Below are positions 1-37,823 of a stretch of DNA of 37,823 nt, in pieces. Both the position numbers and the translations under genes were made by a program. Under the pieces are notes generated by a model. It saw nothing but the letters and a program-made list of their open reading frames with translations, searched no databases and was not told the DNA's origin. Numbering within the stretch: the first letter of the stretch is position 1; each line of letters opens with the position of its first letter. The stretch lies in the NCBI GenBank assembly GCA_003210795.1, contig QCUJ01000015.1, forward strand, positions 1 to 37,823, written 5' to 3'. The DNA is from Synechococcus sp. AG-679-B05. GTDB taxonomy: Bacteria; Cyanobacteriota; Cyanobacteriia; PCC-6307; Cyanobiaceae.

Positions 1-2
1 TT

Positions 3-1361
3 GTCGGCGCGTTTCTGGCCGGGCTTGCGGTGAATTCCGTTTTGCCGGAAGGGCGGGTGAAGGAGCAGGTGATCTTCATCGGTGGGGTGCTGTTCATTCC
101 GATCTTCTTCATCGACCTTGGCCTGCTGCTGGATGTGGGCAGCCTCGGCGCCAGCCTGAGCAACTTTCAGTTCACGGCTCTGTTGTTGGTGGGTGCCGTT
201 GGGGGAAAGGGTTTGGCCTCCTGGATCAGCGGTGCTCTGTTCGGATACCGCAGCTCCCAGATCCTGATGATGTGGTCGCTGACCATGCCCAAGGTGGCTG
301 CAACGCTGGCCACGGCGTTCATCGGGTTTCAGGCCGGGCTGCTCAACCAGATGGTGCTCAATGCCGTGCTGGCGGTGATGGTGGTCACGGCCACCCTGGG
401 GCCGATCCTCACGGAGCGTTCTGTTACCCGGCTGAATGAGCCGAAAAAGAACCAGTTGCCCGCCAGTTTCGGAGAAGAGGCGTTCTCTGGGGATGGAGGA
501 AGCGAGGTGGTGCAGCGACCGCTGCGCATCGTGGTCCCCGTGGCCAACCCCAGCACGGAACAGGGTCTTTTGCAGATTGCGGCCCGGCTGGTGCGGGGCT
601 CATCCGGCGGCCAGGGGTTGCTATTGCCCCTGGCGATGGTGAACCCGAGTCTGGAAGAGCTGCGTGGTGGTTTGAACCGTGCTGTGTCGGCTGCCCGCAG
701 CCGTTTGAGCACCGCTGAAGCGATTGGTGCTGATCTGGCGGTTCCCACTCGCAGCCTGTTGCGCCTCGATGAAGACATCGCTGGGGGAATGAGCCGCGCG
801 GCCATCGAGCAGGCTGCCGATCTCCTGCTGGTGGGTGCTGGCCGCAGCGATCAGCTGCGGGCCTGGTTGATGGGTGATCTGATCGATGGCGTCTGCCGCA
901 CCGCCCATTGCCCGGTTGTGGTGGTGAATCTGGGGCGTCAGCCGCAGGCGCCACTGCATCGGATTCTGGTGCCGATCAAGGATCTATCCGCCAGTGCGCG
1001 CGAACAGGTGGAGCTCGCGTTGCGAGTTATAAACAGTGCCGATGCAAGCCAGCGCACCCGGATCACGCTGTTCCACGTTCACGATCCCCGCTTCAGTGGT
1101 CAGGACCGTCGCTGGATGGAGGATCAGTTGATCCGTTGGCGACCGGCGGGGATTCCAGCTGAACGGTTTCACATCGTGATCGTGCGTGGGCCAGGCATTG
1201 ATGGCTCCATTCATCGGCTGAGCCGAGACCATGATCTGGTGATCCTGCGTACCCAGAGGCGTCGGGTGGCGGGTCTGCCGATCCCCGGCAGTGATCGCAC
1301 CAGCAAGCTGATCAGCCAGTTGCCCTGCGCTTCGATGATGATCAGCGATCCGCTGGTCTGA
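3..1361 (+). CDS. Cation:proton antiporter (CPA2/Kef-like) with C-terminal universal-stress domains, 5' truncated
   Basis: The reading frame is open from base 3, so the true start lies upstream of the window. The visible N-terminal part (about 130 residues) is strongly hydrophobic, with several membrane helices and Gly/Ala-rich segments typical of the end of a sodium/proton exchanger membrane domain. After a polar linker comes a soluble region of about 300 residues. It contains two UspA-like halves, with LRIVVPVANPS and HRILVPIKDLS as first strands and ADLLLVGAG and HDLVILRT as later strands. Members of this family exchange Na+ or K+ for H+ across the membrane, and the Usp domains may bind nucleotide and regulate transport. 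The ion cannot be told from this fragment. The next gene starts 17 bases downstream on the same strand. Confidence 0.82.
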   Translation, partial: VGAFLAGLAVNSVLPEGRVKEQVIFIGGVLFIPIFFIDLGLLLDVGSLGASLSNFQFTALLLVGAVGGKGLASWISGALFGYRSSQILMMWSLTMPKVAATLATAFIGFQAGLLNQMVLNAVLAVMVVTATLGPILTERSVTRLNEPKKNQLPASFGEEAFSGDGGSEVVQRPLRIVVPVANPSTEQGLLQIAARLVRGSSGGQGLLLPLAMVNPSLEELRGGLNRAVSAARSRLSTAEAIGADLAVPTRSLLRLDEDIAGGMSRAAIEQAADLLLVGAGRSDQLRAWLMGDLIDGVCRTAHCPVVVVNLGRQPQAPLHRILVPIKDLSASAREQVELALRVINSADASQRTRITLFHVHDPRFSGQDRRWMEDQLIRWRPAGIPAERFHIVIVRGPGIDGSIHRLSRDHDLVILRTQRRRVAGLPIPGSDRTSKLISQLPCASMMISDPLV

Positions 1362-1378
1362 GGTGGTTAGCTGGACCC

Positions 1379-2185
1379 ATGGCTTCTTTGCTGCAACAGC
1401 TTCGTCGGCGTCCGCTTTGGCAGTTGTGCGGTTTGGGTGTGGCTGCCGGTTTGTTGCTGTCGGTGTCGGTCCGACTGGTCAGTCCCTGGTTGGGGAGGCT
1501 GAGCGGCCCCGGTGATGTGGTGGTGCTCGGCCGAGATGCGGTTGGCAGCAACTCCGACACGATCTTCACGCTGCGGGTGGAGCGTGGTGTGACCCGGATC
1601 ACTCAGATTCCGCGAGACAGCTACATCAATCCCGATGGATGGGGCGAGATGAAGATCAACGGATTGCTGGCGCTCGGTGGTCCGGAGGCGGTGGAACGGG
1701 AGCTGACGCGGTTGATGAATCGGCCTGTGCGTCGCCACATCGTGGTGAAACTCGATGCATTGCCGCGGTTGGCGGATCTGGTGGGGGGCATCGAGGTGGA
1801 TGTTCCCAAGCGGATGTATTACTTGGATCGCAGCCAGAACCTGCAGATCGATCTGCAGCCTGGGTGGCAGATTCTGCGTGGCCGTGAACTCATAGGCTTT
1901 CTGCGTTGGCGCAGTGATACCAGGGGTGATCTGGGGCGGTTGGAGCGGCAGAAGCTGGCGATTGATGGATTGGTGGATCGCCTCAAGCAACCACAGAATT
2001 TGGTGCGCTTACCGCAACTGATTGCTGCTTCAGCTCCTTACTTACAGACGGATCTCGGACCACTGGAGCTGGTGCAGTTGGCTCAGGCCCTGACGAGCCG
2101 TGATCTGAGCACAGAACAGTTGAAGGCACGACCGTTTCAGAAGGGTGGCATCAGTTATCTGGAGACCACCTGGTCGAGTCGGTGA
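1379..2185 (+). CDS. LytR-CpsA-Psr (LCP) family glycopolymer transferase
   Basis: This 268-residue protein has one N-terminal membrane helix (about residues 15-35) and an extracytoplasmic LCP domain. The LCP hallmarks are present: a DTIFTLRV strand, the IPRDSY motif, a KINGLLALGG segment, and a basic stretch (LRWRSDTRGDLGRLERQ) that contacts the polyprenyl pyrophosphate in characterised members. LCP enzymes move glycopolymers from an undecaprenyl pyrophosphate carrier to peptidoglycan or another acceptor in the periplasm. Here the motifs are intact, unlike in the second LCP-like gene at 30238-31197. It follows the antiporter by 17 bases and ends 4 bases before the convergent cyanoP gene. The acceptor and polymer are not indicated. 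Confidence 0.85.
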   Translation: MASLLQQLRRRPLWQLCGLGVAAGLLLSVSVRLVSPWLGRLSGPGDVVVLGRDAVGSNSDTIFTLRVERGVTRITQIPRDSYINPDGWGEMKINGLLALGGPEAVERELTRLMNRPVRRHIVVKLDALPRLADLVGGIEVDVPKRMYYLDRSQNLQIDLQPGWQILRGRELIGFLRWRSDTRGDLGRLERQKLAIDGLVDRLKQPQNLVRLPQLIAASAPYLQTDLGPLELVQLAQALTSRDLSTEQLKARPFQKGGISYLETTWSSR

Positions 2186-2189
2186 TGAC

Positions 2190-2744
2190 TCAAATCAACA
2201 AATTCAGTGAGTGCACCACGCGGCCGCAGAGGTCCTGCACCTTTTCCCAACGGTCTTCATTGACGCTGGTGGCCAGGGTGTAAAGCCGGCCCCGATCAAC
2301 GACCACCGTCGCCAGTTCATGGCGATCCCGATCTTCCAGGTGCACCGCATATTCCAGGTCATAGAAGGTGTGATTGTTCACCTCTCGCTCGTTGGCTTCA
2401 ACCAGTTCGGCGGTGCGGCCACTACCAGCGGTGGCGATCACTTCTCGCCGCAGTCGTTCACCCACTGCAACAGCGCTGCCGAGCTCGGTGAGCTCATTCT
2501 CTTCATTCACATTGTTGATGATCAAACTCACGGTTTCATCGCTGTGGATCAGGTCGTGAAACACCACCCGAGGGCCATTGCTCACCTGCACCTGGGTCCA
2601 GCCCGTTGGGTACAGGAATGCAAAGCGCCCGTCGGGACTTTGATAAGACTGCAGGCCGGCCGTTGGTCCCGCCGCACAGGCTCCTAATGCCAGTGCCAAT
2701 ACACCCAACAGAAGTGTGCGGGAGAGGGAACGGATCAGCTGCAT
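2190..2744 (-). CDS. CyanoP, PsbP-family lipoprotein of photosystem II
   Basis: The 184-residue product starts at the ATG at 2744. It has a short basic N-terminus, a hydrophobic stretch and a lipobox (LALGAC), so it should be lipid-anchored on the lumenal side of the thylakoid. The mature part matches the PsbP fold: [17 protein letters not shown] at the start and [16 protein letters not shown] at the end. CyanoP is the cyanobacterial relative of plant PsbP and is thought to help early photosystem II assembly. Upstream in-frame ATGs at 2768 and 2816 also exist, but the lipobox spacing favours 2744. The gene is divergent from recR, whose only conventional start lies inside this gene's signal peptide region. 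Confidence 0.87.
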
Positions 2745-3402
2745 CAGAACCGGTTCGAATCGAATCATTCTGCCTAGAGTCCGTCCTATCGGCGGCAGAT
2801 CACTGAGCGGCTTCACTCGACCGTTGGCCCGGCTGATCGATCAGTTTGAACGCCTGCCCGGCATTGGGCCGCGAACCGCCCAGCGTCTGGCCCTCCATCT
2901 GCTTAATCAGCCGGAGGAGCAGATCCATCAGTTTTCTGATGCGTTGCTGGCCGCCCGCACTCAGGTGGGCCAGTGCCAAACCTGTTTTCACCTTTCCGCT
3001 GAACCGGAATGCGAGATCTGCCGCAACCTTGAACGCCGTAACGGCCTGGTTTGTGTGGTGGCCGATTCGAGGGATCTGTTGGCGCTGGAGCGCACCAGGG
3101 AATTCCAGGGGCGCTACCATGTACTAGGCGGTTTGATTTCGCCAATGGACGGCATTGGCCCTGAGCTGCTCAAGGTGACCCCCCTCGTGGAACGGATCAA
3201 CCGTGAGGAGGTCACGGAGGTGATCCTTGCGCTCACCCCTAGTGTGGAAGGCGACACCACCAGCCTTTACTTGGCCCGCTTGCTCAAGCCCTTCTGTTCG
3301 GTGAGCCGGATCGCCTACGGCCTGCCGATGGGCAGTGAACTGGAATATGCCGATGAGGTCACCCTCAGTCGTGCCCTGGAGGGCCGTCGCCCAGTGGATT
3401 GA
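2716..3402 (+). CDS. recR: Recombination protein RecR
   Basis: RecR works with RecF and RecO to load RecA onto gapped DNA. The product has the helix-hairpin-helix region ([17 protein letters not shown]), a four-cysteine zinc finger (CQTC...CEIC) and a Toprim domain ([21 protein letters not shown], then SVEGDTTS). Homology begins only around residue 33 (FTRPLARL, near 2812). The GTG at 2716 gives 228 residues, against about 200 usual, and lies within the divergent cyanoP coding sequence. No ATG, GTG or TTG lies between it and the conserved part, so either this start is used or translation begins at a rare codon such as ATT (2767) or CTG (2803). The identity is secure; the start is not. Confidence 0.9.
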
Positions 3403-3458
3403 ACTGCACAACCCGTTCTGGTTTTTTCTGATCAGAATTGGATAGGTCTCCTGCGTGG

Positions 3459-4358
3459 ATGAGCAAGTTCAGCGCCACTCCTCCGAAGCAGCGTTTGCCT
3501 GAATGGTTGCGCCGCCCGATCGGCAATGCCTCCGATCTGGAGCGGGTTCAGGGGCTGGTGAAGGACAACCGCCTGCACACCATCTGCGAGGAGGGGCGTT
3601 GCCCCAACCGTGGTGAGTGTTATGCCGCTGGAACGGCCACCTTTCTGCTGGGTGGATCGATCTGCACCCGCAGTTGTGCGTTCTGCCAGGTGGAAAAGGG
3701 CCAGCATCCCATGCCGGTTGATCTGGCGGAAGCCGAGCGTGTGGCGGATGCCGTTGATTCGATGCAGCTCCGCTACGTGGTGCTCACCGCCGTGGCTCGC
3801 GATGACCTCCCCGACCATGGAGCCAGCCTGTTCACCACCACCATGGCGGCGATCCGGGCCCGCAATCCGCTGATTGCTATCGAGGTGCTCACCCCGGATT
3901 TCTGGGGTGGATATCCCGACTCGGATCAGGCTCTGGTGGCCCAGCGGCAGCGATTGACCACCGTGCTTGAGGCTGCACCGGTGTGCTTCAACCACAATCT
4001 TGAAACGGTGCAACGCCTGCAACGGCAGGTGCGGCGTGGTGCCACCTACGAGCGCTCACTGGGGCTGCTGGCCGCATCCCGGGAGCTGAAACCTTCCATC
4101 CCCACCAAAAGCGGATTGATGCTGGGCCTGGGGGAGAGGCGGGATGAAGTGATCGACACCCTCAAAGCGCTTCGCGCGGTTGATTGTCAGCGCATCACCC
4201 TCGGGCAGTACCTGCGCCCGTCCCTGGCGCATCTTCCCGTTGATCGCTACTGGACCCCGGCTGAATTTGAAGAGCTGGCGGATGTGGCCCGGGGGCTCGG
4301 TTTTGCCCAGGTGCGCAGCGGCCCGCTGGTGCGCAGCAGCTATCACGCCGCTGGCTGA
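3459..4358 (+). CDS. lipA: Lipoyl synthase (radical SAM)
   Basis: This is a 299-residue lipoyl synthase that inserts two sulfur atoms into octanoyl groups on carrier proteins, such as the E2 subunits of pyruvate dehydrogenase and glycine cleavage H protein. Both iron-sulfur sites are visible: the auxiliary cluster cysteines C43, C48 and C54 ([12 protein letters not shown]) and the radical SAM CxxxCxxC cysteines C69, C73 and C76 (CTRSCAFC). The [11 protein letters not shown] and HNLETV segments and the C-terminal [11 protein letters not shown] are also typical. The ATG at 3459 is preferred over the in-frame TTG at 3438. The gene follows recR by 56 bases and its last 16 bases overlap the convergent gene on the minus strand. 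Confidence 0.95.
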
Positions 4359-4864
4359 CGCCATCCCCGCAGGCTTCGCTCCAACACGGCCTGCACCTCT
4401 CCGCTCATCAGGGCGCCGGCGCCACCCCACACCATCCGCAGCGGCAGATCCCACAGGGCCGCTTCCACCTCCCGCACCGTGTTGAAACCGCGCTGCCTGA
4501 AATAACGCACCAGGCGGCGGTGCTGCTGTTCGGCATCGCGAATCGCCAAGAGGCGAGCCCGGCGGCAGGGCGTCGTCTCAAGGGCCCACGCCATCGTGGC
4601 GGCCCACACCAGATCACCGACGCCGGCCGGGGCTCCGGGTTGCACCCGCATCGTGTCGAGCTGCAGGCCTGCATTGGCGCCATAGGCCCAGCCCTTCATC
4701 TCCCCTTGCAACAACAGCCGCTCACCATCAACCGGTTGCGCCACCACCAGTCGCAGGCTCCACAACCCCAGCGGCCTGCCCACCTGCAGCCGCAACAGCA
4801 ATCCCCGCTCGAGCGCCTCGCTTTCCAGTTGTTCGAGCATCTGCTCAGGTGTTCCGCTGGTCAT
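4343..4864 (-). CDS. Conserved cyanobacterial-type protein, possibly GNAT-like
   Basis: I do not recognise this 173-residue protein with certainty. Its middle part ([16 protein letters not shown], then [22 protein letters not shown]) has the spacing of an acetyltransferase core: a strand, a basic loop, then a helix ending in an R-x-GF motif. The C-terminus ([16 protein letters not shown]) is Gly-rich. This suggests a GNAT-related fold, which is inference only. The start codon overlaps the stop of the upstream GST-DUF952 gene (ATGA), so the two are probably translationally coupled. The gene is the last of the coupled trio trhO, GST-DUF952, this one. Its 3' end overlaps lipA by 16 bases tail to tail. 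Confidence 0.65.
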
Positions 4865-5880
4865 GCTGGCTTGGGCATGGCGGCAACTGACTTCACCGCC
4901 GCAGGGTTCAACGGCCCATACAGGTGGGGGAACAGTTCGCCGGTGGGGATGGCATCGGCGCGCAGCGGCACACCCACGGCCGCAGGATCGATCTCCAGCA
5001 ACACCACCTCGCCGGCATCGGCGTAGAAGCGTTGATAGGTGGCATCCACCTGCTCCTGCCAGGAACAGTGGATGAAGCCCACCTGCTCCAGCGTCATTCC
5101 CCGGGTGGAAACGGAGTACGAACCGCTGGCCTGCGCTGTTTGCCAGTCGTCCGCCAGGGCCAGGTGAAACAGGGGTTGATCCGCCGGTACGGCGATGGCG
5201 TCAGCTGGAAACTGATGTTGTTGTCCGCCGGCGTTCCATGGGTCGGCCCGCTGCATCAACCGCTCGAAGCGAGGATCCTCCAGGAAGCGGTTCAGCCATT
5301 GGCGCAGTTCCTGCAAGCTGTTGTCTGCATCGAAGCCTTGCGGATCTGCGGTTCGCCACTGCCGCACAAAGGGCCACAGGGCGGCATCGGCGAGCGACAG
5401 CTCATCGCTGAGCAACCACCCGTTTGTGGCGACGCGTTGGTTCCAGCTCCGCAGAATCGCCAGGCCGGCGGCGCGGTGGGAGTCCTGATGCTCTCCGGGG
5501 TAGCGATCGGTGTACTTGAAGCGATCGAGGTGGTGTTTGAACAGATCATCGTTTTCATTGACCAGGGTCGAGGCATCGCCGGCTTCACGCAGCCTGCGGG
5601 GATCCGCCTGATCCAGGGCCCACTCCATCACCGCCAGGCTTTCGTCGATCACCGTTGCATCGCTCAGCACCAGCACCGGCACGGTGCCCTTGGGGGAAAC
5701 CTGCAGCATTTCGTCCGGCTTTTGCTTCAGGGCGATTTCACGCCACTGCACCAGAAGCCCCGCCTCCAGCAGAGCCCAGCGAGCGCGCATCGCGAAGGGG
5801 CAGCGGCGGAAGCTGTAAAGGATCGGCAGCACAGGATCGGAGGGGGCCCTTAACCGGATTGCGTTGTTCCGGTCAGTCAT
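4861..5880 (-). CDS. Glutathione S-transferase fused to a DUF952 domain
   Basis: The 339-residue product starts at the ATG at 5880, which overlaps the trhO stop as ATGA. Residues about 18-95 form a thioredoxin-like GST N-terminal domain with the SFRRCPFAMRAR motif; C27 is the likely thiol-active residue. Residues about 105-215 are the all-helical GST C-terminal domain (LSDELSLADAALWPFVRQW). Residues about 236-332 match DUF952: LFHLALADDW, VGFIHCSWQEQ, VVLLEIDP and GELFPHLYGPL. DUF952 has no established function. The longer upstream frame is not used here because it runs back into trhO. The fusion suggests a glutathione-linked thiol or conjugation role, but the substrate cannot be inferred. 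Confidence 0.85.
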   Translation of the reverse strand: MTDRNNAIRLRAPSDPVLPILYSFRRCPFAMRARWALLEAGLLVQWREIALKQKPDEMLQVSPKGTVPVLVLSDATVIDESLAVMEWALDQADPRRLREAGDASTLVNENDDLFKHHLDRFKYTDRYPGEHQDSHRAAGLAILRSWNQRVATNGWLLSDELSLADAALWPFVRQWRTADPQGFDADNSLQELRQWLNRFLEDPRFERLMQRADPWNAGGQQHQFPADAIAVPADQPLFHLALADDWQTAQASGSYSVSTRGMTLEQVGFIHCSWQEQVDATYQRFYADAGEVVLLEIDPAAVGVPLRADAIPTGELFPHLYGPLNPAAVKSVAAMPKPA

Positions 5881-6836
5881 GCAAGGGGCCTGTGATTGTT
5901 GATTTCTCGGGTTGGGTCGCGCTGTTGTGCGGCATCGATCTGACGTTGACGCATCGCGAAGCGTTGACGATCGGCATCGCTGAAACGATCCACGCAGTGC
6001 ACACACTGCACTCCTTTGATGTAACTCGAGAGGGACCGTTGCTCCGGTGATACGGGAAAACCGCAGGCATGGCAAAGGCTGTGCTCACCCGGTTCCAACT
6101 GGTGGTTGAGGGCCACCCGCTGATCAAACACAAAGCATTCACCGCGCCAACGGCTCTGCTGCTCCGGCACCTGCTCGAGGTAGCTGAGGATGCCGCCGCG
6201 AAGGTGGTGGATTTCACCGAATCCCTGCTGTTGCAGGTAGCTGCTGGCTTTTTCGCAGCGAATGCCGCCGGTGCAGAACATGGCGACCCGCTTCTGACAG
6301 TTCTTGTCCAGAAGCTGTTTCAGGTGTTGCTCGGCCCACCTTGGAAAGTCGCGGAAGCTTTCGGTGCCGGGATCAATGGCGCCTTCAAATGTGCCGATCG
6401 CTGTTTCGTAGCTGTTGCGCGTGTCGATCACCAGGGTTTCGGGGTCATCCACCAGGGCATTCCAGTCCTTTGGATCCACATAGGTGCCCACACTTGCGCG
6501 GGGGTTAACGCCGCCATCGCCAATGGTCACGATCTCCTTTTTCCTTCGCGCCTTGAAGCGGCGGAATACCGGCTGATCGGCCCAGCTGCGCTTCACCTCC
6601 AGCCGCTCGTAGTGGCTGTCTCCGAGTTGCAGTGATTGGCGCAGCTGCTCAAGTAGGGCTTCCACAGCCGGTTGTGGTCCGCTGATGGTGCCGTTCACCC
6701 CTTCATCCGCTACCAGCACTGAGCCGAGCACCTTGCCTTCGCCCGCCAGGATCGGTAAGCGTTCCAGCAACATCTCCCGCTGGCCCTGCTCCAGGGGGAC
6801 GAAGGCGTAAAAGGCAGCAACCAGGAGCTGGCTCAT
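5877..6836 (-). CDS. trhO: tRNA uridine(34) hydroxylase TrhO (rhodanese-like, YceA family)
   Basis: TrhO homologues hydroxylate uridine 34 of certain tRNAs at C5. The 319-residue product has the N-terminal YceA domain (LVADEGVNGTISGP), then a rhodanese domain with the strand TLVIDTRNSYE and the loop MFCTGGIRCEKA containing the active-site cysteine C188. The C-terminus carries a cysteine-rich region (CHACG, CVHCVDRFSD) that may bind metal. The start is the ATG at 6836; a further in-frame ATG at 6845 is less likely. The gene leads a three-gene coupled operon on the minus strand, with the next gene starting inside its stop codon. Confidence 0.92.
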   Translation of the reverse strand: MSQLLVAAFYAFVPLEQGQREMLLERLPILAGEGKVLGSVLVADEGVNGTISGPQPAVEALLEQLRQSLQLGDSHYERLEVKRSWADQPVFRRFKARRKKEIVTIGDGGVNPRASVGTYVDPKDWNALVDDPETLVIDTRNSYETAIGTFEGAIDPGTESFRDFPRWAEQHLKQLLDKNCQKRVAMFCTGGIRCEKASSYLQQQGFGEIHHLRGGILSYLEQVPEQQSRWRGECFVFDQRVALNHQLEPGEHSLCHACGFPVSPEQRSLSSYIKGVQCVHCVDRFSDADRQRFAMRQRQIDAAQQRDPTREINNHRPLA

Positions 6837-7132
6837 GCACAGCACTCCACAGACAGGCCACTTGCCTTCAGGTCAGTTCTGTAGCCCCGGTTGAGCAAGG
6901 TTTACAGCTGAAGCGCGTCACCCCCATCATCAGGCTCAAGGGGGCCTTGGCCTGGAGCGTCAGTCAGATGGAGCCCCCTAACCACAAGTCATTGATGACA
7001 CCAGCGGTCAATCAACAAGAGCAGAGTTGTATTGGTTCTCTCCCATCAACTTGGTTTCGGGTTTGTCACCATTCGCAGGCCTGGTGATGCGGGCTATAGA
7101 TGGACATGGATCTCATCAACCAGCTCCCTTTC

Positions 7133-7459
7133 ATGGGCAGTAACGGTTTGATCTGTCTGCGATGCGAGCCCAGCCAACGTTTTAAATCAATGGCAACCAG
7201 AGACGAAATCCGCGCTGTCTTTGCTGATCCTCAACTCGATGGAATGGATTGTCTTTATGACGCCATTGGGGCGATGCTTCAAGACGGGTCGGAATTTCAA
7301 CCCGCCTACTCCTTGGTGGTTTCTGCAGGCGATGCTCCGGCCACTACTTGGATCAGGTTCTGCGTGCAATGCGCAACGCGGTTTGATGACCCGCCCGAGG
7401 AATCCGAATTTTTAGCGGTGTTGGAAGAGTTCTCCAGGAAGCATGTTGGGCTGGACTAG
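7133..7459 (+). CDS. Small hypothetical protein with two CxxC motifs
   Basis: Function not recognised. The frame is open from an ATG at 7100 (119 residues) and has an internal ATG at 7133 (108 residues). A TATAGAT sequence just before 7100 looks like a -10 element, which would leave no leader for the first ATG, so the downstream start is preferred. The protein has two CxxC pairs, CLRC near the N-terminus and CVQC near residue 75, which could form a zinc ribbon. The rest is acidic with ordinary amino-acid use (DEIRAVFADPQLDGMD, EESEFLAVLEEF), supporting a real gene. It lies at the left edge of the small-gene islet. Confidence 0.55.
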   Translation: MGSNGLICLRCEPSQRFKSMATRDEIRAVFADPQLDGMDCLYDAIGAMLQDGSEFQPAYSLVVSAGDAPATTWIRFCVQCATRFDDPPEESEFLAVLEEFSRKHVGLD

Positions 7460-7498
7460 TCCCCACTGTTTGAAGTTTTCGCATCTTGCACGGGCAAT

Positions 7499-7527
7499 AA
7501 AAAACCCCGCCATTGATGACGGGGGTT
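7499..7527 (-). terminator. Rho-independent terminator, minus strand
   Basis: Read on the minus strand, a GC-rich hairpin (AACCCC... paired with GGGGTT around a short loop) is followed directly by six Ts. It lies about 70 bases past the stop of the small minus-strand gene at 7595-7759 and most likely ends its transcript. On the plus strand the hairpin is not followed by a good T-run. Confidence 0.7.
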
Positions 7528-7594
7528 AATCCTCTAAAGGAACATCGTTGAAGCTCTCAAGATGCGTGAGAGGTTCGTCTGATTTCAGAAACGA

Positions 7595-7759
7595 TCAGGC
7601 TGCAGAAATGCTCAGTGGTGCTGCGGGATAGCTTGTGGGCATTGGATCTGCCTGACCATTGGCGAGGGCTTTGGCTCGCCGATACATCTCACTATTTGTT
7701 GAACCATTGGCCTCCATTGCTGCTGCAACCACGGCCCAATTACGAATTTCAGTGGTCAT
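7595..7759 (-). CDS. Small conserved-looking protein, 54 aa
   Basis: This ORF codes for 54 residues beginning MTTEIRNWAVVAAAMEAN and ending in a Pro/Ala-rich tail. The N-terminal half has a helical pattern with a NSEMYRRAKALANGQADPMP segment that reads like a genuine short protein. A strong terminator follows about 70 bases downstream on the same strand, which independently supports a transcript here. Function unknown. The overlapping plus-strand frame (7615-7839) has no comparable support. I infer that it is one of the short accessory proteins common in marine picocyanobacteria. Confidence 0.65.
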   Translation of the reverse strand: MTTEIRNWAVVAAAMEANGSTNSEMYRRAKALANGQADPMPTSYPAAPLSISAA

Positions 7760-7940
7760 CGCGTAGATGTTTAATCACTCGAAATAATTTTTGCAAAACT
7801 CATGGCTGTGTTGTGAGGCAGAAACCCGCACCACGCTGAGGCCGCAGTCGGCACACGATTTTGATAAGCGACAGCTGGTAGCCTGTTGTACGTCAATAAA
7901 CCTTAAAGTTTTGTAATAATTCCTGGATTACGTCCGCGCC

Positions 7941-8129
7941 ATGAATCAAGACATCGCAGCGACATTCCACCTCGACCTAAGAGCTTTAAAGCTCGAATAC
8001 AAAACAACTTGTGATGCATTGCGGAACTGGCCGGGTGGACCAGTCGAAGAGCAGGAATTTCTTGAATACAAAAAGCAGGAGCTCTTCAGGGCTTTGGTGG
8101 AGCAGACCTACCAGAGCCAGCTCTCCTGA
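7941..8129 (+). CDS. Small hypothetical protein, 62 aa
   Basis: The product is 62 residues, mostly helical and charged (LDLRALKLEYKTTCDALRNW, then VEEQEFLEYKKQELFRALVEQ). It has no membrane segment and one cysteine. Its composition is typical of a short cytosolic helical protein. An AT-rich stretch (TTTTGTAATAAT) about 30 bases upstream could serve as an extended -10 element. Function unknown; it stands alone in the small-gene islet. Confidence 0.6.
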   Translation: MNQDIAATFHLDLRALKLEYKTTCDALRNWPGGPVEEQEFLEYKKQELFRALVEQTYQSQLS

Positions 8130-8243
8130 ATAACATCGTCTAAGCGGTTGGGTTTAGAGCGGTTGATCCCTTGCAACAGTCTCAAATTTTTGGTTTGGCG
8201 CATTCGCTGTTGTAGCCCTGTGAACTCCAAAGTTCGGGGCCAT

Positions 8244-8269
8244 CAAAAAACCGCCTTCACTGGAAGGGG
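8244..8269 (-). terminator. Rho-independent terminator overlapping a stop codon, minus strand
   Basis: On the minus strand the sequence CCTTC-CAGT-GAAGG forms a hairpin followed by CGG and six Ts. The TGA stop of the exported protein gene at 8257-8619 lies inside the loop and right stem, so termination begins at the end of the coding sequence itself. Confidence 0.7.
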
Positions 8270-8619
8270 TGAGCTGCTTTTTCAAACCAGTTCGGAGCAT
8301 TGCCTGAAAGGCAAATCGAGAGATCTGGTTCCAGATCACTCTCGCCAGACACGACAAACCACTTCTCCCTAGCGTTCGTTGGGTCATCCTCGAGAAAGAG
8401 TTCGGTGGCACCACGGCCTTTGCATTTACCGATGACCCTGACTCTTTTGTCAGCATCGTCTGGGTTGGATACAAGTAGAACTCGTTCTGCGTTCAAGCCA
8501 TAGAACTCATCTGTGACGATGTTGTAGTCGATGATTTCCGCGCGGGCCAATGCAGGAAAACTGATTATGAGCAGTGCCAGGGACATCATGAGTTTGATCA
8601 GTACCTGAAACATGATCAA
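8257..8619 (-). CDS. Hypothetical exported protein, about 120 aa
   Basis: The N-terminus is a clear signal peptide: a hydrophobic core ending SFPALARAE, with cleavage expected after ARA. The mature part of about 90 residues is acidic and soluble. It has two cysteines (VIGKCKGRG and LSICLSGNAP) that could form a disulfide in the periplasm. In-frame ATGs occur at 8619 and 8613 and further in; the choice changes only the signal peptide. A terminator hairpin overlaps the stop codon. I do not recognise the family. Confidence 0.6.
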   Translation of the reverse strand: MIMFQVLIKLMMSLALLIISFPALARAEIIDYNIVTDEFYGLNAERVLLVSNPDDADKRVRVIGKCKGRGATELFLEDDPTNAREKWFVVSGESDLEPDLSICLSGNAPNWFEKAAHPFQ

Positions 8620-8705
8620 GAGCTACTTGATTCAGCGTGGCATTGGGTGCAAATGCACTGCAACACTCGTTGGCTAGCTGGTGGGGTGGTAGCCCGCGAA
8701 GAGTT

Positions 8706-8843
8706 TCATTGCTCGCTCACCACGGATCCTGAAACAGGGTTTTTTAGACCAAGTTCGGCAAACAACTCTTCAAAGCAGTCTCTGCGCTCGCCTGTCTTTG
8801 CCGTACAGCGCGCTAGGACGTTATTGAGGGATTTGGCAGCCAT
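8706..8843 (-). CDS. Possible small protein, 45 aa
   Basis: A 45-residue frame starts at the ATG at 8843: MAAKSLNNVLARCTAKTGER, then a DCFEELFAELGL helix. The frame stays open 19 codons upstream (with CDRLLRQIDP before the ATG), so an upstream TTG start is possible. Residue use looks like a real soluble helical protein, with two cysteines. It sits downstream of the PsbN-like gene on the same strand with a gap of about 110 bases. There is no homology evidence; the call rests on composition and position. Confidence 0.4.
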   Translation of the reverse strand: MAAKSLNNVLARCTAKTGERRDCFEELFAELGLKNPVSGSVVSEQ

Positions 8844-8953
8844 TGGATCGATCTGCCTCAGCAAACGATCACAGGAAACAGAAGAATTGGCTTTGAATCA
8901 TTCGCGTTGTGGAGCCTCACGTCGGGTCAGGCGGGGCCAGATTCGCCTACGAG

Positions 8954-9202
8954 TTAGAGATGAACGGTGTCGCGACTTGAGTGAGCGTGTCCTCCCCTGT
9001 GGGCGACAGCTCCGCCATTTCCTTTATGAGAATGCGCAATACCAAGCTTGTGCAGCTTGGCGTGCTCTTCAATCTGATCCGTTAGATCCTCAGCACCAGC
9101 ACCAAATGCGGTGTAAATCCCATAAACAAGGGATCCAAGTACCAATGCTGCCAACGAACCGATAATTAAATATGCAGAAAGGTTTTGGTTTGCAAGCTCC
9201 AT
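8954..9202 (-). CDS. PsbN-like membrane protein with His-rich C-terminal extension
   Basis: The start chosen is the ATG at 9202 (82 residues); an in-frame ATG at 9223 adds seven. One membrane helix (about residues 10-30) runs into GIYTAFGAGAEDLTDQIEEH. This lines up with the PsbN signature, in which YTAFG is followed by L at +11, D at +13 and H at +18 counting from Y. The usual Pro-Pro-Ser after YTAFG and the terminal HED are replaced. PsbN is about 45 residues and acts in photosystem II reaction-centre assembly or repair. This protein continues with a Gly/His-rich tail (AHSHKGNGG, HRGGHAHSS). PsbN is normally beside psbH, which is absent here, so I read this as a divergent paralogue of unknown role. 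Confidence 0.6.
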   Translation of the reverse strand: MELANQNLSAYLIIGSLAALVLGSLVYGIYTAFGAGAEDLTDQIEEHAKLHKLGIAHSHKGNGGAVAHRGGHAHSSRDTVHL

Positions 9203-9223
9203 AGATCTCTTGAACTGCTGCAT

Positions 9224-9617
9224 TTATCTTGGCCGCTCGAAAAGTTCTTGTTGTGACGATTGCTTCGCGAAGCCTTCACTATTGGCATGAATGCAGGCCT
9301 TAAAAATTAACGCTCACTCGCCCATTCTTTGTATGAATCGAAGGTGAATGCAACCACCGGTAAGACAGCATGATGCATGTCAGCGTGAGAAAATGTAAAA
9401 CCATGACAAGAGCATCAATAGCTGTGATGCGTCAGCAACAAATTTACTTTGAAGAACAATATTCAACACGTTTGGCGCGAGTGGCCTGGTCTAAAAGAAT
9501 TATTTAAGAATTTTCGGCCAAGTCTTTTTGAAGCCTCCCTTGAAAGGGGAAAGGTTCTCTCAAGGCTTGTTCTGGATCTGAGCTCTGGGGTGTGCGTTCC
9601 CCAAACTCCAGATCATC
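9224..9617. other. Intergenic stretch with one doubtful micro-ORF
   Basis: About 390 bases lie between the PsbN-like gene and bioB with no convincing gene. A 12-base perfect palindrome (GCTTCGCGAAGC) sits at about 9262-9273. A plus-strand frame at 9403-9507 could code for 34 residues (MTRASIAVMRQQQIYFEEQ, then a basic tail), but nothing supports translation. Imperfect hairpins near 9536-9560 and 9585-9620 may help end bioB transcription from the minus strand; neither has a strong T-run. Confidence 0.4.
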
Positions 9618-10628
9618 TCAGGACGCCAGGGGGTATTCGGTGGAGCAGCTCGAAATCGGAGTCGGCTCTTCCTGCCAGTTGGCTTGCACCCCTGCATCGG
9701 CCAGCAACTGCCGATCGGCCTCCACGTCGGGGTTGCCGGTTGTGAGCAGCACATCGCCATAAAAAATCGAATCGGCCCCCGCCTGCAAGCAAAGGATCTG
9801 CGCCTCACGGTTCATCGATTCCCGACCAGCACTCAATCGCACGCGTGAATACGGCATGAGAATGCGGGCTGTGGCCACCATGCGCACCAGCTCCAGCGGC
9901 TCAAACGGTGCCTGGCCCTCCAGCGGGGTGCCCTCCACCGCCACCAATCCGTTCACAGGAACGCTCTCCGGGTGCGGGTCCATCGTGGCCAGCACCTGCA
10001 GCATCGACGCCCTGTCCCGCAGGGTTTCGCCCATGCCGATGATGCCGCCGCAGCAGAGGGTCACCCCTGCTCTGCGCACCCGTTCAAGGGTTTCCAGGCG
10101 CTCCTGGTAAGACCGAGTCGTGATGATCCGGTCGTAGTGCTCCGGGCTGGTGTCGAGGTTGTGGTTGTAAGCGGTGAGCCCTGCCTCCGCCAGTCGTTCG
10201 GCCTGCTGATCGGTGAGCATGCCGGCGGTGACGCAGGCTTCCATTCCCATGCCGCGAACCCCGCGCACCATCTCGAGCATTGCCTCGAAGGGCGCGCCAT
10301 CGCGAATCTCCCGCCAGGCCCAGCCCATGCAGAACCGGTCGGCACCGGCTTCCTTGGCAGCGCGAGCCCGCTGCAGCACGGGTGCAACCTGCATCTGGGC
10401 TTCGAAGGCCGAGACGTCACTGCTGTTGTAGATGGACTGGGAGCAGTAGGCGCAGTCCTCCTCGCAGCCGCCGGTCTTGACGCTCAGCAGGGATGCCAAC
10501 TGGACCCGATAGCCCGGATTGGCTTCCCGGTGGATGCTCTGCGCTTGCCACAGCAGCTCTATCAGCGGGAGTTCAAGGAGGGCCTGAATCTCTTCCGTGC
10601 TCCAGTCGTGGCGGGTGCTCAGGCTCAT
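9618..10628 (-). CDS. bioB: Biotin synthase
   Basis: BioB is the radical SAM enzyme that inserts sulfur into dethiobiotin in the last step of biotin synthesis. The 336-residue product has the CxxxCxxC motif (C55, C59, C62 in [13 protein letters not shown]), the AYNHNLDTS substrate region and the RLSAGRE segment near the C-terminus. Length is normal for the family. The start codon overlaps the uppS stop (ATGA), so it is the last gene of the lysA-cdaA-uppS-bioB series. No other biotin genes are in the window. Confidence 0.95.
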
Positions 10629-11407
10629 GATTGGCGGGTGTCAAGGCCGCCGAAACGGCGTTGGCGACTCTGAAAATCCATCAGGGCTTGTTTCAGGGTG
10701 ATTGCGTTGAAATCGGGCCAATACACCTCGGTGACATGGATTTCGGCATAGGCCAGTTGCCACAGCAGAAAGTTGCTGATCCGTTGTTCCCCACTGGTGC
10801 GAATCAGCAGATCAGGATCCTGCTCGCCGGTGGTGAAGAGTTCGGCCGCAAGGCTGTTTTCGTCAATCTCCTCGGGCACGATCAACCCTTCTGCCGCCTG
10901 TCTGGCCAGCCGTTGGGCTGCTCGAACCAGTTCCCGTCGTCCTCCGTAATTGGTGCAGACGTTGAAATGAATTCCGGTGTTGCCTGCCGTGCGCTCCGTT
11001 GAGTCCTGGATGCGCTGCTGCAATACCTCAGGCAGGGCCTCGAGTTCGCCGAGAAAGCGGATGCGCACCTGCTCCCGCTCAAGGGAGTGGAGTTCCTTCT
11101 GCAGAACCTGCTCAAACAGGGTCATCAGGAAGTTCACCTCCTGGCCAGGGCGCGACCAGTTTTCCGTGGAGAAGGCATAGGCGGTGAGAGCTGAAATACC
11201 CCAGTCGCTGCAGAGCCGCAGGGTGGTTTTCAGTGCTTCCACCCCGGCCTGATGCCCCATCACCCGTGGTAGTCCTTTGGCGGCCGCCCAGCGTCCGTTG
11301 CCGTCCATGATCACGGCCACGTGTTTCGGCAGTCGAGAGGTGTCCAGTTCCGGCGGGCAGACGGAACGCGCGATCGATTCTGTGCTGGTGGCCGGAGGTC
11401 GGCTCAA
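10625..11407 (-). CDS. uppS: Isoprenyl (undecaprenyl) diphosphate synthase
   Basis: This is a cis-prenyltransferase of 260 residues that builds the C55 carrier lipid for peptidoglycan and other envelope polymers. The catalytic aspartate D35 lies in [11 protein letters not shown]. Further motifs include the [11 protein letters not shown] segment and the C-terminal [20 protein letters not shown]. The start overlaps the cdaA stop by four bases, and the stop overlaps the bioB start by four bases. Envelope-related genes nearby (cdaA, lysA) fit a shared cell-wall theme. Confidence 0.95.
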
Positions 11408-12234
11408 GACAGCGATTCCGTGGATGAGCTAACCACCGTACGTCGCGCTGGGGCCAGCGATTCCGCACTGTTGACCAGCTCTCGCAACAGCTCTTCCAAG
11501 CGTGAACTGGTGATGGGGCGCTCAAGTTTGCCTTGATTGGCCAGAGACAGCGTTCCCGTTTCTTCCGACACCACAATGCAGATGCAGCGGTCGAAGCGTT
11601 CGGTGATGCCCAGGGCCGCGAGGTGACGTGTGCCATAGCGGCTGACGCTGTCGCGGGAGAGCGGCAGGATCACACCGGCTGATTCAATCCGATTTCCCCT
11701 TACCAACACGGCACCGTCGTGAAGCGGGGTGTCTGCAGCGAAAAGATTGATCATCAATTCGCGGCTGAGCAAGGCATCCACGGTGACTCCGGGATTGAGA
11801 AAATCCTCCGGCCGCAGATCACTGCCGAGGTCCAGCACGATCAGTGCACCGCGCCGCTGTTGAGACAAGCGGCCCGCGGCTTCGGTGATATGAGTAACCG
11901 TGCCCGAGCCTGATCGAAATTCCCGTTGCGTGTTGCCCAGCAACACCGCCAGGCGTCCCGTGCCAAGCAGCTCCATTAATCGCCGCAGTTCCCCCTGCCA
12001 GAGGATGGCCAGGGACAGGGAGCAGGCCAGCACAAGGGCATCAACCAGCTTTGTGGTTAACGGAAGGTTGGCGTAGCGCTGTACAAACCAGGCCAGGGCT
12101 ACCAGAAAGAGGTAGCCCCTCAGCAGCCAGAGGGTCCGGGCTTCGTTGACCCGGGAGAAGAGCAGAAAGCCGATGGAGGAGGCGAATAAGACGTCGAGCA
12201 AAAGGCGCGGATTAACCACAGCCAGCGGATTCAC
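11404..12234 (-). CDS. cdaA: Diadenylate cyclase, CdaA type (DAC domain)
   Basis: CdaA makes c-di-AMP from two ATP at the inner face of the membrane. The 276-residue product has three N-terminal hydrophobic helices (within residues 10-80), then a DAC domain with the catalytic DGA motif at 173-175 (LHDGAVLV) and a VVSEETG segment at 221-227. The second signature, usually R-H-R, reads R-H-L here (residues 203-205 in GTRHLAALG). This may be a lineage variant or may affect ATP binding. c-di-AMP controls potassium and osmotic balance in many bacteria and day-night metabolism in cyanobacteria. The gene lies 22 bases after lysA and overlaps uppS, so it is likely co-transcribed. Confidence 0.9.
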
Positions 12235-12256
12235 TCAGCTCTCATCGGAGATAGGA

Positions 12257-13636
12257 TTAACGTACCGCGTGAAAGCGTTCCGGCAGCACGTCGTAGCGCA
12301 GCATGTCATCCGGCTGTTCCCGCTTCTGAACCAGCTCTGAGCTGCCGTCTTTCACCACCACGGCTGCAGGCCGTGGGATGCGGTTGTAGTTGGAGCTCAT
12401 CGAGGCGTTGTAGGCCCCCGTCGCAAACACGGTGACCACATCGCCAGTGCGGGTGGTGGGTAGCGGCAGGTCCTTCAGGAGGACGTCGCCGGATTCACAG
12501 TGCTTGCCAACGAGGTTCACCGTTTCATCAGCTGCCGCCAGAGGGCGATCGGCCAGGCAGCAGGTGTATAGCGATTGGTAGGTGATCGGTCGGGGGTTGT
12601 CGCTCATGCCGCCGTCGATGGCCACATAGGTGCGAATGCCGGGAATGGTTTTACGCGATCCAACGGAGTAGAGCGTTACCCCTGCGGTGGCCACCAACGA
12701 GCGACCGGGCTCGCACATCAGTCGTGGCAGCTCGAGCCCCCTATCCCGACAGGCTTTGGTGACGGCCTCGGCCACCACCTGCACCCAGCGATCAATGCTC
12801 GGTGGGTCATCCGATTCGGTGTAACGGATGCCGAGCCCTCCACCCACATTGAGGTCTTCAACGGGGTGGCCAAGATCTCTCGCCAGCTTCAGGGCGTCAG
12901 CCATGACAGCTGCCAGGTCTCTGTGGGGTTCCAGTTCAAAGATCTGGGAGCCGATATGAGCATGCAAACCGGTGAGCTTTGCCCAGGGCTGACCGATCAG
13001 TGACTTCAGCACCGGCTCAAGCTGGTCTGGATCGAATCCGAACTTGCTGTCGAGATGGCCGGTGCGGATGTACTCGTGGGTGTGGCACTCGATGCCGGGG
13101 GTGAAGCGCAGCATCAGGCGGGCTGGTTCCGCGTCAGCCGGTATCAGTGCTTTCAACCGATCCAGATCGTGCTGGTTGTCGACCACCACGGTGACGTTGT
13201 TGTCGTAAGCGAGAAGAAGTTCTTCGTCGTTTTTGTTGTTGCCATGCAGCACCATTCGCTCACCGGGCATGCCGCCCTGCAGTGCAGTGAGTAGTTCGCC
13301 TGCGGAAACCGCATCAAGACCGAGTCCCTCCGCAGCCGCAATGCTGCTCATCAAAAGTGAGCTGTTGGCTTTCGAGGCGTAAACCGGCAGAGACGTCCCC
13401 GGGTAATGCTGTTGGAGTGCATCCCTGTAAGCCAGGCAGGTTGCCCGAACTGTGTCCTCATCCAGCACATAAAGGGGTGTCCCGTAGCGCTGGGCCAGTT
13501 CGCTCAGAAGGCATCCACCGATGACCAGGCGATCCTCTCCATCCAGGGCTGTGGTGATCGGAGCAAGATTTCGGTTCGGACTGCTTGTGTCCCGCTCGGC
13601 CTCGAAGGGCTTCAGGCTGGCGATGGTCTGAGTCAC
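12257..13636 (-). CDS. lysA: Diaminopimelate decarboxylase
   Basis: LysA is a PLP enzyme that converts meso-diaminopimelate to lysine. The 459-residue product has the PLP lysine K89 (PVYASKANSS), the HAHIGSQIF motif, the glycine-rich phosphate loop (GGGLGIRY), EPGRSLVATAG and the CESGDVL active-site cysteine segment. The N-terminal 35 residues are an extension before the conserved barrel. It is the first gene of the minus-strand series and is divergent from the rimI-like gene, with 56 bases between the starts. A promoter for the operon should lie in that gap. Confidence 0.94.
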   Translation of the reverse strand: MTQTIASLKPFEAERDTSSPNRNLAPITTALDGEDRLVIGGCLLSELAQRYGTPLYVLDEDTVRATCLAYRDALQQHYPGTSLPVYASKANSSLLMSSIAAAEGLGLDAVSAGELLTALQGGMPGERMVLHGNNKNDEELLLAYDNNVTVVVDNQHDLDRLKALIPADAEPARLMLRFTPGIECHTHEYIRTGHLDSKFGFDPDQLEPVLKSLIGQPWAKLTGLHAHIGSQIFELEPHRDLAAVMADALKLARDLGHPVEDLNVGGGLGIRYTESDDPPSIDRWVQVVAEAVTKACRDRGLELPRLMCEPGRSLVATAGVTLYSVGSRKTIPGIRTYVAIDGGMSDNPRPITYQSLYTCCLADRPLAAADETVNLVGKHCESGDVLLKDLPLPTTRTGDVVTVFATGAYNASMSSNYNRIPRPAAVVVKDGSSELVQKREQPDDMLRYDVLPERFHAVR

Positions 13637-13692
13637 AAGATGCCGGCGAACACCAGCAATTTAAGGATGAATCTCCCGTTGCCTGCTTGGTG

Positions 13693-14142
13693 ATGACTGC
13701 AATCCAGCTGGATTCCAAGTGGCTGGAGGCCTGTCTGGCATTGGACGAGACGGCGTTGGGGGGATTCTGGAGTTCGGCTCAGTGGCGGAGGGAGCTGGAG
13801 GATGACCGCCGAATCTGTTTGGGCCTCGTGCGCAATCAGTCGCTGATCGGTGTTGCCTGCGGCTGGTTGGTGGTCGATGAACTGCATATAACCGTGCTGG
13901 CTGTCGATCCTTTGCACCACGGGCTGGGACATGGCCTGACGCTTCTCCGCAGCCTGTTGCAACGGGCACGTCAGGACGGCGCCGTCCACGCCACTCTCGA
14001 GGTCGCCAGCGATAACAAAGCCGCAATCAACCTCTATGCCCGTTGTGGATTCCGTTCCGCCGGCCGCCGTGAGGGCTATTACCGCGACGGTCGCGACGCT
14101 CTGATCCAGTGGCGTCGGCTCGATGACAGCAGCGCGGGATAA
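13693..14142 (+). CDS. rimI: RimI-like GNAT N-acetyltransferase
   Basis: The 149-residue protein has the GNAT core: LHITVLAVDPLHHGLGHGLTL supplies the beta4 strand and acetyl-CoA pyrophosphate loop, then LEVASDNKAAINLYARCGF and RREGYYRDGRDAL close the fold. The last two segments are typical of RimI, which acetylates the N-terminus of ribosomal protein S18, although related enzymes have other protein targets. The ATG at 13693 is chosen; the longer frame from 13585 would run into the divergent lysA gene. The exact substrate is inferred from family resemblance only. Confidence 0.85.
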   Translation: MTAIQLDSKWLEACLALDETALGGFWSSAQWRRELEDDRRICLGLVRNQSLIGVACGWLVVDELHITVLAVDPLHHGLGHGLTLLRSLLQRARQDGAVHATLEVASDNKAAINLYARCGFRSAGRREGYYRDGRDALIQWRRLDDSSAG

Positions 14143-14177
14143 ATATCCGAAACTGTTGTTCGGTTTACCGTCCAAGG

Positions 14178-14203
14178 AAAATAAAAAGGCACAAATCTTG
14201 TGC
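14178..14203 (-). terminator. Terminator-like hairpin on the minus strand upstream of clpC
   Basis: A perfect 6-bp stem with a 3-base loop (GCACAA-GAT-TTGTGC read on minus) is followed by CTTTTTATTTT. It has the shape of a Rho-independent terminator on the minus strand, yet no minus-strand gene ends here. It may end an antisense or short transcript from the clpC leader, or be chance. Confidence 0.35.
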
Positions 14204-14327
14204 GATTGGTTGATATTTTTAGCGATGTCGAGCCCAGTCAGGGACTGGAAAGTGACCGAACTGACCGAACGCTCGCACCAGTGGCTCAACCCTGATAGCT
14301 TGGTAACATCTACACATCGGTCCAGCG

Positions 14328-16900
<2,573 letters not shown>

Positions 16901-16901
<1 letters not shown>

Positions 16902-18001
16902 TGGTTCAGACGTTTTCCTCCCATGCCATCGCTCCAGCTGCGGTGCTCAGGGGGGAGGGTGCCTGGGCTGAGGCTTTTCCAAAGATCCGGGCCCTCTGTT
17001 CCAAACCTTTGGTTCTTGGGCGCAGCAGCTCCACCTCTGGGTTGCGCCGTCAGTTATTCGCTGATTTAGCCGGCACCGGTCTGACCCCAACAACTGCTCA
17101 ACTTCGATTTGATTGCTGTGAGCAGGATCTGGCGCGGCTCAACCTTGAATCCAACGGCTGCGATGCCGTAATCGCAGCGGGCGGCGGCAAGGTTCTTGAT
17201 GCAGGGAAGCTGCTCGCACACCGACTTTCACTCCCCTGCATCACGGTTCCGCTGAGTGCCGCAACCTGTGCGGGCTGGACTGCGTTGTCCAACATCTATT
17301 CACCGGAGGGGGCCTTCGAGGGTGATGTCTCCCTGAGTCGTTGCCCTGATCTTCTGGTGTTTGATCACGGCCTGGTGCGTCAGGCCCCTCCCCGCACCCT
17401 GGCGAGTGGAGTGGCTGATGCCTTGGCCAAGTGGTACGAGGCATCGGTCAGCAGCGCTGACAGCAGCGATGGTTTGGTGCAGCAAGCCGTTCAGATGGCG
17501 CGGGTGCTGCGTGATCAGCTTTTGATTGACAGCCCCATGGCTATGGAGGACATCAACAGCGCTGCCTGGGTGCGAACCGCTGAAGCCTGCGCCCTCACGG
17601 CTGGTGTGATGGGTGGTCTGGGTGGTGCCCGTTGTCGCACCGTGGCAGCCCATGCCGTTCACAATGGCCTCACCCAGCTTCCGGCCTGCCACTACGCAAT
17701 GCACGGCGAAAAGGTTGGTTTTGGGATCCTGGTCCAGTTGCGCCTTGAGGAGCGAATGGGTGGCAATCGTCTGGCCGCTCAGGCCCATCGACAGCTGTTG
17801 CCACTGCTGCGTCAGCTGGGTTTACCGGTCTGTCTGGATGACCTTGGCCTCTCCCAGGCCAGTCTCAGCGATCTTCAGCAGGTCTGCTCCTTTGCCTGTC
17901 GGGAAGGATCCGATCTGCACCATCTGCCCTTTGCTGTCTCCCCCGGGGCACTGCTTGAAGCCCTGGTGGGTGCTGCGGAACCGAGCCCTATTCACTCTTG
18001 A
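16901..18001 (+). CDS. Glycerol dehydrogenase-like iron/zinc alcohol dehydrogenase
   Basis: This 366-residue protein belongs to the GldA-like group of metal-dependent NAD(P) alcohol dehydrogenases. The nucleotide loop is AAGGGKVLDAGK (92-103). Likely metal ligands fit GldA: D173 (SGVADALAKWYE), H254 (AAHAVHNGL) and H268 (AMHGEKVGFG). Characterised relatives oxidise glycerol to dihydroxyacetone; sn-glycerol-1-phosphate dehydrogenases are more distant relatives. The real substrate in a marine cyanobacterium is not known. The ATG shares one base with the clpC stop and its own stop overlaps the next gene, so it belongs to the clpC unit. Confidence 0.8.
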
Positions 18002-18861
18002 AGACACTGTTCGATCAACTCCGCCCCGGTCTGCTGGATCCGCAGGCCCGAGATCTGGCGGACAAGGTGCAGTGGTGGGATCTCCCGACTCTGGAGGTGG
18101 AGGATCCTTTTCCAGTTGCGGTTTTGGGAGACGGACCTCCCCTGTTGCTGTTGCATGGATTCGACAGCAGTTTTCTGGAATTCCGTCGCCTTGCACCTCT
18201 GCTGGCCGGTTCCTATCAACTGTTCATTCCTGACCTGTTCGGTTTCGGCTTTTCGCCGCGGCCACGTCAGGCCCGTTACGGCCCTGACGCCGTGATGAAC
18301 CATCTCGACCAACTGCTTGAGCAGCTTCCTTCCTCCCAATCGGTTGGGGTGATCGGGGCCTCCATGGGTGGGTCGGTGGCCGTTGAACTCGCTCGACGTC
18401 AGCCTGATCGGGTGCGTGATCTGTTGTTGCTCGCACCAGCTGGCCTGACCGGTCAGCCGATGCCCGTGCCACCTCTGCTCGATCGCTTTGGGGCCTGGTT
18501 TCTCGGCCGCCCCGGTGTGCGCCGAGGGCTCTGCAGGCAGGCCTTTGCCGATCCCGACTCCGATGTGGGTGCGCCGGAGGAACAGATCGCTTCCTTGCAT
18601 CTGCAATGCCCAGGCTGGGCCGAAGCCCTGGCAGCTTTCGCCCGCAGCGGTGGCTTCTCCGGCTGTGGATTGCCGCTGCCTTCGCAACCCTTGCATGTGA
18701 TCTGGGGCGCTCAGGACCGCATCCTTCGGCCCCGTTTGAAGCAGGCGGCTGAAGCGCTGCTGCCAACTCCAGCTGAAACAATCGAACCCTGCGGACATCT
18801 TCCACATATCGATCAGGCTGAGCATATGGCGGCACGTTGTTTGGATCTGCTGCGGCGATGA
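17998..18861 (+). CDS. Alpha/beta hydrolase
   Basis: This is an alpha/beta hydrolase of 287 residues that starts at a TTG (17998) embedded in the previous stop as TTGA. No other start is near, so translational coupling is likely. The oxyanion loop is LLLHGFDSS. The nucleophile S122 lies in GASMGGS, the acid is in GAQDRIL (about 239) and the histidine in CGHLPHID (about 266). The catalytic set is complete. Similar enzymes in photosynthetic organisms include chlorophyll-related hydrolases and dehalogenase-like proteins, but nothing fixes the substrate. Confidence 0.82.
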   Translation: MKTLFDQLRPGLLDPQARDLADKVQWWDLPTLEVEDPFPVAVLGDGPPLLLLHGFDSSFLEFRRLAPLLAGSYQLFIPDLFGFGFSPRPRQARYGPDAVMNHLDQLLEQLPSSQSVGVIGASMGGSVAVELARRQPDRVRDLLLLAPAGLTGQPMPVPPLLDRFGAWFLGRPGVRRGLCRQAFADPDSDVGAPEEQIASLHLQCPGWAEALAAFARSGGFSGCGLPLPSQPLHVIWGAQDRILRPRLKQAAEALLPTPAETIEPCGHLPHIDQAEHMAARCLDLLRR

Positions 18862-19478
18862 GTGATCCGCTGCTCCGATTGATCTCGTCCGGTCTGCGTC
18901 TCTGGATAGCGAGTCGCTGCGACCAGGTTGGAGAGCTCGACCTCACCCTGCGGGGTTCGAGCCTTTCTTTGCTTCAGGGCCGCCTTGAGGGCTTGGATCT
19001 CAAGGCTCGTCAGGTGCGTTTTGACGGATTGCCGTTGCAGTTCGCCGAGATCAGCAGTGGACCGATCCAATTGGATCTGAGCCTGTTGAAGCCGGGGCGG
19101 ATGTTGGCGTTGCGGGATCCCTTCCAGGTGAACGGCACGGTGACGCTGCCGGGTGCTGAGCTCAATGCCTCACTGGGTTCCGAGCGTTGGCGCGATCTGG
19201 CGGATTGGATGGCTGAGCAGCTGCTGGGGGTGACGCCCCTCAGGGCACTGCGGATCGACAACACCGTTATGGAGCTCCGCTCGCAGGTTTCAGCGCAAAC
19301 GGATCCGATTCGTCGACGTTTTCGGCTTCAGGCCGAAGCCGGAACGGTTCGGTTCTGTCCCTTTGACGATGACGCTCCTTCCACGCGACTGCCGATGGAT
19401 CCATCGATTCGGATCACCGATGTCAGCCTCTCGGCTGGACAGGTCACCCTGACCGGTGTCGCGGATGTGAAACCCTGA
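18858..19478 (+). CDS. DUF2993 (LmeA-like) protein
   Basis: The 206-residue protein starts at the ATG at 18858, overlapping the hydrolase stop as ATGA. The region GSSLSLLQGRLEGLDLKARQ followed by VRFDGLPLQFAEISSGPIQLDL matches the DUF2993 pattern, a lipid-binding tubular fold found in mycobacterial LmeA and many cyanobacteria. There is no signal peptide, so it may be cytosolic or membrane-peripheral. It is the last gene of the clpC unit and ends 23 bases before convergent cdsA. Role unknown. Confidence 0.8.
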   Translation: MSDPLLRLISSGLRLWIASRCDQVGELDLTLRGSSLSLLQGRLEGLDLKARQVRFDGLPLQFAEISSGPIQLDLSLLKPGRMLALRDPFQVNGTVTLPGAELNASLGSERWRDLADWMAEQLLGVTPLRALRIDNTVMELRSQVSAQTDPIRRRFRLQAEAGTVRFCPFDDDAPSTRLPMDPSIRITDVSLSAGQVTLTGVADVKP

Positions 19479-19501
19479 CAACAGCCCAGGGCATCAATGT
19501 C

Positions 19502-20419
19502 CTACGACATCAGTGTCTGGAACAGTGGTTCGGCGAGAGAGATCAGGCTGGACACAACCGCCGGAGTGAAGAGATAGCTGTCGATTCGATCCAGGATTCC
19601 GCCGTGGCCAGGCAGGGCATCACCTGAATCCTTCAGCCCAGCATCCCGTTTCATCATGGATTCGGTCAGATCTCCCACCACCGCGATCAGGGCAACCACT
19701 GCACCAAGAAGCAGACCGGGCAGACCGCCAAAAGGCCATCCCATCACGGCACCGCAGATCAGTCCCATCAGCATCGAGCTGATGACACCGCCGATGGCGC
19801 CTTCAACCGTTTTGCCCGGAGAGATCGCTGAAAGTGGATGCCTGCCGAGGCGCTTCCCCACTCCCCAGGCGCCGATATCGCAGGCCACGATCATCAAACA
19901 AGTTGAGAAGGTGATGGCCAGTCCGCTGCTGCACAGCCAGGCGGTTCCGGGCGCAAGTTCGGGGGCCGAAAGATTGCGCAGGGCCAACCAGTGGCTGGGC
20001 AGAAATCCCAGATAGAACAAACCGAAGATGGAGGCCGCCACGTCGGCGATGGAACCGGTGACCGGCTGGAGAAGCAGCCAGGCGCAGACGGCTGCCCCGG
20101 ACAGCGGCAGGATCACCGCTGAAAGTTCCGCTGGCCAACCGGGCTGCACAGCTCCCCACTGCGTTGTGATCAGGAGCAATTGGCATGCCACCAGGGTTGT
20201 TTTGGTGGCAGGCCGCATTCCCTTGAACTGCGCCATCCGGAAGAACTCCAGCAGGCCCAGATGCACGATCACCCCCACGGCTGCGGTGAACCACCAGCCG
20301 CCAAGAATCACCACCAGGGCGCCAAATGCACCAACGGCAAGGCCACTGATCAAGCGCTTGCGTGGATTGTTGGCCCGGGGTGAGGAACCGGTTTTGGGAG
20401 TCAGAACCTCGCTGATCAC
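19502..20419 (-). CDS. cdsA: Phosphatidate cytidylyltransferase
   Basis: CdsA converts phosphatidic acid and CTP to CDP-diacylglycerol for phosphatidylglycerol synthesis. The 305-residue product is a multi-spanning membrane protein. The C-terminal signature is present: GDLTESMMKRDAGLKDSG followed by LPGHGGILDRIDS. Upstream come the CDIGAWGVGKRLGRHPL and ISPGKTVEGAIGG motifs. Phosphatidylglycerol is the only phospholipid in cyanobacterial membranes and is needed for photosystem function. The gene follows the decarboxylase-like gene by 41 bases on the same strand. Confidence 0.95.
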   Translation of the reverse strand: MISEVLTPKTGSSPRANNPRKRLISGLAVGAFGALVVILGGWWFTAAVGVIVHLGLLEFFRMAQFKGMRPATKTTLVACQLLLITTQWGAVQPGWPAELSAVILPLSGAAVCAWLLLQPVTGSIADVAASIFGLFYLGFLPSHWLALRNLSAPELAPGTAWLCSSGLAITFSTCLMIVACDIGAWGVGKRLGRHPLSAISPGKTVEGAIGGVISSMLMGLICGAVMGWPFGGLPGLLLGAVVALIAVVGDLTESMMKRDAGLKDSGDALPGHGGILDRIDSYLFTPAVVSSLISLAEPLFQTLMS

Positions 20420-20460
20420 GCTGGCTGGACCACCCCTGTTGAAAGGCTTATCAAGTCGAT

Positions 20461-21882
20461 TCAGGCTGTTTCGGGTTCAGCGGTTTGATCCACTACGTCC
20501 AGTATGTCTGGAATTCGATCACCCCAAAGACTTTGCTGTTTCAGCAACCAGTGCAGCCGAGCTGCATCGAGGCATTCGCCCGGCACCAGTAGCGGAATGC
20601 CCGGTGGATAGGGGCAGAGCAATTCAGCCGCCACCGTGTTCTCGGCTCGCCTCAGTTCACAGGACTGTCGTGGCGCCCGCCAGGCCCAGGCCAGGGGCTG
20701 CGCCGGTTGACCAACCAACGGCAGCGGTGGCGGTTCGAATGGGGGCTGGGGCTGTCGACCCGGGTGTGCGCTCAGCAAGGCCCGCCACATCCCTCGCAAG
20801 CGGGCGCGAATCCGCTGATGTTTGGCCAGACCAAGGCAGAACGTGAGCGTGGCGGGTTCAGGAAGTTCCGCCATAAGCCCCTCGTCCAGCAACCAGTCGT
20901 CGGCCTCCAAACCACTGATCCCAGCAGCACCGGTGTGGAGCACCAGCCGGAGTGGGTCCTGGGTGTCCAGCAGCGGTACTCCATCGTTCAACAAGCCACG
21001 CTTTAACAATCGCGCTTCCCCCAGCCGCCGTTGCAACCGCCGTCTCCCGGGGGTTGTTTGCCAGTCGTTCAGGCTTGCTTCGCAGGATGCCAGCAGCAGG
21101 GCACTGGGGCTTGTGGTTTGCAGCCAGCCGATGCTGCGTTCAATCGCATCCGGATCAACACGGTTCCCCTGCAACCAGAGCACAGCGGTCTGAACCAGAC
21201 CGCTTGCGGATTTCTGCAGGGAGTGCACCACCAGATCAGCCCCGCTCTGGACTGCACTGGGAGGTAGGTCGGGATCGATGGTTGTGGCGAAATGGCTGCC
21301 ATGGGCTTCATCCACAAGCACCGGCCATCCCCGCTGTTGCAGGCGATCGATCAGGGGCGCCGGATCGGTGGCGTAACCCTGATAGGTGGGGTGCACCAGA
21401 ACCGCTGCACCGATGCTGGGATGTTGATCAGGGAGTGCATGCAGGACGCGATCGAGCCAGGCTCCATCAGCCGGTAGGGGTTGGCCACGGTCGTTCAGAA
21501 ATGGCAGATCGAACAGCAGCGGGGTGAGCTGCCCCAGCAGGCAGGCCTGAATCAGACTGCGGTGAACGTTTCGCGGCATCAGTACGGCCTGCCCCGGTCG
21601 GCACAATCCGAGCAGTGCTGCCTGCAGCAGCCCGGTGGCTCCATTCACCCCGTACCAGCAATGGTCGACCCCCATGGCATCCGCAGCCTGCCTCTGGCTG
21701 ATGGCAACGGCCCCCTCTGGCTCAAGGGGACCGCCGATGGAAGGCAGTTCCGGCAGGTCCCAAACCCCTGCTCGTCGACGCAGCAGACGACGGAGTGAAT
21801 CGGGGAGAGCCTTGCCGCGTCCGTGGGCCGGCAGGAAAAGGTTCCGACCGACCGGACGGTGCAGCAACCGCAGCAGAACCAT
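20461..21882 (-). CDS. Orn/Lys/Arg decarboxylase-like PLP enzyme
   Basis: The 473-residue product is a fold-type I PLP enzyme of the ornithine/lysine/arginine decarboxylase class, shorter than the large inducible decarboxylases. The PLP lysine K224 is in VVHSLQKSASGL, with D191 and H194 in LVDEAHGSH. The N-terminal FLPAHGRG and GVNGATGL motifs bind the cofactor. Substrate choice (arginine, lysine or ornithine) is not readable from sequence. The gene is divergent from the ABC1 kinase gene, with 49 bases between starts. Confidence 0.85.
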   Translation of the reverse strand: MVLLRLLHRPVGRNLFLPAHGRGKALPDSLRRLLRRRAGVWDLPELPSIGGPLEPEGAVAISQRQAADAMGVDHCWYGVNGATGLLQAALLGLCRPGQAVLMPRNVHRSLIQACLLGQLTPLLFDLPFLNDRGQPLPADGAWLDRVLHALPDQHPSIGAAVLVHPTYQGYATDPAPLIDRLQQRGWPVLVDEAHGSHFATTIDPDLPPSAVQSGADLVVHSLQKSASGLVQTAVLWLQGNRVDPDAIERSIGWLQTTSPSALLLASCEASLNDWQTTPGRRRLQRRLGEARLLKRGLLNDGVPLLDTQDPLRLVLHTGAAGISGLEADDWLLDEGLMAELPEPATLTFCLGLAKHQRIRARLRGMWRALLSAHPGRQPQPPFEPPPLPLVGQPAQPLAWAWRAPRQSCELRRAENTVAAELLCPYPPGIPLLVPGECLDAARLHWLLKQQSLWGDRIPDILDVVDQTAEPETA

Positions 21883-21931
21883 TAATTCCGGGGGATCTTA
21901 TTAAAGTCTGCTCCTGATCAGGGCAGTCTTG

Positions 21932-23581
21932 ATGCAATACAACTCCGGGCGTGACTTTCGCTGGTTGCTGCTGCGGCCCTGGGTGTTCATTCCAAGGTTG
22001 CTTCAGGTCCTGTGGACGTTGGGCGGTCTTGTGCTGGTGCTGCTGTTGCGGGGCGGCAGCAAGAGTTCTCAAGTTCAGCTGAAGTTGGCGAAAGGCATTC
22101 TCAACACCCTCACTGGCCTCGGCCCCTGCTTCATCAAGGTGGGGCAAGCGCTCTCCACCCGCCCCGACCTGGTGAGACGGGACTGGCTTGATGAGCTCAC
22201 CCGCCTGCAGGACGATCTGCCCTCATTCCCGCATGCGTTGGCTCTGGAGCGCATTGAGCAGGAACTCGGTGCTCCGGCCCACGAGCTGTTTGCTGAGTTT
22301 CCCTCGGAACCGATTGCCGCAGCAAGCCTTGGCCAGGTTTACAAGGCCAGGCTCGAGGGACAAGCCTGGGTGGCGGTGAAGGTGCAACGTCCCAACCTCA
22401 CTTTCATCCTGCGTCGTGATCTGGTGCTGATCCGCATGCTTGGCGTGTTGACGGCGCCTTTGCTGCCTCTGAACCTGGGGTTTGGTCTGGGCGAAATCAT
22501 CGACGAGTTCGGCCGTAGCCTGTTCGAGGAGATCGATTACGAACAGGAGGCGGACAACGCCGAACGATTTGCAGCTCTCTTCGCTGAAAACGAGGCGGTT
22601 TATGTGCCGCGGGTGGAGAGGATGCTCAGCTCCCAAAGGGTTCTCACCACCACCTGGATCGATGGCGCCAAGATGCGCGACAGCGCCGAACTTCAGGCCC
22701 TGCAGCTTGATCCTGCAGCGTTGATTCGCACCGGTGTGATCTGCGGGCTGCAGCAGTTGCTTGAGTTCGGCTACTTCCATGCCGACCCCCATCCTGGAAA
22801 CCTGTTTGCCCTGTCGGGCCGTACAGGCGATCTGGGCCATGTCGGTTATGTCGACTTCGGCATGATGGATTCGATCAGCGACAGCGACCGGCTCACCCTG
22901 ACCGGCGCCGTGGTGCATTTGATCAATGGGGATTTCCCCTCTCTGGCAGCGGACTTCCAGGACCTCGGTTTTCTCAGCCCGACGGCTGATCTGGCCCCGA
23001 TCATCCCCGCGCTGGAAGAAGTGCTGGGGGGCAGCCTCGGCGATTCGGTGGGCTCGTTCAACTTCAAGGCGATCACCGATCGCTTCTCTGAGTTGATGTT
23101 CGACTATCCCTTCCGTGTGCCTGCCCGTTTTGCGCTGATCATCCGCGCGGTCGTGAGCCAGGAGGGCCTTGCTTTGCGACTGGATCCCCAGTTCCGGATT
23201 ATTGCTGTTGCCTACCCCTACGTCGCACGGCGTCTCCTGGCTGGCGACACCAGTGAAATGCGCGACAAATTGTTGGAGGTGATCTTCGACACCGATGGTC
23301 GTCTTCGGTTGGACAGGCTGGAAAACCTGCTGGCCGTGGTTGGCCAGGACGCCCCTGCACCAGGCCGCGAACTGCTTCCAGTTGCCGGGGCCGGCCTGCG
23401 GCTTTTGTTGAGCCGCAACGGTGCAGATTTACGCAAGCGTCTCCTGCTCACGCTGATCCGAGACGATCGGCTGCACACCGATGACGTCCGCGCCCTGCTG
23501 GGACTGCTTGGCCGCACCTTCGGCCCTCGGCGTATCGCTGGTGGCCTCCTGCAACAGCTCAATCCGCTGGCGGCAGCCTGA
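21932..23581 (+). CDS. ABC1/AarF (UbiB) family atypical kinase
   Basis: This is a 549-residue ABC1/UbiB-family protein. The start is the ATG at 21932; an in-frame TTG lies one codon before. The UbiB-specific KxGQ helix is present (CFIKVGQALSTRPDLV), with the Ala-rich loop (AAASLGQVY), the VAVKVQRP lysine, the ExD-type segment (DYEQEADNAERF), FHADPHPGN and the metal-binding DFGMMDS. Members support quinone biosynthesis and membrane lipid handling, and in photosynthetic organisms plastoquinone and tocopherol metabolism. The C-terminus after about residue 430 is variable. Only 49 bases separate it from the divergent decarboxylase gene. Confidence 0.92.
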   Translation: MQYNSGRDFRWLLLRPWVFIPRLLQVLWTLGGLVLVLLLRGGSKSSQVQLKLAKGILNTLTGLGPCFIKVGQALSTRPDLVRRDWLDELTRLQDDLPSFPHALALERIEQELGAPAHELFAEFPSEPIAAASLGQVYKARLEGQAWVAVKVQRPNLTFILRRDLVLIRMLGVLTAPLLPLNLGFGLGEIIDEFGRSLFEEIDYEQEADNAERFAALFAENEAVYVPRVERMLSSQRVLTTTWIDGAKMRDSAELQALQLDPAALIRTGVICGLQQLLEFGYFHADPHPGNLFALSGRTGDLGHVGYVDFGMMDSISDSDRLTLTGAVVHLINGDFPSLAADFQDLGFLSPTADLAPIIPALEEVLGGSLGDSVGSFNFKAITDRFSELMFDYPFRVPARFALIIRAVVSQEGLALRLDPQFRIIAVAYPYVARRLLAGDTSEMRDKLLEVIFDTDGRLRLDRLENLLAVVGQDAPAPGRELLPVAGAGLRLLLSRNGADLRKRLLLTLIRDDRLHTDDVRALLGLLGRTFGPRRIAGGLLQQLNPLAAA

Positions 23582-23626
23582 CCGAATCCGGTTAGGGTAT
23601 CAGCTCATAAAAATTGCCCATCCCTG

Positions 23627-24046
23627 ATGCCTGAGGAGATCACCGCCGAACAGCTGGAGATGCTCCTCCAGATGGCTGTGATTCAACAGCCGCCATACCT
23701 TCTGGCCGGTGTGGGTTTTGGTATTGCCGTTCTCTGCGGTCTCACCTTCGGCCGTCAGGTGCAGAACAAACTGGATGGATGGAAAGAGGACAGGATTCCG
23801 CTATTGCCTCTTGGTACCGCTGAGATCACGCTCAGTTATTCAGGCACGTTGATCGGCATCACCTTGTTCATCGGTTGTTGTCTGCAGATCTTCGGTTTTG
23901 CGGCAGGTGCGGCTCTGTTGGTTGCTTTGCTGCTTTCGTTGCTGACAGGCGGTGCCCTTTTCGCTCAACTTGAACGGTTGATGCGGCAGGTTGAAAGCGG
24001 CAATTTCAAGGCGGTTGATTTCGATAATTTTGATGAGTTCTTCTGA
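23627..24046 (+). CDS. Conserved-looking small membrane protein
   Basis: The protein has 139 residues and probably three membrane helices (about 24-42, 70-90 and 91-110). The ends are soluble: an acidic N-terminus (MPEEITAEQLEMLLQMA) and an acidic C-terminus (FKAVDFDNFDEFF). The family is not recognised. It lies 45 bases after the ABC1 kinase and 79 bases before the response regulator, all on plus, so it may be co-transcribed with the kinase. Function unknown. Confidence 0.65.
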   Translation: MPEEITAEQLEMLLQMAVIQQPPYLLAGVGFGIAVLCGLTFGRQVQNKLDGWKEDRIPLLPLGTAEITLSYSGTLIGITLFIGCCLQIFGFAAGAALLVALLLSLLTGGALFAQLERLMRQVESGNFKAVDFDNFDEFF

Positions 24047-24125
24047 ATAAAAGTTTGAGTTCTGCATTCAGCTGCAGGCCCTGTCCTTACAACTGGGTCA
24101 AGCGAGTACTCAGCTCTGGTCATTC

Positions 24126-24833
24126 ATGCTCAGTACCGTTGCAACAACCACTGTTCTGGTGGTCGAAGACGACCAGAGCATCCGAGAGACCGTGGCCGAG
24201 GTGTTGGAGTCAGAGGGTTTCAAGGTTTTGTCCTGCACCAATGGTGCGGATGCCTTGGATCAGATCACCAACAAGGCATCCGCACCCATCGATCTGCTAG
24301 TGCTGGATCTGATGCTGCCCGGTGTGGGTGGGCTCGATCTCTGCCGTGAGTTGCGTCGCGCGGGCAACCCCACGCCGATTCTCGTGATCAGCGCCCGCGA
24401 CAGTGAAACCGACCGCGTGCTCGGTCTTGAGGTTGGGGCCGATGACTATCTGGTTAAGCCCTTCGGCTTGCCGGAGTTTGTGGCGCGCTGCCGGGCCCTG
24501 CTGCGCCGTGCCCAGCAGGTTTCCACTCTGCCTCAGCAGATTTACAGCCACGCCAACCTGTGCCTGTACGTCAATGAACGCCGTGTCACCAGTGACGACC
24601 GCGATCTGAATTTGTCTCCCAAGGAGTACAAACTCCTTGAATTGTTCATCCAGAACCCACGACAGGTTTGGAGTCGTGATCAATTGCTCGAGAAGGTCTG
24701 GGGGCACGATTTTGTTGGTGAAACCAAAACCGTGGATGTCCATATCCGTTGGTTGCGGGAAAAAGTTGAAGTGGAACCTTCCTCCCCGCAGCTGATCAGC
24801 ACGGTGCGTGGATTCGGCTATCGGTTCGGATAA
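24126..24833 (+). CDS. phoB: OmpR/PhoB-family response regulator, SphR-like
   Basis: The 235-residue regulator has a receiver domain with acidic pocket residues VVEDDQ, phospho-acceptor D61 (LLVLDLMLPG) and K111 (DDYLVKPFG). A winged-helix DNA-binding domain follows (LSPKEYKLLELF, VWSRDQLLEKVWG, then TVDVHIRWLREK and ISTVRGFGYRFG). The next gene, 9 bases on, is a sensor kinase with a SphS-like layout, so this pair is most likely the phosphate-starvation system PhoB/PhoR (SphR/SphS). I did not find a clear Pho box in the 79 bases upstream. A different OmpR-type pair cannot be excluded. Confidence 0.85.
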   Translation: MLSTVATTTVLVVEDDQSIRETVAEVLESEGFKVLSCTNGADALDQITNKASAPIDLLVLDLMLPGVGGLDLCRELRRAGNPTPILVISARDSETDRVLGLEVGADDYLVKPFGLPEFVARCRALLRRAQQVSTLPQQIYSHANLCLYVNERRVTSDDRDLNLSPKEYKLLELFIQNPRQVWSRDQLLEKVWGHDFVGETKTVDVHIRWLREKVEVEPSSPQLISTVRGFGYRFG

Positions 24834-24842
24834 ATCATCGCT

Positions 24843-25991
24843 GTGCTTTTCCCTCTGCTTCTGGGATTTGCCGCAGGGGTTGCGGCCGTGGTGTTGCTGA
24901 ATCGCTACCGCAGCAGACGGATCCGCAAGTCAGAGAACGCAGCCGGTGCTGGCCTGGCTTCAGGCGTTCTGAATGCCCCCCAGCTGCTGGCCTGGATCGA
25001 TGCTGCGAATCAGGGCTGGCTGGTGTTAGGTCCGGAGCTCAAGATCGCTTACATCAATGCCCAGGCTGAGCGCTTTCTGCGGATCTCGCGCAATGTGCTG
25101 GTGCGGGGCATGCCGCTGCACGATGTGCTGTCGATTGCTCAGTTGGATGAAGCCATCATCAGCACCCGCCACCTCCAGCGGCCGCATCGCAGCGAGTGGG
25201 ATCTTCGGGGTGAGCCCTTGGAAGCCTTTGTTCTTCCAGGGTCCGATGAATGGTTGTTGGTGCTGATTCAAAGCCGTCAGTCGCTCGAGGCGCAGCAGCA
25301 GCAGCAGGAGCGTTGGGTCAGCGATGTGGCCCATGAGCTCAAAACTCCGCTGACCGCGTTGATGTTGGTGGGAGATCGCCTCGAGCTGGCGGTGCCCTCC
25401 AAAGACGTTGTGTTGGTGGAGCGTCTGCAAAGGGAGCTGCAGCGGCTCAAGTTGATGGTGGACGATCTGTTGGAGCTTTCTCGACTTGAGAACCGTCTTC
25501 CCCAGGACGACAGCGGTTACGTTCCGATCAATCTGGAGGAGTTGGTCGACAGCGCCTGGAGCAGCATTCGCCCCCTTGCGGAACAGCGCTCCATCAGGCT
25601 TTACCTTGATCGCTGTGATGAAGGTCGGATGCTGGGGGACCAGCAGCGGTTGCACCGGGCGGTCCTCAATCTGCTGGACAATGCCCTTCGCTATTCCCCC
25701 AACGACAACAGCGTCGACGTCAAGATCCTCTCCAGTGGTGCCTGGTGGATTGTCAGCATTCGGGACCATGGATCGGGTCTCAGTGAATCCGATCTGAAGG
25801 GGATGTTTCAGCGGTTCTATCGGGGCGATCCATCCCGGGCGCGATCAGCTCGCAGCGGCAGCGGTCTCGGACTCTCCATCGTTCAGCAGATCGCCGTGAA
25901 TCACGGCGGACGCGTTGAGGCGCGAAACCATCCCGATGGCGGTGCCTGCATGGAACTGCTGTTGCCGAAAGAGCTTTCCGTCGGTGCATGA
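24843..25991 (+). CDS. phoR: PAS-containing sensor histidine kinase, SphS/PhoR-like
   Basis: The 382-residue kinase starts at a GTG 9 bases after the regulator stop. A single N-terminal membrane helix (3-20) is followed by a PAS-like domain (about 45-145), with no periplasmic sensor domain, as in SphS. The dimerisation helix carries H164 (SDVAHELKTPLT). The ATP-binding domain has the N box (LLDNALRYS), the G1 box (DHGSGLS) and the G2 box (GSGLGLSIV). Five consecutive glutamines precede the H box. The next gene begins inside its stop codon. The phosphate role is inferred from architecture and pairing. Confidence 0.85.
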   Translation: MLFPLLLGFAAGVAAVVLLNRYRSRRIRKSENAAGAGLASGVLNAPQLLAWIDAANQGWLVLGPELKIAYINAQAERFLRISRNVLVRGMPLHDVLSIAQLDEAIISTRHLQRPHRSEWDLRGEPLEAFVLPGSDEWLLVLIQSRQSLEAQQQQQERWVSDVAHELKTPLTALMLVGDRLELAVPSKDVVLVERLQRELQRLKLMVDDLLELSRLENRLPQDDSGYVPINLEELVDSAWSSIRPLAEQRSIRLYLDRCDEGRMLGDQQRLHRAVLNLLDNALRYSPNDNSVDVKILSSGAWWIVSIRDHGSGLSESDLKGMFQRFYRGDPSRARSARSGSGLGLSIVQQIAVNHGGRVEARNHPDGGACMELLLPKELSVGA

Positions 25992-26728
25992 CTCGCCAGC
26001 GCCTGCAGAAGCTCATGGCAGCAGCGGGTCTCTGCTCCCGTCGCAAGGCCGAAACCTGGCTGCAGGCCGGGCGTGTCCGCGTTGACGGTCAAATCGCCCA
26101 CCTCGGTGATCAGGCCGATCCCGATCAGCAACTGATCGTTGTGGATGGCCGCCGTCTGGAGCTTCGAAGGGATCCCCGGGTGCTGTTGGTCAACAAACCG
26201 GTTGGGGTGATCAGCACCTGCCATGACCCTCGTGGCCGACGCACTGTGCTGGATTTGCTGCCTCCAGATCTGCGTCGGGGGCTGCATCCGGTGGGCCGAC
26301 TCGATGCCGATAGCCGGGGGGCTCTGCTGCTGACAGATCACGGGGACCTGACGCTTCAGCTCACCCATCCCCGCTACGACCACACCAAGACCTACCGGGT
26401 CTGGATCGAGGGTGTGCCAGCAACTGACACCCTCGATCGATGGCGACAGGGCCTTGTGCTCGATGGCAGTCGTACGCGGCCGGCGGACATTCAACTTCTG
26501 CAGCGCCGGCCCCAGCGCTGCTTGCTGGAGGTGGTTCTGATGGAGGGGCGTAATCGTCAGATCAGACGTGTGGCTGCCCATCTGGGACATCCCGTGATCG
26601 ATCTGCAACGGGTGGCCATCGCTCACCTGCGGTTGGCACCCCTAGAGGAGGGTCGCTGGCGCTGGCTGAACAGGGGAGAATGGAAGCCTCTTGTGTCTGG
26701 AGAGCAAGGATCAGACCGATGCGACTGA
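25988..26728 (+). CDS. RsuA/RluB-family rRNA pseudouridine synthase
   Basis: The 246-residue enzyme isomerises a uridine in ribosomal RNA. It has an N-terminal S4 RNA-binding domain (RLQKLMAAAGLCSRRKAE, then VRVDGQ) and a catalytic domain with D106 in the GRLDADSRG motif, followed by LLLTDHGDL and GRNRQIRRV. Length and layout fit RluB/RsuA-type enzymes; small- or large-subunit target cannot be told. The ATG overlaps the kinase stop (ATGA) and the 3' end overlaps the RodZ-like start by 10 bases. Confidence 0.9.
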   Translation: MTRQRLQKLMAAAGLCSRRKAETWLQAGRVRVDGQIAHLGDQADPDQQLIVVDGRRLELRRDPRVLLVNKPVGVISTCHDPRGRRTVLDLLPPDLRRGLHPVGRLDADSRGALLLTDHGDLTLQLTHPRYDHTKTYRVWIEGVPATDTLDRWRQGLVLDGSRTRPADIQLLQRRPQRCLLEVVLMEGRNRQIRRVAAHLGHPVIDLQRVAIAHLRLAPLEEGRWRWLNRGEWKPLVSGEQGSDRCD

Positions 26729-27636
26729 GCTTTCTGCTCCCTTGGCGCCGCTCCCGTCCGCTGGTGGAGCCGATCGATACGGAGCAGCAACGCCGTGAAA
26801 CGCTTCGGGAGATCGGCTCTGCTCTGCAGTCCAGGCGTGAAGCGGAAGGGTTGACCATGCGCCAGCTGGCGAGTGAGACCCGGATCACCACACCTGTGAT
26901 CGAAGCCCTCGAGCGAGGTTGGGCTGATCGATTGCCCGAGCGCGCCTATCTCGCATCGATGCTGCCGCAGCTGGAACAGCGGCTGGCTTTACCCAAGGGC
27001 ACCTTGGATGCAGTGCTGCCGCCAGCCTCAGTTCGTCTCCGCACCAACGGTCGAGGTCTCGGTCGATTCACGCTTGGCAGCATCGACGTTTTCACCACCT
27101 GGCAGGGCGGTGTTGTTTATGGATTGATCATGGTGCTGGGACTGTTGCTGCTCAATCGGCAGCAGCACGAACTGGCCGCTCGGAACAGTCTCACGTTCGA
27201 GCCCGTGCCAGCCGATCTGAACAGCATTCAGCAGGCGGACACACTTCGGCTCCCCGATCCGAAGATCATGGCGTTGCGCCCGCTTCAACAGGCTCTCGAG
27301 CGGCAGCCACAGGATTGGCTTCGCGATGTAGCCATGGTCCACCCCACAAGCACCGGTGTTCTCACGGTGGAGCTGACGGAGCCACGACAGTTGCGACTCC
27401 ACAGCGGGGGTGGCGATCGCCTGAACCTTGCTGCGACGGCTGGAACTCTCACCCTCCGCCTGGCGTTGCCGGTGCAACTCAAGATTGAACCCAATCCGCT
27501 CGATGCCGATCGGGTTGTCTGGAACGGTGAGTTGTTGAACCCAAAAACAGATGTCGCTGGTCTCTATCGCGTTGAACTGAGCAGCGCGGAAGCACCGTCC
27601 CTCGAGCGCCCCCAGATTGAACCCCTTTCCCCATAA
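26719..27636 (+). CDS. RodZ-like helix-turn-helix membrane protein
   Basis: The ATG at 26719 gives 305 residues; an upstream start at 26680 lies in the pseudouridine synthase gene. A cytoplasmic helix-turn-helix domain (LREIGSALQSRREAEGLTMR, ETRITTPVIEALERG) is followed by a membrane helix (GGVVYGLIMVLGLLLL) and a periplasmic part with beta strands (TGVLTVELTEPRQLRL). This is the RodZ layout; RodZ links MreB filaments to cell-wall synthesis and rod shape. The central linker is less typical, so the call is by architecture. The last 73 bases overlap the convergent malQ gene. Confidence 0.75.
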   Translation: MRLSFLLPWRRSRPLVEPIDTEQQRRETLREIGSALQSRREAEGLTMRQLASETRITTPVIEALERGWADRLPERAYLASMLPQLEQRLALPKGTLDAVLPPASVRLRTNGRGLGRFTLGSIDVFTTWQGGVVYGLIMVLGLLLLNRQQHELAARNSLTFEPVPADLNSIQQADTLRLPDPKIMALRPLQQALERQPQDWLRDVAMVHPTSTGVLTVELTEPRQLRLHSGGGDRLNLAATAGTLTLRLALPVQLKIEPNPLDADRVVWNGELLNPKTDVAGLYRVELSSAEAPSLERPQIEPLSP

Positions 27637-29120
27637 CCCTTCAGAGCTCCCTCCAGGTCGCCATCAAAGCTCGGTTGGCGCCAGCTCCAGTTGCCTTCAG
27701 ACGTCCCCGGGGTGTTGAACCGAGCTGCATCGTCGAGATGCAGCAGATCCTGCAGCGGGGCCACCACCAGTTCAGCAGGAGTGGCAAAGGCCATGTCGAA
27801 CAGATGCCAGGCCGGTGCTTCCATCTCGCCGTGCACTCTTGAGGAGATCCGGTTGCGGCTGTCGTGATCCAGTCTGTTCCACCAGCCCAGAGTGGTGGGG
27901 TTGTCGTGGGTTCCGGTGTAGACCACCCAACGCCGTCCTTCGATGTTTTCCGGCAGATAGGGGTTGTCTGCGAGGCCGTCGAAAGCGAATTGCAACACCT
28001 TCATCCCAGGGAGCTGGAAGCCATCCCGTAGGGCCTCCACATCCGGGGTGATCACCCCAAGGTCTTCAGCGATGAGGGCTAGAAAACCACCTCCGTCATG
28101 GCGTAGTTTGCTCAGCAGGGAGTGGCCTGGTGAGGCTTGCCACTGACCGTTCTGAGCTGTTTTGTCTTCACCCGGTACGGCCCAATAGGCAGCTAGTGCG
28201 CGGAAGTGATCCAGGCGTAACAGGTCGGCCAGCTGACGTTGTCGTGCAATTCGTTTCCTCCACCAGCGGAACCGGGTCAGCCGATGACGGCCCCAGCGAT
28301 AGACAGGTGACCCCCACAGTTGTCCGGTTTCGGAAAAATAATCAGGCGGCACGCCACTTTGCTTAGTGAGTTCGCCGTTCTCCTTGATCGTGAACAGGTT
28401 GCGGTGGCTCCAGACATCAGAGCTGTCGGCGCTCACATAAAACGGCAGATCACCGAACAGCAACACGCCTCGCTGTCGAGCCAGGTCTCGAATGGCCTGC
28501 CATTGGCGATCAAGATGCCACTGCTGAAGCTTGATCCGGAGTAGATCGTTCTCATGCTCCTCACTCCAGCTCTTCAGCGCATTGGTGTTGTGGTGGGCAA
28601 GGTCACTGGGCCAGCTCCACCAGGGTCCCTGATGTTGCGCATGCAGAACGCTGAAGCGGGCGTGATCGTCGAGCCATTCCTGGGTCTTGCACCAGCGCTC
28701 AAAGCTGTCGTGTGTGCTCTGGTCCTGTTGATTCCAAGCATCGAGCAGAGCATCAGCAAGGGCTGAACTGCGGCGATCGGCCAGCTCGAAATCAAGCTTC
28801 TCAACGCCGCTGACCGGTGCATCGGCGCCAGGAAGGGTGTTGGATGTTTCTGGGCCGATGAAGCCATCTCTCTGCAAATCCCCTGCATCGAGAAACCAGG
28901 GATTCAGCGCAAAGCAGGATGGTGAGCTGTAGGGCGAACCGGTGCAGTCCGGCGGAGCCAGAGGCAGCAGTTGCCAGACGCCGATGTTGTGATCGGCCAG
29001 CAGATTGATCCAGCGCCTTGAGGGTTCACCGAAACTTCCGCAGACGGGACTTCCAGGAAGAGCCGTGGGGTGCAGAAGCACACCACTACTGCGGGGTTGC
29101 GGCGGTGTGGGCTGAGCCAT
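27564..29120 (-). CDS. malQ: 4-alpha-glucanotransferase (amylomaltase, GH77)
   Basis: MalQ transfers glucan segments between maltodextrins and is part of glycogen breakdown. The 518-residue product has the GH77 catalytic residues: nucleophile D304 (LRLDHFRAL), acid/base E352 (LIAEDLGVIT) and D406 (YTGTHDNPTT). The N-terminal SSGVLLHPTALPG and the GDLPFYVSADSSDVW segment are also typical. It ends with ALKGYGERGSIWGRS and about 12 further residues. The 3' end overlaps the convergent RodZ-like gene by 73 bases. It lies downstream of bciA on the same strand, with a 32-base gap. Confidence 0.95.
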   Translation of the reverse strand: MAQPTPPQPRSSGVLLHPTALPGSPVCGSFGEPSRRWINLLADHNIGVWQLLPLAPPDCTGSPYSSPSCFALNPWFLDAGDLQRDGFIGPETSNTLPGADAPVSGVEKLDFELADRRSSALADALLDAWNQQDQSTHDSFERWCKTQEWLDDHARFSVLHAQHQGPWWSWPSDLAHHNTNALKSWSEEHENDLLRIKLQQWHLDRQWQAIRDLARQRGVLLFGDLPFYVSADSSDVWSHRNLFTIKENGELTKQSGVPPDYFSETGQLWGSPVYRWGRHRLTRFRWWRKRIARQRQLADLLRLDHFRALAAYWAVPGEDKTAQNGQWQASPGHSLLSKLRHDGGGFLALIAEDLGVITPDVEALRDGFQLPGMKVLQFAFDGLADNPYLPENIEGRRWVVYTGTHDNPTTLGWWNRLDHDSRNRISSRVHGEMEAPAWHLFDMAFATPAELVVAPLQDLLHLDDAARFNTPGTSEGNWSWRQPSFDGDLEGALKGYGERGSIWGRSRDGASALLSSTR

Positions 29121-29152
29121 CGGTTCTCTGATCTTTTCTCAGGATGGCCCTG

Positions 29153-30181
29153 TCAGAACAAAGCTGCATCGCCGAGGTCCTGGCCGGCCATGCCATCCCT
29201 CACCACACGCTTAAAGAACTGTTCCAGGGTGTCTTCGCCGTAGGAGGGGGTCGCGTCGGCGTCGTAGCACTGCCGCCCCTCATCCCACACCAGCATTGAT
29301 TCGGCGGCGTAATAGCGGCCGATGCGGCCGAATTCGGCGGTGTCCTGAAGTGCAGGGAATAGGTTGGACAGCCCCTGCAGAAGGGCGATCGGGCCATCCA
29401 TCAGCGCGATGGGGACCGACAGCATCCGCGGTTTTCGGTCCAGTGCTCGGAAGAGCATCTCCCCCTGTTGCTTGGCGCTCAGGGCCGGTCCGGGGCCACC
29501 GATGGGAAGCACCTGATTGATCTTGTCTGCATCGCTGATGCAATCCGCCATGAACCGCGCCAGATCCACTTCGCTGATCGGCTTGCAGCTGGCGAGCTCA
29601 CCTCCTCCGAACATCACATAGGGCCCCCCTTTACGGCAGCTCTCCACCTGTCCGCCAAGGCTTTTGAAGAAGGCCGTCGGCCGCACGATCGAATAGGTCA
29701 TCTCCCCATCCGCCTGCAGTTCCGCTTCAAATGCCAGCTTGGCTTTCTGGAATTCCAGAAGCGGTTTCTGCACGCAGATGGCGGACAGCAACACATAGTG
29801 CGCCGCACCGGCTCGACGACCTTCCCGATAAGTGTTCAGTGTGGCTTGGTGATCAATCGCCCATGCGTCCTTCCGTCCCCCTGTGCGAGAAGCAAGGCAG
29901 GACACAACCACATCGGCCGGTTGGTCAAACGCTTCGGCTGCAATCGACGCAGGATCGGTGACGTCACCGAAACGCACCAATGCACCTGGGAAGTCGGCTG
30001 TCACGACGTCGCGGGTTTGCTTGCCGCCGATGCCACTGCGGTCACGCGCGAAGGCCACAACCTGGTATCTGCGCTGCAGGAGCTCCTTCACAACAAAGCG
30101 GCCGATGTATCCGGTTGCACCGAAGACGACCACACGAACCTCTTCCGGTGGACGGTTGCGGAAGTCAGTGCGCGGGGTCAT
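29153..30181 (-). CDS. bciA: Divinyl (proto)chlorophyllide 8-vinyl reductase, BciA/DVR type
   Basis: This 342-residue SDR-type (NmrA-like) reductase has an NADPH loop, [18 protein letters not shown], near residues 17-34. Segments [35 protein letters not shown] and [19 protein letters not shown] closely resemble plant DVR and cyanobacterial BciA. These enzymes reduce the 8-vinyl group in chlorophyll synthesis. In marine picocyanobacteria, Synechococcus generally makes monovinyl chlorophyll while Prochlorococcus has divinyl chlorophyll, so the gene argues for Synechococcus. It is divergent from the second LCP-like gene. Confidence 0.9.
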
Positions 30182-30237
30182 GGCGCTGAAAGTTGGACGA
30201 TTGGGCGAAACTAAGCGCCGTTGGCGTTGATGGGTCG

Positions 30238-31197
30238 ATGACGACCTCCGAACCGAAGCCGAAGTCCCAAGGTTTGACAGGGCATCCGTGGCGGATTTCG
30301 CTTCGGGTTGCCTCCTTGTTGGCAGGTGTGGGTGCCATGGGTTGGTTGATTGGCTTGGTGTGGCCGGAACCGGATCAAGTGGCGGGCGATACTCCGCAGA
30401 CCATTGAAAACCCCGCCAGCCTTGCCCCCTATCCCACAGCGCCGGTCACCGTTCTGCTGGTGGGCATTGATTCCGATCGGGTGGGTGACTCCAGCAACGG
30501 AGCCGCCCCTGAAGGAGTGGCCAATGCTGATGCATTACTCCTTGTTCGAATCGATGCATCCCGCCGGCTTGAGATTCTCCAAATCCCCACCGAACTGGCG
30601 GTTCAGTCGCCTGGTGCAGATGCGCCCATCAGCCTCGCGAGCCTCTGGCAGGCCGGCGGTGTCAGCCTGCTGCGTGATGCCATCGCTGAAATCGTCGGTC
30701 TTGAAGACAGTCACCCCCAACGATTCGCCGTGATGCCACGGTCGGCGCTGCGTCAAATGGTGGATGGTCTTGGTTCCGTAGATGTGATTCTGAGTCAGTC
30801 CTTCGACCAGGAGGATTTCGCTCAGGACTACCGGGTGAAGCTCGATGCTGGCCGCCAAAGCCTCAATGGTTTGGAAGCCGAGCAGTTAGTGCGCTACCGC
30901 GTGAATGCAGCTGACAATCCCAACCGGCGGATTCGTCAGCAACAGCTGATCCGCGCTGTTGTGGATCAAATCCAGGCGCCCGATGGAATCAGTGGGTTGG
31001 CTGGTGTTCTCGGAGGTGTCAGCCCTCTGCTCGACACCAATCTGTCGAAGAGTGAAATACTCAGCCTCGCTGCCGCTGTGGTCGCCAGTCCACAGCCGGT
31101 GAAGATTACGCAACTTCCCCTGGCGGATCGGCCGGGGAATCAATCGCTGCGCCAGCTCAGCCCGGGGCAGTCGCTTCCTCTCTGGCCTGCGTATTGA
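30238..31197 (+). CDS. LCP-family protein with degenerate active-site motifs
   Basis: The 319-residue protein starts at the ATG at 30238; a TTG at 30193 is less likely. It has one membrane helix (about 22-41) and an LCP-like extracytoplasmic domain: [36 protein letters not shown] and [20 protein letters not shown]. The hallmark IPRD is replaced by IPTE, and the loop after it is short. The RxxxR-type basic stretch is partly kept. Compared with the intact LCP at 1379-2185, this copy may have lost transferase activity or changed substrate. Its last 41 bases overlap the convergent hypothetical gene. Confidence 0.75.
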
Positions 31198-31693
31198 GGG
31201 CTTGCGTGACGCCGGATCTCTGGAGGCAGAGATGCAGGCGATCAAGCTCGAATGAATGGGCTGGGTCATCTAAGGCAGGAATCCATCCGCACCACGCGAG
31301 ACCATCGCGTCGGCGTTGTTCCGGGTTCCAGGCCCCCTGGATCTGAATCAAGCCCTGAAGCGGAGCACCGAGCTGATCACATAGCGCTGCATAGGCCGCA
31401 GCCTGGCCACTAACGCTGCCGTCAGCGTCCCCTGGAACCAGAAGAAGCAGGGGCTGACGCCAATCAGCGAGGGCCTCCAGCCAGTGGCCGCCATCAATTC
31501 TCTGGCGTGCGGGATCACCACTGAGCCGGGTCAACCCATGCGTGGGGTCTGTGAGCACGGAGGCAGGTGATGCGCCGGTTGCATGGATTTTGAGAGGAAG
31601 AGCCCAGAGCTTTGCCAAGGCTTCCGCCGCTTCCCTCATCCTTCGTTCCGGCACTGAGCCCGCTCCAACCAGCAGCGGGATTTCAGTGGACAT
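31157..31693 (-). CDS. Hypothetical protein, about 178 aa
   Basis: I do not recognise this protein. The ATG at 31693 (MSTEIPLLVGAGSVPERR) is preferred over one at 31717. It is soluble, with strands and Gly-rich turns (LLLLVPGDADGSVSGQ, LQGLIQIQGAWNPEQ) suggesting an alpha/beta fold. The C-terminal tail is polar. It is divergent from prs with 56 bases between starts, and its 3' end overlaps the LCP-like gene by 41 bases. Confidence 0.6.
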   Translation of the reverse strand: MSTEIPLLVGAGSVPERRMREAAEALAKLWALPLKIHATGASPASVLTDPTHGLTRLSGDPARQRIDGGHWLEALADWRQPLLLLVPGDADGSVSGQAAAYAALCDQLGAPLQGLIQIQGAWNPEQRRRDGLAWCGWIPALDDPAHSFELDRLHLCLQRSGVTQALNTQAREEATAPG

Positions 31694-31749
31694 GGGTGTC
31701 CTGCTCAGCATTACCATCGGATTACAACAGACTTTGTCCCGCGGGCGCC

Positions 31750-32745
31750 GTGACCAGTTTTCTGACCACAGCCCGCACGAACCAAGCCGATGAGCTTCCT
31801 GACAGCCGCCGTTTGAGGTTGTTCAGCGGAACATCGAATCCTGCCCTGGCGCGCGAAATTGCTACGTATCTCGGCGTTCCGGATGGCCCGCGCGTTTGCA
31901 AACGTTTTGCAGATGGAGAGCTCTACGTCCAGATCCAGGAATCGATTCGCGGTTGCGACGTTTTTCTGATTCAGCCCACCTGTGCTCCAGTGAATGATCA
32001 CCTGATGGAGCTGCTGATCATGGTGGACGCTTGCCGCCGAGCCTCTGCGAGGCAGATCACTGCCGTTGTTCCGTACTACGGCTATGCCAGAGCTGATCGC
32101 AAAACCGCAGGACGCGAATCGATCACGGCCAAGCTCACGGCCAATCTGCTCGTGAAATCGGGTGTTGATCGGGTGCTCGCGATGGACCTTCACTCGGCGC
32201 AGATCCAGGGGTATTTCGACATTCCCTGCGATCACATTTATGGGTCACCTGTTCTGGTGGATTACCTCTCAAAACAGAATCTCGGTGACATCGTTGTGGT
32301 GTCTCCGGACGTTGGAGGTGTCGCCAGGGCTCGGGCCTTCGCAAAACAAATGAATGATGCGCCATTGGCCATCATCGACAAGCGGCGCACCGGCCACAAC
32401 ATGGCGGAAAGCCTCACGGTGATCGGCGATGTTTCCGGCCGCACAGCCGTTCTGATCGACGACATGATCGACACCGGTGGCACGATCTGTGCCGGGGCCC
32501 GTCTGTTGCGTCAGCAAGGTGCCAATCGTGTGCTTGCTTGTGCAAGCCATGCGGTCTTTTCTCCACCGGCATCAGAGAGATTGTCTGCAGAAGGTCTGTT
32601 TGAACAGGTGGTCGTCACCAACAGCATTCCGATCCCACAGGACCGAATGTTCCCTCAGCTCCATGTACTGTCTGTTGCCACGATGCTCGGCGAAGCGATC
32701 TGGCGCATTCATGAAGAGAGCTCTGTCAGTTCGATGTTCCGTTAG
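31750..32745 (+). CDS. prs: Ribose-phosphate pyrophosphokinase
   Basis: Prs makes PRPP from ribose 5-phosphate and ATP for nucleotide, NAD, His and Trp synthesis. The GTG at 31750 gives 331 residues beginning MTSFLTTARTNQ; the open frame continues upstream without homology. Motifs: LRLFSGTSNPALAREIA at the start, the FADGELYVQI loop, VVPYYGYARADRK, the DLHSAQIQGYFDIP metal site, VVSPDVGGVARAR, and the PRPP loop VLIDDMIDTGGTI. Length is normal. A structured intergenic region follows. Confidence 0.95.
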   Translation: MTSFLTTARTNQADELPDSRRLRLFSGTSNPALAREIATYLGVPDGPRVCKRFADGELYVQIQESIRGCDVFLIQPTCAPVNDHLMELLIMVDACRRASARQITAVVPYYGYARADRKTAGRESITAKLTANLLVKSGVDRVLAMDLHSAQIQGYFDIPCDHIYGSPVLVDYLSKQNLGDIVVVSPDVGGVARARAFAKQMNDAPLAIIDKRRTGHNMAESLTVIGDVSGRTAVLIDDMIDTGGTICAGARLLRQQGANRVLACASHAVFSPPASERLSAEGLFEQVVVTNSIPIPQDRMFPQLHVLSVATMLGEAIWRIHEESSVSSMFR

Positions 32746-32763
32746 ATCAGTCAAAGAGACCTA

Positions 32764-32793
32764 ACAGCCATTCCAAGCCGACAGCCATTCCAA
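32764..32793 (+). repeat. 13-bp direct repeat, 17-bp period, downstream of prs
   Basis: Two exact copies of ACAGCCATTCCAA start at 32764 and 32781, separated by GCCG. They lie just after the prs stop. They could be a protein or RNA binding site, or a small tandem duplication. Confidence 0.8.
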
Positions 32794-32962
32794 CCCTTAC
32801 TAAGGGGCTGATTGGGAGAAACGGCAACGTTCGGTTCCAAAAAGAGGCGGCTAGGGGTGCCGCCCATGACCAAAGGGGATGCGTCGACAAGGCTGGTACG
32901 ACCAGCGTGACCACCCTCTCCAAGTTGTTGGTGCTTCTGTGGGTGTTGTTAACGAAGTTCAG

Positions 32963-33060
32963 AAAAAAGGGGGGTGTTCCCTAAGCACCCCCGCGTTTTC
33001 GACGCATGCCCCCTTCACCGGAAGGAAGCTTTGTGAGGTTGACGTAAGAACGACCCATCA
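32963..33060 (-). ncRNA. Candidate small transcript B with micro-ORF and terminator
   Basis: Read on minus, a CCTTC-CGGT-GAAGG hairpin is followed by GGGGGC, then a micro-ORF at 33007-32981 (MRRKRGGA, stop TAG). The stop lies in the loop of a strong terminator: GGGGGTG, a 9-base loop, CACCCCC and then six Ts, ending at 32963. The 5' limit is a guess because no clear promoter is visible. It parallels module A just upstream on the same strand. Confidence 0.35.
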
Positions 33061-33104
33061 GCCGTTGCCATGACGACCAAACAGCGGCTGGGTGTGGAAC
33101 CCAT

Positions 33105-33200
33105 AAAAAAGGAAGGCCCCCTCAGGCCTCCCAGGTTCGACGCATTCATGCCCCCCTTTAAGGAGCTGTACTGATCGTCGCTAACCAATGGCCCGGTTCG
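33105..33200 (-). ncRNA. Candidate small transcript A with micro-ORF and terminator
   Basis: Read on minus, CTCCTTAAAGGGGGGCATGA precedes a micro-ORF at 33145-33122 (MRRTWEA, stop TGA). The stop falls in the loop of a hairpin (GGAGGCC paired with GGCCTTCC) followed by six Ts, ending at 33105. A TTATATA sequence near 33210 could be a -10 element, giving a transcript of about 95 nt. The layout repeats that of module B. Existence of the transcript is inferred. Confidence 0.38.
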
Positions 33201-33326
33201 CTATGCGTATATAAGCCCATTGAGAAGAGGGGCTTGCGGGGGGCAAGGTTTAAAGGAGTCAGGGCTTGCCAAGCCCTGTTGCCAACTCCAAAAAGCTGCT
33301 GCTTTCGTTGAGTCCCTCATTGACTG

Positions 33327-34475
33327 GTGCCTCTTAAATCCGTACGCCGTGTTCTGGCTCTTGCTCTGAGCCTCGGGTTTGTTACGGCGGCTCAGGCTGA
33401 GTCGCGTATGGAACGCTTGCTGAAGCCTTACTCCACGACAGGCGTCTGGCTGACCAACAGTCCCAGCACTCTCTATTACGAACGTGACCGCATCGCTGAA
33501 GCGATGAAGGAGCTCCAGGCGGCCGGCTTTAACCGTGTTCTGCCGAATGTCTGGAGTCGTGGCGCCACCTTTCACCCAAGCGCGTATGCGCCGGTGGAGC
33601 CTTCGTTGCGAAAGGCCGGCGTTGCCATCGATCCGATCTGCACATTGGTTGATGAAGGTCGCAAGCGCGGCATTCAGGTGATGCCCTGGTTTGAGTACGG
33701 GCTGATGGAGCCCGCGACGTCTCAGGTGGTGCAGCACAACCCCGAATGGGTGCTCGCCCGTGCCGATGGTCAGCGGTGGATGACCATGCATGGCAGCCAT
33801 CGCATGGCCTGGCTGAATCCCGCCCATCCAGCGGTGAAAGAAAGGTTCATTGGTCTTGTGTTGGAAACCCTGAAGCGCTGCCCAATGCAGGGATTGCAGC
33901 TGGATGACCATTTCGCCTGGCCGGTGCAATTCGGTTACGACGGCTTTACGGCGGATCTTTATGAGCAGGAGACAGGCAGCCCACCGCCCCTGGATCACAC
34001 CAATCATGAATGGATGTCATGGCGGCGCCGAAAACTGACGCAACTGCTGCGGGACCTGCGCTCCCGTCTTCAACAGGACGGCCTGTCCAGTCGGATCAGC
34101 CTGTCCCCTGGACCATTCAGGCAGTCTTACAACCTTTGGCTGCAGGACTGGAAGCTGTGGGCCTTCGGCGAGCTGATCGATGAACTCGTTGTACAGAACT
34201 ACGCCTATTCCGTGAAGGGTTTTGCGCGTGATCTGGATCAGCCGGCTCTGCTCAAGGCTCGGGAGTGGAAGCTTCCCATCCAGATCGGAATCCTGGCGGG
34301 CTTTGGTCAACGCACCACCTCCACAGCGGATCTACAGGCCAAGGTGCGCCTGGCTCGTGATCGCGGTTTTGGTGTGATTTTCTTTTACTGGGAGGGTCTC
34401 TGGGGACGCCATGTGCCTGAACATCAGCGAATTCAGCGTTTCCGGGATTTACAGCAACTGGGATCTCAACCTTGA
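33327..34475 (+). CDS. Secreted glycosidase-like protein (GHL10/DUF187 family)
   Basis: The GTG at 33327 gives 382 residues with a signal peptide (LALALSLGFVTAAQAE, cleaved after AQA). The mature protein fits the GHL10 TIM-barrel family: TTGVWLTNSPSTLYY, AGFNRVLPNVWSRGATFHPS, GIQVMPWFEYGLM, GLQLDDHFAWP and a late GFGVIFFYWEGLWG strand. Related proteins are predicted to cleave polysaccharides or peptidoglycan-linked sugars; few are tested. It should act in the periplasm or outside the cell. It is followed 18 bases later by a small membrane-protein gene. Confidence 0.85.
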   Translation: MPLKSVRRVLALALSLGFVTAAQAESRMERLLKPYSTTGVWLTNSPSTLYYERDRIAEAMKELQAAGFNRVLPNVWSRGATFHPSAYAPVEPSLRKAGVAIDPICTLVDEGRKRGIQVMPWFEYGLMEPATSQVVQHNPEWVLARADGQRWMTMHGSHRMAWLNPAHPAVKERFIGLVLETLKRCPMQGLQLDDHFAWPVQFGYDGFTADLYEQETGSPPPLDHTNHEWMSWRRRKLTQLLRDLRSRLQQDGLSSRISLSPGPFRQSYNLWLQDWKLWAFGELIDELVVQNYAYSVKGFARDLDQPALLKAREWKLPIQIGILAGFGQRTTSTADLQAKVRLARDRGFGVIFFYWEGLWGRHVPEHQRIQRFRDLQQLGSQP

Positions 34476-34493
34476 AGGACAGGGTTCGCAGCC

Positions 34494-34730
34494 ATGACAG
34501 AAACAGAGCTCAATCGTCTGCGAGCCAAGCTGCGTCGCCTTGATCTCACTGAAGCGGCAATCAACTCCTGCTTGCACAAATTCGAGGCCGATCTTGAGAC
34601 CTACGCCTCCGCATCAAAGGTGATCGATGCTTGGGAAGGCCCGCCTGATCCCTCCCAAACGGTGCTGCAGGCCCTGGCCTGTGGTTTGATTGCGGCGGTG
34701 CTGGGCGGTTGGTTCGCATCTGTGTCCTGA
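34494..34730 (+). CDS. Small membrane-anchored hypothetical protein, 78 aa
   Basis: The N-terminal 50 residues are helical and charged (ELNRLRAKLRRLDLTEAAI, then LHKFEADLETYASA). A C-terminal membrane helix follows (VLQALACGLIAAVLGGWFA). The layout suggests a cytoplasmic helical domain tethered by its C-terminus. It follows the GHL10 gene by 18 bases and probably shares its transcript. Family not recognised. Confidence 0.65.
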   Translation: MTETELNRLRAKLRRLDLTEAAINSCLHKFEADLETYASASKVIDAWEGPPDPSQTVLQALACGLIAAVLGGWFASVS

Positions 34731-34774
34731 AACAACGTCGTGAAACGACGGCTTGAAACGACCAACCGAAATTC

Positions 34775-34945
34775 ATTCCCGACGTTCAAGCCCTGGAACT
34801 GGTTCTGTTCAGCGGTGGAGTGGCACTCACCTGTTCAGTGCTCGTCCTTTCATTTGGTCGCACCGATCGAGCCGAGCGTGAGAGAAGTGGCCGCCGACGG
34901 ATGCGCAAGCGCCTCAATCGAATGCTGTGGCTTCCACCGGACTGA
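34775..34945 (+). CDS. Possible small membrane protein lacking a standard start codon
   Basis: This frame encodes VQALELVLFSGGVALTCSVL with a clear hydrophobic helix, then a very basic tail (GRTDRAERERSGRRRMRKRL) ending WLPPD. The helix-plus-basic-tail pattern looks like a real small membrane protein, yet no ATG, GTG or TTG precedes the helix in this frame. An ATT at 34775 would give 56 residues; a GTG at 34820 would cut into the helix. A frameshift is another explanation. The stop is immediately next to the stop of the convergent permease gene. Confidence 0.4.
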   Translation: MPDVQALELVLFSGGVALTCSVLVLSFGRTDRAERERSGRRRMRKRLNRMLWLPPD

Positions 34946-35722
34946 TTACGGCCGGCGAAGGAACAGCAGCACCATGCAGAGAACTCCGATAAGGGGGCCT
35001 GGGGGTAGATCCAGCAGCACCGCAAGCATCATCCCTCCACCACAGAGCAAGAGCCCCGTACCAGAAGATTTCAGGATCAGGTTTCGCAGGCTGGTGCTGC
35101 GTTCCACATGAACCAGCACTGGGGCGCATAGCAGACCGATCACCAGCACGATGCCAACGGCCGTGATGGCGCTGATGACCACCAGTGCCGTAATCACGAT
35201 CGCGGTGAAACGGATCTGACTGACGGGACGTCTTGCTGCAAGAGCTCCTTCGGGATCGACACCGATGAACACCAGATCCTGGTAACGGTTGGAGAAAAAA
35301 AGCACAAGGGCGAGGGCTGCGACGCCGGTGCGGACCAGATCAATACCTCCTGCGGCAAGGATGTCGCCGAACAGAATTGACTCGAGATCGATACGGGCCT
35401 TCAGCAGGGGCACCAGCAGTACACCCAGGGCTGTGAACCCAGCCAGCACGGTGTTCATCGAACCCTCCTCGCGCCCTCGGAAGCGTTGGTTCAGGCGCTC
35501 CGCTACTAGGGCGCCGATCAGGCCACTGATTACCCCCCCAATACTTGGATCCACTTCCAAGGCGAGAGCTACCACAAGCCCTGGCAGCACAGAATGGGCC
35601 ATAAGGTTGGCCAGCAGGATGCGCCGCTGTGTGATCAACAGCGAACCTGCTGCCGGACAGATGCTGCCGACCATCAGGGCCATGAGGAGAGGTGTCGCCC
35701 ACCAGAGGTCAAATTCAGCCAC
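34946..35722 (-). CDS. znuB: Metal ABC transporter permease (ABC-3 family, ZnuB-like)
   Basis: This 258-residue integral membrane protein with about eight helices belongs to the ABC-3 permeases, which import zinc, manganese or iron. Recognisable parts are QRRILLANLMAHSVLPGL near the N-terminus and ILFGDILAAG in the middle. Its start overlaps the end of the ATPase gene by 8 bases, so the two are co-translated. The metal is not fixed by the permease sequence; the Zur-like operator at 36481 points to zinc. Confidence 0.88.
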   Translation of the reverse strand: MAEFDLWWATPLLMALMVGSICPAAGSLLITQRRILLANLMAHSVLPGLVVALALEVDPSIGGVISGLIGALVAERLNQRFRGREEGSMNTVLAGFTALGVLLVPLLKARIDLESILFGDILAAGGIDLVRTGVAALALVLFFSNRYQDLVFIGVDPEGALAARRPVSQIRFTAIVITALVVISAITAVGIVLVIGLLCAPVLVHVERSTSLRNLILKSSGTGLLLCGGGMMLAVLLDLPPGPLIGVLCMVLLFLRRP

Positions 35723-36413
35723 AGCAGTCCCCCATCACACTGTCCATATCGCTGATCGTGTTACGGACCTGGGCTGGAGTTCCGTTGGCGACGAGTTGAC
35801 GATCGATCACCAGAACGCGGTCGTAACTGTCAAGGGCCTTGCCCCAGTCATGGCTGCTGACCAACAGTGTTTGACCGATCTCTGCCTGTTGGCGCATCAC
35901 ATCAAGTAAATGAGCTCGAGTGGGTGGATCAATGGCGCTGTAGGGCTCATCCAATAACAGGATGTCGCTCTCCTGTATCAGTGCTCTGGCGAGCAAAACC
36001 CTTTGTTGCTGTCCACCGGAGAGCTGGTTGAGGCGTCTGGATTCCATTCCATCCATGCCGACAAGCTTCAGGAGCTGTTCGACGGAACGCCCTTCTTTAG
36101 ACCTTTTGTTTGACGTCTTGCCCAGTTTCACCATCTGCTGGACGGTGATCGGAAAACTCCAATCGACAGCTGCCTTCTGTGGCATGAGAGCAACGGATCC
36201 GTTGCACTTGACGCATCCATCGCAGCAAGGCAAACGGCCTTGCAAAAGGTGCAATAACGTTGATTTCCCAGCTCCATTCGGTCCAACCAATGCTGTCAGG
36301 GTCCCAGGTTTCAACTGGAAGGAGATGCTGTTGATAACAAGCTTCTGCCCGTAACCAAAGCTGAGCTGGTTGACCGTCAGAACAGGATTGTCGTTGGGTG
36401 TCGGAGAACTCAA
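35715..36413 (-). CDS. znuC: Metal ABC transporter ATPase (ZnuC-like) with cysteine cluster
   Basis: The 232-residue ATPase energises metal uptake. Walker A is GPNGAGKST (44-52), the Q-loop follows at MPQKAAVDW, the signature is LSGGQQQR, Walker B is ILLLDEP and the switch histidine is in VSSHDWG. Shortly after Walker A, where relatives usually have a Pro-Ser/Thr-Gly turn, this protein has LPCCDGCVKCNG with cysteines 63, 64, 67 and 70. The C-terminus ends GDCCG. Such cysteines are unusual and could bind metal. The start faces the binding-protein gene across a 105-base gap with the palindromic operator. Confidence 0.9.
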   Translation of the reverse strand: MSSPTPNDNPVLTVNQLSFGYGQKLVINSISFQLKPGTLTALVGPNGAGKSTLLHLLQGRLPCCDGCVKCNGSVALMPQKAAVDWSFPITVQQMVKLGKTSNKRSKEGRSVEQLLKLVGMDGMESRRLNQLSGGQQQRVLLARALIQESDILLLDEPYSAIDPPTRAHLLDVMRQQAEIGQTLLVSSHDWGKALDSYDRVLVIDRQLVANGTPAQVRNTISDMDSVMGDCCG

Positions 36414-36480
36414 AATGCTGCGGTGGTCGATTTACTCACTGGTTTTCCTGGCAGGGACAAGACCAGCTTACTGGCCAGAA

Positions 36481-36495
36481 TGAGAATCATTCTCA
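36481..36495. promoter_or_regulatory. Zur/Fur-type operator, perfect 7-1-7 inverted repeat
   Basis: TGAGAATCATTCTCA is a perfect inverted repeat and closely follows the TGAtAATnATTaTCA pattern bound by Fur-family repressors such as Zur. It lies between the divergent ATPase and binding-protein starts, where one bound dimer could repress both. It also overlaps an in-frame ATG at 36480, which argues that translation of the binding protein begins further on, at 36519. Confidence 0.8.
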
Positions 36496-36518
36496 CATGT
36501 TCTTTGCCGATTCTTGCT

Positions 36519-37424
36519 ATGCGCTTCCGAGTTGCAATATCGGGACTTGCGCTTTTGGGGCTTGCTCAATCGCCTGCATCCTCATCTCAGCTTGATGTTG
36601 TTGCCGTCGACGGGACGCTTTGCGACCTAACTTCCACTTTGGTTGGTTCTGCGGCTCATGTCACCTGCCTGATTCCACCTGGAGGTAATCCGCATGGATA
36701 TCAGCTCAAACCCAGTGACCGCCAAACTTTGGCCAAGGCTGCACTGATTCTGCACAACGGGTTTGATTTAACGCCCGCTGCAAACAAAATTTTTTCTTCT
36801 GCACCTATTGTTGCGGTTGGTGAAAAAGTTTTGCCGAATTATCAAGGCAATGACCCTCATGTCTGGCACGATCCGACGACTTCGGAAGGGATGGTTCGTG
36901 TTATTTCAGCTGAGCTTTCAAAAATCCTGCCTGATGCAGAGCAGGCAGCTTTGACGGAGCGAACAACCCAAGCTGTTTCTGTTTTCAGTGGTCTTAGCCA
37001 GTGGGGTTCGGCTCAGTTTGCTGCTCTCCCTGAAAATCGGCGAGTCATAACGACCGATCACAGGACTTACAGCCATATGGCAGATCGTTTTGGTTTCAAA
37101 GAAATTGCGATGCTCGACAGCCACACCACAGGAGGTGTGCTGCGTCCATCTAGTCTTAAGGCAATCAGCGATGAAATTAAATCATCTGGTTCTCTTGTAA
37201 TTTTCAAGCCTTCGTACGAGCCTACAAAAACATTGAAGCGCATCAGTAAACGCAGTGGAGTACCAATTAGTACTAATAGACTAGAAGGTGAAGGGGTTTC
37301 CCCTGGGGAAACAGCTGTTTCCACAGCCGTTTTAAATATCTGCACGATGGTGAATGGTCAGAATGGTCAGTGTGATCAAGCTAGTGGTGATCGTTTAGTG
37401 AATAGTTGGAAGTCAATTCGTTAA
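36519..37424 (+). CDS. znuA: Metal ABC transporter substrate-binding protein (ZnuA-like)
   Basis: The 301-residue protein starts at the ATG at 36519, downstream of the operator; longer frames from 36423 would span it. A signal peptide (MRFRVAISGLALLGLAQSPA) directs export. Metal ligands likely include H59 (PGGNPHGY), H114 (NDPHVWHDP) and H181 or H186 (TTDHRTYSHMADRFGF). The fourth acidic ligand of classic ZnuA/MntC is not obvious; the later VIFKPSYEPTKTL and NRLEGEGVS segments differ from the usual pattern. Cysteine pairs (C35/C50 and two near the end) may form disulfides. It lacks the usual long His-rich loop. Confidence 0.87.
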   Translation: MRFRVAISGLALLGLAQSPASSSQLDVVAVDGTLCDLTSTLVGSAAHVTCLIPPGGNPHGYQLKPSDRQTLAKAALILHNGFDLTPAANKIFSSAPIVAVGEKVLPNYQGNDPHVWHDPTTSEGMVRVISAELSKILPDAEQAALTERTTQAVSVFSGLSQWGSAQFAALPENRRVITTDHRTYSHMADRFGFKEIAMLDSHTTGGVLRPSSLKAISDEIKSSGSLVIFKPSYEPTKTLKRISKRSGVPISTNRLEGEGVSPGETAVSTAVLNICTMVNGQNGQCDQASGDRLVNSWKSIR

Positions 37425-37469
37425 TCATTATTTTTCTGCTCTCTTCTGTTTCCTTTTTTCTCCTTATCT

Positions 37470-37823
37470 GTGTCTCTCTTTAGTACTCGCATTAAGTTTC
37501 TGTTGATCGGTTTGTTGATGCTTCCCTTCGCATCATCACCACCTGCCTTGTCTCACGGCTCCCATGGTGGAGGGGAATCTGAGCTAGAGGCTGGAGAATT
37601 CGACTTCACTCCAATCGTTACGATTGAAGCCCATGGTGGTTTCGATACCAACCTTGAGGGTGAACCCAAGCATTACGCGCTGGACGGTTTAGTCGGTGGT
37701 GCATTCAGTTGGGGCCTCGGAAATGGTGCAATCCTTTCAATCGAGGCTGCAGTTGGACCTTCACTTGTTTGGGGAGAGGCTGAGCACTTCTACGGAAAAG
37801 TCCACGTTCACGATCACGACGAT
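37470..37823 (+). CDS. His-rich exported protein, 3' truncated by the window
   Basis: A GTG at 37470 opens a frame of 118 codons that runs to the window end. A signal peptide (IKFLLIGLLMLPFASS, PPALS) is followed by HGSHGGGESELEAGE and an alternating beta-strand region (FDFTPIVTIEAHGGFDTNLE, GAFSWGLGNGAILSIEAAVG). The visible part ends in VHVHDHDD. The pattern could be an outer-membrane barrel or a periplasmic metal-binding protein. It lies 45 bases after the ZnuA-like gene, with a pyrimidine-rich leader between, and may share its metal control. Family not recognised. Confidence 0.65.
   Translation, partial: MSLFSTRIKFLLIGLLMLPFASSPPALSHGSHGGGESELEAGEFDFTPIVTIEAHGGFDTNLEGEPKHYALDGLVGGAFSWGLGNGAILSIEAAVGPSLVWGEAEHFYGKVHVHDHDD

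Follow-up and report, generated by a model that had tools for sequence, protein, structure and literature searches.

In one intergenic region of Synechococcus sp. AG-679-B05, a short minus-strand motif, GGGGGCATG(N0-4)CGTCGAA, occurs twice, which raises the question of what the two modules built around it encode. A preliminary description of this DNA offered two answers. One was a micro-ORF beginning MRR that acts as a leader peptide or attenuator, its stop codon lying in the loop of its own terminator; the other was a duplicated small RNA (sRNA). The window analyzed here is the whole 37,823-nucleotide stretch of contig QCUJ01000015.1. Both modules are genuine, and the part of them that is conserved is not the micro-ORF. 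Our main reading, to which we assign a probability of roughly 0.6, is that three non-coding sRNA genes stand in tandem at this locus, with units A and B belonging to a multi-copy trans-acting family and unit C being an anti-sRNA.

Organization of the locus

The assembly from which the window comes is 77% complete and has exactly two sites of the motif, 32998-33013 and 33136-33155, each on the minus strand. The two frames first described, MRRTWEA at 33145-33122 and MRRKRGGA at 33007-32981, read as claimed; a hairpin and a run of six Ts come after each copy, and the stop triplets touch both loops. Overlooked at that time were a 5' hairpin right before each seed and a complementary unit, C. The intergenic region between prs and a GHL10 gene, both on the plus strand, is a tandem array of three units on the minus strand; because prs lies on the plus strand, the array converges on it. 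Units A and B share a common plan of a 5' hairpin, an exposed ATGCGTCGAAC-type seed and a Rho-independent terminator. Unit C, 3' of B on the same strand, follows the same hairpin-segment-terminator plan but with a complementary linear segment. The features, in window coordinates, are as follows.

31612..32745, plus strand: flanking gene for ribose-phosphate pyrophosphokinase, prs (PF13793, PF14572), convergent with the array; start codon unrefined
33327..34475, plus strand: flanking gene for a glycosyl hydrolase-like 10 (GHL10) protein (PF02638), divergent from the array
33233..33247, minus strand: imperfect palindrome CTTGCCCCCCGCAAG 5' of unit A, from sequence reading; function presumed
33203..33213, minus strand: -10-like TATATACGCAT ahead of unit A, from alignment; putative promoter element
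33150..33166, minus strand: unit A 5' hairpin, GCTCCTT-AAA-GGGGGGC, from folding
33135..33145, minus strand: unit A exposed seed, ATGCGTCGAAC, from alignment of units
33105..33132, minus strand: unit A Rho-independent terminator (33111-33132) with its six Ts, from pattern scan and folding
33062..33081, minus strand: conserved A-B spacer segment, TTTGGTCGTCATGGCAACGG, hairpin-like in relatives by reading
33008..33029, minus strand: unit B 5' hairpin, GCTTCCTTC-CGGT-GAAGGGGGC, from folding
32997..33007, minus strand: unit B exposed seed, ATGCGTCGAAA, from alignment of units
32963..32992, minus strand: unit B Rho-independent terminator (32970-32992) with its six Ts, from folding; missed by the terminator pattern scan
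32839-32906, minus strand: unit C as a whole (5' hairpin, anti-seed, terminator)
32892..32906, minus strand: unit C 5' hairpin, GCTGGT-CGT-ACCAGC
32875..32888, minus strand: unit C anti-seed, GTCGACGCATCCCC, complementing the B seed and some of the B hairpin's 3' arm
32839..32864, minus strand: unit C terminator (32846-32864), GGCGGCACCCCTAGCCGCC, with a U-rich tail, from pattern scan

By sequence reading, some further arrays have another palindrome at about the equivalent place, and by alignment the counterpart of the -10-like element in several other arrays is TTCTACGGAT or TTCTACCGAT. Elsewhere in the window, a 16-nt direct repeat, ACAGCCATTCCAAGCC, lies just past prs at 32764-32796 as two copies that are 94% alike and start 17 nt apart, and a zinc-uptake-type cluster (ABC-3 permease, ATPase and ZnuA-like binding protein) occupies 34946-37424.

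Distribution of the seed units

Used as a BLAST query, the intergenic region had relatives in 22 of the 34 genus genomes. A covariance model, R1, was built from 25 units found by BLAST. It matched 31 of the 34 genus genomes with 1 to 15 matches each (E <= 0.01), including 18 of the 19 genomes that are at least 90% complete; the window genome has seven matches at this threshold. The preliminary description had proposed such a covariance search across marine Synechococcus and had held that a motif absent or unpaired in close relatives would speak against its idea. The module proved to be neither, being matched in 31 of 34 genomes, with both helices covarying and covariation at 14 of 14 pairs.

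R1 matched 29 of 251 genomes and 3 of 59 sampled genera in the family, and 12 of 291 genomes and 2 of 130 genera in the class (E <= 0.001); these family- and class-wide counts are lower bounds because stricter filters lose weak matches. The 222 family genomes and 279 class genomes that had no R1 match at E <= 0.001 serve as a specificity control. Strong matches occur outside the training set, for example one of 4.5e-13 in genome G266. The E-values of the window copies (1.5e-20 and 4.9e-12) are self-matches, both copies being in the R1 training set, and the model's E-values are rough. Part of the R1 matches are weak; among the matches listed for genome G001, eight were below 1e-8. With strong out-of-training matches while most family and class genomes are match-free, the family is more than a product of chance.

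A search of the window with 4227 Rfam models gave no match at gathering score. In 20 related loci, Rfam found only tRNA, tmRNA and Glutamine-II, none of them at unit positions, and the six matches from a lax-threshold search of 601 bases fell far short of the gathering scores. No description of the seed motif was found in the literature searched, of which transcript surveys formed a partly covered section where the family may already be tabulated; papers containing the motif letters were unrelated, as judged by title. The family is lineage-restricted and apparently undescribed. A phage origin was also considered and rejected: the phage collection had no match, and a viral contig (L068) that fits a 22-base pattern had no R1 match at E <= 0.01.

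Module anatomy and covariation

We took 140 R1 units from 176 matches, omitting refetched places, and removed 6 duplicate cores, which left 134. Of these, 126 copies were anchored on GCGTC and the 8 others lack it; the invariance of GCGTC is therefore partly by construction. The consensus surrounding it is A(T)GCGTC(G)A(A)C. The 5' hairpin ended no more than 6 nt from the seed in 123 of the 126 copies, compared with 68% of mononucleotide shuffles, and a high-scoring 5' hairpin was present in 60% of copies compared with 8% of shuffles. A terminator followed 3' of the seed in 124 of 126.

When 76 copies were aligned to the model, 14 of 14 pairs changed on both sides. Paired cells made up 85.5% of the total, compared with 67.6% in shuffled versions. 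The covariation score was 0.554, compared with 0.241 in shuffled versions and at most 0.237 in slid controls; since the alignment had been fitted to the model, these values lean towards structure. RNAalifold recovered only 4 pairs from a MAFFT alignment (A1), probably because 5' hairpins of differing length were misplaced in it, and a model-based alignment (A4) was used instead. Interchangeable stems surround the constant linear segment: GCTTC..GAAGGGGC, ACCCC..GGGGT, GAAGGC..GCCTTC and CCCCCAG..CAGGGGG. Such replacement of stems around a constant linear segment is expected of an RNA whose pairing segment is exposed. Thus, of the two original answers, the duplicated small RNA held up, as a conserved, covarying hairpin-seed-terminator module present in many copies.

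A conserved stretch of 9-11 bp could also act as DNA, as a protein-binding or recombination site to which the terminators are incidental. The core is indeed short and very conserved, and the motif and its complement stand in inverted arrangement. However, the core lies between two covarying RNA-type hairpins with a T-run in nearly every copy, and motif and complement both sit in the hairpin-segment-terminator layout on the same strand. We consider a DNA-level element very improbable.

The micro-ORF

The first view of the locus was that translation of an MRR leader peptide would control the peptide's own terminator. In its favor, both window copies combine an ATG with an in-frame stop that touches the loop. 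Among the 58 ATG copies in which a stop in any frame touches the loop, in-frame stops were also the commonest (32 copies, compared with 21 for frame +1 and 6 for frame +2). In-frame loop stops exceed one third, but this excess is weak evidence for a micro-ORF because the copies are related.

Across the family, the ATG was present in 107 of 126 anchored copies and was replaced in the other 19 (8 CTG, 5 ACG, 2 CGG, 2 CAG, 1 GCG and 1 GTG). The stop overlapped the terminator loop in only 31 of the 107 ATG copies; the remaining frames stop elsewhere or run on, so that frame lengths vary. Small changes in length between seed and terminator shift the frame, as in L007 compared with the window's B unit. 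The ATG, moreover, sits close behind the closing arm of the hairpin. A leader-peptide attenuator calls for a conserved short ORF whose start and stop are placed relative to the terminator, and the copies lacked one. The preliminary description had expected conserved micro-ORF codons together with compensatory changes in the stems; the stem compensation was borne out and the conserved ORF was not.

A gene for an attenuator to control was not evident either, the array converging on prs. In 18 arrays, the open frames 3' of B on the array strand were between 12 and 121 codons long (some clipped by the end of the stretch), and by eye no common protein was seen among them. The minus-strand mechanical ORFs at the window run across C and antisense to prs. 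ATG loss, frame and stop position together led us to reject the micro-ORF or attenuator, to which we give almost no probability.

Unit C and its complementarity to the seed

Unit C was represented by a model of its own, R2, which matched 17 of the 34 genus genomes, 11 of them among the 19 better ones (at least 90% complete). In the family it matched 12 of 251 genomes and 2 of 59 genera, a lower bound under a stricter filter. All 17 C-bearing genus genomes also carry R1 matches. Among the R1 matches listed, 26 of 34 C matches (E <= 0.001) lay 47-58 nt downstream of one on the same strand and eight did not. An anti-seed partner is not general, since 17 of the 34 genus genomes, 8 of the better 19 among them, had no C match.

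Pairing of seed and anti-seed was assessed in alignment A3, which holds 19 of 21 listed arrays (L012 and L212 were omitted, the anti-seed flank of L012 matching poorly); the starting list had 25 rows, several of which were not arrays (L008 minus, L094, L140 and L201). Of 246 cells, 96.3% paired, compared with 41-55% when the segments were slid. No covariation beyond column shuffles was found between seed and anti-seed in these 19 arrays (0.155 versus 0.153), and the changes were mostly one-sided G-U. Complementarity was seen but co-evolution was not, because the arrays were mostly chosen for having the anti-motif and shuffled columns gave equal values. The predicted B x C duplex had an energy of -27.4 kcal/mol, and 2000 mononucleotide shuffles had a mean of -14.2 and a lowest value of -28.1. 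Some arrays have a degenerate B or C: the B seed is lost in L013 and L178, and the match is weakened in L009, L017 and L010. Several arrays continue past C with segment D, a fourth hairpin-terminator (L167:760-890; end of alignment A2).

For the 19 B-C regions, RNAalifold preferred a long-range cis helix between the B seed and the C anti-seed, enclosing the B terminator. Because the 3' arm of B's 5' hairpin is taken up by this helix, the two structures would compete. Given this preference, cis pairing in a read-through RNA is a live alternative. In its fuller form, A-B-C (or B-C) would form a single long, structured non-coding transcript, with B and C paired in cis and with internal terminators that are leaky or are hairpins only. 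The replacement of the B 5' hairpin in the fold and the tight B-C spacing of 47-58 nt fit such an RNA. Against it, some B-type units lack a C, some C units have no seed unit beside them, and the long-range helix shows no covariation.

A long RNA of this kind might be a relative of Yfr103, and for that comparison we take genomes G029, G006 and G020 to be strains CC9605, CC9902 and KORDI-100. The array occurs in G029 as 2 full copies plus partial ones; G006 and G020 gave no array match. Yfr103 is given, in the portion of its source consulted, as a very abundant multi-copy non-coding RNA of marine Synechococcus, 290-328 nt long, whose upstream positions -29 to -58 form an imperfect palindrome; it has seven paralogs in CC9605 and occurs also in CC9902 and KORDI-100 (PMC5069720). 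Length, copy number and palindrome prompted the comparison. Compared by that description, the array is similarly multi-copy and has a palindrome upstream of its putative start, which in some arrays lies about 30 nt before the start site suggested by the -10-like box. Copy number and strain distribution nevertheless disfavor identity with Yfr103, on provisional strain assignments and a Yfr103 that is known by description. We regard one long RNA, kin to Yfr103 or otherwise, as rather unlikely, though it is the most probable of the alternatives to the three-gene reading.

Genomic context

The loci fall into classes. Convergent B-type loci without C numbered 11, at 6 distinct places in one flank cluster (the rest being refetches); at one of them, L073, an M17 aminopeptidase gene lies on one side. 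Type-3 loci numbered 10, at 9 distinct places in one flank cluster, and the 17 ABC-type loci fell into 8 flank clusters. Among the singleton units, several classes have upstream boxes of their own. Type-2 copies carry TACAAA..GTTC..GATA(C/T)A at a fixed distance from the seed (10 of 12), type-3 copies carry CAACAC(C/T)(T/C)AC 59-60 nt before the seed (16 of 18), and type-E copies, with the hairpin GAAGGC..GCCTTC and noted at L172 and L177 of G029, carry AATGC(C/T)TA at varying distance (11 of 13). A Fur-box-like AATGATTCTC lies upstream in 3 of 13 type-E copies. That the boxes are promoters and that AATGATTCTC is a Fur box are both predictions. Iron control of type-E units is accordingly only possible, and the class-specific boxes suggest separately controlled genes that would deliver one seed.

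Multiplicity of this kind might instead mark a MITE- or REP-like repeat dispersed among intergenic regions, with terminators and no regulatory role, that spreads by transposition or gene conversion. The units are multi-copy, L029 has whole arrays repeated in tandem at a distance of about 1.24 kb, B and C form an inverted repeat, and the ABC-type loci are scattered over their 8 flank clusters. In contrast, two other classes hold orthologous positions (6 and 9 distinct places), the 5' hairpin stems change in a compensatory manner while the seed stays constant, and the conserved upstream boxes are class-specific. A mere repeat thus appears improbable.

Other observations were made around the units. 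The tandem duplication of whole arrays about 1.24 kb apart was recorded at L029:1-2100 (G001) and at G031:C12:37056-38624. In six genomes, an opposite-orientation R1 pair flanks 5-8 kb (G001:C1:835188/840619, G029:C1:1438800/1432784, G033:C1:1248390/1240390, G003:C1:1313216/1307773, G021:C1:1557351/1564973 and G028:C40:6593/12611). Glutamine-II riboswitches lie less than 1 kb from some units (L069, L073:2019-2078 and L101:2429-2487), and the L073 riboswitch is close to an ORF that matches DUF3104. One genome of genus g47 has a tmRNA gene (L109:1085-1374) about 130 nt upstream of a unit.

Comparison with known systems

In the sections consulted, Yfr1 is described as an 11-nt motif held single-stranded between two stem-loops, the second of which is the terminator (PMC1242208, PMC6778093). 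This is the layout found here, with a 5' hairpin in 123 and a terminator in 124 of 126 copies. Yfr1, Yfr10, Yfr12 and Yfr18 carry one 11-nt motif in otherwise differing RNAs, with several copies per genome, and in Prochlorococcus the genes for Yfr10, Yfr12 and Yfr18 adjoin those of the complementary Yfr2, Yfr4 and Yfr5; a 270-nt precursor of Yfr10 plus Yfr2 is on record in the same excerpts (PMC6778093, PMC2518516). Neighbors with complementary motifs, as in Yfr10-Yfr2, resemble the seed unit beside C. As far as the excerpted text goes, Yfr1 is almost universal among cyanobacteria (PMC6778093), whereas the present family was matched in 3 of 59 sampled genera with up to 15 matches per genome.

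Yfr2-5 are reported, again in excerpts, to be dispersed and multi-copy and to carry a motif that complements another family of sRNAs, and interference with Yfr1 and Yfr10 has been demonstrated (PMC6778093). Their motif, GGAAACA, lies in the loop of the 5' hairpin according to the part consulted (PMC1242208), while the anti-seed of C lies in the linear stretch from hairpin to terminator. On either strand of window positions 32740-33340, the best match to the Yfr1/Yfr10 motif ACUCCUCACAC had 4 mismatches in 11; the best array matches to GGAAACA and GUGUGUAGGAG had 1-2 mismatches in 7 and 3-4 in 11, respectively. With the Yfr1/Yfr10 and Yfr2-5 motifs absent, the array is not a member of either group. 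By analogy, it may work like Yfr1/Yfr10 with Yfr2 of Prochlorococcus, though the motifs differ.

The Caulobacter siblings SisA-D, in the account available in part, share one conserved 10-mer and no common promoter motif, and the sponge CrfA pairs with the 10-mer (PMC12559287). They are a functional parallel, known here from description; a tandem seed/anti-seed cassette with a fixed gap does not appear in the part of that description consulted (PMC12559287).

Proposed mechanism and significance

Module anatomy and covariation, copy number, distribution, spacing and complementarity are observed here, while transcription, action in trans, targets and the sponge role are proposed. On the three-gene reading, A and B would be transcribed as short stable RNAs, each with the seed (A)UGCGUC(G)A(A)C between a 5' stem-loop and a Rho-independent terminator. 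The linear AUGCGUCGAAC would pair in trans with mRNAs, probably near ribosome-binding sites. Since copies stand behind at least 3 conserved upstream classes, different signals could feed one target set. In six genomes, exact 10-mer complements of the seed occurred at 11 sites outside R1 units and array C units; the eight of these that were read comprised one lone C unit (L114) and seven that looked chance-like by eye. This search of six genomes with exact 10-mers gave no recurrent exact-match mRNA target, no two of the sites read sharing sequence.

Unit C may act as an anti-sRNA, or sponge, forming a duplex of about 14-18 nt with A and B and limiting both; alternatively, it may pair in cis within read-through transcripts. 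As a tentative extension that we would not yet favor, the whole could be a self-limiting cassette, in which a seed hub sits behind different stress promoters and some copies have their own anti-seed 47-58 nt downstream. Read-through past the B terminator, or processing, would then yield a brake from the regulator's own gene.

The post-transcriptional network of marine Synechococcus is, so far as is known, poorly mapped. If the reading of A, B and C as seed and anti-seed sRNA genes is true, the locus would be a second, sequence-unrelated instance of the Yfr10-Yfr2 arrangement, and its short, strongly conserved seed would make target mapping directly testable in cultured strains.
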